Shown: positions 1-45,047 of the stretch, one piece after another
Position numbering within the stretch: the first letter of the stretch is position 1
Layout of the letters: each line of letters begins with the position of its first letter
IMG/VR virus record: IMGVR_UViG_3300020202_000111
Location: 1 to 45,047 of that record
Strand: one strand, 5' to 3'
Source: a virus
Length of the DNA stretch: 45,047 nucleotides
Notes under the pieces: model-generated
What the model saw: only the letters and a program-made list of their open reading frames with translations
Database searches by the model: none
What the model was told of the DNA's origin: nothing
Translations under genes and position numbers: made by a program

Positions 1-601
1 ATAAGCCGACGCTGTTGAAGCCGGGCGCGGAAGTACTGAGCACCGCCTTCATGCTGTACCCCGACTTCGAAACCCTGAACGAGCCGAATCTGGAAACCCT
101 GTTCAGCGGCTTGACCGAGCCGGGCAAAGTGCCGTTCTTCCAGTACCGCTATCGCTGTGTCCTCAAGAGCCGCGACGGGCGCTTTACGGTCGGTACGGGC
201 ATCGGCTCGTGCTCCTCATGGGAAAAGAAGTACCGTTATCGCAATGCCGAGCGCGTCTGCCCCAACTGCGGCAAGAACGCGATCATCAAAGGCAAGGCAG
301 AGTACGGCGGCGGCTGGCTGTGCTTTGAGAAAAAGGGCGGCTGTAAGGCCAAGTTCAATGACGGTGATACCCGCATCGAAGGGCAGCAGGCGGGGCAGGT
401 AGATAACCCCGATATTGCCGAGGTCATCAACACGATAGACAAGATGGCTCAGAAGCGCGCCCTGATTGCCGCGACACTGGTGGCGGTTGGTGCTTCGGAT
501 TTCTTCACGCAGGACGTGGAAGACCTGCCCGAGTTTTCCGCCGATTACCGCCCCGCGCCTCAGTATGCCGAGGAGGGTGTGGTAATCCGCGAAAACGGGG
601 C
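1..601. repeat. Left copy of imperfect terminal repeat
   Basis: This stretch matches 44423-45023 with no gaps and 18 substitutions (about 97% identity). Sixteen substitutions fall at third codon positions of the shared gene. The exceptions, at 298 and 300, change two neighbouring residues (AE to EQ). Similarity is lost from 602 on, within a linker. It is best read as the same locus from two strains at the ends of a circular assembly. Confidence 0.85.
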
Positions 602-1022
602 GTCTAGCGCACCACAGAACGCGCCAGAGGCACACTGGACCGAAACACAGGACTGGAAGACGTTCTGGACATGGGTCAAGAACAAGCTGAACCTCACCGA
701 GGCTGAGGCACACGCCGCCCTCGGTGTTGAGACGGTCAAGGATTACCCCGGCGATAAGAAGTCGGCACAGGAAAAGCTAGAGGCGGCGGCACAGGCAAAG
801 GCCAGCGCAGGGCGAGGCCCATCCCGGTTTATCTGGGACGAGATTACCGTAGCCCGCTTCTGGGAACTGGCAGAGCAGGCCGGGTTCGGCGTCAAGGGCA
901 CGCTGGAATTGTTCGACGCGGTGAGCACCGAGGAACTGTACCTCAAGGTCACACCCGCCGATGCGTGGGGCACACTGGAGCCGTACATCGACGCGCCCGC
1001 CGCTGAGAAGCCCGCCGCCTGA
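1..1022 (+). CDS. Zinc-ribbon phage protein, possible recombination or ssDNA-annealing role (5' end cut by window edge)
   Basis: The reading frame is open from base 3. Its missing first 52 residues are found at 44269-44424, so on a closed circle the protein is about 391 aa. Visible features are a conserved motif around KPTLLKPGAE at the left edge, a zinc ribbon beginning CPNC with two later cysteines (WLC and GGC), and an alpha-helical stretch ending KRALIAATL and FFTQDVED. The C-terminal third is a variable linker plus a small helical domain. I know this arrangement from many phage hypothetical proteins beside recombination genes. The KRAL helix is reminiscent of Rad52/ERF-type annealing proteins, but that is inference. 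RecU, encoded at 5698, gives a consistent context. The TTG at 15 is internal, not a true start. Confidence 0.75.
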   Translation, partial: KPTLLKPGAEVLSTAFMLYPDFETLNEPNLETLFSGLTEPGKVPFFQYRYRCVLKSRDGRFTVGTGIGSCSSWEKKYRYRNAERVCPNCGKNAIIKGKAEYGGGWLCFEKKGGCKAKFNDGDTRIEGQQAGQVDNPDIAEVINTIDKMAQKRALIAATLVAVGASDFFTQDVEDLPEFSADYRPAPQYAEEGVVIRENGASSAPQNAPEAHWTETQDWKTFWTWVKNKLNLTEAEAHAALGVETVKDYPGDKKSAQEKLEAAAQAKASAGRGPSRFIWDEITVARFWELAEQAGFGVKGTLELFDAVSTEELYLKVTPADAWGTLEPYIDAPAAEKPAA

Positions 1023-1038
1023 CCCCACCGACGATAGC

Positions 1039-1068
1039 GCCCGGCGCTGTGGAGACGCAGTGCCGGGC
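1039..1068. other. Intergenic stem-loop without T-tract
   Basis: An 11-bp stem with one G.T pair joins 1039-1049 to 1058-1068 around an 8-base loop. It sits just after the stop at 1022 and before the ribosome binding site of the gene at 1082. No T-run follows, so mRNA processing or stabilisation is as likely as termination. Confidence 0.5.
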
Positions 1069-1081
1069 TATGGAGTGATGA

Positions 1082-1534
1082 ATGATGGGACAGCTTGAAT
1101 ACAACCAATCTTTGCGCGCCCCTGACCCCGAATGGGAAGAGGAAGTCCCTGCGAAACCGGGACGCAAGTATCGCGAGTTTCGTATTGCCGCCGGAATCAA
1201 TGTAAGCAGCACCGGGCACTGGTGGCTTACCGTGAGTATGAGTGTGTGGAACCGCTCTGGTTATCGTGTCGGCTACGAGCGCGGTACATGGGGACCGGGT
1301 TTTGATTTTCTCTACGACCGGGATCGTGAATTGCAACTGCCCAGGTACGCCATTGCCGCCATTGAGTGTGCGCTTCTGGACCTGCTCAAGAGCGGACACG
1401 CAGCGTTTTATGAATACAACCAGGACAAGGTGAAGCGCTATGAAAACCTGCGTTACATCACCGAGGACGACAAGGTCTGGATGATTGGCGTTCTGGAAAA
1501 GAACTGTCCAAAGGACGCCGCCAATGACCACTAA
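1082..1534 (+). CDS. Hypothetical protein, 150 aa
   Basis: I do not recognise a family. The protein is soluble and rich in aromatic and charged residues, with no membrane segment and no cysteine-based zinc motif. A GGAG precedes the first ATG at 1082; a second ATG follows immediately at 1085. It starts a tightly overlapping run of five genes to 2723, so it belongs to the early operon. The next start (1524) lies inside its last codons. Confidence 0.7.
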   Translation: MMGQLEYNQSLRAPDPEWEEEVPAKPGRKYREFRIAAGINVSSTGHWWLTVSMSVWNRSGYRVGYERGTWGPGFDFLYDRDRELQLPRYAIAAIECALLDLLKSGHAAFYEYNQDKVKRYENLRYITEDDKVWMIGVLEKNCPKDAANDH

Positions 1535-1733
1535 CCCCGCTGACGGTCATTTGACCGCCGAAGAAATGGACGGCGTACCACTGCGCCGCTTCCTGCTCGG
1601 CAATCTGCGGATCGCGGTGCAGGCTGACAACGCCGTGTGGATCGCGCGCCTCAAGCGCATCGGTGCGGCGGAAGTGAACGAGCGTATTTACGGACTGGCG
1701 GATGCGCTGCGCGTTGATGGGAGGTCGGAGTGA
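1524..1733 (+). CDS. Small hypothetical protein, 69 aa
   Basis: The chosen ATG at 1524 overlaps the previous gene by 11 bases. An upstream ATG at 1485 would lie deep inside that gene and is less likely. The product is mostly helical, with repeated Leu, Arg and Ala, and no known motif. Its stop overlaps the next GTG start as GTGA. Role unknown; probably an early accessory protein. Confidence 0.65.
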   Translation: MTTNPADGHLTAEEMDGVPLRRFLLGNLRIAVQADNAVWIARLKRIGAAEVNERIYGLADALRVDGRSE

Positions 1734-1987
1734 GTGAGAAGCGCAAACTGATCGTCAATGCCTTCGAAGACATTGACGGGTTTCACTACGGGGTGAACGA
1801 GCGCAATGAGCACGGTGGACTCAACATCCTGTACCACACATCTCGCATTGTTTTTGTTGAGGGCGCGCGTGAAGCCGTACGCGACTCTGTAGTTTGGGAG
1901 TGCGATTGTATAGCAAAGCTACTCGAGTCTCTGGGCGCTGAAGTTGTGCGCCGCGACAGGCTTACAGCGCAGGAGCCCCGCCCATGA
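1730..1987 (+). CDS. Small hypothetical protein, 85 aa
   Basis: It starts with GTG in a GTGA overlap with the previous stop, a sign of translational coupling. The product is soluble and acidic, with a beta-like N-terminal half (FHYGVNERNEHGG) and a helical C-terminal half. No family recognised. The stop at 1985-1987 overlaps the start of a tiny membrane protein. Confidence 0.65.
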   Translation: MSEKRKLIVNAFEDIDGFHYGVNERNEHGGLNILYHTSRIVFVEGAREAVRDSVVWECDCIAKLLESLGAEVVRRDRLTAQEPRP

Positions 1988-2082
1988 GCACCGCTATCGC
2001 CGTAGGGCTGCTGATGCTGGTGTTTGCCGGGCTGGTATGGATTCTCATCGGGGCGGTGACGGGATGGACGTGGCTGATATGA
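1984..2082 (+). CDS. Tiny single-span membrane protein, 32 aa
   Basis: The ATG at 1984 overlaps the previous stop as ATGA, and the TGA at 2080-2082 overlaps the next start the same way. Almost the whole peptide is one hydrophobic helix (LLMLVFAGLVWILIGAV). Double coupling supports real translation. Its first codons share a 15-base direct repeat (1989-2003) with the start of the next gene (2087-2101), so it may have arisen by local duplication. Function unknown. Confidence 0.5.
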   Translation: MSTAIAVGLLMLVFAGLVWILIGAVTGWTWLI

Positions 2083-2723
2083 GTGACACCGCTATCGCCG
2101 TCAGACCGTCCGTATCGATGGCAACGCCTGAATACGTACTGGACAGGCTGGCGCTTATTGATCAGGCACTGGGCGAAACTGAAGACATCGCGGCGGCACT
2201 GCACTTACGCGAGGTCGCCGAAGCGCTGCGCTTCATGACCCGCAAAGCCGATCTGGCGCGTGATATTCAGAATGCCGCCGCAAAGTGCCGTATCGATGCC
2301 GAGCGCCGCTTAGGTGAGCTGCTTAAGGATATGCCCAAACACCCCGGCGGGAGACCGCCGGGAAACCCCTTACACGATGAAAGGGGTTTCGAGGAAGACG
2401 GGCCAGCAACCTACGAAGACATCGGCATTGACTATGGGCAGGCACACCGCTGGCAAACCGTCGCCAGCCTGCCCACCGAGGCTTATAACGAGTTTGTGCA
2501 GGAGATAGTCGAGGAAGATCGCGAACTTACCAGCGCGGCGGTCTATCGCTACAGCCGCAACTGGCTGCACAAGCATGCAAACGGGCAGAGGCCGGAGAAG
2601 TTAGGCGTGGTGCTATTTAATGAAGCGGGGATAGGGTGGGATACGCTTCGGAAGTTGCGCGGACTCTGGCGTGAACTCCTGAAGCGCAACATCCGGATCA
2701 CCGTGCGAGAGGTAATCGACTAA
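2079..2723 (+). CDS. Phage HTH-like DNA-associated protein, 214 aa
   Basis: The order is an N-terminal helical region (to about residue 60), a segment with AAKCRIDAERRLGELLK, a Gly/Pro-rich linker (about 88-105) and an HTH-like segment (YEDIGIDYGQAHRWQTVASLP). This resembles a widespread phage and mobile-element family in which EAKRRLGELL is followed by KTQSSRWQ. Those proteins are usually annotated as DNA-binding, without known function. ATG 2079 is chosen for its ATGA overlap; earlier in-frame codons lie in the previous genes. The linker is encoded by two back-to-back hairpins (2343-2390). Confidence 0.65.
   Translation: MSDTAIAVRPSVSMATPEYVLDRLALIDQALGETEDIAAALHLREVAEALRFMTRKADLARDIQNAAAKCRIDAERRLGELLKDMPKHPGGRPPGNPLHDERGFEEDGPATYEDIGIDYGQAHRWQTVASLPTEAYNEFVQEIVEEDRELTSAAVYRYSRNWLHKHANGQRPEKLGVVLFNEAGIGWDTLRKLRGLWRELLKRNIRITVREVID
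2343..2390. repeat. Two adjoining hairpins inside a coding linker
   Basis: Hairpin one pairs 2343-2350 with 2355-2362 (8 bp, loop gaga). Hairpin two pairs 2362-2371 with 2381-2390 (10 bp, 9-base loop). They abut within the reading frame of the HTH-like protein and encode only its linker, as an inserted palindromic element would. Confidence 0.7.
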
Positions 2724-2753
2724 AGCGGGCAACCGCGCCGGGAGTAATGGGAA

Positions 2754-3392
2754 ATGGCATCAAGCTGGTCACGCACTATTAATGGCTTTCGTATATATAT
2801 GCATCTCTGGGTTGGCGGTGAAGTCGCGTTCGATTGCGCCGACGCCGACTTCGATAACCCATTGTTTGTTGACGCGCTCAAGCAGGCCGTAGCGATGTAT
2901 CCATATGGGGCAGCGACAGCACGATTATGGCACGAATCAACGCACCGCATTGAGCATAGTTCAATAGACAAGAAGCACGAGTTGATGAAGTTAGTTGAGA
3001 TGATGAAGGAAGGAATACGGCTTGGTTATATAGACGAGTCTGATCAACCAACTGAAATCCTTAACGCCCTCAATGGAATCTTTCCAGAAAAAGACATATC
3101 AAAGCGCACCATTGACCTCTCAGGCTTTGTTTACGTACTCAGGGCCGAGTCGGGGCACTACAAGATTGGTCGTACTAAATCACCAGATAGCCGCATGAAG
3201 ACATTTTCGGTGAAGTTGCCGTTTCGCGTGGAATACGAATTGTTGATCAGGTCTGACAACTGCCGAGAACTTGAAAAAGGTTTACACGCGCGCTTCTCAG
3301 ACAGACGCGTTGATGGCGAATGGTTTGCACTCTCACCGGAAGACATCGAAGCATTGAAACAGGAATACGGGAACATCCCCGCAACGGAGTAA
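2754..3392 (+). CDS. GIY-YIG superfamily (T5orf172/MUG113-like) nuclease-domain protein, 212 aa
   Basis: Residues from about 122 to 200 match the T5orf172/MUG113 branch of the GIY-YIG nuclease fold. FVYVLRAE opens the domain, YKIGRTKSPDSRM follows, and the end carries the typical ELEKGLHARFSDRRVDGEWF. The N-terminal 120 residues are unrecognised and mostly helical. Such proteins are common phage accessory genes, and their DNA cleavage activity is often unproven. Start 2754 has a GGGAG about nine bases upstream. It lies immediately ahead of the replication initiator. Confidence 0.8.
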   Translation: MASSWSRTINGFRIYMHLWVGGEVAFDCADADFDNPLFVDALKQAVAMYPYGAATARLWHESTHRIEHSSIDKKHELMKLVEMMKEGIRLGYIDESDQPTEILNALNGIFPEKDISKRTIDLSGFVYVLRAESGHYKIGRTKSPDSRMKTFSVKLPFRVEYELLIRSDNCRELEKGLHARFSDRRVDGEWFALSPEDIEALKQEYGNIPATE

Positions 3393-3397
3393 CGGTA

Positions 3398-4552
3398 ATG
3401 GCAGTTCAAGCAATCGGGCGTGTGCTCGATCATTCAAAACAACAGGGGTCTGACAGGCTGACACTCGTGGTGATTGCAAACAACTGCAATCGTGAGGGCG
3501 TGGCATGGGCAGGCATGGCAACGATGGCGGAAGCGATGGGCGGCATTTCGCGCCGGGCGATGATCACGCGCATTCAGGCACTCGCAATGACAACCGAACT
3601 CATGGTGTTTCCTCGTTCGCACGGAAGCCACCATTACATCCCGACGGTTAACATGCCGCTGTCTGAGCTTCGCAAAGCGCTGAAATGGCTGGCAAAGGAA
3701 CGCAAAACAACCATCCATGAGTTGATTGTCCTGCGCCGCCAGTATGCCAGAGATGCCCGCGTTGCCATCGAAAAAGCGAAGGAAGCGGCCCGCCAGCGCA
3801 AGGCATCGGGTGTGAAGTCAGGTGTGAAGCCCACTTCACAGGGGGTGATAAGCCCACTTCACACGATCCGTAAAGAACCGGAAGAACCAACTACTGAAAT
3901 TCCTAACGGAATTTCCCGCGCTGTCGCAGCGGAGCCCCTCAAATGGCAGGAGCGCGTGCGGTTGATGGGCGAGGCCTTATGCAAAGGCGCTCATCTGGAT
4001 TTCGCCATTCACCGGAATCGCAAGCGCTCTTATCAGGTGGCGGCCTCACTGTTGAAAGCAGACTACAACCCGGAGGATGTGCCGCGTTTTAGCAAGCTGT
4101 GGTTTGAGAGAGAGTTTCCGGGCGGCAAGAGAGATCGCCAGCCGCCGAGTCTGGACAGTATCGAAAAGTACATCGGATGGGTCAGGGAGCAGCCCGCAGT
4201 GCCGCCAGTGAAACAATACGACACACCCGAAGCGGACTACACCCCGCCTATCCCGTTCCCGGAGAAGATTATGACACCCGAAGAAATCCAGGCGAAAGCC
4301 GACCGCGAGTTGTGGGAATCCGTGTACCGTGCCCTCAAAGGGCAGATGCCCGCCGGGGCGTTTGCGCCCGTCAATTCGGCGCGATTCATCGAGCGCCAGG
4401 GCGACATGTATATCTTCGAGGTAAGCAACGCTCAGGACTACGAGAAGCTGTGCAGCTTCCATCGCCGGAAGTTTGCCGACAATTTCGAGGTACTGGCGGG
4501 CCGTGACATCGAGGTCGTGTTCACACTGGCAGACGTGAAGGCGGCGGCATGA
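3398..4552 (+). CDS. Replication initiator-like protein, 384 aa (HTH plus DnaA-N-like domain)
   Basis: Residues about 10-90 form a winged-HTH of the phage replication O/HTH_36 type ([19 protein letters not shown]). A basic helix follows (about 105-140), then a repeat-rich linker. The last 85 residues (from about 298) resemble the DnaA N-terminal domain, with [23 protein letters not shown] and DIEVVFTL, which in DnaA contacts the replicative helicase. The protein probably binds the phage origin and recruits the host helicase. ATG 3398 is chosen because the upstream in-frame ATG lies in the previous gene. Iteron-like repeats sit in its own linker. Its stop overlaps the methyltransferase start as ATGA. 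Confidence 0.75.
3810..3915. other. Candidate replication origin inside the initiator gene
   Basis: Four copies of the octamer GTGTGAAG or its complement lie at 3810-3817, 3822-3829, 3834-3841 (one mismatch) and 3857-3864. The last two sit in a perfect 14-bp direct repeat aagcccacttcaca (3827-3840, 3850-3863). An A/T-richer stretch with the perfect palindrome gaaattcc/ggaatttc (3896-3903, 3908-3915) follows. An initiator binding iterons within its own gene next to an easily melted stretch is the lambda O/ori arrangement. Confidence 0.5.
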
Positions 4553-5334
4553 CCTACGTGAAACACACGCCGCGAGGGTTGGCGGCATACAGGCCGACGG
4601 GGAAGGGGAAGCGCGTCGAAGTGCCAGCGATGGACACTGTACATCACTGCAGCGCCCTGACACTGCTGCGGCGGTTACCCGATGCCTCAATAGGCCTTAT
4701 CGCCACCGACCCGCCGTATGGTATCGGGTATAAGGCTTCATGGAAGACGACCAACAGCCGCAAGCAAGCCCGCCGCGCCGCTGAAACATTCGGCAAGGAT
4801 GTGTTTCAAGATGACTGGATTCCTGATGCCTTCCGTGTTCTGAAGCATGGCGCTGCGCTCTACCTATTCACACGATGGGACGTTATTCACCAATGGAAAA
4901 TCGCGCTAGAGAAAGCGGGCTTTGATGTGGTGCAGTGCGTCGTTTGGGACAAGCTAAATTGGGGCTCTGGCGATCTTCGCTACTTCGGATCGCAAACTGA
5001 ATATGTCCTGTTTTGCGTGAAGGGCGAGCACAGGCTGCGATGGGATAAGCGGCAAGGAAACATGTGGCGCTTAACCAAGCTGGATGTCATCAACCACGAA
5101 GGGAACGAAGACAACCCGACACAGAAGCCTGAGCGACTGATGCGCCGAATCATCGAACTGAGCAGCGACCCCGGCGATACGGTGCTGGATTGCTTCTGCG
5201 GAAGCGGTACAACAGGCGCTGCGGCGCGGGCATTGGGGCGGCGCTATATCCTGTGTGACCGGGATGAGTACCAGCATCGGATCGCAACCGAGCGCCTGAG
5301 CAAGCCGTTCGCGGTGAGCATGTTCGCCGCCTGA
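4549..5334 (+). CDS. DNA adenine or cytosine-N4 methyltransferase, beta class, 261 aa
   Basis: Catalytic motif IV is DPPYGIG near residue 54. The AdoMet-binding motif I is FCGSGTTG near residue 214, preceded by NPTQKP. The order IV then I defines the beta class of amino-methyltransferases (N6-adenine or N4-cytosine). No restriction partner is adjacent, so it is probably an orphan enzyme protecting phage DNA or influencing regulation. The start overlaps the initiator stop as ATGA. An alternative ATG at 4630 would remove a non-conserved basic N-terminus. Confidence 0.9.
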
Positions 5335-5340
5335 ACAACG

Positions 5341-5373
5341 CCCGGCGGCGGCATTCCAGTACGCGCCGCCGGG
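5341..5373. other. Intergenic GC-rich stem-loop without T-tract
   Basis: A perfect 10-bp stem (5341-5350 with 5364-5373) encloses a 13-base loop between the methyltransferase and the next start at 5402. It is followed by G-rich rather than T-rich sequence, so it is a weak terminator at most. Confidence 0.55.
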
Positions 5374-5401
5374 GGGCTGCAACTGACATGGAGATTGTAC
5401 G

Positions 5402-5698
5402 ATGATGCAACAGCAAAAGCCACCGCTGAGTACAAACCGGACGTACTATATTGGTAGATGGTCGGTCATTCCGCACGAACCCCTGAGCCGGGATAACGTC
5501 ATGGGTAAATGGCTGGTAGACATCAAGTATTCACCCCGCGCCGCTGGCGTGCTTCAGGTGATTGATCACCGCGTTCTGACGACCGCGCCGGGTCCGCTCA
5601 CGCTCATGCAGGCGGTGGCGTTGTTTGGAGTGCGGACCACGCGCCGGATCGTCGTCAAGCGCAACCCGGGACAGATGAGTTTAGGACTGGCGGCATAA
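5402..5698 (+). CDS. Hypothetical protein, 98 aa
   Basis: Not recognised. The product is small and basic with a C-terminal helix-rich half (LMQAVALFGVRTTRRIVVKR). It has two possible starts, ATG at 5402 and 5405, behind a GGAG. Its stop TAA shares a base with the RecU start (TAATG), so the two are probably translationally coupled and it may be a recombination accessory protein (inference). Confidence 0.6.
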   Translation: MMQQQKPPLSTNRTYYIGRWSVIPHEPLSRDNVMGKWLVDIKYSPRAAGVLQVIDHRVLTTAPGPLTLMQAVALFGVRTTRRIVVKRNPGQMSLGLAA

Positions 5699-6183
5699 TG
5701 GCATTACCACAACAAAAAGGCGCGGCGCTGGAAGAACTGCTGGAATGGAAACACAACGCATACAGAGCCAACAATCAGGCGGTCGTGTGGTTCAACGGCA
5801 CAAAAGCATCGGTGCGCGGCGGGCGGGTCATCATGGAGCAGAGCAGGCCGGATTTTGAAGGGGTGCTCAGGGGCGGTCGTCACGTCGCTTTCGATGCGAA
5901 ACACGTCATGGTCCCGGAATACCGCCATGACCGCCGCCGGGCGCATCAGTTACGCGATCTATGGGAAGTGCACGAAGCGGGCGGCGTGGCCTTCCTGCTG
6001 GTGAGCGTCCGGCTGGACGACTTCTATCTGCTGTGGCCCGCTTACGAATGGCGGGATGATAAGCCGTATCACGTTCACCTCGACGCGCTGGCAAGCTGGG
6101 AAGGGGCGCGGGTGCCGGTAGCAGGCGGGTATGGGCTGCCGGACTGGTTAGAGATTGTGCGCAAAGAGCGCCGGGAGGCATGA
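5698..6183 (+). CDS. recU: RecU-like Holliday junction resolvase, 161 aa
   Basis: The core RPDFEGVLRGGRHVAFDAKH (about residues 50-69) is the RecU nuclease motif, with acidic metal ligands and the catalytic lysine. The glutamate usual in bacterial RecU (FEAK) is an aspartate here (FDAK). HQLRDLWEVHEAGGVAFLLV then matches the family's conserved helix and strand. The enzyme should cut four-way junctions, resolving recombination or replication intermediates before packaging. Length fits phage RecU proteins. Start at 5698 by TAATG coupling; the stop overlaps the next gene as ATGA. Confidence 0.8.
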   Translation: MALPQQKGAALEELLEWKHNAYRANNQAVVWFNGTKASVRGGRVIMEQSRPDFEGVLRGGRHVAFDAKHVMVPEYRHDRRRAHQLRDLWEVHEAGGVAFLLVSVRLDDFYLLWPAYEWRDDKPYHVHLDALASWEGARVPVAGGYGLPDWLEIVRKERREA

Positions 6184-6485
6184 TGGATAGCGATTACACC
6201 GAAGGAACACATAGCAACTACAGCACATTGGAGTCGTACTCATGGAATGTGCAGACGGGCGAGATTAAGCGTCTATCGCCCATCGTTCGCGGCGGTATGG
6301 GCTGCATGGGCGGCGTGGCGATGCTGCTGCCCCTGGCGGCGGGCGCGGTGCTCACCGCACTAATCTTCATCGTATCGGTGATTGCCGAGCCGCGCTTGTG
6401 GCTGGCGTATATCGGGCTCGGCGGGCTGTGGCTGTGGCGGCATAGGCTTGCCGTAACAGGCTACTCGCGCGGGCGGCGGCGGTAA
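6180..6485 (+). CDS. Small membrane protein, 101 aa
   Basis: After a polar N-terminus of about 40 residues come two hydrophobic stretches: a long one (GVAMLLPLAAGAVLTALIFIVSVIA) and a shorter one (LAYIGLGGLWLW). The C-terminus is arginine-rich. It is predicted to lie in the inner membrane. It overlaps the recU stop (ATGA). No family recognised; its place in an early recombination operon makes holin function unlikely. Confidence 0.6.
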   Translation: MMDSDYTEGTHSNYSTLESYSWNVQTGEIKRLSPIVRGGMGCMGGVAMLLPLAAGAVLTALIFIVSVIAEPRLWLAYIGLGGLWLWRHRLAVTGYSRGRRR

Positions 6486-6500
6486 CGAGGAACTTTTATC

Positions 6501-7616
6501 ATGAAAATGCCGGGGCGTATGACGCCCGCCGAGCTTCTGAAACAGTGGGAAGCGGCGGGCATGCCGAGCACCGAGACAATCGCTCAGGCAGCTAACATTA
6601 CCAAAGCGCAGGCGGTTCACTGGCTGCGGGCGGCTATCGGTCAGGACATTACTGACTACCGCCGCAATCGCCGGATTTCCGCCTTACAGGAGGTTACGCG
6701 CCCCACCGTGGACACACCGCCGAGCGCCCTGGCCTTACAACAGTTAGGCGAGGCGGGGCAGGCGGCGCTGGCGGCGCGGCTGGCAGAACTGCGCAGTCTC
6801 AACCGGTGGGGTCGATTCGCAAAGGTGACGGACTTCCACCTGCCCTATCAGGATAACGCGGCGGTGGAGCTGACGGCGCGCATCCTGGAGGACTACCAGC
6901 CGGATCTGCGTACTGCCTGGTCTGACGGCTTCGAGTTTAAGCCGCTGGGCAAGTGGGAAAACAACGACCAGATTTTCAAACGGGTCTGGGACTCTGACCC
7001 TCAGAACATCCTGAACGCACACGGTAGTCTGGAGGCGGTGCTGCGGGATGCTGTGCCAAAGGCGCTGGCCTTCATCGAACCGGGCAACCATGACGAGCGC
7101 ATGTACCGCTACCTGCGGCAAAACGCCCCGATGTTTGCCGACTTTACGCTGTTTCACATGATGCGGGAGTTCACGAATCACGGCGTGGTATGGCTCGGCG
7201 AGGGAATAGTGGACGTGCATCTATCGCCGGGGTTTGTCACGCTGCACGGGCATTATGCCACCAAGCAGCGGGCCACAACGGCGATGAACCACGCCTTTGA
7301 CTATGGCTATCAACGTTCTACCTGCGCCGGACATGTGCACGCTTTTGGCAGCTTCATCCTGCGGGGTGCGGACTTCGATGTATTCAACTACACGGTGGGC
7401 TGCCATGCGGAATTGCAGCCGCCGTACAGTCCTTATCGCCAGAACTGGCAGCAGGGGATCGGACTGTGTGACTTTGACCCGAATGGGCGGGCGCTGAATT
7501 TCTACCAGATCGCCTATCACCGTATCGGGTCCTATCTGGTGGCATACTGGGCGGGCAAGCGCTATCAGGCGAAAACCAGTGAACTTACTGTGAGCGTGCC
7601 CGCACTGGCAGCATAA
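6501..7616 (+). CDS. Metallophosphoesterase (calcineurin-like) with N-terminal HTH, 371 aa
   Basis: The N-terminal 60 residues look like an HTH (TIAQAANITKAQAVHWLRAAI). From about residue 107 the calcineurin-like fold shows its metal motifs: DFHLPY (D and H ligands), SDGFEF (in place of the usual GDxxD), GNHDER near 194, LHGHY near 247 and GHVHAFG near 277. The family hydrolyses phosphomono- or diesters; phage members often act on DNA ends or nucleotides, and the substrate here is unknown. An N-terminal DNA-binding part suggests a DNA substrate. A GAGGA lies upstream of the ATG at 6501. Confidence 0.8.
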   Translation: MKMPGRMTPAELLKQWEAAGMPSTETIAQAANITKAQAVHWLRAAIGQDITDYRRNRRISALQEVTRPTVDTPPSALALQQLGEAGQAALAARLAELRSLNRWGRFAKVTDFHLPYQDNAAVELTARILEDYQPDLRTAWSDGFEFKPLGKWENNDQIFKRVWDSDPQNILNAHGSLEAVLRDAVPKALAFIEPGNHDERMYRYLRQNAPMFADFTLFHMMREFTNHGVVWLGEGIVDVHLSPGFVTLHGHYATKQRATTAMNHAFDYGYQRSTCAGHVHAFGSFILRGADFDVFNYTVGCHAELQPPYSPYRQNWQQGIGLCDFDPNGRALNFYQIAYHRIGSYLVAYWAGKRYQAKTSELTVSVPALAA

Positions 7617-7628
7617 CAGGAGATAACG

Positions 7629-8102
7629 ATGGCTGTGGCTTATCTACCAACAGACGACATTGGCTATGTACCGATGGCAACCCACATGGCGGCAATCGGC
7701 GCGCTGGGCAATCAGCACCGACGGGACGCAGAAGCGATAGAGGCGCTGCAAGAGACCGCCCGCGCGTTTCAGTTGGAGCGCACGGAGTTACAGGCACAGT
7801 TGCAGGAAGCGGAAGCAAACGCGGCGGTTGCCCTGAAGATGCTGAGTGAGGCGAGGCAGTTGGTACGCCGATCCTTGCCTCTGTTGAACGCTGCGCCCGG
7901 CTTCAAAGACGAGATACGCGCCTGGCTTGACGGCACAGCCACCCCCGCCGCCCCCGATGACCGCCAGCGGCTCGGCGATAACGTCGCGTACTGGTTACAG
8001 GTGGTACTGGGCGGGGTGCAGCTTGATGTGGGTAAGCGGCGGCATGCCGAGCGGGCGCTGCGTGAGTGGATGGGCGGGGATGAGTCAACTTCCACATCTT
8101 AG
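7629..8102 (+). CDS. Coiled-coil hypothetical protein, 157 aa
   Basis: Residues about 30-80 form a long amphipathic helix rich in Glu, Gln, Leu and Ala (ALQETARAFQLERTELQAQL), a likely coiled coil. A short Pro/Ala linker separates it from a C-terminal helical domain (NVAYWLQVVLGGVQLDVGKRR). An AGGAG precedes ATG 7629. No family recognised. Confidence 0.65.
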   Translation: MAVAYLPTDDIGYVPMATHMAAIGALGNQHRRDAEAIEALQETARAFQLERTELQAQLQEAEANAAVALKMLSEARQLVRRSLPLLNAAPGFKDEIRAWLDGTATPAAPDDRQRLGDNVAYWLQVVLGGVQLDVGKRRHAERALREWMGGDESTSTS

Positions 8103-8124
8103 ACGATCATTTTAGGAGCGAACC

Positions 8125-8361
8125 ATGAAACGCAAAGCGTTTGAGAAACTGTACGACATTTGCTACTTGCTCACGTGGCACGGCGATGCACCCCGCTGGC
8201 CTCGTTGGTGGCGACGATTTATGAGCCGCCTGGAAAGCAAGTTTATTCTTGAGCCAGATGATATTGACGACGATGTTCTGAAAGCGCGGGCGTTAGAGGG
8301 TGCAGGCGAATCGCACTATTACGCGATGGGCTATGACAATTACAACGGCTGGGGTGAGTGA
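8125..8361 (+). CDS. Hypothetical protein, 78 aa
   Basis: The product is Trp- and Arg-rich at the N-terminus (PRWPRWWRRF), then acidic (EPDDIDDD), ending in aromatic residues. Its TGA overlaps the next ATG by one base. A TAGGAG stands seven bases before the start. Not recognised. Confidence 0.6.
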   Translation: MKRKAFEKLYDICYLLTWHGDAPRWPRWWRRFMSRLESKFILEPDDIDDDVLKARALEGAGESHYYAMGYDNYNGWGE

Positions 8362-8660
8362 TGTTCAAACTAATCCCGCGCAACGAAGACTCGAAGTGGT
8401 ATCGCCTCAAGGTGATTGCCGTGTGGACCTATCTCACGGTGGGGCACTGGCTGGCCTGCGAGATTTACTCTCGTAGCAAGTCTAACGCAGCAGGAGATCG
8501 GGCGATACAGTGGGAAGGCGAGTTAATGGACTGGGAATGCAACGAAGGCATTGTTCCCGATGCTGGCTATTCGTTCTGGGAATGCCTTCGCAACTACTGG
8601 ACCATCGGACCCTGGGAGCCTGAATACTGGCATGATGAGTATTACGAGGAAGGCAGGTGA
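8361..8660 (+). CDS. Hypothetical protein with one hydrophobic segment, 99 aa
   Basis: ATG 8361 (TGATG overlap) is preferred to the in-frame GTG three bases earlier. A moderately hydrophobic stretch (LKVIAVWTYLTVGHWLACEIY) could span a membrane. The C-terminus is strongly acidic and aromatic (WEPEYWHDEYYEE). No family recognised. The last codons carry the GGCAGGTGAGTG junction that recurs at 9190. Confidence 0.6.
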   Translation: MFKLIPRNEDSKWYRLKVIAVWTYLTVGHWLACEIYSRSKSNAAGDRAIQWEGELMDWECNEGIVPDAGYSFWECLRNYWTIGPWEPEYWHDEYYEEGR

Positions 8661-8950
8661 GTGCGATGGTACACAGAACAGTAATCACAGCCAATTGCGA
8701 TCAATGTGGCGCGTCGGTCTCGGTCGATTCTGTTAACGACTTGCCGCGTGGCTGGGTGGCAATCTCCAGCAATCAAAACGCGGTTGCGGTGCAGTTCAAC
8801 GAGCTTGTGATCCGCGCCAAACTGGAGAGGACTTTTTGTTCTCGCGAGTGCATGAGCAAGTGGATATCGGAGCAGGTCTCCGATATTAGCGAAGCAGTCG
8901 GGCGTTTTGAGCGCGATACTCGACCGACCAATGCGATAAGGACCGGGTGA
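8657..8950 (+). CDS. Small zinc-binding protein, 97 aa
   Basis: Two cysteine pairs (CDQC near residue 14 and CSREC near residue 61) are spaced as in a zinc ribbon. The segment between them is beta-like and the C-terminal part is helical. The GTG start in a GTGA overlap is preferred; an ATG lies three codons further on. One of at least seven small zinc-ribbon proteins in this genome; their partners are unknown. Confidence 0.65.
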   Translation: MSAMVHRTVITANCDQCGASVSVDSVNDLPRGWVAISSNQNAVAVQFNELVIRAKLERTFCSRECMSKWISEQVSDISEAVGRFERDTRPTNAIRTG

Positions 8951-8951
8951 G

Positions 8952-9200
8952 ATGGCAGGATTAAGCAGAACACAGCGCGAATTACTTTGGGAGATGGCTG
9001 ACGGCTTCGAGATTTGGGACACCTTCGAGGGTGCCTATCTGATGAATCGAGACGGTCAGCATATCAGGAAGATCAAGGGCACGACTCTGCGCAATCTTAG
9101 GGAACAGGAATGTGTTGATCTCGTGGATCGTGGCGTGGCAGTCAACAAGTACCAAATTAACGAGCTAGGCCTGGGCTGCGCCCGGCAGCAAGGCAGGTGA
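8952..9200 (+). CDS. Winged-helix-like small protein, 82 aa
   Basis: The opening RTQRELLWEMADGFEI and the later GTTLRNL match the layout of the protein at 43135-43404 (KAQREMLELLAAGYLI and NGTTLKAA), so the two are paralogues or recent relatives. The pattern resembles a winged-helix domain (helix, YLMNRDG hairpin, recognition helix). It may regulate early transcription, but no target is evident. Confidence 0.6.
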   Translation: MAGLSRTQRELLWEMADGFEIWDTFEGAYLMNRDGQHIRKIKGTTLRNLREQECVDLVDRGVAVNKYQINELGLGCARQQGR

Positions 9201-9406
9201 GTGAGATGAACAGCATACCACCCGACGATGTAATCATCACTGATTGGGACACAGCGCGAGTATGGTTGCGCGGTTTGCGGAACGTGCTCGATTATTTCCA
9301 AAAGGACCCTGGTATATCTAGCCAGGAGTTGGACGAAATGATCGAGCACACTTGGGAACTTGAAGACTTGTTGGGCGAGGAACGTTGTAGTTACCTACGG
9401 AAATAG
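9197..9406 (+). CDS. Small hypothetical protein, 69 aa
   Basis: It starts by GTG in a GTGA overlap with the previous stop; an ATG is available three codons later. The product is acidic and helical (VWLRGLRNVLDYF, MIEHTWELEDLLGEE). It is the last gene of the rightward early run before a leftward island. Not recognised. Confidence 0.55.
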   Translation: MSEMNSIPPDDVIITDWDTARVWLRGLRNVLDYFQKDPGISSQELDEMIEHTWELEDLLGEERCSYLRK

Positions 9407-9435
9407 AGTCGTATAAAGGCGAGACCGCGCAACAA

Positions 9436-9462
9436 TACAAAAGCCCGGCTCATCACCGGGCT
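9436..9462 (-). terminator. Rho-independent terminator of the leftward gene 9481-10248
   Basis: The stem agcccgg/ccgggct (9442-9448 with 9456-9462) is followed, on the minus strand, by a T-rich run (ttttgtattgtt). It sits 19 bases after the stop of the leftward gene. On the plus strand it lacks a T-run but may still slow readthrough. Confidence 0.75.
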
Positions 9463-9480
9463 GATGGAGTGAAGTAATTG

Positions 9481-10248
9481 TCAGTTCTGAGTTCTACCCC
9501 AGCGCTTTTCAGCATCGGCACGGCGGATCAACCATGTCTTGCCGGACTGACGCGCTGGTATTGCTCCCGAATCAATCGCGTCCTGGACAGTCTGGCGATG
9601 GATGCCATAAGCAGAGGCGATCTCCTGCTTGGTTATTGTTTCGTTCAGAGGATCGGGCATTGGCACAAAGGCGGTTCGCAGATCGGCGCGGCGGTAAATG
9701 TCATCACCTCGATACTGCCAGATTTGTTCAGTGCTGTAGTGCGGCGCTTCGTCGTGTCCTGCTCCGTATCCGCCATCATCGGTGTAAGTCTCGATGGTGC
9801 AGCCCAAGCGCAGCAGGGTTGCGGTATCTGTATCACTAACGGGGATCGTGTTAGTCTCTGCTGCAATGCGGGCAATCTCCGCTTGACGCTCAGACTCGAT
9901 GCGTGCCTCGGCGGCTGCAAATTCCTCATCTTCGGTCAGCATTCCCGCATCGCGCAGGTTGCCGCGCACTACCATGTCGATCATCTCTTTCTCGAAGGGC
10001 ACTGTGTCGCGATACCGAAGGCGCTCGATTTCGCGTGCGAGTTCGCGGTCGAGTTCGCTCTCCGTGAGGAGAGGCGAAGTTGTATAAACTACCTGAGCAT
10101 GAAAATATCCCGTGTCGTAAAGTGGATCCGGGCGGAGTGGCGTGAACACCCCGTCATCGACAGTAGTGGGCTTGGTTGTATCAACGATATAGCCAATGTA
10201 ACCCCGTCCATCGCGAAGCCGAAACTTAAAACTCTCGTACTTGTCCAT
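9481..10248 (-). CDS. Two-part protein with C-terminal excisionase-type HTH, 255 aa
   Basis: The N-terminal 200 residues are unrecognised and acidic, with a central helical, probably coiled region rich in Glu, Arg and Ala. The last 55 residues are a MerR/excisionase-like HTH (ITKQEIASAYGIHRQTV then ARQSGKTWLIRRADAEKRW). It shares about 31 of 54 residues with the stand-alone protein at 12377-12568. The gene has its own promoter with two palindromic operators (10263-10318) and its own terminator, an independently controlled unit set against the early genes. An AGGGGA lies before the start. A regulator that may act on its own promoter is inferred. Confidence 0.7.
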   Translation of the reverse strand: MDKYESFKFRLRDGRGYIGYIVDTTKPTTVDDGVFTPLRPDPLYDTGYFHAQVVYTTSPLLTESELDRELAREIERLRYRDTVPFEKEMIDMVVRGNLRDAGMLTEDEEFAAAEARIESERQAEIARIAAETNTIPVSDTDTATLLRLGCTIETYTDDGGYGAGHDEAPHYSTEQIWQYRGDDIYRRADLRTAFVPMPDPLNETITKQEIASAYGIHRQTVQDAIDSGAIPARQSGKTWLIRRADAEKRWGRTQN

Positions 10249-10262
10249 TTTAACTCCCCTGT

Positions 10263-10318
10263 CTTACAAATGTAAGGTATCTTGTGAATACTTTAGCACA
10301 CTTACAAATGTAAGTCAA
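10263..10318 (-). promoter_or_regulatory. Leftward promoter with two identical palindromic operators
   Basis: On the minus strand TTGACT (10313-10318), a 17-base spacer and TAAAGT (10290-10295) form a sigma70-type promoter for the gene starting at 10248. The 14-base dyad cttacaaatgtaag occurs twice, at 10301-10314 (covering the spacer and touching -35) and 10263-10276 (just downstream of the start point). Two identical dyads there imply repression. Confidence 0.75.
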
Positions 10319-10357
10319 GAGGCAGTTTCAGAATAATGTCTTCTCTAGGCGATTAAG

Positions 10358-10417
10358 CGTCATGATATTGGAATAAGTAGCGATAAGCCCCAATATCGTT
10401 ACTTATTCAACATGACG
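10358..10417. other. 60-bp imperfect dyad between divergent genes
   Basis: Outer arms of 7 bp (10358-10364 with 10411-10417) and an inner stem of 14 bp with one G.T pair (10372-10385 with 10394-10407) surround an 8-base loop. A competing 8-bp pairing also exists (10364-10371 with 10390-10397). It is A/T-rich and lies between the leftward gene and the rightward cassette at 10515. It may be an operator, a bidirectional terminator or a structured RNA; the sequence does not decide. A possible -10 (tatact, 10457-10462) for the rightward genes has no good -35. Confidence 0.55.
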
Positions 10418-10514
10418 ATGATTAAACAACGCCGCGTCGAAAACACGATTTCATCGTATACTATTGTTCGCACGGGCGAATATTCTGCGGGCGCGGACTA
10501 TTGAGGACTGAGGA

Positions 10515-10793
10515 ATGAGTGACACACTAAGCGACTTTGACGCAAAATCTATCGCGATGCTCGATCTAGGATGGAAACTGTCAGCAAACACCACGATCCT
10601 CCGTGTAAGGCGCGGCGTCGAAAGGGTATATCTACCGCCTGCAGTCAGCCCTGAGGGTGTGCGCTTTACATCCGGGGAGGAAATGGCTGTCGGCAAGCAG
10701 GAGACGCCGCACGAAGTGATTTTGAGTCCCATTGGAAAGGGTAGACGACTGGGTTGGTGCCCAGAACTTGATACATTGGTGGTGAGTGAATGA
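10515..10793 (+). CDS. Hypothetical protein, 92 aa
   Basis: It is the first gene of the rightward cassette 10515-12119. Sequence suggests a short N-terminal helix and a beta-rich body (TTILRVRRGVERVYLPP). Not recognised. An upstream GAGGA fits the ATG at 10515. The stop overlaps the next start as ATGA. Confidence 0.6.
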   Translation: MSDTLSDFDAKSIAMLDLGWKLSANTTILRVRRGVERVYLPPAVSPEGVRFTSGEEMAVGKQETPHEVILSPIGKGRRLGWCPELDTLVVSE

Positions 10794-11005
10794 CCACTGA
10801 CAACTCCCCCGCCCTGCCAGTGCCGCAGGATGACAGTCCGATGCTTCCCGGGCCATTGTGTGAAGTGTGTGGTGCTGCGATGGAAGTGCTAACCGAGATG
10901 GCGCTGTCGCCTGTCGGCGGTGGGCAATGGATCGTGCGCGAGATGTTGGGTAAATCGTGGGAGTGCCCCAACTGGCGCAATCACAGGACCGAGGATCAAC
11001 CATGA
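10790..11005 (+). CDS. Small cysteine-containing protein, 71 aa
   Basis: A short N-terminus with PQDDSPMLPG leads to CEVCG, followed by a beta-like region and a single WECPNW. Its N-terminus resembles that of the next protein (PQDDSPELSG then CATCG), so the two look like a tandem duplication with diverged C-terminal parts. Zinc binding is likely; function unknown. ATGA overlaps on both sides. Confidence 0.6.
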   Translation: MTTDNSPALPVPQDDSPMLPGPLCEVCGAAMEVLTEMALSPVGGGQWIVREMLGKSWECPNWRNHRTEDQP

Positions 11006-11277
11006 GCGATAACGCGCCGATGCTACAACAACCGCAGGACGATAGCCCAGAGTTGAGCGGGGCGCGGCCTAAGTGCGCCACCTGCGGTAAACCAAAGCGC
11101 CGAGTCAAGTTAATTGTTCAGGGCGACAAGACCAAGCAGTGGGCATGGCGGAATCAGTGCGGATGCGACCCCGGCGATCTATTGGGGTTTTTACTCGCTT
11201 CGGCGTTTAGATACGAAGGCGCGGGCACTGCCGGAACAACTACAGAGTACACATGGCGGGCGAGAGACGAGGATTAA
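11002..11277 (+). CDS. Small zinc-ribbon protein, 91 aa
   Basis: Cysteine pairs CATC and CGC flank a short basic beta-hairpin segment, followed by an aliphatic helix (GDLLGFLLASAF). ATG 11002 is chosen for its ATGA overlap; the upstream in-frame ATG at 10957 is inside the preceding gene. Related to that gene in its first 30 residues. Not otherwise recognised. Confidence 0.6.
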   Translation: MSDNAPMLQQPQDDSPELSGARPKCATCGKPKRRVKLIVQGDKTKQWAWRNQCGCDPGDLLGFLLASAFRYEGAGTAGTTTEYTWRARDED

Positions 11278-11280
11278 CGA

Positions 11281-11577
11281 ATGAACGACGAACCACAAAA
11301 ACTATTCAGCTTTACCATCACGAACGAGAAAACGGGCGACAGCATCAGCAGCGACGATCTCGCGGGACAGTATGATGTGCAGTTTGGCGGTTGGTCCAGT
11401 TACTTGCGACCGGAGGGCGATTACTGGTCGTTCCCGGCAGACGCCAACATGATAGCCGCCGTGCGCGGGGCACTTGCCGAGGGCCGCAGGGTATCACTGC
11501 AAATTGGCGACGAGTACATGAAGATTGTTGACACGCGCGATGCCGCGGTGATTGTGGAGCGGAAGACCGAGGACTGA
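11281..11577 (+). CDS. Hypothetical protein, 98 aa
   Basis: Acidic and beta-rich (LFSFTITNEK, VSLQIGDEYMKIVDT, AAVIVERK), with no cysteine and no membrane segment. It is separated from its neighbours by only three bases on each side; both junctions read ACGAATGA around the start. No family recognised. Confidence 0.6.
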   Translation: MNDEPQKLFSFTITNEKTGDSISSDDLAGQYDVQFGGWSSYLRPEGDYWSFPADANMIAAVRGALAEGRRVSLQIGDEYMKIVDTRDAAVIVERKTED

Positions 11578-11580
11578 CGA

Positions 11581-11808
11581 ATGAGCGATACGAAATGGAC
11601 TGGACTGGAGCCAGGCATGGGCGCGTCACGCTTTTTAGAGAGCATCCCGCTTGTCTGCCCTATCTGTGAAGGTGAATTACAGGCAAGTCAACTCGTCTCT
11701 GATATGGGAACAGTGGGCGCTTTTGTTGAGTGTACCGACTGCCGACGGTGGAGCAAGACGGTTTATAACGAGAACGCCGTTGAGTGGGGCGTGGTCAAAA
11801 GGAAATAA
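11581..11808 (+). CDS. Small zinc-ribbon protein, 75 aa
   Basis: CPIC near residue 26 and CTDC near residue 52 with intervening beta strands form a plausible zinc ribbon; basic and aromatic residues follow (RRWSKTVY). The same ACGAATGA junction precedes it as precedes its upstream neighbour. Function unknown. Confidence 0.6.
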   Translation: MSDTKWTGLEPGMGASRFLESIPLVCPICEGELQASQLVSDMGTVGAFVECTDCRRWSKTVYNENAVEWGVVKRK

Positions 11809-11813
11809 CGATA

Positions 11814-12119
11814 ATGAAATGCCCTGACTGCGGCGGTACCTATGTCCGCTGTACTCACTGTGGAACACAATTCAGCACGGCACAGGGACCAGCGCTGGTG
11901 AAGGACATCCTGCGGCAGGCCGATGCCCCGCTGTTTGGTACTACACTTGCCGAGCTTGCCGGGTACAGCGTGCCGGGAATGTATAACATGCTGGCAAGGA
12001 TGATCGTTGCCGGGGAAGTCGAAAAAGTCGGCATGGGCAAGCAGCGCAAGGGCTATCGCCTTGTCAGGATTATTCAGTTTCGCCAGCCCGTACCACAGGC
12101 ACAAAAAGCTGCCGCTTAA
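11814..12119 (+). CDS. Zinc-ribbon plus winged-helix protein, 101 aa
   Basis: It opens with CPDC and CTHC (zinc knuckle), then a winged-helix region (FGTTLAELAGYSVPGMYNML followed by GYRLVRI). ATG 11814 places the cysteine pairs at the very N-terminus; the in-frame ATG at 11784 lies inside the previous gene. It may be a small DNA-binding regulator. It ends the cassette 45 bases before a terminator. Confidence 0.6.
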   Translation: MKCPDCGGTYVRCTHCGTQFSTAQGPALVKDILRQADAPLFGTTLAELAGYSVPGMYNMLARMIVAGEVEKVGMGKQRKGYRLVRIIQFRQPVPQAQKAAA

Positions 12120-12161
12120 TACCACACCATTGTCATAATTAAATCAGAATTAGTTGCACCG

Positions 12162-12195
12162 CCCTCGTTTATCCTGTAAGCGAGGGTATTTTGAT
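12162..12195 (+). terminator. Rho-independent terminator of the rightward cassette
   Basis: A 10-bp stem with one G.T pair (12162-12171 with 12177-12186), a 5-base loop, then tattttgatt. It follows the stop at 12119. The 170 bases beyond it, up to 12361, show no convincing gene. Confidence 0.75.
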
Positions 12196-12361
12196 TCAGG
12201 GGCGCGAGAACCGTAGCTGCGGTGAGTAGCGCCCCGTCCACCCGACAGCGCGCAACCATGCACGCCGCAACACGAAACGCTGAACAGCGGGCGCGGCACA
12301 TACGGAGAGTGCTCCACAACAAGCGCGCGGGGCGGGTGGGAATAAGGGCAGGCACATTACA

Positions 12362-12387
12362 AATCAAAACCCCGCACTAGGCGGGGT
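12362..12387 (-). terminator. Rho-independent terminator of the leftward pair 12377-12759
   Basis: The stem accccgc/gcggggt (12369-12375 with 12381-12387) has a 5-base loop and is followed, on the minus strand, by ttttgattt. It overlaps the last codons of the leftward HTH gene. Confidence 0.75.
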
Positions 12388-12568
12388 CTGTGGGGCGCTT
12401 CCATCGGGCTTCAGCGTCGGCTTTACGTATCAGCCATGTGCCGCCGGACTGCCGGGCGTCGATGACCTTGCGGCGGATCGCATCGATGACGGTGAAGCGG
12501 GAGATGTTGAATGTCTCTGCCGCTTCCTTCGCGGTCATCACTTCGGTGAGTGGGTCTGGTGTGGTCAT
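12377..12568 (-). CDS. Small excisionase/MerR-type HTH protein, 63 aa
   Basis: Almost the whole protein is one HTH domain: MTAKEAAETFNISRFTVIDAI then DARQSGGTWLIRKADAEARW. It is a stand-alone relative of the C-terminal domain of the protein at 9481-10248. Such domains recognise short DNA sites, act as recombination directionality factors or regulators, and are common in phages. Its start overlaps the stop of the gene before it by one base (TAATG). Its likely target is the operator at 12805-12820 (inference). Confidence 0.75.
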   Translation of the reverse strand: MTTPDPLTEVMTAKEAAETFNISRFTVIDAIRRKVIDARQSGGTWLIRKADAEARWKRPTDPA

Positions 12569-12759
12569 TAGCGGCTGTTCCGCAGTCCCCAGTGGGCTTC
12601 GTAGATGGCTTCGCTCTTGACCTTGATGTCCTTCATCGCGAGGGCGCTGATCTTGCGGGCGGCGCTGGTGCGGGCGGCTTCTGCGGTTGCGCCGTAAGCT
12701 ACGGGCTTTCCACTCTTGCGGTTGTAGGCTACGTACTGGGTGTTTGCGTTCTGGTTCAT
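12568..12759 (-). CDS. Small hypothetical protein, 63 aa
   Basis: First gene of the leftward two-gene operon. It is basic, with a beta-like first half (QYVAYNRKSGKPVAYG) and Ala-rich helix (TAEAARTSAARKISAL). A GGAG precedes the start. No family recognised; pairing with an HTH protein under an operator-bearing promoter suggests a control module. Confidence 0.6.
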   Translation of the reverse strand: MNQNANTQYVAYNRKSGKPVAYGATAEAARTSAARKISALAMKDIKVKSEAIYEAHWGLRNSR

Positions 12760-12798
12760 TTTCGTGTCTCCGTGTGCTGTATTTCTTACTATGACAAC

Positions 12799-12827
12799 AT
12801 CATACTACACAATTGTGTAGATGTCAA
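12799..12827 (-). promoter_or_regulatory. Strong leftward promoter with a perfect palindrome as its spacer
   Basis: On the minus strand TTGACA (12822-12827), a 17-base spacer and TATGAT (12799-12804). The spacer contains the perfect 16-bp palindrome ctacacaattgtgtag (12805-12820), placed where a bound dimer would exclude RNA polymerase. It drives 12759-12377. Confidence 0.85.
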
Positions 12828-12852
12828 GCATTTGATAGGGTGAATCTGGAAA

Positions 12853-14136
12853 TTGGCTGAAACTCGTACAGGCTGGGCAAATCGCATCATAGGACACGGC
12901 GAGGAAGACCCGGAGCAGCTCCTGGCGAACCCTCGCAATTGGCGTATCCACCCGAAGCCGCAGCAGGATGCGCTGGCAAAGGTACTCGACACAGTAGGTT
13001 GGGTATCCGATGTGATCGTGAACCAGCAGACCGGGCATGTGGTTGATGGTCACCTGCGTGTGGCGATGGCAATCAGCAACCGGGAGCTGAGCGTTCCGGT
13101 GGTCTATGTCGATTTGACCGAAGACGAGGAAAAGCTGGTGCTGGCATCGCTGGACACGCTGGCGCACATGGCGGTCACTGACGACGAGATGCTGGCCGCG
13201 CTGCTGAATGACATCAAGGCGGGCGATGAAGGGCTGAGCGACCTGGTGGCAGGGCTGGCGGCGGAGATGGGCGCGGTACTGGATGCGACCGACCCGCCCG
13301 GTGATCCGGGCGCGCAGCTTGACCGCGCTAAAGCACTCCGTGAACAGTACGGGGTAGAACGCGGACAGGTGTGGGTGATTGGTCGTCACCGTTTGATGTG
13401 TGGCGATAGTTATTCAGAGGAACACCGGGCGGCGCTGCTGAACGGCGCAACGCCCGATATGCTGCACACTGACCCGCCGTATGGCATCAACATCGTTAAT
13501 CCCGTAGACGGGCAAAGCCGAGCCGCCGTCGGCGGCTCAAAGCCTTTCGGCGGAACGTCTGGCACAAAGCGCAAAAGCGGCGCTGCGTTCCGCAGCGCCG
13601 CGCCAACGGTTCCCGTTGGCGCGGGTCACATTGTTCAGAGCAATCTCTACCCGGTCATCGAAGGTGACGACCGCCCTTTTGACCCGGCGTTTCTGATGGA
13701 CCTTGCGCCCATCGTGATCCTGTGGGGCGGTAATTACTTTACTGACAAGCTACCTGTGTCGTCCTGCTGGATTTGTTGGGACAAGCGCGAGGACATCACC
13801 CGCAATAACTTTGCGGATGGCGAACTGGCGTGGACGAACATGGACAAGCCGATGCGTATCTTCCATCACCTATGGAACGGTCTGCACAAGGGCAGCCAGC
13901 ACGGAGAGCGCCGGACACACCCGACCGAGAAGCCCGTCGCGTTATTCGCAGAGATTGGCAAGATGTTCTGCCCGCAGGGGATATGGCTGGACTTGTTCGC
14001 GGGCACAGGGGCGCAGATTGTGGCGGCAGAGCAGGTAGGTACAACGTGTTACGCGATGGAATGGGAGCCGCTGTATGTGGCAACCACCATTCAGCGGTTA
14101 GTTGATTTGGGCTTAACGCCGCGACTGGCTGACTAA
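12853..14136 (+). CDS. ParB-like domain fused to DNA methyltransferase, 427 aa
   Basis: The N-terminal part is a ParB/Spo0J-type nuclease-like domain: ANPRNWRIHP, then VVDGHLR near residue 63. The C-terminal part is a beta-class methyltransferase with TDPPYGI near 206, NPTEKP-like THPTEKPV, and FAGTGAQ near 381. This fusion is common in phages, usually close to terminase as here. It probably modifies adenine or cytosine-N4 in phage DNA. The start is a TTG at 12853; homologues begin at the same WANRI motif. A variable stretch after DPPYG is encoded by three hairpins (13520-13624). Confidence 0.88.
   Translation: MAETRTGWANRIIGHGEEDPEQLLANPRNWRIHPKPQQDALAKVLDTVGWVSDVIVNQQTGHVVDGHLRVAMAISNRELSVPVVYVDLTEDEEKLVLASLDTLAHMAVTDDEMLAALLNDIKAGDEGLSDLVAGLAAEMGAVLDATDPPGDPGAQLDRAKALREQYGVERGQVWVIGRHRLMCGDSYSEEHRAALLNGATPDMLHTDPPYGINIVNPVDGQSRAAVGGSKPFGGTSGTKRKSGAAFRSAAPTVPVGAGHIVQSNLYPVIEGDDRPFDPAFLMDLAPIVILWGGNYFTDKLPVSSCWICWDKREDITRNNFADGELAWTNMDKPMRIFHHLWNGLHKGSQHGERRTHPTEKPVALFAEIGKMFCPQGIWLDLFAGTGAQIVAAEQVGTTCYAMEWEPLYVATTIQRLVDLGLTPRLAD
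13520..13624. repeat. Three tandem GC-rich hairpins inside the methyltransferase gene
   Basis: Perfect stems of 8 bp (13520-13527/13531-13538), 11 bp (13577-13587/13591-13601) and 12 bp (13598-13609/13613-13624), all with three-base loops (gtc, ttc, ttc). They encode a segment between motif IV and the next conserved block (VIEGDDRPFDP), where the protein can tolerate insertion. Confidence 0.8.
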
Positions 14137-14158
14137 TGCATATTCAAGAGGCTGCATA

Positions 14159-14662
14159 ATGGCGCGCGGAATGACGCCCAAAGACATCGAAATAGCGCAG
14201 CGCCGCGCCGAGGTTGCCGCCCTGTACCTGAGCCGCAAAACGCAGGTAGAGATTGCGGCGGAGCTGGGTGTAGATCAGGCGACGATTAGCCGCGACCTGA
14301 CGGCACTGCAAGCCCTCTGGCGCAGTGAAGCGACCGAGGATGTGGGCGAGGTCAAGGCCCGCGAATTGGCGCGCATCGACCGGCTGGAGCGCGAATACTG
14401 GCAGGCGTGGGAAGACAGCAAGGGCAAGCGGACCACGACCAGTAAGAAGATGAGCGAGATGGCTGGCAACAAACGCGCCGAGGCCAGCACCCGCGAGGAA
14501 GACTTACTTGGCGACCCGCGCTATCTGGCGGGCGTGCAGTGGTGCATTACCCGTCGCTGCGAGATTTTAGGGATAGACGCGCCGAAGAAGACTGAAATCG
14601 GCGGGATAGACGGCAAGGACATCGTGATCAAGTATGTCAATCAATACACCGCCGACGATTGA
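14159..14662 (+). CDS. terS: Putative terminase small subunit, 167 aa
   Basis: An N-terminal HTH (QVEIAAELGVDQATISRDLTAL, about residues 28-50) is followed by helices and a basic middle (KGKRTTTSKK). Its position directly upstream of and overlapping the large subunit by 29 bases, its size and its HTH support the role of recognising phage DNA for packaging. The sequence itself is not clearly assignable, so the call rests mostly on context. Confidence 0.65.
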   Translation: MARGMTPKDIEIAQRRAEVAALYLSRKTQVEIAAELGVDQATISRDLTALQALWRSEATEDVGEVKARELARIDRLEREYWQAWEDSKGKRTTTSKKMSEMAGNKRAEASTREEDLLGDPRYLAGVQWCITRRCEILGIDAPKKTEIGGIDGKDIVIKYVNQYTADD

Positions 14663-15839
14663 ACTACCTTACCCGCACACGCTACAACGCGCGGTGCTTA
14701 CCAGCCCGTCGCGGTTCCGGGTACTGGTGTGCGGACGGCGGTGGGGGAAGACAACGGCGGCGCTGATTGCCGCCAGTGAAGCAGTAGCACAGGGGCAGCG
14801 GGGGTGGTGGGTACTGCCCAACTACCCGATGAGCAGCGAGGCGTGGCGCATCCTGAAGCGCACGCTGCGCCCGATTACGACTGAGAAGAACGAAACCGAG
14901 CGCCGTATCGATGTGATGACAGGCGGCTCTATCAGTATCAAATCCGGGGACAACCCCGATAGTCTGCGCGGCGTGGGTCTCGACTTCCTGATTGTGGACG
15001 AGGCCGCGTTTATCAAAGAGGAAGTATGGACGGCGGCGCTGCGTCCTACTCTCTCCACGACCGAGGGATGGGCGCTGCTGATTGGCACGCCGAAGGGCCG
15101 TAACTGGTTCTGGCATGTGTATCAACGGGGCAATGACCCGCTGGAGGAACGCTGGCAGTCATGGCAGTTCCCCACCAGCGCCAGCCCGAATGTGAAGCCC
15201 GCCGAGATTGAGGACGCCCGGCGCGAACTGCCGGAGTCGATCTTCCGGCAGGAATATCTGGCGGAGTTTCTGGAGGACGGCGGCGAGGTCTTCCGCAATG
15301 TGCGGGAGTGCGTCGGCGAGTACGTTTACAACCCGGATCACCGCCATGTAGCGGGCGAGGACTGGGGCAAGTCTAACGACTTTACGGTGATTGCCACCAT
15401 CGATACGGTGACGAAGTGCGTTGCGCCGCTGGAGCGCTTCAATCAAATCGGCTGGCAGGTGCAGCGAGATCGCACACTGGCAACCATCGAGCGGTATAAG
15501 GTCAAGTGGCTGCTGGCAGAGCACAACAGCTTCGGCGATCCGAATATCGAAGCGTTACAGCAGTTGGGATTACCCGTTGCGGCCTTTGTCACGACCAACG
15601 AGAGCAAGGCGCAGATCATCCAGGCATTGGCGCTGGCATTCGAACGGCGGGAGATCACCATACCGAATGACCCGGTGTTAATCGGTGAGTTGGAAGCATT
15701 CGAGGCGACACGACTGCCGAGCGGCAAATGGAAATACGCCGCGCCAGAGGGGATGCACGATGACTGTGTAATCGCACTGGCGCTGGCGTGGTGGGCAACG
15801 CAGGGGCCATCACCACAAGACTTATACGCATGGGTGTAA
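14634..15839 (+). CDS. terL: Terminase large subunit, 401 aa
   Basis: Walker A is CGRRWGKTT near residue 33 and Walker B is FLIVDEAAF near residue 117. A coupling-type motif IGTPKGRNW follows. The C-terminal RNase H-like nuclease shows EDWGKSNDFTV near 241 and HDDCVIALALA near 375. The ATPase drives DNA into the procapsid through the portal and the nuclease cuts the concatemer. Length is usual for short large subunits. The ATG at 14634 lies within the small-subunit gene. Confidence 0.93.
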   Translation: MSINTPPTIELPYPHTLQRAVLTSPSRFRVLVCGRRWGKTTAALIAASEAVAQGQRGWWVLPNYPMSSEAWRILKRTLRPITTEKNETERRIDVMTGGSISIKSGDNPDSLRGVGLDFLIVDEAAFIKEEVWTAALRPTLSTTEGWALLIGTPKGRNWFWHVYQRGNDPLEERWQSWQFPTSASPNVKPAEIEDARRELPESIFRQEYLAEFLEDGGEVFRNVRECVGEYVYNPDHRHVAGEDWGKSNDFTVIATIDTVTKCVAPLERFNQIGWQVQRDRTLATIERYKVKWLLAEHNSFGDPNIEALQQLGLPVAAFVTTNESKAQIIQALALAFERREITIPNDPVLIGELEAFEATRLPSGKWKYAAPEGMHDDCVIALALAWWATQGPSPQDLYAWV

Positions 15840-15844
15840 AGCGA

Positions 15845-16522
15845 ATGGATTACGCGATTAAGGCAATTGAATCGGGCGGCGAATGGAAGCTGGAGATCCG
15901 CGCCGTGCCCTTTGGCGGACCCATGAAGGGCAAGGACGCGCACGGAGAATACTTCGATGCGCGCACGAAGACCCACCCCGACAAATTCACCGCCCCGCCG
16001 CTGGTGTACTACCACTCCTTCGAGACGGACGGCAGGCCGCAGGGCTCGCCTATTTACATCGGCAAGAGCGTCGGGCAGTGGGAAATGCGCGCCGACGGCT
16101 GGTATATCGGTGGCCTACTGGACCCGCGTATCCCTGAAGCGCATATCGCATGGAAGGCCGCAAAGGAAGAACGGGCAGCAGTGTCCACAGGGACGGCGGC
16201 ACATCTGATGCGCCCCTTACCGCCGAAGCGCAACGCCGATGGGCACATTGATGAATGGCCGGTCGTGGAGATCAGCGTGTGGGACAGCGCCGATGCCGCA
16301 CCCGCCAACAGTTATGCAGTAGCAATTCCCGCTATGAAGGCGGTTTATACGCAGGCAGGACTTGCAATACCGGATTTGTTAGACCAAACGGCAATAGAGC
16401 CACAGGACGGCGGCACAGGCGAACAGCAGCCCGCCTCGACGGTTGAAAGCGGCGCGGTCTCCAATTTGAAGGCATGGCAGCTACGAATACGGGCCATGTC
16501 GATACTTGTGGAGGACGAATGA
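15845..16522 (+). CDS. Putative HK97-type prohead protease, 225 aa
   Basis: The layout matches prohead proteases: GVPFGG-like AVPFGGPMKGKDAHGEYF, then PLVYYHSF (candidate catalytic His), IGKSVGQWEMRADGWYIGGLLD, then ERAAVSTGTAAHLMR (candidate Ser region) and WPVVEISVWDSADAAPANSYA. It sits immediately before the capsid gene, which overlaps as ATGA. It probably removes the capsid N-terminal region during maturation. The start may also be the ATG at 15830, which overlaps the terminase stop. Confidence 0.75.
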   Translation: MDYAIKAIESGGEWKLEIRAVPFGGPMKGKDAHGEYFDARTKTHPDKFTAPPLVYYHSFETDGRPQGSPIYIGKSVGQWEMRADGWYIGGLLDPRIPEAHIAWKAAKEERAAVSTGTAAHLMRPLPPKRNADGHIDEWPVVEISVWDSADAAPANSYAVAIPAMKAVYTQAGLAIPDLLDQTAIEPQDGGTGEQQPASTVESGAVSNLKAWQLRIRAMSILVEDE

Positions 16523-18090
16523 ATCTCAAAGACAAGCTGAAATCGCTGCGTGCTCAGATCAAGGCGCTGGCGGTGAAGGCAGACATCAGTGCCGAGGAAG
16601 CGGCACAGCTCGAATCGCTGATGAGCGAAGCCGAGCGCGTACAGGCGCAGATTAAGGCACTGGACGCAATCGAGAGCGAAGAGGGCCGCGAGGCGCAGGC
16701 GGCACAAGCCGAGGCGCAGCAGGCGGAGGAAGCACGTATCGAAGCGGCGGTTGAAGAGCGCGTTGCGGCAAAGGCCGCCGAGATTGAGCAGCAGGCAGCG
16801 GCGGGGCGTCGTCTGCCCGGCGGTAATGGGGCTCCTGTGGTGGCAAAGTTTGCCAATCTGTGGAAGTTCGATGACGTAGAGACGGGCGCGCTGTCAGTGA
16901 TGGCGGGCATTCTCTCAGCGGCGGGCAAGCCCCACGAAAACACGCTGAAGGCGCTGGCCGTGCGCGCTGTGGACGACGAGGTTAAAGACGGCGTTACCGA
17001 GGCCACCGTTCGCGGCATGAAGATGGCGGGAATGCCGCTGAAGGCCAACGAACTGAACCAGTCCACTCTCGCCAACTTCGGTGATGAGTGGGTCGTGACC
17101 GCCAACAGCGCCACGCTGTGGGACAAGATTCGCAGTCTGGCGGGCGTGGTCGCGGAAATCCCGACCGTTGTTGTGCCGCAGGGCGTCGAAAGCATCAAGA
17201 TTCCGCTCCAGAGCGCCAGCCCGACCTTTTATAAGGTTGCTCAGGCGAGCGCACAGGCCACCAACAATCTCGGCGCAGTGACAAACACCATCCCGTCGAG
17301 CAAGCTGGGCACGGACAACGAGACGCTGACCGTCGGCAAGATCGGCGCGGCAGTGATCTATACCTCCGAGCTGGAAGAAGACAGCATTATCCCGTGGGCG
17401 AATGAACTGACCCGCGACCTCGCCAATGAAGGCGCGGAAGTGCTGGAGTCGCTGGTCATTGACGGCGACACAGAAACAGCCGCTACCACGAATATCAATG
17501 ACATCGGCGGTACACCCGCCGGGGACGAGTATTTCCTCGTGCTCAATGGCTTCCGCAAGCTGGCACTGGTGACGAACACCGCCAACAGCCGCAGCGCAGG
17601 TGCCATGACGGTTGAGGACTTCCTCGAAACCCTGAAGCTGATGGGGCTGGCGGGCAAGAACTCGGCAGACAAGAACTCTGTAGCGTTCATCGTTGATCCC
17701 TGGACCCAGTGGAAGGCCTATGAACTGGCGGAATTGAAGACCCGCGACAGCTTTGTGCGCCCCACGCTGGAAGACGGACAGGTCACATCCATCTACGGAC
17801 GGCGTGTGATCACCACGTGGAATATGCACCGCCCGAATCAGGACACCACCTATGGTCTGAAGGCGAACACCAGCGGCAAGCTGGACCTGGACACCGCCTC
17901 CAACAACACCACAGGCTCTATCCTCGCGGTGCGCTTTGACCAGTGGCGTCTCGGCATGAAGCGCATGTGGCGCTTTGAGACGATGCGTATCCCGCGCGCC
18001 GACGCGACGGAGATCACCATCACCAGCCGCGTGGGTCTGCTCAATCGCGATAGCGAAGCCTCCGCTATCTCGTATGGCGTGACGGTCTAA
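16519..18090 (+). CDS. Major capsid protein, HK97 fold, 523 aa
   Basis: The first 100 or so residues are an Ala/Glu/Gln-rich coiled coil typical of the HK97 delta (scaffolding) domain. After the linker (GRRLPGGNGAP) comes a mature shell protein with family features: VPQGVESIKIPLQ, an E-loop and A-domain region, SVAFIVDPWTQWKAYELAEL, and a C-terminal RFDQWRLGMKRMWRFETMRIPRAD split by beta strands. The upstream protease and length are consistent. ATG 16519 is the overlap start; the earlier in-frame ATG lies in the protease gene. Confidence 0.88.
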   Translation: MNLKDKLKSLRAQIKALAVKADISAEEAAQLESLMSEAERVQAQIKALDAIESEEGREAQAAQAEAQQAEEARIEAAVEERVAAKAAEIEQQAAAGRRLPGGNGAPVVAKFANLWKFDDVETGALSVMAGILSAAGKPHENTLKALAVRAVDDEVKDGVTEATVRGMKMAGMPLKANELNQSTLANFGDEWVVTANSATLWDKIRSLAGVVAEIPTVVVPQGVESIKIPLQSASPTFYKVAQASAQATNNLGAVTNTIPSSKLGTDNETLTVGKIGAAVIYTSELEEDSIIPWANELTRDLANEGAEVLESLVIDGDTETAATTNINDIGGTPAGDEYFLVLNGFRKLALVTNTANSRSAGAMTVEDFLETLKLMGLAGKNSADKNSVAFIVDPWTQWKAYELAELKTRDSFVRPTLEDGQVTSIYGRRVITTWNMHRPNQDTTYGLKANTSGKLDLDTASNNTTGSILAVRFDQWRLGMKRMWRFETMRIPRADATEITITSRVGLLNRDSEASAISYGVTV

Positions 18091-18112
18091 CCGAAGTAAG
18101 CAACAGTCAGAT

Positions 18113-18139
18113 GGGGGAGGGTTAGCCATATCCTCCCCC
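18113..18139. other. Stem-loop after the capsid gene
   Basis: The 8-bp stem gggggagg/cctccccc (18113-18120 with 18132-18139) stands directly before the ribosome binding site of the gene at 18156. No T-run follows, so it is more likely to set mRNA processing or relative expression after the capsid than to end transcription fully. Confidence 0.55.
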
Positions 18140-18155
18140 GGAGACGGAGAACACA

Positions 18156-18677
18156 ATGGCAAATCTGTATGTACTGAAGAAGGGCGTAGCGGAAACCACC
18201 GACCTGAAGGACGTGACCGCTACCGCTGACGAAATCAACCGCGCGGCAGATGTGTCGGCGCGGATTGTAAACGCCACTGCCGCCACCCTGACCGTGACCG
18301 AAGCAACGCATGACGGCAAGGTGATCACGCTCAATCGGGCAGCAGGAATTGCCGTAACACTGCCCGCTGCGACGGGCAGCGGCACCCACCTGCGCTTTTT
18401 CATCGGCACGACCATCACCAGCAACAGCACAACCATCAAGGTTGTAGGCAACGACACGATGGTTGGCTCAGCCGTGATTGCGCAGGACAGCGCCGACACC
18501 GCCGTGATGTTTGAGGCGGGCGGCACTGACGACACCATCACGATGAACGGCAGTACCACAGGCGGGATTAAGGGTGACTTTGTTGAACTCATCGACATTG
18601 CCACCGATCTCTGGTTTGTGCGAATGACGGGCAGCGCAACGGGCTCCGAAGCGACGCCATTTAGCGCAACGGTCTAA
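18156..18677 (+). CDS. Putative capsid decoration or head fibre protein, 173 aa
   Basis: The N-terminus carries TATADEINRAADVSARIV, a motif frequent in phage head-decoration and tail-fibre proteins. The rest is beta-rich, with Thr/Ala/Gly strands (AATLTVTEATHDGKVITL). It sits between the capsid and portal genes, separated from the former by a stem-loop that may keep its expression high. A structural role on the capsid surface is inferred. Confidence 0.6.
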   Translation: MANLYVLKKGVAETTDLKDVTATADEINRAADVSARIVNATAATLTVTEATHDGKVITLNRAAGIAVTLPAATGSGTHLRFFIGTTITSNSTTIKVVGNDTMVGSAVIAQDSADTAVMFEAGGTDDTITMNGSTTGGIKGDFVELIDIATDLWFVRMTGSATGSEATPFSATV

Positions 18678-18683
18678 TCATCT

Positions 18684-18704
18684 GGGGCGGCGCAAAACCG
18701 CCCC
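18684..18704. other. Stem-loop between two structural genes
   Basis: A 7-bp stem ggggcgg/ccgcccc (18684-18690 with 18698-18704) with a 7-base loop, followed by tctatc and then the GGGAG of the next gene. It is similar in placement to the stem-loop after the capsid gene. Confidence 0.5.
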
Positions 18705-18721
18705 TCTATCGGGAGTAAGCC

Positions 18722-19096
18722 ATGAGAGACGGGCTTAAGTCGGCCAAGATTAGCGTAACGACCAATGCAGGAGGCGCGGGCACGGGCGTTACCGAAAACT
18801 CTGTGTTTGGATGGCTTTATGCTATCACGATTATTGATGGCAATTTCGACGACGGGGTGGACTGGACTTTCAGCGTCGAAGCGCCGAATGACGCAGGGCT
18901 GGCGCGAAATATCAAGGTTGTGTCCAACAGCAACGACGATAAAACGTTCTACCCGCGCACGCTAGAGCACCTGGACACCGACGGCGCTGTACTTACAACC
19001 CACTGCCATCCTGTTATTGACGGCGTTGTCAAACTGACGATTGCACAGGGCGGCAATACCAAAACGGGCGGCGCGGTTATTTACTACTTCCAGTAA
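18722..19096 (+). CDS. Putative structural protein, 124 aa
   Basis: Beta-rich with Gly/Thr/Asn-rich segments (VTTNAGGAGTGVTENSVFGWLYAI, TIAQGGNTKTGGAVIYYF). It has no membrane segment and no recognised domain. Composition and position between a decoration-like gene and the portal suggest a small virion protein, perhaps a second decoration protein. A GGGAG precedes its start. Confidence 0.5.
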   Translation: MRDGLKSAKISVTTNAGGAGTGVTENSVFGWLYAITIIDGNFDDGVDWTFSVEAPNDAGLARNIKVVSNSNDDKTFYPRTLEHLDTDGAVLTTHCHPVIDGVVKLTIAQGGNTKTGGAVIYYFQ

Positions 19097-19108
19097 GGAT
19101 GGCACGCT

Positions 19109-20650
19109 GTGGGCGTGATTGACGGACTGCTGGCGAAATTTGGATATGTGAAGGCATCAGGGGCGCAAGCGCCGTATTTTCTGCGCGCCGGGCTCGGCTC
19201 AGGGCAATACCATCCTGACATTCCTGACTATTCGCTGGCGCACAATCAGGCGGAACTCTATCAGCGGCTCGTGTGGGTGCATATCGCCGAATCGACAATC
19301 GGTCAGACAGTAGCAGGCACAGACTTACAGGTGAAGGCGCGCAAAGGGGATAAGACCGAAGCCGTAGAGAACCACCCCTTTGAGTTGCTGATGGATAAGC
19401 CGAATCCGCTGCAAAGTCGCACAGAGTTCTTAACGGCAACTTGTGGCTATTACGATCTGACGGGCAATGCTTACTGGTGGCTTAACCGGGCAAGTGAGAG
19501 CGCGCCGCCCTCAGAGATGTGGTTGATACCGAGCCATCAGATCAAGCCCATACCAGATGGCAAGATGTATCTGCGGGGCTATCTCTACGATCCCGGCAAC
19601 GGAGAAAAAGAGATCGAGCTTGATACCACGGAGGTTGTGCACTTTCGCCGCTTCCATCCGTTAAACCGCTTTGTCGGGTTATCGGTGATTGAGGCGCTGG
19701 CAATTGACGCCGGCGGTGAGCTGGCAATGCAGAAATGGAACTACAACTTTTTCGGCAAGAAAAACGCCAAGATGGACGGCGTGTTGGGCTTTGCCTCAGC
19801 CATCGGCGATAGTGACTGGGCAGCCATTCAGCGCGACTTTGAGCAAGAGCACGGCGGCGTACAAAACAAGCGCATGCTGTTACTCAGGAACACAGGCGAC
19901 AAGGGCATCAATTACACGCAGGTTGGCATCAACCAGCGCGATATGGAGTTTTTGAACGCCCGGAACTTTACCAAAGAAGAGATATTCGCGGCCTTTGCGC
20001 CCGGGCTAGCCTCGATGCTGGCGGTCAATGCCACCGAAGCTAACAGTGTCGCGGGCAAAGCAACGTTTATGGAGTTCGGCGTGTGGCCGCGTCATGTAGC
20101 CTTTGCCGAGACGATTACCAAGCACATCCTGCCTGCCTACGGCGATAACCTGATTGCCGAATTTGACGATGTGCGGCTGTCAGACCGCGCGATGGAACTG
20201 CAAGAGCAGGCAATGGCATTCAAGGTGATGACTGTTGCCGAGGCGCGCGAGAAGTATCACCAGTTACCGCCGCTCAATGACGAGCGCGATAACAAGATTG
20301 TCGATGGACCGCCAGAGCCAGGCACGATGCAACCCGCCCTGCCCCCCGGAATGCCAGCGGCACAGCCGGACGGCAAGCAGCCTGAGCCGCCGAATGAGGA
20401 TAAGGAAGTGGCGGGACAGCGCACCAGTGACGAAGAGCCCGACGAGGGCATGAAGGCGGATCTCCTGCGCTGGCAGCGTAAGGCGATTAAGCGCGTGAAG
20501 GCGGGCAAGGATGCGCTGTGCGAATTCGAGAGCGAAGACATCCCCCATACGCTGGCGGAAGCCATCAAGGGCGCGCTGGAAGTAGCGGCGGGCATTGACG
20601 GCGCGCGGCGGGTGTTTCAATCCGCGCTGTCGTGGGACAGCTACCCGTAA
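19109..20650 (+). CDS. Portal protein, HK97/lambda-like family, 513 aa
   Basis: Family signatures include NHPFELLMDKPNP (clip/wing region), GNAYWWLNR, MWLIPSHQIKPI, VVHFRRFHPLNRFVGLSVIEAL and the stem-wing region with FGKKNAKMDGVL. The C-terminal 100 residues are a Pro/Glu-rich extension and a helical domain. The dodecameric portal forms the DNA channel and docks terminase. It starts with GTG. It lies after the capsid gene, unlike the usual terminase-portal-protease-capsid order. Confidence 0.88.
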   Translation: MGVIDGLLAKFGYVKASGAQAPYFLRAGLGSGQYHPDIPDYSLAHNQAELYQRLVWVHIAESTIGQTVAGTDLQVKARKGDKTEAVENHPFELLMDKPNPLQSRTEFLTATCGYYDLTGNAYWWLNRASESAPPSEMWLIPSHQIKPIPDGKMYLRGYLYDPGNGEKEIELDTTEVVHFRRFHPLNRFVGLSVIEALAIDAGGELAMQKWNYNFFGKKNAKMDGVLGFASAIGDSDWAAIQRDFEQEHGGVQNKRMLLLRNTGDKGINYTQVGINQRDMEFLNARNFTKEEIFAAFAPGLASMLAVNATEANSVAGKATFMEFGVWPRHVAFAETITKHILPAYGDNLIAEFDDVRLSDRAMELQEQAMAFKVMTVAEAREKYHQLPPLNDERDNKIVDGPPEPGTMQPALPPGMPAAQPDGKQPEPPNEDKEVAGQRTSDEEPDEGMKADLLRWQRKAIKRVKAGKDALCEFESEDIPHTLAEAIKGALEVAAGIDGARRVFQSALSWDSYP

Positions 20651-21318
20651 TGGCCGACTTCTCCCGCCGGGAGGAATTCGAGCGCAGGCTGGCGCGGGCA
20701 CTGGGCAGGACACAACAGGAAATCCAGCGGCTTGTCATGGAAACGCTTGGCAACCCGCCCGACCTTAACAATCTGAGCCCTGCGTTCTGGGAAGATATAG
20801 CCGGACGCTTACAGGGCATTATGCAACCCCTGCTAGAGGGCGCATTTATGGCCCACGCGCTGGATTTAGTCGGGGCGCAGACGGTGGGCATCGATGTGGC
20901 GATTGTCAATCAGCGCGCGGCGGCGTGGGCACGGCAGTACAGCTTCGATCTGGTGCGCGGGATAACGGATAAGACCCGCGCCAGTCTGCAAGAGAGTATT
21001 GTCGGGTTCTTCACCGACCAGCGCACGTTAGGCGATTTAGAGGCGAGTATCGCGCCGCTGTTTGGTCCGGTACGTGCGGAGATGATTGCCATTACTGAGA
21101 CCACGCGGGCAGCGACGGCGGGTGAAATGATGTTTGCCGAGGAACTACAGAAGATGGGATTGGCGACCACGCAAATCTGGCAGACCAATAACGACGATCT
21201 GGTATGCCCGATCTGTGGGCCGCTCAATCAGACCCGGCAGGGCAGTGGATGGACTCTACCGCCGCCCGCACACCCGCGCTGTAGATGCTGGATTAGTACG
21301 GAGGTAGCGACGGCATGA
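20650..21318 (+). CDS. Minor head (Mu F-like) morphogenesis protein, 222 aa
   Basis: The C-terminal half carries the Mu gpF-like core: EMIAITETTRAATAGE, then IWQTNNDDLVCPICGPLNQT, and the closing PPAHPRCRCWIST with its conserved His, Pro, Arg and Cys residues. The N-terminal half is helical. Such proteins assemble with the portal and are needed for head formation or DNA injection. The start shares a base with the portal stop (TAATG), confirming the ATG at 20650. Confidence 0.85.
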   Translation: MADFSRREEFERRLARALGRTQQEIQRLVMETLGNPPDLNNLSPAFWEDIAGRLQGIMQPLLEGAFMAHALDLVGAQTVGIDVAIVNQRAAAWARQYSFDLVRGITDKTRASLQESIVGFFTDQRTLGDLEASIAPLFGPVRAEMIAITETTRAATAGEMMFAEELQKMGLATTQIWQTNNDDLVCPICGPLNQTRQGSGWTLPPPAHPRCRCWISTEVATA

Positions 21319-21521
21319 GAAAAGACTACTGGGGTCTGGTGAGGCGGGTTGTTACGGACGAGCTTGTTACTCGGGGTGCAATCTCGCACATAGGAGTTAT
21401 CCGGCTCACTAATGCAGAAATCCACCTGATTCGCTTTTGGGTGTGGCTTGGCTGTGACGCTTTTGCAGAGAGGGTAATAGTGCGCGCCCTCAATCGTAGG
21501 CACAATGACCACACGCATTAG
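21315..21521 (+). CDS. Small hypothetical protein, 68 aa
   Basis: It overlaps the head protein by ATGA and the next gene by 17 bases. Basic, with aliphatic helices (GLVRRVVTDELV, HLIRFWVWLGCDAF). Not recognised. Tight packing between head and neck genes argues it is translated, and a role in head completion is possible but unproven. Confidence 0.5.
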   Translation: MRKDYWGLVRRVVTDELVTRGAISHIGVIRLTNAEIHLIRFWVWLGCDAFAERVIVRALNRRHNDHTH

Positions 21522-21960
21522 AGGTTTAGAGCGGGTCAACCGCAAGCTGGATCGTATCGCCGCCCCACCCCGGGCGGCACTGGCGGAAGCGGCAACGCTG
21601 GTGAAGGGCAGGGCGGCAAGCTACCCGCCGCAGCCGAGCGGGCGCAAGCAGCCGTTTACCAGCGATAAGCAGCGGCGCGGGTTCTTTGCAAAGCTGAGAG
21701 CGGGCGAAATTGAAGTGCCGTACCGCCGGGGTAGTTCACCGGGCAGCAAGAGACTCGGCGCTCAGTGGGTCGTGCAGTTGATGGGACAGCTTGCCAGAGT
21801 GGTGAATGCGGTGGGCTACGGCCCGCTGGTACAGGGCATGAGGCAAACGCTGTTTCACGGGCAGACCGGATGGAAGAATGAGCGGCAGATTAGCAACGAG
21901 GCCGCGCCGGATGTGAAGCGGATATTTGAGAAGCATTACAGAGACGAGATAAGGCGGTAA
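21505..21960 (+). CDS. Putative neck or tail-completion protein (HK97 gp10-like), 151 aa
   Basis: An N-terminal helix (RIRGLERVNRKLDRI) is followed by an Ala-rich helix ending VKGRAASYPPQPSGR, the usual start of the gp10-like fold. A basic middle and then VVNAVGYGPLVQG resemble the family's closing strand and helix. It lies between the head and connector genes, as gp10-like proteins do. The family caps the tail tube or joins it to the head. Confidence 0.55.
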   Translation: MTTRIRGLERVNRKLDRIAAPPRAALAEAATLVKGRAASYPPQPSGRKQPFTSDKQRRGFFAKLRAGEIEVPYRRGSSPGSKRLGAQWVVQLMGQLARVVNAVGYGPLVQGMRQTLFHGQTGWKNERQISNEAAPDVKRIFEKHYRDEIRR

Positions 21961-21963
21961 GCG

Positions 21964-22764
21964 GTGCCAGTCGTTAGCAGGTACTTCACCCTGACAGCAT
22001 TCAAGAATCGGCGTGGGCTGACTTCCACCGATGCAACCCGTGATGCTTATCTCAAAGAGCATTTAGAGGAAGCGTCGCGGCAGATCGACGCCATGACGAT
22101 CCGCTGGTTCTACCCGCTGGTCGATACCCGCGAGTTCACGGCAGACAGCGGCGGGCGGTGTAGAGTGACCGACCTGCTGAGCGTCACCAGCTTGAAGACG
22201 GACAGCGACGGGGATCGCACTTATGAAGATACCTGGAGCGCTACTGACTACGACCTGATGCCATACAACTACACGCCGTATCAGTGGATTGAAACCACGC
22301 CGCAGGGGCTTTATGTGTTCCCGCTTTCCCGTAAGGGCGTGCAAATCGCCGGGGTGTGGGGCTATGCGAACGACACAACGACCAGCAGCACGACGCTGGC
22401 GGAAGCACTGGACAGCAGCGAGACGGGCGTCGATGTAGTAAGCGGTGCGGCGCATGAAGTCGGGCAAACCATACGCATCGAAAGCGAAGACATGCTGATT
22501 GAGTCGATTAGTTCCAACACCCTCACGGTTACGCGCGGAATCAACGGCACAACAGCCGCCGCGCACGATACGGGGATAGCAATCAGCATTCGAGCATTCC
22601 CGCCTGCCATTCGCGAGGCCACGTACCTGAAAGCGGTACAGCTATTCAATGCTACGCACGGCGTCGGCGGCAAGGGCGGCGGCAATGCACAGACCGGGCA
22701 GGCGCAGAGCCCGAGCGACAAGCGGATTGAGGAATTGATCGCGCCGTTTAAGAGGATGGTGTAG
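21964..22764 (+). CDS. Head-tail connector-like protein with inserted beta module, 266 aa
   Basis: The N-terminus (YFTLTAFKNRRGL, then YLKEHLEEASRQIDAMTIRWF) and the C-terminal helix (PPAIREATYLKAVQLFN) match the helical gp6/adaptor connector pattern. A beta region follows the N-terminus. Between them sits a 60-residue module with IRIESEDMLIESISSNTLTV and RGINGTTAAAH, which recurs twice in the tail protein at 26350. GTG start at 21964. It likely forms a ring below the portal. Confidence 0.65.
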   Translation: MPVVSRYFTLTAFKNRRGLTSTDATRDAYLKEHLEEASRQIDAMTIRWFYPLVDTREFTADSGGRCRVTDLLSVTSLKTDSDGDRTYEDTWSATDYDLMPYNYTPYQWIETTPQGLYVFPLSRKGVQIAGVWGYANDTTTSSTTLAEALDSSETGVDVVSGAAHEVGQTIRIESEDMLIESISSNTLTVTRGINGTTAAAHDTGIAISIRAFPPAIREATYLKAVQLFNATHGVGGKGGGNAQTGQAQSPSDKRIEELIAPFKRMV

Positions 22765-22766
22765 GG

Positions 22767-23204
22767 ATGGCGTTTGCATCATTAGAGGAATGCCTGGACG
22801 CAATACAAACGGCGTGCGCGGCAGTCAGTGGGGTGAAGTTTGGCCCCACCAAACCGCCGGAGTCGCCCAACGATTTCCCGTTTGTGGTGACGTATCCAAC
22901 GAGCATCACGCACCACCAGGGACCGGCGGGCTATCTGACGTTTCTGTATGACATCGTGGTAGAGCTGCACATTGAGCGCTCGTTTTTGCCAGAGGACACC
23001 GAGACGGCGTACCCCTACGCCGAAAGCGTGCCCAACGCTGTGTATGACTGCCTCAACGACAATGCGGCGGCGCAAGGCGAGGGCACAGGGCGCTTCGGAT
23101 TTCTGGGGTGGGGCACAGATGAAGACAGAGACAACCAGCCCTACCCTACTATCGGGTTTAGCTGGACGTTTGGCAAGGTCAAGATTCAAAAGGCGGTGAC
23201 GTGA
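22767..23204 (+). CDS. Putative tail terminator or completion protein, 145 aa
   Basis: An N-terminal helix (LEECLDAIQTACAA) is followed by FPFVVTYPTSI and strands (FLYDIVVELHI), then AESVPNAVYDCL and a closing strand GFSWTFGKVKIQ. This alternation is like small tail-terminator proteins that cap the tube. Evidence is mainly position, just before the tail tube gene, and fold pattern. Its stop overlaps the next ATG. Confidence 0.55.
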   Translation: MAFASLEECLDAIQTACAAVSGVKFGPTKPPESPNDFPFVVTYPTSITHHQGPAGYLTFLYDIVVELHIERSFLPEDTETAYPYAESVPNAVYDCLNDNAAAQGEGTGRFGFLGWGTDEDRDNQPYPTIGFSWTFGKVKIQKAVT

Positions 23205-23389
23205 TGGCACTGAGATACACAGCAAAGAACGGTGAATTTCTGGACGGCGTGCCCGCGCGCGACCTGACAGACGAAGAAATACAGCAGCGCGAACTGGACG
23301 CGGCGGCGCTGGTGGCATCGGGCCTATACGAGCCTGCGGTGGTTCTGCCGCGCGGAAAATCTGAGAAGCAAGCGAAGGACGGTGACTGA
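23204..23389 (+). CDS. Small hypothetical tail-region protein, 61 aa
   Basis: ATG 23204 (TGATG overlap) is chosen over the in-frame GTG three bases before. The sequence suggests a short beta start (LRYTAKNGEFLDGVPARDL) and a charged helix with a Lys-rich tail. Its stop overlaps the start of the tail tube gene. Similar short proteins with a GVPARDL-like motif precede tube genes in other phages; function unknown. Confidence 0.55.
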   Translation: MALRYTAKNGEFLDGVPARDLTDEEIQQRELDAAALVASGLYEPAVVLPRGKSEKQAKDGD

Positions 23390-24387
23390 TGCCAGGAGTT
23401 AAAACGCTACGCAAGCTCCAGTTCGGGCGCGAAAGCACGGCGGGCACCGCCGTAGCCGCTACTACCGTATGGGGCGGGCTGGGCACAATCGAGGACAAGC
23501 GGCAGGTGATATTCGCCGACGAGGATGTAGGGTATCTCGGCGGGCTGGACCGCGCTTATATCCCGAAGTATGAGGCGGCGCTGGAATTGGAAGAGACTGA
23601 GCTTACCTTTGAGCAGGGTCCGCACCTGTTCGAGATGGGCGTCAAGGCAGCCACCGCAACACAGGACGGCGCGGGTACGGGTTATCTGTATTCCTACCCC
23701 ATGCCTACCACGTCTGCTAACACCCTGAAACACTACACGATTGAGGGCGGCGACAATCAGCAGGCAGAGGAAGTTGAGTTCTGCTATGCCAGCCAGATTG
23801 TGTTGACGGGCAAGGCAGGCGAGGCGCTGAAAGTATCAGCCACCATCGGCGGGCGGCAGGTCACGAATACCACTTACACCGGCTCGCTGTCACGCCCTAC
23901 GGTTGAGGATGTGTTGTTCAGTAAGGGCAAGCTGTATATCGACGCGGTAGGCGGCACCATTGGCACCACACAGAAGACGCAAACCCTGCTGTCGATGGAA
24001 ATGACCATCAATACAGGCGTGATGCCCGTCTGGACCGCCGACGGCAATCTGTATTTTACGTTTGTGAAGACGGTGCGCCCGGAAGTGATCACCAAGTGGG
24101 TACTGGAGCACGACAGCACCAGTGTGCAGCTTAAAACCGACTTCCGCGCTACGACCGCACGCCTGTTTCGGGCGCAGTGGGAGGGCTCGGCGCTCGGCAC
24201 ACCCGGCACAACCTATACCTATAAGACGTTCCGGGTTGATCAGGCGGCAAAGGTTGAGAGCGTTGCGAAACTCGGCGAGGTGGACGGAAACGACGTGCTC
24301 GAAATTAACACCCGCGCCCGCTACAACAGCACCGGGGCGCTGTTTGCCACCTTCCTGTTTGTAAACGAGCTATCAAGTCTACCGTAA
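23389..24387 (+). CDS. Major tail (tube) protein, 332 aa
   Basis: Opening residues LRKLQFGRESTAGTAVAATTVW are typical of siphovirus tail tube proteins. The body is beta-rich with Gly/Thr-rich loops, and the pattern AYIPKYEAALELEETELTFEQ and the closing RVDQAAKVESVAKLGEVDGNDVLEI fit the tube fold. It is followed by chaperone and tape-measure genes, the classical order. It polymerises into stacked hexamers around the tape measure. Confidence 0.75.
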   Translation: MPGVKTLRKLQFGRESTAGTAVAATTVWGGLGTIEDKRQVIFADEDVGYLGGLDRAYIPKYEAALELEETELTFEQGPHLFEMGVKAATATQDGAGTGYLYSYPMPTTSANTLKHYTIEGGDNQQAEEVEFCYASQIVLTGKAGEALKVSATIGGRQVTNTTYTGSLSRPTVEDVLFSKGKLYIDAVGGTIGTTQKTQTLLSMEMTINTGVMPVWTADGNLYFTFVKTVRPEVITKWVLEHDSTSVQLKTDFRATTARLFRAQWEGSALGTPGTTYTYKTFRVDQAAKVESVAKLGEVDGNDVLEINTRARYNSTGALFATFLFVNELSSLP

Positions 24388-24396
24388 GGGGCAGTG

Positions 24397-24720
24397 ATGA
24401 AGTTAAAGTTTCACATTACCGAAGATAAGGTACAGAAATTGAACTGGTCGGCGCAGATTGCGCTGGCAGCATTCCAGCGCGGCGAAACTGCCGATCTGGA
24501 GGACGCGCGGGAGATTCTTGTGCCGTTCGTCGTGAACGAAAACGGCCTACCACTGAGTGAGGCGGAAGCGCGGCGGGCGATTGGTCGTGTACCGGGGGAT
24601 CAGATTGCCGACGCCATCGCGCGGTTTAGCATGGCGTTGAGTGAGTACAACGTCCCAAAACTGATCAGGAGCGACTCGACGCCCTCGCCGGTGGCTACGG
24701 ACCCGGCCCCGGTTGGGTGA
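24397..24720 (+). CDS. Tail assembly chaperone, short (G-like) product, 107 aa
   Basis: A helical protein between the tube and tape-measure genes, the place of lambda gpG. It starts at ATG 24397 (GTG three bases before is also in frame) with GGGG upstream. A slippery CCCAAAA at 24654 lets a fraction of ribosomes enter the -1 frame, which is open far upstream and continues to 24911, giving a longer GT-like protein. The chaperones coat the tape measure during tail assembly. Confidence 0.75.
   Translation: MKLKFHITEDKVQKLNWSAQIALAAFQRGETADLEDAREILVPFVVNENGLPLSEAEARRAIGRVPGDQIADAIARFSMALSEYNVPKLIRSDSTPSPVATDPAPVG
24654..24660 (+). other. Candidate -1 programmed frameshift site, CCCAAAA
   Basis: In the chaperone frame the codons read GTC CCA AAA CTG, so the heptamer fits X XXY YYZ exactly. 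After a -1 slip the next codon is ACT and the frame stays open to 24911. The location and outcome are those of the conserved siphovirus G/GT frameshift (GGGAAAG in lambda). Confidence 0.75.
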
Positions 24721-24911
24721 CGGACTTGATGCTCGCTCCACAGTGGCATATGCAGCCGTGGGTATTGCGCGATGAGCAAGACACCCCGGTAACGCGCATG
24801 AAATGGCGCGCGCGGTGGGTCGCTTATCAGAGCGCGATGCACAGCCAGCCCAAAAAACGAGTGCAGGGCGACACCGAAGTAACCCAAGCGCTGAACGAGT
24901 ACGGACTCTAA
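24660..24911 (+). CDS. Frameshifted extension of the tail assembly chaperone (T-like part)
   Basis: This is the -1 frame that follows the slip, beginning TDQERLDALAGGYGPG and ending QALNEYGL. It adds 83 residues to the first 88 residues of the chaperone, giving about 171 aa. A GTG at 24717 could start a separate short protein, but openness well upstream and the slippery site favour a fusion. The T part contacts tube subunits in lambda. Its stop shares a base with the tape-measure start. Confidence 0.7.
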   Translation, partial: TDQERLDALAGGYGPGPGWVTDLMLAPQWHMQPWVLRDEQDTPVTRMKWRARWVAYQSAMHSQPKKRVQGDTEVTQALNEYGL

Positions 24912-26350
24912 TGACCGAAAGACTTGAGATAGAGATCACCGTAGACACGAACAAGGCCACACCGGGCGTCAAAGGACTGACGGCGGCGCTGGGTGGCTTA
25001 GGCGCGGTTGCTGTCAAACTCGCCGCCGTGGGGATGGCGGGGCTGGTGGCGGGTACTGCCGCGCTTGGTGTCGGACTTGGGTTTGCTATAAGAGAAGCAA
25101 TGGAGGCTCAAGCGACGCTTGCTCAGACTAATGCCGTTATCGCGTCCACGGGCGGCGTCGCCGGCGTGTCTGCCAACGAACTTGCGAGGTGGTCAACGGA
25201 GCTATCACTCGTTACGCAGTTCAGCGACGATATGGTGCAGTCTGCTGGGAACATGCTGCTTACGTTTACCAATATCAACGAAAACATCTTTCCTCAGGCG
25301 CTGGCGTTAACTGCCGATCTTGCACAAGCGTGGGGGATGGATTTATCTCAGGCGGCGGTGATGGTTGGTAAGGCGTTAAACGATCCGGTAGCTGGGCTCG
25401 GATCGCTATCGCGCGTGGGCATTCAATTCACTGAAGAACAGAAGGCAACGATTGAAACGCTGGTCGCAATGGGTGACCATGCTGGTGCAGCGGCAATTCT
25501 TACCGAAGAGTTGACCCGGCAGGTTGGCGGATCAGCTGAGGCGTTCGGACAAACACTGCCCGGCCAGATAGCTATCACCAAAAACAGCATTGCCGAGCTT
25601 GCGGAGATTATCGGCACAGGACTGATTGATGTGATGAGTGGCCCGCTTGGCGGCGCGTTTGAGTTTGCGACCAAGCTGTTAGCAAAAGCAACACACTTCT
25701 TCGAGATGTTTTTCTATGCCCTGGAACAGGGATTCACACCCCTCGAAGCGGTGCAAATCGGACTCGGCGGCCTCATTCCGCCAGGTTTGCAAGGCATGGC
25801 GGAGGAGGTGTTTGCAGCACTTACCAAAATCGCAGTTGTAGTATCTCGGCCAGAATTTCAGGCGGCATTGACTGAGTTAGGGACGTCGCTTCGCACGGCG
25901 CTCGATCAGGGGCTTGTGGTTGCGTTACAGGGCATGGCGGACAGTTTCAAAACGTTCGCCGCCATCATCGAAAAATCAGGCCCGGCGATTATCACCATTT
26001 TGACAGGCATTGCGGACCTCATCAATTTTATTAATGGCTCGCCAGCCCTTACGGGCGGACTATTCGGTAGCGGTTCGTCCACGATGTTGAACGGTCTGTT
26101 CGGTGCCCTGAAACTGCCCGGCTACGCCACTGGCGGCACCATCCCGCCAGGGCAGCTAGCGGTTGTCGGTGAGAGCGGGCCAGAACTTGCCGTTGGCGGG
26201 GCGGGCGGCACGCAGATCATCCCCCTGGGGAGCGCAGGTGGCACAACCAACCAGTATCAGTTCTATGGAAATATGAGCTTCAATGCCGACAGTAATTCAA
26301 CATTGACCGGGCTCTATGAGCAGGCGCGCACCGCAGCGGGGTTTGACTAA
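24911..26350 (+). CDS. Tail tape measure protein, 479 aa
   Basis: After a short N-terminal strand-helix unit comes a hydrophobic Gly/Ala-rich segment (AVKLAAVGMAGLVAGTAALGVGL). The central region has the family's TNAVIASTGG and a long helical stretch including MVGKALNDPVAGLGSLSRVGIQF. The C-terminus has a second hydrophobic region, then GYATGGTIPPGQLAVVGESGPEL, a typical tape-measure ending. Using about 1.5 angstrom per residue this predicts a tail of roughly 70 nm. ATG 24911 is fixed by a TAATG overlap. Confidence 0.9.
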   Translation: MTERLEIEITVDTNKATPGVKGLTAALGGLGAVAVKLAAVGMAGLVAGTAALGVGLGFAIREAMEAQATLAQTNAVIASTGGVAGVSANELARWSTELSLVTQFSDDMVQSAGNMLLTFTNINENIFPQALALTADLAQAWGMDLSQAAVMVGKALNDPVAGLGSLSRVGIQFTEEQKATIETLVAMGDHAGAAAILTEELTRQVGGSAEAFGQTLPGQIAITKNSIAELAEIIGTGLIDVMSGPLGGAFEFATKLLAKATHFFEMFFYALEQGFTPLEAVQIGLGGLIPPGLQGMAEEVFAALTKIAVVVSRPEFQAALTELGTSLRTALDQGLVVALQGMADSFKTFAAIIEKSGPAIITILTGIADLINFINGSPALTGGLFGSGSSTMLNGLFGALKLPGYATGGTIPPGQLAVVGESGPELAVGGAGGTQIIPLGSAGGTTNQYQFYGNMSFNADSNSTLTGLYEQARTAAGFD

Positions 26351-28584
26351 TGGACCCGAGAGCACGCAGTTGGGACGGTGATACTACCATCAATGATGAC
26401 ACAAACTTCATGTGCATCATTCCCGATGGCAGTTTCGGCGCGCAGGCAGACGGCAAGGCAGGCTCGGTAGAGCGCACCTTCTTTGGTCCCGTCTATACCT
26501 ACAAAGGACGCACCGGGCGCAATCTGGTACTCGAGTTGATTATGAAGGGCGTGTTCAGTACGCAGCGCGACACGCTCTCAAAGAAGTTCGATACCTTCGG
26601 GCAAAGCCTGAAACGCTTTGTGATTCGAGACGCCGCTGACAGCAACAAAGAATGGTATATCGAGGCCACGCCGATTAGCTTTGCCAAAAAGGACAAGGTA
26701 ACGGCGGTCGTGACAATGTTTGTTCCCGATCCTATCTGGAAAACGGTCACAACTAACAGCCAGTCGTGGACCGTCACCAGCAGCGGCGCAACGCAGGCGG
26801 TAACGGCGGGCGGCAATCTGGAGGCCTACCCCACCATTACCATCAGCCCGCAGGCGATGAAATCGACAGGCGGCGGGGCCTATCGCCGCTTCTATCCGAT
26901 CTACAACCGCTCTACCAACGCGGGTGAAAACTATCCTGTCGAAATTACGAACGGCGGGCTCAATACGGGCGCGCTGGTAGCAGATACCACCCGCACGATG
27001 CAAATCAACCAGGGCGGCGGTATCAGCGCCGTTTTGACGACCATTCCTTATGACACCGTAGTTGGTACACTGCCTACCGCCGGGATGGTCTATGTCGATA
27101 GTGAGCAAATCAGCTTTACAGGACGCACGGGCACCACGAGCGGCAACCTCACAGGCTGCACGCGCGGTGTTAATGGCACGAGCGCAACCACGCACGCCGA
27201 CAACGCTGTGATGTATATCTCCAAGATGGAGGCGGACGGCGGCGATATTCAGGTGTTGATCGACGGCGAGCAGTCGGATTACTGGCTTGCCGACATGAAC
27301 GGCGCGGATACCGAAATCTGGACAGCCTGTGATTTCAGCGCCGGGCAAAGCATGACACTCGGCGAAACACAGGCTAACAGCGGCGATATTTCCACTATCC
27401 AGTTACAGAATACAACCCCTAATGGCACGGCAATAGAGGCGCTACCCAATCGGGGTTATCTACTGATTGGCTCGGAAGTGTTTTATTACAGCGCCAAAAA
27501 TGTCACGGCGAAGCGCTTTTCCGGCGTCAAGCGTGCCGTACTGGACAGTTCGATGGCTTCACACGCCATTGGTGACACGATCTGGTGGCTGGAGCACACC
27601 TTTGAGTTGCGTTACGGTATCCACGAACTGCCATCGTATACGGTAGACGACACGCACAAGCCGATTTTCAATCTCAGTAGCAGCACGAATACGAGCTGGG
27701 ATTATGACGATTTCCAGGAAACAGGCTCGTCGGACCCCTCAGAGGAACAAGACGACGGCGGGGTTATCTGGCTCGGTAAGGCGCGAGCGGGGCGCTGGCG
27801 ACGTCATACCGTCAGCAATATGGCGTTCTACTACGAATCGATGTCTACCAGCGCGCCATCCACCCAAACAACGCTGACCAACCGTACATTTAGTGTTGCC
27901 GGAGCATGGAACAACGGCGCGGCGTCGTCAAACGGCATATGGTGGATGTTGGCGCATCCGTTTGGTATGACAGAGATTGCCAGCGCAGACGGTAGCAAGT
28001 TCTTTGCTACCGGCAGTGCGTGGTGGACCACGGCGGCGATGGAAAAGACGAATGACGATGCCGCCCTTACAGACACGACCAACACCGTGTCCTGGACCAA
28101 TGTGTGGACGGAGGCCGCGCCCGTCGCCAACACCATCACAGCCTGGAGCCAAACATCCGTTTCTTTGTCTGGTACATATAAGTATCTGCGTATGAAGCTG
28201 GCGCGAACAACCAGCACCGCCGATACGCGACACGAGATTAACAACTTTACTGTCACGCTGGACAGCAGCCTTACGCCGGGGTTCGGAACATCGCCCGGCG
28301 AGGTGCAGGTGTACCCGCTAAACGCGCAACTGAAGGACAACACGACGGGCGAGTACATCACCGTGACTCACACGCTGCCCCTGGCAGATACCATCGAAAT
28401 CGACACCGCTAACAAGACGGTGGAGCACGTCGAGGAAGGGCTGAACATCCGGGGCGCGTTGACTAAATCAACCGTGAGGCATACGTGGTTGGCGCTGGCA
28501 AATGGCGCAAACACGCTGTCTTACACCGAGACGGGCGTAACCGATGTAGATCTCGTGATAACGTGGCCGGACAGGAACAACTAG
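26350..28584 (+). CDS. Large distal tail (Dit-like) protein, 744 aa
   Basis: The N-terminal 150 residues look like a distal tail ring protein: RTFFGPVYTYKGRTGRNLVLEL, then FVIRDAADSNKEWYIEATP and TAVVTMFVPDPIWKT. The rest is beta-rich. Two copies of a module with a SEQISF or SEVFYY strand and RGVNGTSATTH or KRAVLDSSMASH are visible near residues 240-295 and 370-420. The C-terminal domain may bind carbohydrate or the tail tip. Position right after the tape measure supports the call; it is much longer than simple Dit proteins. Confidence 0.7.
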   Translation: MDPRARSWDGDTTINDDTNFMCIIPDGSFGAQADGKAGSVERTFFGPVYTYKGRTGRNLVLELIMKGVFSTQRDTLSKKFDTFGQSLKRFVIRDAADSNKEWYIEATPISFAKKDKVTAVVTMFVPDPIWKTVTTNSQSWTVTSSGATQAVTAGGNLEAYPTITISPQAMKSTGGGAYRRFYPIYNRSTNAGENYPVEITNGGLNTGALVADTTRTMQINQGGGISAVLTTIPYDTVVGTLPTAGMVYVDSEQISFTGRTGTTSGNLTGCTRGVNGTSATTHADNAVMYISKMEADGGDIQVLIDGEQSDYWLADMNGADTEIWTACDFSAGQSMTLGETQANSGDISTIQLQNTTPNGTAIEALPNRGYLLIGSEVFYYSAKNVTAKRFSGVKRAVLDSSMASHAIGDTIWWLEHTFELRYGIHELPSYTVDDTHKPIFNLSSSTNTSWDYDDFQETGSSDPSEEQDDGGVIWLGKARAGRWRRHTVSNMAFYYESMSTSAPSTQTTLTNRTFSVAGAWNNGAASSNGIWWMLAHPFGMTEIASADGSKFFATGSAWWTTAAMEKTNDDAALTDTTNTVSWTNVWTEAAPVANTITAWSQTSVSLSGTYKYLRMKLARTTSTADTRHEINNFTVTLDSSLTPGFGTSPGEVQVYPLNAQLKDNTTGEYITVTHTLPLADTIEIDTANKTVEHVEEGLNIRGALTKSTVRHTWLALANGANTLSYTETGVTDVDLVITWPDRNN

Positions 28585-29598
28585 ATGGCCACCGAGATCC
28601 GCATCTTCTCGAATATCGGCGAGCCGCTGGCAGACATCGACGCAACAGTGCGGTGGTCGTCTGAACTCAACGCGATGGGCAAGGCGGAGATCACCATCGC
28701 CAAGACAGACATCAATGCCGTCGAGGATATTCTGCGCCTCGGCAACCATATCCTGATTGAACACGATCAGGCGGGGCGATGGGGCGGCGAGCTCTGGACA
28801 CCGCGCCGGTGGAATAAGGATGCGATTGTCTTTTCCGCCTACACAAAAGAACTGGCGTTGAAGTATCGATATACCACAACCGCCAGCTATACCGACACGG
28901 CGGGAGGACTCTTTGTGAGCCTGGTTGACAATGGCAACGACACCGCAGACATGCAGGTCGATTTGGGCTCCGTCTATGACGCAGGTTCCAGTTGGACCGA
29001 AAGCACTGACAGGGATGATTTTTACACTATCCTGAAGCGTATACAGAAGTTCAGCGGGCAGGACTGGAGCATTGAGCCTGCCCTGAGAGGCAACGGGCGA
29101 CTGTACTTTATCGCTCAATGGCATGAGGCGCGCGGCGCAACACAGAACTATGTCTTCGAAGAAGGAACGCACTTCAAAGAAGACGGTGGCTATCTCCTGA
29201 CAGAACAGGGTGATGTATTTAATGACATTCGCCTGATTGCGTTCAATGGCACCACGACCACAACGGTACAGGCGGAAGACAGCGCCAGTATTGCGAAGTA
29301 CGGGCGACGGCAAACGGTTATTCGTGAGACGATACCGAGCGACTATACCGCCAGCGAGTATGCCGCTATTTTACTGGCGAAATATAAGGAGCCGCGCCGT
29401 ACTTTTGCCCTGCGGGTGATTAACAACAGCGATTGGCTGTCGTACTGCGGCATTGGCGACACTGTAACTGTTTCGCTGGTACGCAATGGGTTTACGGATA
29501 ACGAGCTGGGACTGGATACCGATGTGCGAATTATCGGCAGAGAGTTTCGAGAAGAAGACGGCTTTATGACCCTCACGGTAAACGAGGTGGTGAGCTAA
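28585..29598 (+). CDS. Putative tail-tip hub (Gp37-like) protein, 337 aa
   Basis: Begins IRIFSNIGEPLADIDATVRWSSE and contains LGNHILIEHD, WTPRRWNKDAIVFSAYTKEL and a closing GIGDTVTVSLVRNGF region. These fit the siphovirus Gp37-like or Tal N-terminal hub family that closes the tail tube. It follows the Dit-like gene, with its ATG immediately after that stop. No lysozyme or peptidase domain is visible at its C-terminus. Confidence 0.65.
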   Translation: MATEIRIFSNIGEPLADIDATVRWSSELNAMGKAEITIAKTDINAVEDILRLGNHILIEHDQAGRWGGELWTPRRWNKDAIVFSAYTKELALKYRYTTTASYTDTAGGLFVSLVDNGNDTADMQVDLGSVYDAGSSWTESTDRDDFYTILKRIQKFSGQDWSIEPALRGNGRLYFIAQWHEARGATQNYVFEEGTHFKEDGGYLLTEQGDVFNDIRLIAFNGTTTTTVQAEDSASIAKYGRRQTVIRETIPSDYTASEYAAILLAKYKEPRRTFALRVINNSDWLSYCGIGDTVTVSLVRNGFTDNELGLDTDVRIIGREFREEDGFMTLTVNEVVS

Positions 29599-29876
29599 TG
29601 GCACCGGGCGACATGCTGGTGAACAAGACGGTAGAGGGCACTGATCACACGCTCATCAAGCAGCTTGAAGAGCGCGTCAAGGCGCTGGAGGCGCAGATAG
29701 CAGAAATCAGCGAGCGCAATTATCTGGAATTACCAACTAACCCGGCGACGTACACAGTCACGAATGAGGCGGTAGATCGCACCTACAATGCGAACTCAAC
29801 CACGACCGACGAGCTCGCCGACGTACTGGGAACGCTAATTAACGACCTTAGCAGTCTGGGAGTAATCGATACATGA
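29598..29876 (+). CDS. Short coiled-coil tail-region protein, 92 aa
   Basis: A trimeric-style coiled coil (LIKQLEERVKALEAQIAEI, about residues 20-40) precedes a Thr/Asn-rich segment (ATYTVTNEAVDRTYNANSTT) and a short helix. The second part is typical of phage tail-fibre proteins that end in a NTTTLDELADVLGTLI-like motif. Its start overlaps the hub stop (TAATG). It is probably a small tail-tip fibre. Confidence 0.55.
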   Translation: MAPGDMLVNKTVEGTDHTLIKQLEERVKALEAQIAEISERNYLELPTNPATYTVTNEAVDRTYNANSTTTDELADVLGTLINDLSSLGVIDT

Positions 29877-30235
29877 GGCGCGTTGTTCCGGCAGGGATGT
29901 TCGCTGTTGTGGTTATTGTGCTGCTTGGCACTCTGGCGATTACCGGCAAAGCGCAGCGCCAGCGCAGTGCCACGCCGACAGATACGGCAACGGCAATCTT
30001 TACATGGCATTACAGTGACGACGGCACAGTGGAATACGGGTGCGGGCAAGAGAGCTGTAGCTATCACACTGCGGACCCCGGCAACGTAACGCACTGGGTG
30101 ACATGGGCTCCCACCGATACGCCAACTGCGCCACCACCCACGCCAACGCGAGATAATCGCCGCCCGACGATGACGTGTGTGCACTTTAGCTGCACGCCGG
30201 GCGATGCTACCTACAGCGGGCCTATGTTCCCGTAA
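29873..30235 (+). CDS. Membrane-anchored Thr/Pro-rich protein, 120 aa
   Basis: An N-terminal hydrophobic helix (GMFAVVVIVLLGTLAITG) after two arginines is a signal or anchor. Then come a short domain with CGQESC, a Pro/Thr-rich linker (PTDTPTAPPPTPT) and a second cysteine pair (CVHFSC). It is predicted to be exposed outside the cell membrane. Such PT linkers are common in secreted proteins of Chloroflexota. It overlaps the previous gene as ATGA, in the lysis region. Function unknown. Confidence 0.6.
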   Translation: MRRVVPAGMFAVVVIVLLGTLAITGKAQRQRSATPTDTATAIFTWHYSDDGTVEYGCGQESCSYHTADPGNVTHWVTWAPTDTPTAPPPTPTRDNRRPTMTCVHFSCTPGDATYSGPMFP

Positions 30236-30282
30236 CAAACGACAGCACGCGGCACAGACCGCCGCATGGATAAGGCGAGACG

Positions 30283-30744
30283 ATGGGCAAAGCACGCAAG
30301 GGGCAAACAAAAGTCGGCATGGAAAAACCGCCGGGGACTAAGGAACGGACTATGGCTTCAGAACCAATTGACATCCGGGAACGCCTGGAACAGGAACGCG
30401 AACAGGGACGCCGTGAGGGGCGGATTGAGGCAAAGTTAGACCTCACCCTGAGTTCTCTGGCGGAAATCCAGAAGACGCTGTCGGCGCAGGGGCAGGCATC
30501 GGCGAGGCTGGAAGCGAATTACCTGCAACTGGCGGCGGATTTGCTGGAAGCAAAAGGGCGCATCCGCAATCTGGAAGATACTCGCGTTGAGAAATCGGAC
30601 ATCGAGGGGATTACGGAAGGTTTAAAAGCAATCACCGCCAAAGTGGATGGCTTCATTTACAGGCTGGCTTTGGCGGGGCTTCTGTCTGGCGGGGCTGGCG
30701 CGAGTCTCTACGCGGCGGGGCGCGAGGCGGGTTTAGTGCCCTGA
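30283..30744 (+). CDS. Coiled-coil protein with C-terminal membrane helix (XhlA-like), 153 aa
   Basis: The sequence is highly charged at the N-terminus, then a long coiled coil (about residues 25-115), then a single hydrophobic C-terminal helix (RLALAGLLSGGAGASLYAAG). This is the layout of haemolysin XhlA-type proteins that cooperate with holins. An ATG at 30352 would skip a basic leader; the first start is kept. Its TGA overlaps the CTG that starts the next gene. Confidence 0.6.
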   Translation: MGKARKGQTKVGMEKPPGTKERTMASEPIDIRERLEQEREQGRREGRIEAKLDLTLSSLAEIQKTLSAQGQASARLEANYLQLAADLLEAKGRIRNLEDTRVEKSDIEGITEGLKAITAKVDGFIYRLALAGLLSGGAGASLYAAGREAGLVP

Positions 30745-31268
30745 GACACACAATCGTTGTTGCGCTGGCACTCCTGACACTCGCGGCATGCGCTTCGCAA
30801 GAGTCCGCGCCGCGTAATATCCAGCCGCAGGCGGTAGCGATGCAAGCATGCCCGACGCAGCCGGTCGTGCTGTGTATCGCAGTCACAGCAACACCGGGCG
30901 CGGGCAGCATTATCACGCCGAGCCCGACAGCGACGGCGAGGCCAAGCGCCACACCGCTGGCAACGGTGACGAGTACGGGGTGGCCGACGCCGACGCAGAT
31001 TGTAGGCGTATCATCACTGACGCCTATCCCAAGAGAGCCAGAGACGGGCAGTTACAGCCCATACTATCAACAGCGCGTGAGGGCAGGGCCGGGCATACAT
31101 CATGCCCAGACGGGTTGGATTGGCGGGGGTAGTGTATGGCAGGTTGAGGTACTGGAGTATTCGAACGGGGATAAGTGGGGTTACATTCGGGATAGCGCCC
31201 GGGGGATAGACGGGTGGGTGGCTATCATTTACACAGGCGTAGCATATGGCGTATTCACGCCACAATAG
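30741..31268 (+). CDS. Lipoprotein with PT-rich linker and SH3-like domain, apparent CTG start, 175 aa
   Basis: From CTG 30741, which overlaps the previous stop as CTGA, the frame reads MRHTIVVALALLTLAAC: a basic start, a hydrophobic core and a perfect lipobox (LAAC) with Cys17. A Thr/Pro/Ala linker follows, then a C-terminal SH3-like region (SPYYQQRVRAGPG, KWGYIRD, GIDGWVAI). No ATG, GTG or TTG in this frame could start the signal peptide; the first ATG (30840) would remove it. It should be anchored outside the cytoplasmic membrane and may bind the cell surface. Confidence 0.65.
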   Translation: MRHTIVVALALLTLAACASQESAPRNIQPQAVAMQACPTQPVVLCIAVTATPGAGSIITPSPTATARPSATPLATVTSTGWPTPTQIVGVSSLTPIPREPETGSYSPYYQQRVRAGPGIHHAQTGWIGGGSVWQVEVLEYSNGDKWGYIRDSARGIDGWVAIIYTGVAYGVFTPQ

Positions 31269-31277
31269 GAGAACATC

Positions 31278-31631
31278 ATGGAATTTTCATCTGAGCACGT
31301 AGTACAGGCACTGGTCTGGATTGTCGCGGGCGCGATTATCGCGCGCTTCACGGTGGAAGCCCTGCGCAAGAACGGGACGCTGGAAGAGCGCAACGCGGGC
31401 CAGCTTAATCAGGTCGTGAGCTTTGTTGTGGCAGCTGGCCTGCTGGCGCTGCGTCACTTCGGCTATATCGACGCGGCGGTGGAAGCCGAAACCCTCGGCA
31501 ACGAGCTGGCGGTGGCGTTGATTACGTGGCCTGTGATCTACATCCTGGCCTACGCAATCCACAAGCTGACCAAGCGCGCCGAGGGGCGCGCCCCTGATGC
31601 AGGTGGCTCCAAAAGCGCCGTTCGCGCCTGA
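31278..31631 (+). CDS. Putative holin, 117 aa
   Basis: Three hydrophobic segments are visible: ALVWIVAGAIIARF near residue 11, VVSFVVAAGLLALRHF near 46, and LAVALITWPVIYILAYAI near 77. A charged Gly/Ala-rich C-terminus follows. The strong AGGAG, size and position at the end of the late operon suit a holin that permeabilises the cytoplasmic membrane at the end of infection. No endolysin is recognised nearby. Confidence 0.6.
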   Translation: MEFSSEHVVQALVWIVAGAIIARFTVEALRKNGTLEERNAGQLNQVVSFVVAAGLLALRHFGYIDAAVEAETLGNELAVALITWPVIYILAYAIHKLTKRAEGRAPDAGGSKSAVRA

Positions 31632-31743
31632 GCCGCCGCCGATCCCCTTCCCGCTCGGCGTCTACCCGCGTGTAGAGCCGGACGCAGTGTACGCATTCGG
31701 GCTCATCGAAGACGTTGGGCGGGATTTAGAGAAAGCTGCCTGA
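31597..31743 (+). CDS. Short Pro-rich protein, 48 aa
   Basis: It starts at an ATG inside the last 12 codons of the holin gene. The TGA at 31741-31743 overlaps the next ATG (31743) by one base. Sequence is Pro-rich first (PKAPFAPEPPPIPFPLG), then VEPDAVYAFGLIEDVGRDL, like the small proteins found beside phage tail-fibre genes. Without it there is an unexplained 111-base gap in an otherwise seamless operon. Function unknown. Confidence 0.5.
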   Translation: MQVAPKAPFAPEPPPIPFPLGVYPRVEPDAVYAFGLIEDVGRDLEKAA

Positions 31744-32354
31744 TGACAAAAACGCGCGTCCGACTTTTGCTACTCAAAGGTGCTGGTGCCGCCGGTGCCG
31801 CTACCGTCCTGATTCTGGACGAGTTCACGGCGGCGAACGGTACGGCGCTGTCAGGCCGCGCCCCGTCGCCGACGAACACGCCCGGTTTCAACTGGGCCAA
31901 CCTGAAGGGCACATGGGACATACAGAACAATCGGGCGCAGGCAGCCACGCTAGACGATGGTGTGGCGCGGTGCGCTGTCGATAGCGGCGTGAGCGACTTT
32001 GTAGCACGGGTAACATTCAACCCGAGCGCGGCGGCTATCGCTGATTCAAATGTGATTGCGCTGCTGGTGCGGTTGACGGACGCGGGCAACTACTGGGCAA
32101 TCGGCACGCAGGCGCATACGTTCAACATCTTTCAGGTGGGTCCGGGCTTCGACAACCGCGCCAGCGCGTCGGTGACGATTAACGCCGGGGTGGATCATGA
32201 AATCGAGGTCACAGTGTCAGGCACGGAGATCAGCGCGACACTCAACGGCGGCAATCTGCTGACCTACTCGTCCAGCGTCCATCAGACCAGTACGAAGGTC
32301 GGCATGTGGGCCTCGGCTGATACCCCATTCGATGACCTGACGGTGGAGCAGTAA
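31743..32354 (+). CDS. LamG/concanavalin-like lectin-domain protein, 203 aa
   Basis: The N-terminus is basic and hydrophobic (RVRLLLLKGAGAAGAATVLIL). From about residue 25 a jelly-roll pattern follows: LDEFTAANGTALSGRAP, FNWANLKGTWDIQNNRA, then GNYWAIGTQ and HEIEVTVSGTEISATLNGGNLLTY, ending STKVGMWASADTPFDDLTVE. This fits a LamG-like carbohydrate-binding fold. A role in host surface recognition is likely, either as a virion fibre component or a secreted binder. Confidence 0.7.
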   Translation: MTKTRVRLLLLKGAGAAGAATVLILDEFTAANGTALSGRAPSPTNTPGFNWANLKGTWDIQNNRAQAATLDDGVARCAVDSGVSDFVARVTFNPSAAAIADSNVIALLVRLTDAGNYWAIGTQAHTFNIFQVGPGFDNRASASVTINAGVDHEIEVTVSGTEISATLNGGNLLTYSSSVHQTSTKVGMWASADTPFDDLTVEQ

Positions 32355-32623
32355 TGGCAGATAAACGAGCGCAGTTCATCGGCGTATGGGAAACGCTCCC
32401 CGACGGGCAGAACCGCCCCGCTGCGGTGGGTATCTGGCTGGCGGCGCGGGCGATTGACCCGACTCTGGCGTGGGCTAATCTGCGTGATACCGGGCAGGAA
32501 AATGTTGTCCCTGAGCCGAATGTGTGCGTATGGGAAGTAGATCGGGTCAGTGAGGCGCTGTTGGACGCGCTGGAAGACGATCCGCAGGGGCGGTTTGAAA
32601 TTCTGTGGGAAGAAACGCTATGA
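32354..32623 (+). CDS. Hypothetical protein, 89 aa
   Basis: It overlaps the lectin-like gene by one base (TAATG) and the next gene by ATGA. Trp-rich and mixed alpha/beta (FIGVWETLPDGQNRPA, VGIWLAARAI, RFEILWEE). Not recognised. As part of the final late trio it may act in fibre assembly, but nothing in the sequence proves this. Confidence 0.55.
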   Translation: MADKRAQFIGVWETLPDGQNRPAAVGIWLAARAIDPTLAWANLRDTGQENVVPEPNVCVWEVDRVSEALLDALEDDPQGRFEILWEETL

Positions 32624-32925
32624 CTATCATCGACACGGGCGATACTGACCGGATAGACAAACCCGCCGATGCCACTGTAGACGCGGTGGAATATACCGGC
32701 CTGCGCACCTATCTGGCGGCGCGGGGCGTCACGCTGACAACCCTTGATGAGAAGCTGGGCACGGAGGCGGGCGCGCGGGATCGCAAAGAGATCGCCAGTG
32801 CGGTGATTGCGCTGTGCAACGCTCTGCCGAAGGCGGTTGTTGTAAAGCCGCCTGTTGACGAGCCCGGCGGGATTGGCCCGCGCCTGCTGAGGGCGCTGGA
32901 TAACTTCATCTTCGGGGATGTGTAA
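32620..32925 (+). CDS. Hypothetical protein, 101 aa, last gene of the late operon
   Basis: ATG 32620 in an ATGA overlap is used; the in-frame ATG at 32605 is in the previous gene. The first part is acidic (MTIIDTGDTDRIDKPADATVDAVEYTG), followed by two helices. A Pro/Gly turn and a last helix (LRALDNFIFGD) end it. A strong stem-loop starts six bases after the stop. No family recognised. Confidence 0.55.
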   Translation: MTIIDTGDTDRIDKPADATVDAVEYTGLRTYLAARGVTLTTLDEKLGTEAGARDRKEIASAVIALCNALPKAVVVKPPVDEPGGIGPRLLRALDNFIFGDV

Positions 32926-32930
32926 CAAAG

Positions 32931-32957
32931 ACGCCCCGGTGATTGCCGGGGCGTTAA
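32931..32957. terminator. Terminator between the late operon and the leftward immunity-side genes
   Basis: A 9-bp perfect stem acgccccgg/ccggggcgt (32931-32939 with 32946-32954) and 6-base loop. On the plus strand taatgtt follows; on the minus strand ctttgtt follows. It can serve both convergent transcription units. Confidence 0.75.
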
Positions 32958-32976
32958 TGTTCGGATGGAGAAGATA

Positions 32977-33222
32977 TTAACCGGGGTGCTTATCTTCCAT
33001 GATCAGACCGGGCTCGCCCTCTGGCACCAGTTCTGTGCAGGTAGAGTGTTCAGTACTGAGCCATGCGTCAGGACCCTCATCCCACGCGTTACTGGCGGCA
33101 ATCTGGCGGGCTTCCGTCTCACTACCCGCGCGCACTATAAAGCCGTGTTTCATGTCATAAGGGTATTTCCATTCCCCGTCTTCTGAGTTGGGGCCTGTAG
33201 GCCGCAATAGCCAGAGTTTCAT
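32977..33222 (-). CDS. Small phage protein, 81 aa
   Basis: Begins KLWLLRPTGPNSEDGEW and contains HGFIVRAGSETEARQIAA and a Trp/Glu-rich end. Proteins opening KLWLLRP with an RAGSEAEAR-like helix recur in phage genomes, but I know no function for them. It is the last gene of a three-gene leftward operon, its start directly abutting the previous stop (TAGATG). Confidence 0.6.
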   Translation of the reverse strand: MKLWLLRPTGPNSEDGEWKYPYDMKHGFIVRAGSETEARQIAASNAWDEGPDAWLSTEHSTCTELVPEGEPGLIMEDKHPG

Positions 33223-33885
33223 CTACCCCTCCTTGACCTTATGCCCGTTCTGGCTAACGGAATCACCGCGAATTGACAGCCCTAACTCGTCAGCGTAGTT
33301 GTACACCGTGCCCCGACTCTTGCCAATCGCCTTAGCCAGTTGTGACACTTTCATGTCAGGCGATTCCGTCAGGAGCCGTGCCAGTTCTGCCATTGCCTGT
33401 TCTTTTGAAGTGTCAGAAACGTTGTCAGTTGACGCTTTTCTTGACGCTTGACGTTCAACACGCTTTGCCACCTTTTCGGCCTCCTTGACTGCGTGTTGAA
33501 TGTCAGCGCTCACAACCTCTGACAGGTAGATTACCATAAGAGGTAACACCGCTGACATGATAAACGGTCGCAGATTAGCTAACACCCCGGCGCGCAATAG
33601 CTCCGACATGTTTTCAAGCCCGTACACAAGATTGGCATATGTTGACACCAGACAGAACAGAATAACACCTGACCACAACCAGACGGTCGGGCGCTTCTGA
33701 GCTTTCCGGCGCTGAATACCGAATGCCAGCGCCGCGATACCAATATCGACAGCGACGGCCTGAACATAGCCTGATAACAGATTGCCCTTCGAGAGGGTGG
33801 CAAAGGACCATGCGACATGCTGCAAACTACCAGCCATTGCGCCGAATAGAGCAACCCATAGTGCGATTAGTAGAACTCTGTTCAT
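33223..33885 (-). CDS. Membrane-anchored HTH protein, 220 aa
   Basis: The N-terminal 130 residues contain about four membrane helices (LLIALWVALFGAMAGSL, LSGYVQAVAVDIGIAALAF, LWSGVILFCLVSTYANLVY, LRPFIMSAVLPLMVIYLS). A charged, coiled linker follows (VKEAEKVAKRVERQASRKA). The C-terminal 60 residues form an HTH (MKVSQLAKAIGKSRGTVYNYADEL). A DNA-binding domain tethered to the membrane suggests a sensor-regulator or a tether of phage DNA. It overlaps the HNH gene by ATGA. Confidence 0.7.
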   Translation of the reverse strand: MNRVLLIALWVALFGAMAGSLQHVAWSFATLSKGNLLSGYVQAVAVDIGIAALAFGIQRRKAQKRPTVWLWSGVILFCLVSTYANLVYGLENMSELLRAGVLANLRPFIMSAVLPLMVIYLSEVVSADIQHAVKEAEKVAKRVERQASRKASTDNVSDTSKEQAMAELARLLTESPDMKVSQLAKAIGKSRGTVYNYADELGLSIRGDSVSQNGHKVKEG

Positions 33886-34559
33886 TGTTTATCGTCCTCG
33901 AATAGCGATGTCTGCTTCATGTGTTCAAGTGGGCTGATCTGGACAGCAAAAACCATGCCAGCCTCGTCGGGGGTACGGTCTTTTTTGCGTGAGTTGCACG
34001 ACCTACAGGAAGGCACAATATTGGTCACGGTATAAGCACCGCCCTTTGAAACCGGAATGACGTGCTCTTGTTGCAGCTTTCCGCACTCGCTTTCGTGCCT
34101 ACCGCAGTAAACACAGCAATTGCCTGATTGCCCTAAGAGCCATTCCCATTCTTGCTTGGTTAGCTGTGCGATTGCCCGCTTTAATGCCGCCTTGCGCCGA
34201 TGATAGTGTTCGCGATACTTCCACAGATGGGTTGCTCGGTGGACTCGCGCCTGATGTCGAACACGTTCAGGGTTTTGTGCTTTCCACTGGGCTACCCTCA
34301 GCGATTCTTTTGATGCGTGTTTTATGCTGTACCTTTTCGCTTGCTGTTTCGTGCCCTCGGGGTTGTTCTTTCGCCATTCTTGGTTGTACCGTCTTCGGTA
34401 TTCTTTGTTTTGGCTGCGGTGTTTCTGCCAGCAAGGTTTGCACCAATAATTCAACCCGTCGGGCGACTTACCGTCCTTTGAGTATTGGTCTAGGGGTCGT
34501 GGATTGCCACACTTGCGACATACTTTCGTGACAGTTTGTTCTGATGTAGAATCTTGCAT
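33882..34559 (-). CDS. HNH endonuclease with N-terminal zinc knuckle, 225 aa
   Basis: The N-terminus has CRKCG and CKPCW (about residues 13 and 40), then a basic helical region. The C-terminal HNH domain reads CVYCGRHESECGKLQQEHVIPVSKG, then NIVPSCRSCNSRKKDR. It is a longer relative of the protein at 38326-38793. The start is set at 34559: GGAGGGG lies nine bases before this ATG, and the ATG at 34577 is part of that sequence. It may be a homing-type nicking enzyme or aid packaging. Confidence 0.82.
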   Translation of the reverse strand: MQDSTSEQTVTKVCRKCGNPRPLDQYSKDGKSPDGLNYWCKPCWQKHRSQNKEYRRRYNQEWRKNNPEGTKQQAKRYSIKHASKESLRVAQWKAQNPERVRHQARVHRATHLWKYREHYHRRKAALKRAIAQLTKQEWEWLLGQSGNCCVYCGRHESECGKLQQEHVIPVSKGGAYTVTNIVPSCRSCNSRKKDRTPDEAGMVFAVQISPLEHMKQTSLFEDDKQ

Positions 34560-34640
34560 ATAGCTTTGCCCCTCCACTGGGCAGAGGACCAGCGGACGTT
34601 AGCGCGTCGCGGCTGGTGTTTTTATTGGATACATATGGTC

Positions 34641-34709
34641 ATTATATTATACCCGAAACCGCCAAAATTTAGCACAATCTCTGTACTCAAAAGTGTGTCC
34701 AAATGTAAG
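34641..34709 (-). promoter_or_regulatory. Leftward promoter region of the HNH operon with operator-like dyad
   Basis: Two overlapping TATAAT hexamers lie on the minus strand at 34646-34651 and 34641-34646; no good -35 is seen. At 34696-34709 the plus strand matches the 14-base operator cttacaaatgtaag of 10263/10301 at 11 of 14 bases, with one half-site intact. This suggests shared control. Confidence 0.45.
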
Positions 34710-34819
34710 TAACGTGATTGCATGATAGGCGAACCTGCTACCGCTGGTGACATTTAAGCACACATCGGCGCATACTCTCTTACGCAGTTCTGGACACAGG
34801 GCACTTTCGGGGCAGGGGA

Positions 34820-35296
34820 TTATTTGTCACCATCTGCACGGCGGGCACGGCGGGCCTTTGAGAGCCGCCGCAAGCCATCGACATAGGCCGACGCGGCGGC
34901 TACCAGCGCATCCCATATCGGCTCGGCATTCTCCATTTTTAGCGGGGCAAGGATGGCGTCCAGTTCGGCGGCGCGCGGGGATACATGCCGGGTAGTAAGT
35001 TTCAGGCGGTCGGTGTTAGACAGATGGTGGTACACATCGTCGCCCGTCATGTCGTAGCCCGCATTCTGGAGCGCGGCGGCAAGGACTTTCGACAGCGCAA
35101 ACAACGTCGGAGGCTGCGGCTTTTGCCCCGCCTCGATACGGCTGATCTGCGTTCTGTGAATGCCACCCTCGATAACGCCCTGTTCGACAAGCTGGAAGCT
35201 CAAATCGGCTAACTGGTGCTGGCTCAGTCCTGACATGAGCCGATAGCGCTGGATGGTATCAGAGAGGGTTTGTCGAGGCCGTTTGACTGGTGACAT
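34820..35296 (-). CDS. XRE-family HTH regulator, 158 aa
   Basis: A Cro/CI-type HTH occupies about residues 12-70: TIQRYRLMSGLSQHQLADLSF, a Gly/Glu loop, RTQISRIEAGQKPQPPTLFALSKVL. The loop is longer than normal. The C-terminal 80 residues are helical and end in a basic tail. No peptidase dyad is seen, so it is not an autoproteolytic CI. It may control the leftward genes or a host function. It has no ribosome binding site as strong as its neighbours. Confidence 0.8.
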   Translation of the reverse strand: MSPVKRPRQTLSDTIQRYRLMSGLSQHQLADLSFQLVEQGVIEGGIHRTQISRIEAGQKPQPPTLFALSKVLAAALQNAGYDMTGDDVYHHLSNTDRLKLTTRHVSPRAAELDAILAPLKMENAEPIWDALVAAASAYVDGLRRLSKARRARRADGDK

Positions 35297-35327
35297 GCCG
35301 CGAGTCTACGCAATGTTGCGCAGAACG

Positions 35328-35357
35328 CAAAAGACGCGCCAGTGCGGTGACGCGTCT
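35328..35357 (-). terminator. Rho-independent terminator of the leftward gene 35379-35555
   Basis: A 7-bp stem agacgcg/cgcgtct (35332-35338 with 35351-35357), then ttttgcg on the minus strand. It separates the 58-residue gene from the XRE regulator. Confidence 0.7.
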
Positions 35358-35378
35358 CCTGTTGCAGTTGCCTGTTAT

Positions 35379-35555
35379 CTACGCAGCGTTCGCAAGCACC
35401 GTAATCGCCGAAAAGCGGACTATGAGGTCTTCGATTGCCGCAATTACCTGCGCCTTCTCGATGTCGGGTGCTTGCCGCATCCGGCGCACCAGAATCTCAC
35501 GCAGCAAATCCAGACGGTCTAAAAACGATAGTTCATTCAATTCACTCCAATCCAT
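35379..35555 (-). CDS. Small helical protein, 58 aa
   Basis: An AAGGAG lies about five bases before the ATG on the minus strand. The product is acidic and almost all helix (DWSELNELSFLDRLDLLREIL, then APDIEKAQVIAAIEDLIVRF). A terminator follows directly. The strong ribosome site and own terminator make it a convincing gene. Short helical proteins in immunity regions can be antirepressors or superinfection factors, but nothing shows which this is. Confidence 0.65.
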   Translation of the reverse strand: MDWSELNELSFLDRLDLLREILVRRMRQAPDIEKAQVIAAIEDLIVRFSAITVLANAA

Positions 35556-35601
35556 TCTTGCTCCTTGCCCAGCCGATGTTTAACTCCCGTTACGACATTA
35601 G

Positions 35602-35607
35602 ATTATA
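35602..35607 (-). promoter_or_regulatory. Leftward -10 element before the 58-residue gene
   Basis: The minus strand reads TATAAT here, about 46 bases before the start at 35555. A TTGACG lies 14 bases further upstream, shorter than the usual spacer, so strength is uncertain. Confidence 0.4.
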
Positions 35608-35687
35608 CAACCCGGACAAAACGTCAAACGAACATCAAACCACGCCGCATAAAGGGGGTATGCGAACACTTGTTCCATCTTAAGAGG

Positions 35688-36056
35688 TTATGGGATTTTG
35701 CGCAAGCGGCTTCTGGCCTTGTTTTTCAGCTTCAGCTTCATAATAGCCCGGACTTCTTCTTTGTCAGGATCGGGGAGCTCGTTGAATTCTGATACAATTT
35801 CGTAATTCAGCGCGTCGTTAAGAGCCGGGTCTTCAAAGAGTTTGCGCACCATCTCCAGAAACCTGTCTGTTGTCATATAGTGAGCGCTGGCAATCTTGTC
35901 CAGCGTATCGAGCATTACAGGTTTGCCTGACCGCATCCGGCGCACTGTCGCCTCAGATATTCCGGCAAGATCGGCCAATGCCTCATTTGTGCTGTACTCT
36001 TTGCCTTTACCTACTTTCGAGTTTGCCCACGAAGCCAGTAATTTAGTTGTATCCAT
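35688..36056 (-). CDS. Short CI-like repressor with XRE-type HTH, 122 aa
   Basis: The HTH is at about residues 20-60 (YSTNEALADLAGISEATVRRMRSGKPVMLDTLDKIASAHYM). The C-terminus is helical and ends in a basic stretch (MKLKLKNKARSRLRKIP). It lacks the Ser-Lys peptidase domain of lambda-type CI. The ATG at 36056 has GAGGA five bases upstream; earlier in-frame ATGs would extend into the operator region. The gene is divergent from 36233 across two related operators, the layout of a lysogeny switch. It probably represses both promoters. Confidence 0.75.
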   Translation of the reverse strand: MDTTKLLASWANSKVGKGKEYSTNEALADLAGISEATVRRMRSGKPVMLDTLDKIASAHYMTTDRFLEMVRKLFEDPALNDALNYEIVSEFNELPDPDKEEVRAIMKLKLKNKARSRLRKIP

Positions 36057-36082
36057 CAATTCCTCACCCAGGTCTGTAATGT

Positions 36083-36113
36083 AGTATAAGGGCGATTTCG
36101 TCATTCGTGACGA
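36083..36113 (-). promoter_or_regulatory. Repressor promoter and operator 1
   Basis: The -10 TATACT lies at 36083-36088 on the minus strand, with no good -35. The dyad tcgtcattcgtgacga (36098-36113, 6-bp arms) covers the region upstream of the -10. A weak promoter beside an operator suits an autoregulated repressor. Confidence 0.6.
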
Positions 36114-36160
36114 GTAATTGCGCCACAAACGGACAAACCAAAATATTACCACACAACCGC

Positions 36161-36190
36161 TTGACAGGTTAACCACTCTTATGATATTCT
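36161..36190 (+). promoter_or_regulatory. Rightward early promoter
   Basis: Consensus TTGACA (36161-36166), an 18-base spacer starting with the palindrome ggttaacc (36167-36174), and TATTCT (36185-36190). It would drive 36233 and the whole early operon. Confidence 0.65.
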
Positions 36191-36195
36191 ATTGA

Positions 36196-36211
36196 TCGTC
36201 ACTTGTAACGA
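36196..36211. promoter_or_regulatory. Operator 2
   Basis: tcgtcacttgtaacga matches operator 1 at 13 of 16 bases. It lies at about the transcription start of the rightward promoter, where a bound repressor would block initiation. Confidence 0.6.
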
Positions 36212-36232
36212 TTTTTGACGTGAGGGATGATG

Positions 36233-36460
36233 ATGCGTAAAGGCAGAACACAGTTGGTCGGCGTGAAGGTCACACCAGAAGAAAGCCTTGCTCTGGACTG
36301 GCAGGTGCAGCAGGATCGCGCTGCCGGGCGCGACGCAACCCGAAGTACGCTTCTCTATGAAATGGCATTGCGCGGCAACCTGCGTCAGCTTGTGAATTCT
36401 TATCGTGCCTCGAATTCGTCACTAGAGACGAACGGCGGCGGAACGGGTAACGCCTCATGA
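36233..36460 (+). CDS. Small basic protein, possible ribbon-helix-helix regulator, 75 aa
   Basis: The N-terminus RKGRTQLVGVKVTPEESLALDWQ is a basic strand followed by a helix, and RDATRSTLLYEMALRGNLRQL a second helix, as in CopG/Arc-type ribbon-helix-helix proteins. Three ATG codons stand in a row (36227, 36230, 36233); the last is best spaced from the GAGGG. It is the first gene right of the switch and may act like Cro. The stop overlaps the next gene as ATGA. Confidence 0.6.
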   Translation: MRKGRTQLVGVKVTPEESLALDWQVQQDRAAGRDATRSTLLYEMALRGNLRQLVNSYRASNSSLETNGGGTGNAS

Positions 36461-36657
36461 TCATCGACGTTGAACCCTATCGCGGCTATGTGGTCAAAGA
36501 GCTAAAGGCCATCGTTCGCGCTTCCGAAGCAGACGACGCCCCGGCACTGGCGGCGGCGCTCAAAGCAGCCATGAAGCGCGGGCTCGGGGTTGCTTTCCCT
36601 GAACTCAGCGAAGACCTGCGTGCTGTGGAGCGCATGAATCAACAGGCGGCAGCATGA
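36457..36657 (+). CDS. Small hypothetical protein, 66 aa
   Basis: ATGA overlaps at both ends. Almost wholly helical and Ala-rich (VVKELKAIVRASEADDAPALAA, AMKRGLGVAFPEL). No motif recognised. Second gene of the early operon. Confidence 0.55.
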   Translation: MIIDVEPYRGYVVKELKAIVRASEADDAPALAAALKAAMKRGLGVAFPELSEDLRAVERMNQQAAA

Positions 36658-36836
36658 GCAAGAGCAAGCCACGCGGCAAGAGCCGCACGATCATGCTGGC
36701 AGCGCCCCGCACCTGTGACGAGTGCGGCGCGCCGCTGACGGTGCCGTATGTGACGGGCATGGTGAAGCGCTGCGCTGTATGTGAGGTGCGGCGGCTGGCA
36801 ACGTTGGCCGCGAGGCCGGAAGCGAGGGCGGCATAG
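36654..36836 (+). CDS. Small zinc-finger protein, 60 aa
   Basis: A basic start (KSKPRGKSRTIML) precedes CDEC (near residue 21) and CAVC (near residue 40), with a beta hairpin between, as in zinc ribbons. A basic helix follows. It probably binds nucleic acid or a protein partner; unassigned. The next ATG follows its stop directly. Confidence 0.6.
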   Translation: MSKSKPRGKSRTIMLAAPRTCDECGAPLTVPYVTGMVKRCAVCEVRRLATLAARPEARAA

Positions 36837-37409
36837 ATGGACTTTCAACCAGAACAGCAGTCGGCGGCATACGACGTGCCGTTTTTTGAGAATGCCCGCG
36901 CTTCTGATGGGTGGGAAGGGCAGGCAACTACAAAAACCATCAAGCAACTGGAAACCGAGCTAACCAGCGCTATTACAAGGCTGAATGGCGGCGTCACCAG
37001 CATTGTCTGGGGCAAGTTTAATGATGGCAAGAATGAGCGTGAGGGTTGTCGAATTGAGTTCATCCTTCGCCGCGATAACGGGCTCGTTGACAGCGCGCGC
37101 ATCGATCTGGCGTCACTGCCCTGTCGAGACCCAAACAAACCAACTCCATACCGCAAATTCAAGAACTCGGACGCCAGTAAGCGCATGATGCTGTATATGG
37201 CAACTCAGGCGTTTAAGGGTCTGTGGTTTATGCGTATGCTCGCGCCGGGGCTTGTACCGCTAATGCCCTTCCTGCTCATCAAGGACGCTCAGGGGAAGGC
37301 GCAAACCCTAAGCGAACTCTACGCGGCTCAGGGCATGTTTTCAAAGCTGCTTCCCTCGCCAAAAGCTGATTTTGTTGAGGGTGAAGTGATTGAGATTAAG
37401 ACAAAATGA
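36837..37409 (+). CDS. Hypothetical protein, 190 aa
   Basis: An N-terminal polar region is followed by a helix (IKQLETELTSAITRLNG), a mixed strand region (SIVWGKFNDGKNEREGCRIEFILRRDNG), then conserved-looking PTPYRKFKNSDASKRMMLYMATQ and a hydrophobic stretch (GLVPLMPFLLIKD). I do not recognise the family, although the alternation suggests a globular enzyme or DNA-associated protein. Overlaps the next gene by ATGA. Confidence 0.6.
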   Translation: MDFQPEQQSAAYDVPFFENARASDGWEGQATTKTIKQLETELTSAITRLNGGVTSIVWGKFNDGKNEREGCRIEFILRRDNGLVDSARIDLASLPCRDPNKPTPYRKFKNSDASKRMMLYMATQAFKGLWFMRMLAPGLVPLMPFLLIKDAQGKAQTLSELYAAQGMFSKLLPSPKADFVEGEVIEIKTK

Positions 37410-37687
37410 GCGAAGAGCCCGGCGAAGTTTACGCACAAGTATTCACTATCGAAGAGGCGGCGGCTTGGCTTCGCATGGGCGAGGTCAAGTTCAGAGAACT
37501 CGTTTACAAGACAAAGAAAATCAAGCCTGTGTTCACTCTTGCCGAGCTAAAGCGCTTCAATTCCAACAGCCAGCGCGTGGCGACCAAGAGACCCATGAGT
37601 GCGCGAGTCGAGAAGTTGGAAGCGGAAGTGCGCGATCTTAGAAAGCGCATTGAAACGCTGGAGAGCAAGGCAAATGGAAATGATTGA
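37406..37687 (+). CDS. HTH plus coiled-coil protein, 93 aa
   Basis: An excisionase-like domain (VFTIEEAAAWLRMGEVKFRELVYKT, then FTLAELKRFN) covers residues 10-55. A coiled coil follows (ARVEKLEAEVRDLRKRIETLE). It is likely a small DNA-binding dimer. It is distinct in sequence from the HTH proteins of the leftward islands. Overlaps neighbours at both ends. Confidence 0.6.
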   Translation: MSEEPGEVYAQVFTIEEAAAWLRMGEVKFRELVYKTKKIKPVFTLAELKRFNSNSQRVATKRPMSARVEKLEAEVRDLRKRIETLESKANGND

Positions 37688-38021
37688 CGATCCCCGCGAC
37701 ATCCCAACCATCCCGGCACAGCCCGCCGATGACCGCTTCCTGGTATCGCACCAGCAGCAAAATCTAATTTACACGCTGCAAGCGCGGGTGGCAGTGTTAG
37801 AGGCGCAGGTGAGGCAGTTGCGGGTACAGGAGCGCATCAGCCACCACTACCGGGTTGCGCTGGAAAACATCAGCAACACGGCAGATGTGGCTCAAACAAC
37901 ATCGGCGCGGTACTTCGGGCGGATTGCCGATAGCGCATTGGGGCTTGCCGAGGAAATCCTGAGCGAGAACACCGACCCCACCAGCACACCAGCGGAGCGA
38001 GGCAATCAAGATGAATGGTGA
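37674..38021 (+). CDS. Coiled-coil hypothetical protein, 115 aa
   Basis: ATG 37674 or 37680 are the likely starts; the ATG at 37599 lies deep in the previous gene. A helix (LVSHQQQNLIYTLQARVAVLEAQ) forms a coiled coil, followed by further helical sequence to LAEEIL. No family recognised. Confidence 0.55.
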   Translation: MEMIDDPRDIPTIPAQPADDRFLVSHQQQNLIYTLQARVAVLEAQVRQLRVQERISHHYRVALENISNTADVAQTTSARYFGRIADSALGLAEEILSENTDPTSTPAERGNQDEW

Positions 38022-38232
38022 CATGTCGTTTGAGCAGGCATTTGAAGCCTATCGTACAGGTAGCTATCGCTTCCGGCTGCGCCCCGGCGATGCGCGCGAT
38101 CATGAGTGCGGGTGGCTGGTGCGACCAACGCTCACCGTACTGCCGGGCGGCTGGAAGATACGAGTGTGTCACGGCTGCGGAAGTTGCTTCCGAGACGATG
38201 ACAACGCGGCGGCGGTTGAGGTGGCAGCATGA
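38011..38232 (+). CDS. Small cysteine-containing protein, 73 aa
   Basis: It overlaps the previous gene by 11 bases; ATG 38023 is an alternative start. After a short helix come mixed strands and CHGCGSC near residue 53, plus a single Cys earlier (HECGWL). The grouping could hold zinc. No family recognised. Stop overlaps the next ATG. Confidence 0.5.
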   Translation: MNGDMSFEQAFEAYRTGSYRFRLRPGDARDHECGWLVRPTLTVLPGGWKIRVCHGCGSCFRDDDNAAAVEVAA

Positions 38233-38324
38233 TCAAGCGCAGCGCCTACGCAGGCAATCCACGCAAGCGGGCAAAGAAGATCGCAGATGGCAATTGCAAG
38301 GCTAATCGCCGGAAGGGGCGTTGA
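38229..38324 (+). CDS. Tiny basic protein, 31 aa
   Basis: ATGA overlap with the preceding stop, and a second gene begins one base after its TGA. Nearly half its residues are Lys or Arg (NPRKRAKKIADGNCKANRRKG). It fills an otherwise odd 93-base gap in a seamless operon. It may bind nucleic acid or be a leader for the HNH gene. Confidence 0.4.
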   Translation: MIKRSAYAGNPRKRAKKIADGNCKANRRKGR

Positions 38325-38325
38325 G

Positions 38326-38793
38326 ATGAAAGTCTGTAGCACCTGTAAGTTGCCTAAGTCGCTTGATGCATATCACAAGCATCCGGTCAAAGCCAGTGGG
38401 CTCGATCATCGATGCAAGGAGTGTGCACGCGCCTATCAGCGCGCGAGATATGCCGCCATGTCGCCAGCCAAAACGAAAGAGCGGGATGCGCGCAAACAAG
38501 CTACTAAGTACGGCATCGCAAACAACACCCTTACAGCTCAGGACATCGAGTGGGTGCTTCGCTTTTACGGCAATCAATGCGCCTATTGCGGTCGGCCCGG
38601 CAAGTTAACTATCGATCACGTCACACCGCTGTCAAGGGGCGGGGCAAACTCTATTGAAAATCTTGTTGCGGCGTGCCGTTCTTGCAACTCACGTAAGTGG
38701 GCCAAAACCCCTGAGATCGCCGGGATGATGTATCGCCCGCACATTAGAATGCCACACAAACTAGAGCAATTATCTCTGCCGCTTGCGGCATGA
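38326..38793 (+). CDS. HNH endonuclease, 155 aa
   Basis: Same plan as the larger leftward nuclease: an N-terminal zinc knuckle (CSTCKLPKSLDAY and CKECARAYQ), a basic middle, and a C-terminal HNH domain with CAYCGRPGKLTIDHVTPLSRGG, then NLVAACRSCNSRKWAKTP. Nicking or double-strand cleavage is the family activity. GGAAGGGG lies before ATG 38326; the ATG at 38287 is inside the preceding small gene. The two nucleases may reflect a mobile gene duplicated within the genome. Confidence 0.82.
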   Translation: MKVCSTCKLPKSLDAYHKHPVKASGLDHRCKECARAYQRARYAAMSPAKTKERDARKQATKYGIANNTLTAQDIEWVLRFYGNQCAYCGRPGKLTIDHVTPLSRGGANSIENLVAACRSCNSRKWAKTPEIAGMMYRPHIRMPHKLEQLSLPLAA

Positions 38794-38819
38794 CTCCTCC
38801 TTATGGTGGGCGTGGATAA

Positions 38820-38845
38820 CCCCGCCGGGTGGCGTCTCGGCGGGG
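38820..38845. other. Stem-loop after the HNH gene
   Basis: An 8-bp perfect stem ccccgccg/cggcgggg (38820-38827 with 38838-38845) with a 10-base loop, then cagggagcaacagg leading to the next start. No T-run; again just ahead of a ribosome site. Confidence 0.5.
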
Positions 38846-38868
38846 CAGGGAGCAACAGGACTATCAAC

Positions 38869-39417
38869 ATGGCAACGACAATCCTTATTCGCAACATCGA
38901 CCGCGATCCACCAGTGCCCGACTGCACCTGTTTTATCTGCGGCGCATCGGTCAAACTGCTGCGATCTATGCAGCACCCGGTTAGTGGCAAGTGGACCGCC
39001 GGGTGTGAGACGTGCTTTCAGAAATCGCGCCAGACCGCACCAGCGCCGATTTCAGGCGTGTCGCCAATCGACACGGACGAATGCGCAGCCGCCCGGCTGG
39101 AAGGCTTTATTGCGGGATGGCGGGTATGGGAAGCGGTACACCTGCCCGGCTTCATCGCCTCCCCGCTGGCGTTTCACCTGGATGCGCTCACGGACGCGAT
39201 CCTGAGCACCCCCGCACCGGAGCCGCCAACTACTGAGCCCGAGAGCGACAGCTACAACTGGGAAGCCGATCCGCGCGGATTGTTCGTTCTGGACCTGAAC
39301 ACCGTCGTTAGCCGCCTCGACTTCGCACTGGTGCCGACTTCGGAACTCTCAGACATCGAGCGGGCGCAGATGGAACGCGAACGGCGGCGGGCGGTTGTGG
39401 AGGCAATGGCGGCGTGA
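38869..39417 (+). CDS. Zinc-ribbon hypothetical protein, 182 aa
   Basis: CFIC and CETC (near residues 21 and 46) form a small zinc ribbon. A helical domain follows (AAARLEGFIAGWRVWEAVHL). A Pro/Glu/Thr linker and a C-terminal domain with long helices (LSDIERAQMERERRRAVVEAM) end it. ATG 38869 is the first start after the stem-loop. No family recognised. Its TGA overlaps the next GTG. Confidence 0.6.
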   Translation: MATTILIRNIDRDPPVPDCTCFICGASVKLLRSMQHPVSGKWTAGCETCFQKSRQTAPAPISGVSPIDTDECAAARLEGFIAGWRVWEAVHLPGFIASPLAFHLDALTDAILSTPAPEPPTTEPESDSYNWEADPRGLFVLDLNTVVSRLDFALVPTSELSDIERAQMERERRRAVVEAMAA

Positions 39418-39725
39418 TACTCCCCGATAGTGTGCAGTTCACCAAAACCTACGCGGTACAGGAGTCCAGCCCCGTCATCAGAGACGGCAAGGTCTGCAAC
39501 GCCGACGTGGATTATGCCGCCCGGCTTATCCGTGTAGACGCGGCACTGGACGACGAAACCAAAGCGGCGGCGATCTGGCACGAAGGTCTACACGACATTC
39601 TGGACTGGTCAAACATTGCCGAGCATGACGAGGATGCGATTGTCGCGCTGTCGTGGGGCATTGTGTGGGCGATTCAGAACAACCCGGAGCTGGTGCGGTT
39701 TACGCAGGAAGCGAAAGAGGCATGA
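39414..39725 (+). CDS. Putative zincin-type metallopeptidase fold protein, 103 aa
   Basis: AAAIWHEGLHDIL near residue 55 contains the zincin signature HExxH, preceded by DETK and followed by a helix with HDEDAIVALSWGIVWAI that could supply a third ligand (Glu or Asp). Proteins like this, which open with a short strand region and contain WHExLH, are common in phages and are annotated as hypothetical or metallopeptidase-like. GTG start by GTGA overlap. Confidence 0.6.
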   Translation: MILPDSVQFTKTYAVQESSPVIRDGKVCNADVDYAARLIRVDAALDDETKAAAIWHEGLHDILDWSNIAEHDEDAIVALSWGIVWAIQNNPELVRFTQEAKEA

Positions 39726-39925
39726 TGGCACGGCGAAAGCGAGAGCGCAGAACAGTGCCGCAATGGATTAACCATCACCTGCCGGGCGCATGGCGCTGTA
39801 CCTATGTCTTTATTGGCCTGCCCGACTTCGCAAAAGACGGCGGGCATGATGACCCGGAGATCAGAGAGATGATTCAGAAGGAACAGGCAAAACGAGCAAA
39901 GCGTGCTGGGAAAAAGCGTAAGTAA
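39722..39925 (+). CDS. Small basic protein, 67 aa
   Basis: ATG 39722 overlaps the previous stop; the codon after it is also ATG. Both ends are very basic (ARRKRERRTVPQW, KRAKRAGKKRK). The middle reads HLPGAWRCTYVFIGLPDF. A nucleic-acid-binding role is likely but unproven. Last gene before a 340-base region without genes. Confidence 0.5.
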   Translation: MMARRKRERRTVPQWINHHLPGAWRCTYVFIGLPDFAKDGGHDDPEIREMIQKEQAKRAKRAGKKRK

Positions 39926-40238
39926 CCCCGCCCCTCTACAGGTGCATCAGTGGCGTGTGTCCCCTCGCTGCTGGTGCGTCTGTAGAGCGACGGTGAGTAC
40001 GCCTCAAGACCTTACTCTCAGCCGCTCACCTTTTACCCTGAGCCCGATGCGTGCGGCGGGCATTGCACAACGTTCGATGCATATCACTGGAACACGTTAT
40101 TTTGAGCCCCGCGCGCACGGCGGGGTGGTTCACAGGGCTTATTGCAAAAGCACCGCACTTTTTGAAATAGCGATGACGCGGGCGGGGTGAGAGTTGCCGC
40201 CTGCTGGCACATTGACAAGTGAATAGCACGACGAACAA
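39926..40238 (+). other. Gene-free stretch with strong RNA structure, candidate non-coding RNA
   Basis: No convincing coding sequence is seen. A 17-bp stem with three G.U pairs joins 39933-39949 to 39971-39987 around a 21-base loop. A second pairing ggtgag/ctcacc (39992-39997 with 40025-40030) and a third ccccgc/gcgggg near 40105-40123 follow. A terminator closes the stretch at 40239-40260. Structure plus terminator suggest a small RNA or an untranslated control region; promoter not identified. Confidence 0.45.
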
Positions 40239-40260
40239 CCCGGCACACGCCGGGAGTTTT
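40239..40260. terminator. Terminator between convergent units
   Basis: The stem cccggc/gccggg (40239-40244 with 40249-40254), loop acac, then agtttt on the plus strand. On the minus strand it also follows the stop of the leftward gene at 40264, with ttgttcg after the stem. Confidence 0.7.
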
Positions 40261-40263
40261 AAG

Positions 40264-40380
40264 CTACCGTATCCGCCCGCGCGGAAACAGTGACCCCATC
40301 AACAGGGCTAGCAGGAAGCCGACGACGATAGCGCCAGCACATATCAGCAACGTGCCGAGTAAGTCGAGGAAGCTGGACAT
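40264..40380 (-). CDS. Tiny membrane protein, 38 aa
   Basis: The product is one hydrophobic helix (LLGTLLICAGAIVVGFLLALLMG) with a short basic tail (FPRGRIR). The first ATG after the previous leftward gene is at 40380; longer in-frame openings lie inside that gene. It ends the leftward lipoprotein-membrane operon. It may form part of a membrane exclusion complex (inference). Confidence 0.55.
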   Translation of the reverse strand: MSSFLDLLGTLLICAGAIVVGFLLALLMGSLFPRGRIR

Positions 40381-40385
40381 CAGAC

Positions 40386-40883
40386 CTACCGCACCAGCGC
40401 AATCACAGGCAGCGCTACCAGCATGAGCATCACGGCAGCAACCGCCGCCATGCCGAGCGCCAACCCGAAGCGATCCATGGGTCCGCGCTGCCATGCTTCA
40501 TTCAATCGCGCGCCCGCCGTCGATTGTAGAAACGCCTGCTTTGCCTCGGTGACCTGCATACCGACGCTGGAGGGCGGGGCGCGCCGTCGCGGTACCACGC
40601 CGTTGTAGGACACCTCGCCGATCTCGTTCACGGCGAGAAACATCATCGAATCGCGGGCGGCGAGGAAGATGAGCAGGTACAGGACAAAGAGCACGCCGAA
40701 GCCGCACAGAAACAGCGCGGAGGCAATCAGGCAGGAGAAGCGTTTGGAGCGTACCAGTTGCGCGGTCGTGTCCGTCTGTGACGTGACCTGATAGCCGCGT
40801 GCGGTGAAGTAGCCAATCGTCTGCAAAAGAATGGCGCGGCGCTCGTCAGTGGTCAGTATGCGGGGCGCGGGGGTGGCATCCAT
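40386..40883 (-). CDS. Membrane protein of Chloroflexota type, 165 aa
   Basis: The N-terminal domain reads LTTDERRAILLQTIGYFTARGYQVTSQTDTTAQLVRSKRFSCL, directly followed by two membrane helices (ASALFLCGFGVLFVLYLLIFL). I know this TDTTAQLV-plus-helices unit from many Anaerolineae and other Chloroflexota chromosomes. The C-terminal helix (LGMAAVAAVMLMLVALPVIALV) is a further span. AGGAG lies before ATG 40883. It looks host-derived and carried as cargo. Confidence 0.7.
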   Translation of the reverse strand: MDATPAPRILTTDERRAILLQTIGYFTARGYQVTSQTDTTAQLVRSKRFSCLIASALFLCGFGVLFVLYLLIFLAARDSMMFLAVNEIGEVSYNGVVPRRRAPPSSVGMQVTEAKQAFLQSTAGARLNEAWQRGPMDRFGLALGMAAVAAVMLMLVALPVIALVR

Positions 40884-40906
40884 CGGGTGTACTCCTGTGT
40901 GAGACA

Positions 40907-41560
40907 TCACGGCGCTACCGTAGGACTGGACATCGCAGGCCATTCAAGCGAATGGGCCAGCACCGCGTCCCAGAAAGCGTAATCGCCTGCGTCCCAGTTA
41001 TGGTTGCAGGTGGCAATATCGGCAACACCGTCCTGGTAGATCGCGTCATCTTGCAGCCGCGCCCCGTCGTATAACTGGTAGAAGCCCCGGCTGCACGCCA
41101 GTATGCCGGACAGGGTGAGCTCATGTGACTCTTCGAAGATGGCGGGCGGGCGCATCGCGGCGATTTCCTCTACACCCACATCGAACTCGCCAAAGTACAG
41201 TTCCAGCAGGGCCTGCCACGTCGGATCATACTGAGAGACTTTGCCCTCGATGTACTGCCCGAAGGTGGTATCAATATCGGCTTTCACAGTACGCAGATAC
41301 CAGGCGGTGTCATCGCGGCGATTGGCATACTGAAGCTGTGCATCATCAGATGTTGGCACAGGAGTAATCACCGCTTCAGCAGCGGTTGCCGTATGCGTCA
41401 CAACCGGCGTAAACGTCGGCGGCACTTCGAAGGTGGGGGTGATGGGGCGGGCGAATGTGGGCGGTATCGTAGGCAGTACAAACAGCGTTGCGGTCGGGGC
41501 AGTACTGGATCCGCAGGCAATCGCAGAGAGCAGGATAAACGGTAGGGCGATCCGTTTCAT
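40907..41560 (-). CDS. Lipoprotein with Thr/Pro-rich linker, 217 aa
   Basis: A signal peptide (KRIALPFILLSAIAC) with lipobox SAIAC gives lipidated Cys16. A Thr/Pro-rich linker of about 45 residues follows (TPTFEVPPTFTPVVT), then a helical domain with two cysteines (LACSRGF, ATCNHNW). It should sit on the outer face of the cytoplasmic membrane. First gene of a three-gene leftward operon of envelope proteins, as in lysogenic conversion or superinfection exclusion loci; that role is inferred. It has no clear ribosome site and its -10 lies only nine bases before the start. Confidence 0.7.
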   Translation of the reverse strand: MKRIALPFILLSAIACGSSTAPTATLFVLPTIPPTFARPITPTFEVPPTFTPVVTHTATAAEAVITPVPTSDDAQLQYANRRDDTAWYLRTVKADIDTTFGQYIEGKVSQYDPTWQALLELYFGEFDVGVEEIAAMRPPAIFEESHELTLSGILACSRGFYQLYDGARLQDDAIYQDGVADIATCNHNWDAGDYAFWDAVLAHSLEWPAMSSPTVAP

Positions 41561-41568
41561 GGGAAGCC

Positions 41569-41574
41569 ATTATA
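41569..41574 (-). promoter_or_regulatory. Consensus -10 giving a nearly leaderless lipoprotein mRNA
   Basis: The minus strand reads TATAAT here. A start point about seven bases on would lie within two or three bases of the ATG at 41560, leaving no room for a ribosome binding site. The -35 is poor (ttttgc at a 17-base spacing). Confidence 0.5.
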
Positions 41575-41609
41575 GGAATGTTTACGGCAATGCAAAATCG
41601 GAGGTTGTG

Positions 41610-41843
41610 ATGGGATTTGCAACTACAGCGCTGTCGCTTACAATCGACGGCGTGCCTCAGAATTTCCTCACGGTTGAGGAAGTCATGGAGCGGCTCGGTT
41701 TCAAGCATCGGCAGAATGTATACGATGCCATCAAACGTAAGCAGCTCACGGGCTTCCGAGACGACCGCCGCATGTTATGGATTTCAGAAGAGTCGGTAAA
41801 CAATTACCGGGCTCCACGACGCGGCAGACCACCTCAAAAATAA
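41610..41843 (+). CDS. Small excisionase-type HTH protein, 77 aa
   Basis: FLTVEEVMERLGFKHRQNVYDAIKRKQLTGFRDDRRMLWISEESVNNY is a complete MerR/excisionase-type winged HTH. The tail is basic (APRRGRPPQK). GAGG lies seven bases before ATG 41610; longer openings run into the divergent lipoprotein gene. Such proteins serve as directionality factors or regulators. The promoter with TTTCTTG sites begins at its stop, a likely place for it to act. Confidence 0.7.
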   Translation: MGFATTALSLTIDGVPQNFLTVEEVMERLGFKHRQNVYDAIKRKQLTGFRDDRRMLWISEESVNNYRAPRRGRPPQK

Positions 41844-41908
41844 TTTCTTGAAACTCTGCAAATTGGGTATACTAATTTCTTGACACGCACAAGAAACGGG
41901 TGTATGAT
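41841..41908 (+). promoter_or_regulatory. Strong rightward promoter with three TTTCTTG half-sites
   Basis: TTGACA (41880-41885), 17-base spacer, TATGAT (41903-41908). The 11-mer taatttcttga occurs at 41841-41851 and 41873-41883 (32 bases apart, three helical turns). tttcttg at 41876-41882 pairs as an inverted repeat with caagaaa at 41890-41896 across the -35. The 80-base leader to 41989 contains an imperfect stem. Confidence 0.75.
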
Positions 41909-41988
41909 GTTTTGTAGATAACAGACACGCGGAAGGGCCAGCGTTCGCAGCGCTAGCCCCTCCACTTACCAGACAAGAGAGGTAGCTC

Positions 41989-42825
41989 ATGTCCAGTCAA
42001 CCCGTAGTATACACCGATTCCCTCGCACTAGTCTACAAAATCATCGAATTTCAGGGCTACGACTTCGCAGTCGAGTCGTTCAATGCCCGCTACTTCATGG
42101 TGAGCATGATCGGCTCCGACCTGCCCGGCAAGCTGGCAGCGAAGACGAAGGCCGCCATCAAGGCCGCCATCATCGCAATCTACGAAGAACTCACGCCCAC
42201 CCCATCACCGGCCGCCCCCGCAGCGCTTCCAATCCGTATTTACGAGCAGACCACAGCGGTCGCGGTGAGCAATAGCAAGCAGGAAGGCAAAATCGAATTG
42301 AAACACACGAAAGCCCAACAAGCGGCGCAATGCAGGCTCGGCTTTCATGACATGAAGCGCGTTGCGCACATCGATCCCGTTATGGGTAAGTGCCCCAACT
42401 GCAAGCAGCGCTACGCCCGCGAGATTACTGATAACAAATGTCCCGACTGCGAGACCGCCCTCGTGAACGTAGTCGGTAGTTACACCAAAGAATGCAAACA
42501 TTGTGGATACGGGCATATCCCCGCCCTTAGCGCCAACAGTAAACCGCAGACTCCCGCAGCACCCACCCCGAGCACCGAGCACACCATCAGGATCACACAG
42601 AAGCCGAGCAAGCGCGAGGGTCGGTATTACACCATTCAGCACCCCCGTGAGTATCAGGAGGCGCTGGATCACTTCACGAAGATGCACTGCAAGCCCAACG
42701 TTATCCTGACCTCGCCCGACAGTGACCACATTCTGATTAGCTCGTTCGGTATCGCTTTCGAAGAATCCGGCACCGTGCCCGCGAATAAGGTCTGGATTGG
42801 TTACGACCCGGCAAAGGCGGCATAA
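41989..42825 (+). CDS. Two-zinc-ribbon hypothetical protein, 278 aa
   Basis: The N-terminal domain (about 65 residues) is helical and basic at its end (KTKAAIKAAIIAIYEEL). A Pro-rich linker leads to a central domain with four cysteine pairs: CPNC near 134, CPDC near 151, CKHC near 168, and a single Cys earlier. The C-terminal part is a mixed alpha/beta domain (ILTSPDSDHILISSFGIAF). GAGAGG lies before the ATG. First gene under the strong promoter; perhaps an early takeover protein. Confidence 0.6.
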   Translation: MSSQPVVYTDSLALVYKIIEFQGYDFAVESFNARYFMVSMIGSDLPGKLAAKTKAAIKAAIIAIYEELTPTPSPAAPAALPIRIYEQTTAVAVSNSKQEGKIELKHTKAQQAAQCRLGFHDMKRVAHIDPVMGKCPNCKQRYAREITDNKCPDCETALVNVVGSYTKECKHCGYGHIPALSANSKPQTPAAPTPSTEHTIRITQKPSKREGRYYTIQHPREYQEALDHFTKMHCKPNVILTSPDSDHILISSFGIAFEESGTVPANKVWIGYDPAKAA

Positions 42826-42826
42826 G

Positions 42827-43132
42827 ATGACCAGCGACCACGAACACGCCCTGAACGAACTGATCCGCCAGTTGAAAGCCGATTACCGCGAACTGGCAAA
42901 CCAGCACCAGTTGGCCCGCCGCCAGCTTGCGGCGTGCATCAAAGAGAACATGGAGCAGCGCGATCTGATTGCCGACATGGAGCGTGAGATCGCTTCTCAG
43001 CAGAACTGCATCACGCGGCTGGAAATCGACATCGACGGTTTGGAATTTGCCCTTGAGAAGGCAGCCGAGTACCTGCGGGCGGGGGTCCATATCAACCTTG
43101 CCAGCCATCAGGATAAACAGATAAGGAGATAG
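42827..43132 (+). CDS. Coiled-coil hypothetical protein, 101 aa
   Basis: Residues 3-85 form one long coiled coil (ALNELIRQLKADYRELANQH, then NCITRLEIDIDGLEFALEKA). The C-terminus is short and basic. ATG 42827 is used since the upstream in-frame ATG is inside the previous gene. No family recognised. Confidence 0.6.
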   Translation: MTSDHEHALNELIRQLKADYRELANQHQLARRQLAACIKENMEQRDLIADMEREIASQQNCITRLEIDIDGLEFALEKAAEYLRAGVHINLASHQDKQIRR

Positions 43133-43134
43133 GA

Positions 43135-43404
43135 ATGACTACGAAACTCACGAAGGCGCAGCGGGAAATGCTGGAATTACTGGCGGCGGGGTATCTGATC
43201 CGCGCCCGCAATACCTCCTACCGCTGGTGGAACCCCGCCACACAGGAGTACGACGACTCCCGTAAGGTAAACGGCACAACATTGAAGGCGGCGCGGGTAA
43301 GCCACTGGATTACTGAGACGACAACGCCGTACCCCGACCACGCGGGGCCATTTGTGAAGTGGTATCAGATTAGCGATGCCGGACGCGCCGCCCTCGGTGA
43401 ATAA
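43135..43404 (+). CDS. Winged-helix-like small protein, 89 aa
   Basis: TKAQREMLELLAAGYLIRAR, a hairpin region (YRWWNPATQEY), NGTTLKAARVSHWI and the closing KWYQISDAGRAAL are the signature of a small winged-helix domain. It is related to the protein at 8952-9200. A GGAG lies just before the start. It may bind DNA in early control. Confidence 0.65.
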   Translation: MTTKLTKAQREMLELLAAGYLIRARNTSYRWWNPATQEYDDSRKVNGTTLKAARVSHWITETTTPYPDHAGPFVKWYQISDAGRAALGE

Positions 43405-43415
43405 CGCAAGCAAAA

Positions 43416-43448
43416 GCCTCTGTCAGTGCGGCAAACACTGGCAGAGGC
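43416..43448. other. Strong stem-loop between early genes
   Basis: A 13-bp stem with one G.T pair (43416-43428 with 43436-43448) and a 7-base loop. No T-run on the plus strand; on the minus strand ttttgcttgcg follows, so it could end antisense transcripts. Confidence 0.6.
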
Positions 43449-43482
43449 GCAATCCAACAACAAGCAGAGGAATTGTATCGAT

Positions 43483-44079
43483 ATGAGTATTGTACAGCAA
43501 CCGGAAGGAAATAGCGGATTATTTCGCGGCGAGGGGACTGATTGCCTCTGGCATTTAGTCCAGGATGGGCATGTGCGCCCGCTGCTTGTTGGCGGCGTGC
43601 TGCACGTTTCGATGGTCGATGTAATCCACGCATTCAAACGCAACATCAAAAACCCCCGGCAATACTGGAAAGACCACAAGCGCGCTCTGTTGGCGAAAGA
43701 CTGGGAGGACAAGGGCAAAACGCCCGATCCTGAGTTGGTAGCGAATCTCTACCAACTGAAGCTCCCCGCCTCAGACGGCAAGTTGTATCGCACCGATGTA
43801 GGCACGCTCTGGCTTATGACCTATGTGGGCGGGCGCATCAATCAGGACTTCTACAAGCTCATCACGAAAAGCTACACGATGGCTCAGTTGAAGTACCGCA
43901 TTCACAACATCGGACGCGGCGCTGAATGGGCTGCCGAGTATGTGCATGGACAGATGGAAGACTCCGATCCCATCGAGCCCACAAGCGCGTGGGAGGACAT
44001 GGGATACATCGACCGCAAAGCAGATCGCTTTGCCCCGCCCGATTCAGACAGCGACCGTTACGGAAGGCAGGAACGATAG
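43483..44079 (+). CDS. BRO-N/antirepressor-like protein, 198 aa
   Basis: The sequence LHVSMVDVIHAFKRNIKNPRQYWKDHKRAL, later NLYQLKLPASDGKLYRTDVGTLWLM, follows the BRO N-terminal domain plan (VVDVV...NPRxYW...QLKLxAxDGKxYxTD). This domain binds DNA in phage antirepressors. The C-terminal part is acidic and unrecognised. ATG 43483 is chosen, with AGAGG upstream; the earlier ATG lies in the stem-loop. It may inactivate a repressor or control early genes. Confidence 0.65.
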   Translation: MSIVQQPEGNSGLFRGEGTDCLWHLVQDGHVRPLLVGGVLHVSMVDVIHAFKRNIKNPRQYWKDHKRALLAKDWEDKGKTPDPELVANLYQLKLPASDGKLYRTDVGTLWLMTYVGGRINQDFYKLITKSYTMAQLKYRIHNIGRGAEWAAEYVHGQMEDSDPIEPTSAWEDMGYIDRKADRFAPPDSDSDRYGRQER

Positions 44080-44256
44080 ATGGGCGATCTTTTCGACAGC
44101 AACAACATCGGCATTGAGTACGACGCAGAGCACGACATTTACAGCGTTTTCCTGTACGAGAAGGGCGTCATGCTTCTGCTCGATACAGACGAGTGGAACG
44201 AACTGCTGGACGCACTGACGCAGGCCAACCGACACCGCAAAGCACGGCATAACTGA
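44080..44256 (+). CDS. Small acidic protein, 58 aa
   Basis: The ATG abuts the previous stop. The sequence is acidic (NIGIEYDAEHDIYSVFLYEKG, LLLDTDEWNELLDALTQA), then basic at the end (RHRKARHN). Strands followed by a helix suggest a small folded protein. The next start lies 13 bases after its stop. Not recognised. Confidence 0.6.
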   Translation: MGDLFDSNNIGIEYDAEHDIYSVFLYEKGVMLLLDTDEWNELLDALTQANRHRKARHN

Positions 44257-44268
44257 GAGGTAATCAAC

Positions 44269-45047
44269 ATGACTGAGAACGCAATTGTACCCATCGAGGC
44301 GGGCGCGCTGATGCCCGTTGTGAGCAGCGACATGATGCTGGAGCGCTACCAGACCATTGTCGAGATTAAAGACAAGGTGATGAAGCCGGGCGTGCACTAC
44401 GGCGTCATCCCCGGCGCTGGCGATAAGCCGACGCTGTTGAAGCCGGGCGCGGAAGTACTGAGCACCGCCTTCATGCTGTACCCCGACTTCGAAACCCTGA
44501 ACGAGCCGAATCTGGAAACCCTGTTCAGCGGCTTGACCGAGCCGGGCAAGGTGCCGTTCTTCCAGTACCGCTATCGCTGTGTCCTCAAGAGCCGCGACGG
44601 GCGCTTTACGGTCGGTACGGGTATCGGCTCGTGCTCCTCATGGGAAAAGAAGTACCGCTATCGCAATGCCGAGCGCGTCTGCCCCAACTGCGGCAAGAAC
44701 GCGATCATCAAGGGCAAGGAACAGTATGGCGGCGGCTGGCTGTGCTTTGAGAAAAAGGGCGGATGCAAGGCCAAGTTCAATGACGGTGATACCCGCATCG
44801 AAGGGCAGCAGGCAGGGCAGGTCGATAACCCTGACATTGCCGAGGTCATCAACACGATAGACAAGATGGCACAGAAGCGCGCCCTGATTGCCGCGACACT
44901 GGTAGCAGTTGGCGCTTCGGATTTCTTCACGCAGGACGTGGAAGACCTGCCCGAGTTTTCCGCCGATTACCGCCCCGCGCCTCAGTATGCCGAGGAAGGT
45001 GTGGTAATCCGCGAAAACGGGGCACAGGGCGCGCCAGACGACGAACC
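44269..45047 (+). CDS. Zinc-ribbon phage protein, N-terminal part (3' end cut by window edge)
   Basis: This is the intact beginning of the gene whose remainder lies at 3-1022. It starts MTENAIVPIEAGALMPV and has VEIKDKVMKPGVHYGVIPG before the shared region. The start has GAGAGG about ten bases upstream. In the overlap it differs from the left copy by two residues plus synonymous changes. It would be 391 aa if the circle is closed with the left copy. Possible recombination role as described for the left copy. Confidence 0.75.
   Translation, partial: MTENAIVPIEAGALMPVVSSDMMLERYQTIVEIKDKVMKPGVHYGVIPGAGDKPTLLKPGAEVLSTAFMLYPDFETLNEPNLETLFSGLTEPGKVPFFQYRYRCVLKSRDGRFTVGTGIGSCSSWEKKYRYRNAERVCPNCGKNAIIKGKEQYGGGWLCFEKKGGCKAKFNDGDTRIEGQQAGQVDNPDIAEVINTIDKMAQKRALIAATLVAVGASDFFTQDVEDLPEFSADYRPAPQYAEEGVVIRENGAQGAPDDE
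44423..45023. repeat. Right copy of imperfect terminal repeat
   Basis: Matches 1-601 base for base in length with 18 substitutions. An assembler that trims only exact overlaps would leave such ends untrimmed. The implied unit is about 44,422 bases. Confidence 0.85.

Follow-up and report, generated by a model that had tools for sequence, protein, structure and literature searches.

Which protein reads the perfect palindrome that fills the spacer of a leftward, near-consensus promoter in a phage genome, and what does it control there? We addressed this question for a leftward unit, here called island 2, in a linear viral contig taken from an IMG/VR record (the window, 45,047 bases in full), which comes from a phage whose plus strand encodes a terminase, a portal protein and a tail tape-measure protein. 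The most likely reading, to which we give about an even chance, is that island 2 is an autonomous, moron-like unit that is negatively autoregulated.

A leftward unit between two rightward blocks

Island 2 lies between two blocks of rightward genes, one closed by a terminator at 12161-12187 (plus strand) and the other running from 12853. The latter begins with a ParB-like/DNA methyltransferase gene with a TTG start (12853-14136, plus strand), which is divergent from island 2 and is the first before the terminase genes. Over the interval 12161-12853, a strong terminator ends the rightward transcript and no consensus rightward promoter is seen ahead of the ParB-methyltransferase/late block; expression of the late genes may thus depend on a promoter that is non-consensus or activated.

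The promoter of island 2 is of the sigma-70 type, TTGACA-17-TATGAT, and matches the consensus at 11 of 12 positions. Read on the minus strand from 12827 to 12799, it is TTGACA-T-CTACACAATTGTGTAG-TATGAT, and the perfect 16-bp palindrome (12805-12820), a putative operator, takes up bases 2-17 of the 17-nt spacer. Two overlapping 63-codon genes follow on the minus strand. The upstream one encodes P0002 (12568-12759; 63 aa), to which no function was assigned, and has a GGAG 8 nt before its ATG; the second, joined to it by a TAATG overlap, encodes P0001 (12377-12568; 63 aa), a stand-alone excisionase-type winged helix-turn-helix (HTH) protein. The unit has its own intrinsic terminator on the minus strand (12389-12367), whose 9-bp stem leads into a short T-rich tail. 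Codon usage in both genes resembles that of the main genes of the phage (scores of +23.8 bits for P0002 and +16.8 bits for P0001), whereas that of the overlapping plus-strand ORFs does not (-24 and -21). The G+C content of the coding part is 61.4%, and the 1-kb windows of the phage range from about 51 to 62%. An initial annotation of this DNA had described a leftward promoter with a palindromic spacer, an operon for a 63-residue protein of no assigned function and a stand-alone HTH protein, and a terminator belonging to the unit; the sequence and the coding scores confirm all of these elements.

The palindrome by itself is unremarkable. It is the sole perfect palindrome of at least 16 bp in the window, and about 0.9 are expected per shuffled window. 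It is its position that is remarkable, since promoters matching at least 11 of 12 positions number two in the window against 0.1 per shuffled window, and shuffling yields a 16-bp palindrome in only 0.17% of cases for the 93-bp intergenic stretch and in 266 of 1,000,000 cases for the spacer itself. Together, the promoter and the palindrome are far beyond chance. The palindrome was also considered as a recombination site and as a known RNA element, and both readings were rejected: the window holds no integrase or resolvase, no Rfam family reached its threshold, and the dyad is upstream of the expected start of the leftward transcript.

Two related HTH domains and a second island

A domain homologous to P0001 forms the C-terminus of P0003 (255 aa; 9481-10248, minus strand), the product of another leftward unit, island 1. 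This unit has the promoter TTGACT-17-TAAAGT (10290-10318, minus strand), a terminator (9442-9462, minus strand) and an operator-like repeat, CTTACAAATGTAAG, present in two identical copies, one overlapping the promoter (10301-10314) and the other just before gene P0003 (10263-10276). The sequence CTTACATTTGTAAG overlaps the promoter spacer, and its identical copy lies 38 bp further, 14 nt before the ATG. The earlier description of two islands with different operators and a shared HTH domain holds, each of them having its own promoter, palindrome and terminator. Between island 1 and the gene at 10515 there is also a nested long inverted repeat (10358-10421; CGTCATG ... GAATAAGTAGCGATA / TATCGTTACTTATTC ... 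CATGACG), whose plus-strand RNA fold has a z-score of -5.5 and for which an origin, an attachment site and a structured RNA are candidates.

P0001 and P0003 both score above the curated cut-offs of the Pfam family HTH_17 (32.4 and 34.1 bits, respectively, against 27) and of TIGR01764, excise (32.9 and 31.6 against 28.8). Over 55 aa, P0001 is 60% identical to the C-terminus of P0003, slightly above the 57% or so first noted. The wing, ARQSGxTWLIRxADAExRW, is nearly identical between the two domains, and the recognition helix differs (SRFTVIDAIRRK vs HRQTVQDAIDSG), a combination that would suit different operators but is no proof of them. At the DNA level the domains are 55% identical; their third codon positions, identical in 20 of 55 cases, are near random (pS of 0.74 vs pN of 0.35), so they did not arise by a recent duplication. 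The domains are old paralogues or separate acquisitions, held by amino-acid constraint.

No dimerisation segment is evident in P0001. Its neighbour P0002 has no match in Pfam, NCBIfam, PADLOC or PHROGs, with no toxin family recognised, and its single-sequence structure model consists mostly of one long helix, predicted with moderate confidence (mean pLDDT 72, pTM 0.32); the model of P0003 was too poor for use (mean pLDDT 37). An assignment to MADS defence (MAD1) was rejected because the matches were weak and typical of the fold (PADLOC E value of 7.5e-4 for P0001; NCBIfam score of 14.2 bits against a cut-off of 80 for P0003). Elsewhere in the window, the region 41433-41965 contains a third, weaker HTH_17 domain (41664-41807, plus strand), which is followed by a further promoter with the sequence TTGACA-17-TATGAT (41880) and by a strong hairpin (41929-41965). 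A leftward protein (33223-33885) has apparent membrane segments and an HTH at its end, and its gene overlaps the HNH endonuclease gene at 33882-34577.

Relatives of the islands and of the junction

Searches with P0001, P0002, P0003 and the P0001/P0003 alignment returned no close relatives in viral contigs, and annotated phages yielded no relatives of the island proteins. Genome contigs gave one remote HTH from a Mollicutes MAG, in a 219-aa protein with two such domains, which was dismissed as an island relative because of its different build and the lack of a comparable island. Plasmids gave HTH proteins only, at about 35-37% identity, and the two that were inspected sit in other contexts. The island 2 operator together with its -35 box had no match in viral contigs; the operator with the -10 box had one match, where an unrelated leftward gene begins in a record lacking any P0001 match, and this was taken as chance. 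A search with the terminase retrieved 80 loci, all distant (terminase identity of at most 53%), and relatives of P0001 or P0002 are encoded by none of the 80. Only 2 of 47 related records contain an HTH_17 match above the cut-off, and in the one inspected it lies in a different setting. In the literature, we found no specific description of an operator-in-spacer pair in this HTH family.

The junction itself has a counterpart in a distantly related viral contig, L006, where a similar ParB-methyltransferase gene is followed by the terminase and a leftward promoter matching the consensus at 12 of 12 positions (TTGACA-17-TATAAT), divergent from the ParB-methyltransferase gene, drives unrelated small genes. 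In L007, a near-twin of this contig, that promoter and leftward genes recur ahead of the terminase. The stretch from the methyltransferase gene to the -35 box in L006 resembles that of the window (TTTCCA.AT.CACCC), with a score reached in 23 of 2000 shuffles; the resemblance of L007 in this stretch is weaker and not significant. Neither promoter spacer is palindromic. Given the same-place promoter, the non-palindromic spacer and the unrelated genes of L006, a leftward promoter may be the ancestral state of this junction and predate the operator/HTH pair, which would then be a feature of this phage; these comparisons are suggestive only. Another viral contig, L050, has two leftward promoters matching at 11 of 12 positions (3071 and 1395), with spacers ending in CACGTGGCA; one of the spacers holds the palindrome TGCCACGTGGCA, another possible spacer operator.

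Candidate readers of the palindrome and known systems

In island 2, an operator-like dyad overlaps the promoter of a gene for a DNA-binding protein, and P0001 is the one recognisable DNA-binding protein that the unit encodes. We infer that the palindrome is a repressor site and P0001 its binder. RNA polymerase would start at the strong TTGACA/TATGAT promoter, produce a bicistronic mRNA for P0002 and P0001, and stop at 12367; P0001 would then occupy the palindrome that separates the -35 box from the -10 box, block the polymerase and so cap its own level. From there it might influence the divergent ParB-methyltransferase gene as well, which starts 33 nt away. Island 1 would exert the same self-control via its own two operator copies. 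In both islands, the gene for an HTH_17 domain goes with a palindrome of its own in the promoter spacer, and operators found only at their own islands are what local self-control predicts. RdfS and CvkR, compared with P0001 below, supply precedents, the former as an excisionase-type protein on its own promoter and the latter as a small MerR-type repressor on a short palindrome. Against P0001 as the binder, the characterised stand-alone members of its fold, BldC and RdfS, act head-to-tail and not on perfect dyads, a dimerisation segment is not evident in P0001, and the searches gave no homologues that would let operator and HTH be seen to co-vary. We give little credence to a fuller scheme, in which paralogous winged-HTH modules have private spacer palindromes, a 63-aa HTH protein devoid of a dimerisation domain reads a perfect dyad, perhaps with P0002 as its partner, and the site gates the ParB-methyltransferase/late-gene module.

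The initial annotation had proposed a cross-regulated pair, each HTH protein also controlling the other island. The likeness of the two HTH domains and of their wings speaks for this proposal, as does the ACA-N2-TGT core common to both operators; nevertheless, it appears very unlikely, given that the recognition helices differ, that the domains are not recent copies and that neither island contains the operator of the other, even at three mismatches. The island 2 operator is not found elsewhere in the window with up to three mismatches, and the other matches to the island 1 operator at this level (6734 and 34696) lie outside both islands and are about as many as in shuffles. Identity between the two operators amounts to 7 of 16 positions, core included, which is within chance, as 13% of random palindrome pairs reach this value. 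Since each operator is found in one island only, self-regulation is a better fit than cross-regulation of a pair. We regard it as highly improbable that P0001 and P0002 form a type II toxin-antitoxin system in which P0001, the antitoxin, would bind DNA at the palindrome and so repress the operon. A small overlapping gene pair whose second product binds DNA, with a palindrome on its promoter, is what such a system would show; on the other hand, P0002 matches no toxin family in Pfam, NCBIfam or PADLOC (a new family is possible), its predicted fold is mostly a single long helix, and island 1 does not repeat the paired gene arrangement.

Another regulator, of the phage or of its host, could own the palindrome. 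Within the phage, the likeliest owner would be P0004 (34820-35296), a CI-like HTH_3 protein, which would silence island 2 as part of a phage-wide regulon; we consider this unlikely but conceivable. The gene for P0004 has an apparently leaderless start and an 18-bp dyad, CTACGCAA-TG-TTGCGCAG (35306-35323), that fills the spacer of its own weak putative promoter (TTGCGT-16-TAGACT, as read off the sequence), and the first half-site of this dyad equals the island 2 half-site CTACACAA at 7 of 8 positions. However, the two dyads space their half-sites differently (by 2 bp) and disagree at 3 of the 16 arm positions, a match this good is expected about once in the window by chance (a rough estimate), and the similarity was spotted after the fact. 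P0006 (35694-36058), an Xre-type protein, is an unlikely binder because its apparent operators, with the half-site TCGTCA (36098-36113 and 36196-36211), are quite different. The divergent control region of its gene (36059-36230, plus about 36411-36426) has three 16-bp TCGTCA dyads, the third of them, near 36411-36426, read by eye; it looks like a classical repressor/operator region. That a host regulator reads the palindrome, tying island 2 to the physiological state of the host, is quite unlikely: a perfect dyad on a near-consensus promoter would suit any dimeric host regulator equally, but this one is not known to match any regulator box. A Thr/Pro-rich putative lipoprotein is encoded at 40907-41560, in a style that we take to be associated with Chloroflexota, which is a hint to the host only.

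Autoregulation, the reading that we prefer, can be set against several known systems. Like phage morons, island 2 has its own promoter and terminator and stands between phage gene blocks in the opposite orientation. Its genes were not found in the relatives, all of them distant, of which L006 and L007 carry other leftward genes. Its base composition lacks the atypical character of a moron, 61% G+C being ordinary for the phage, and its site may not be a fresh insertion, since L006 has a leftward promoter at the same place. CvkR, the small MerR-type repressor of V-K CAST, binds the short palindrome AnnACATnATGTnnT, which shares an ACA...TGT core with that of island 2 (PMC9938897); unlike P0001, CvkR has a separate dimerisation domain and a C-terminal helix, and it controls a transposon. 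BldC, a 68-aa MerR-like winged HTH protein with no coiled coil (PMC5859096), is about the size of P0001, but binds direct repeats head-to-tail, whereas the candidate site of island 2 is a perfect 16-bp dyad.

Recombination directionality factors of the RdfS/Xis/Cox type are, as P0001 is by its TIGR01764 score, small excisionase-type winged HTH proteins. Neither PF00589 nor PF00239 has a match in the 45-kb record, which may be incomplete, so that P0001, unlike excisionases, has no partner tyrosine integrase or serine recombinase in the window; moreover, the known binding of this fold is head-to-tail, and the island 2 site is a perfect palindrome. If P0001 does read the dyad, it would be an unusually small dyad-binder among stand-alone relatives that act head-to-tail, and the two islands would offer a natural pair in which to study how operator choice is set by the recognition helix while the wing is fixed; otherwise, island 2 is a further self-limited accessory unit from a phage about which little is known. 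The initial annotation had thought a cross-regulated pair of this sort undescribed, but a new kind of system is not supported: RdfS, an excisionase-type winged HTH protein acting head-to-tail, is already known to occupy its own promoter over the -35/-10 region and is an inferred self-repressor (PMC11963761). Island 2 is a neat example of an already known, ordinary kind of gene switch.
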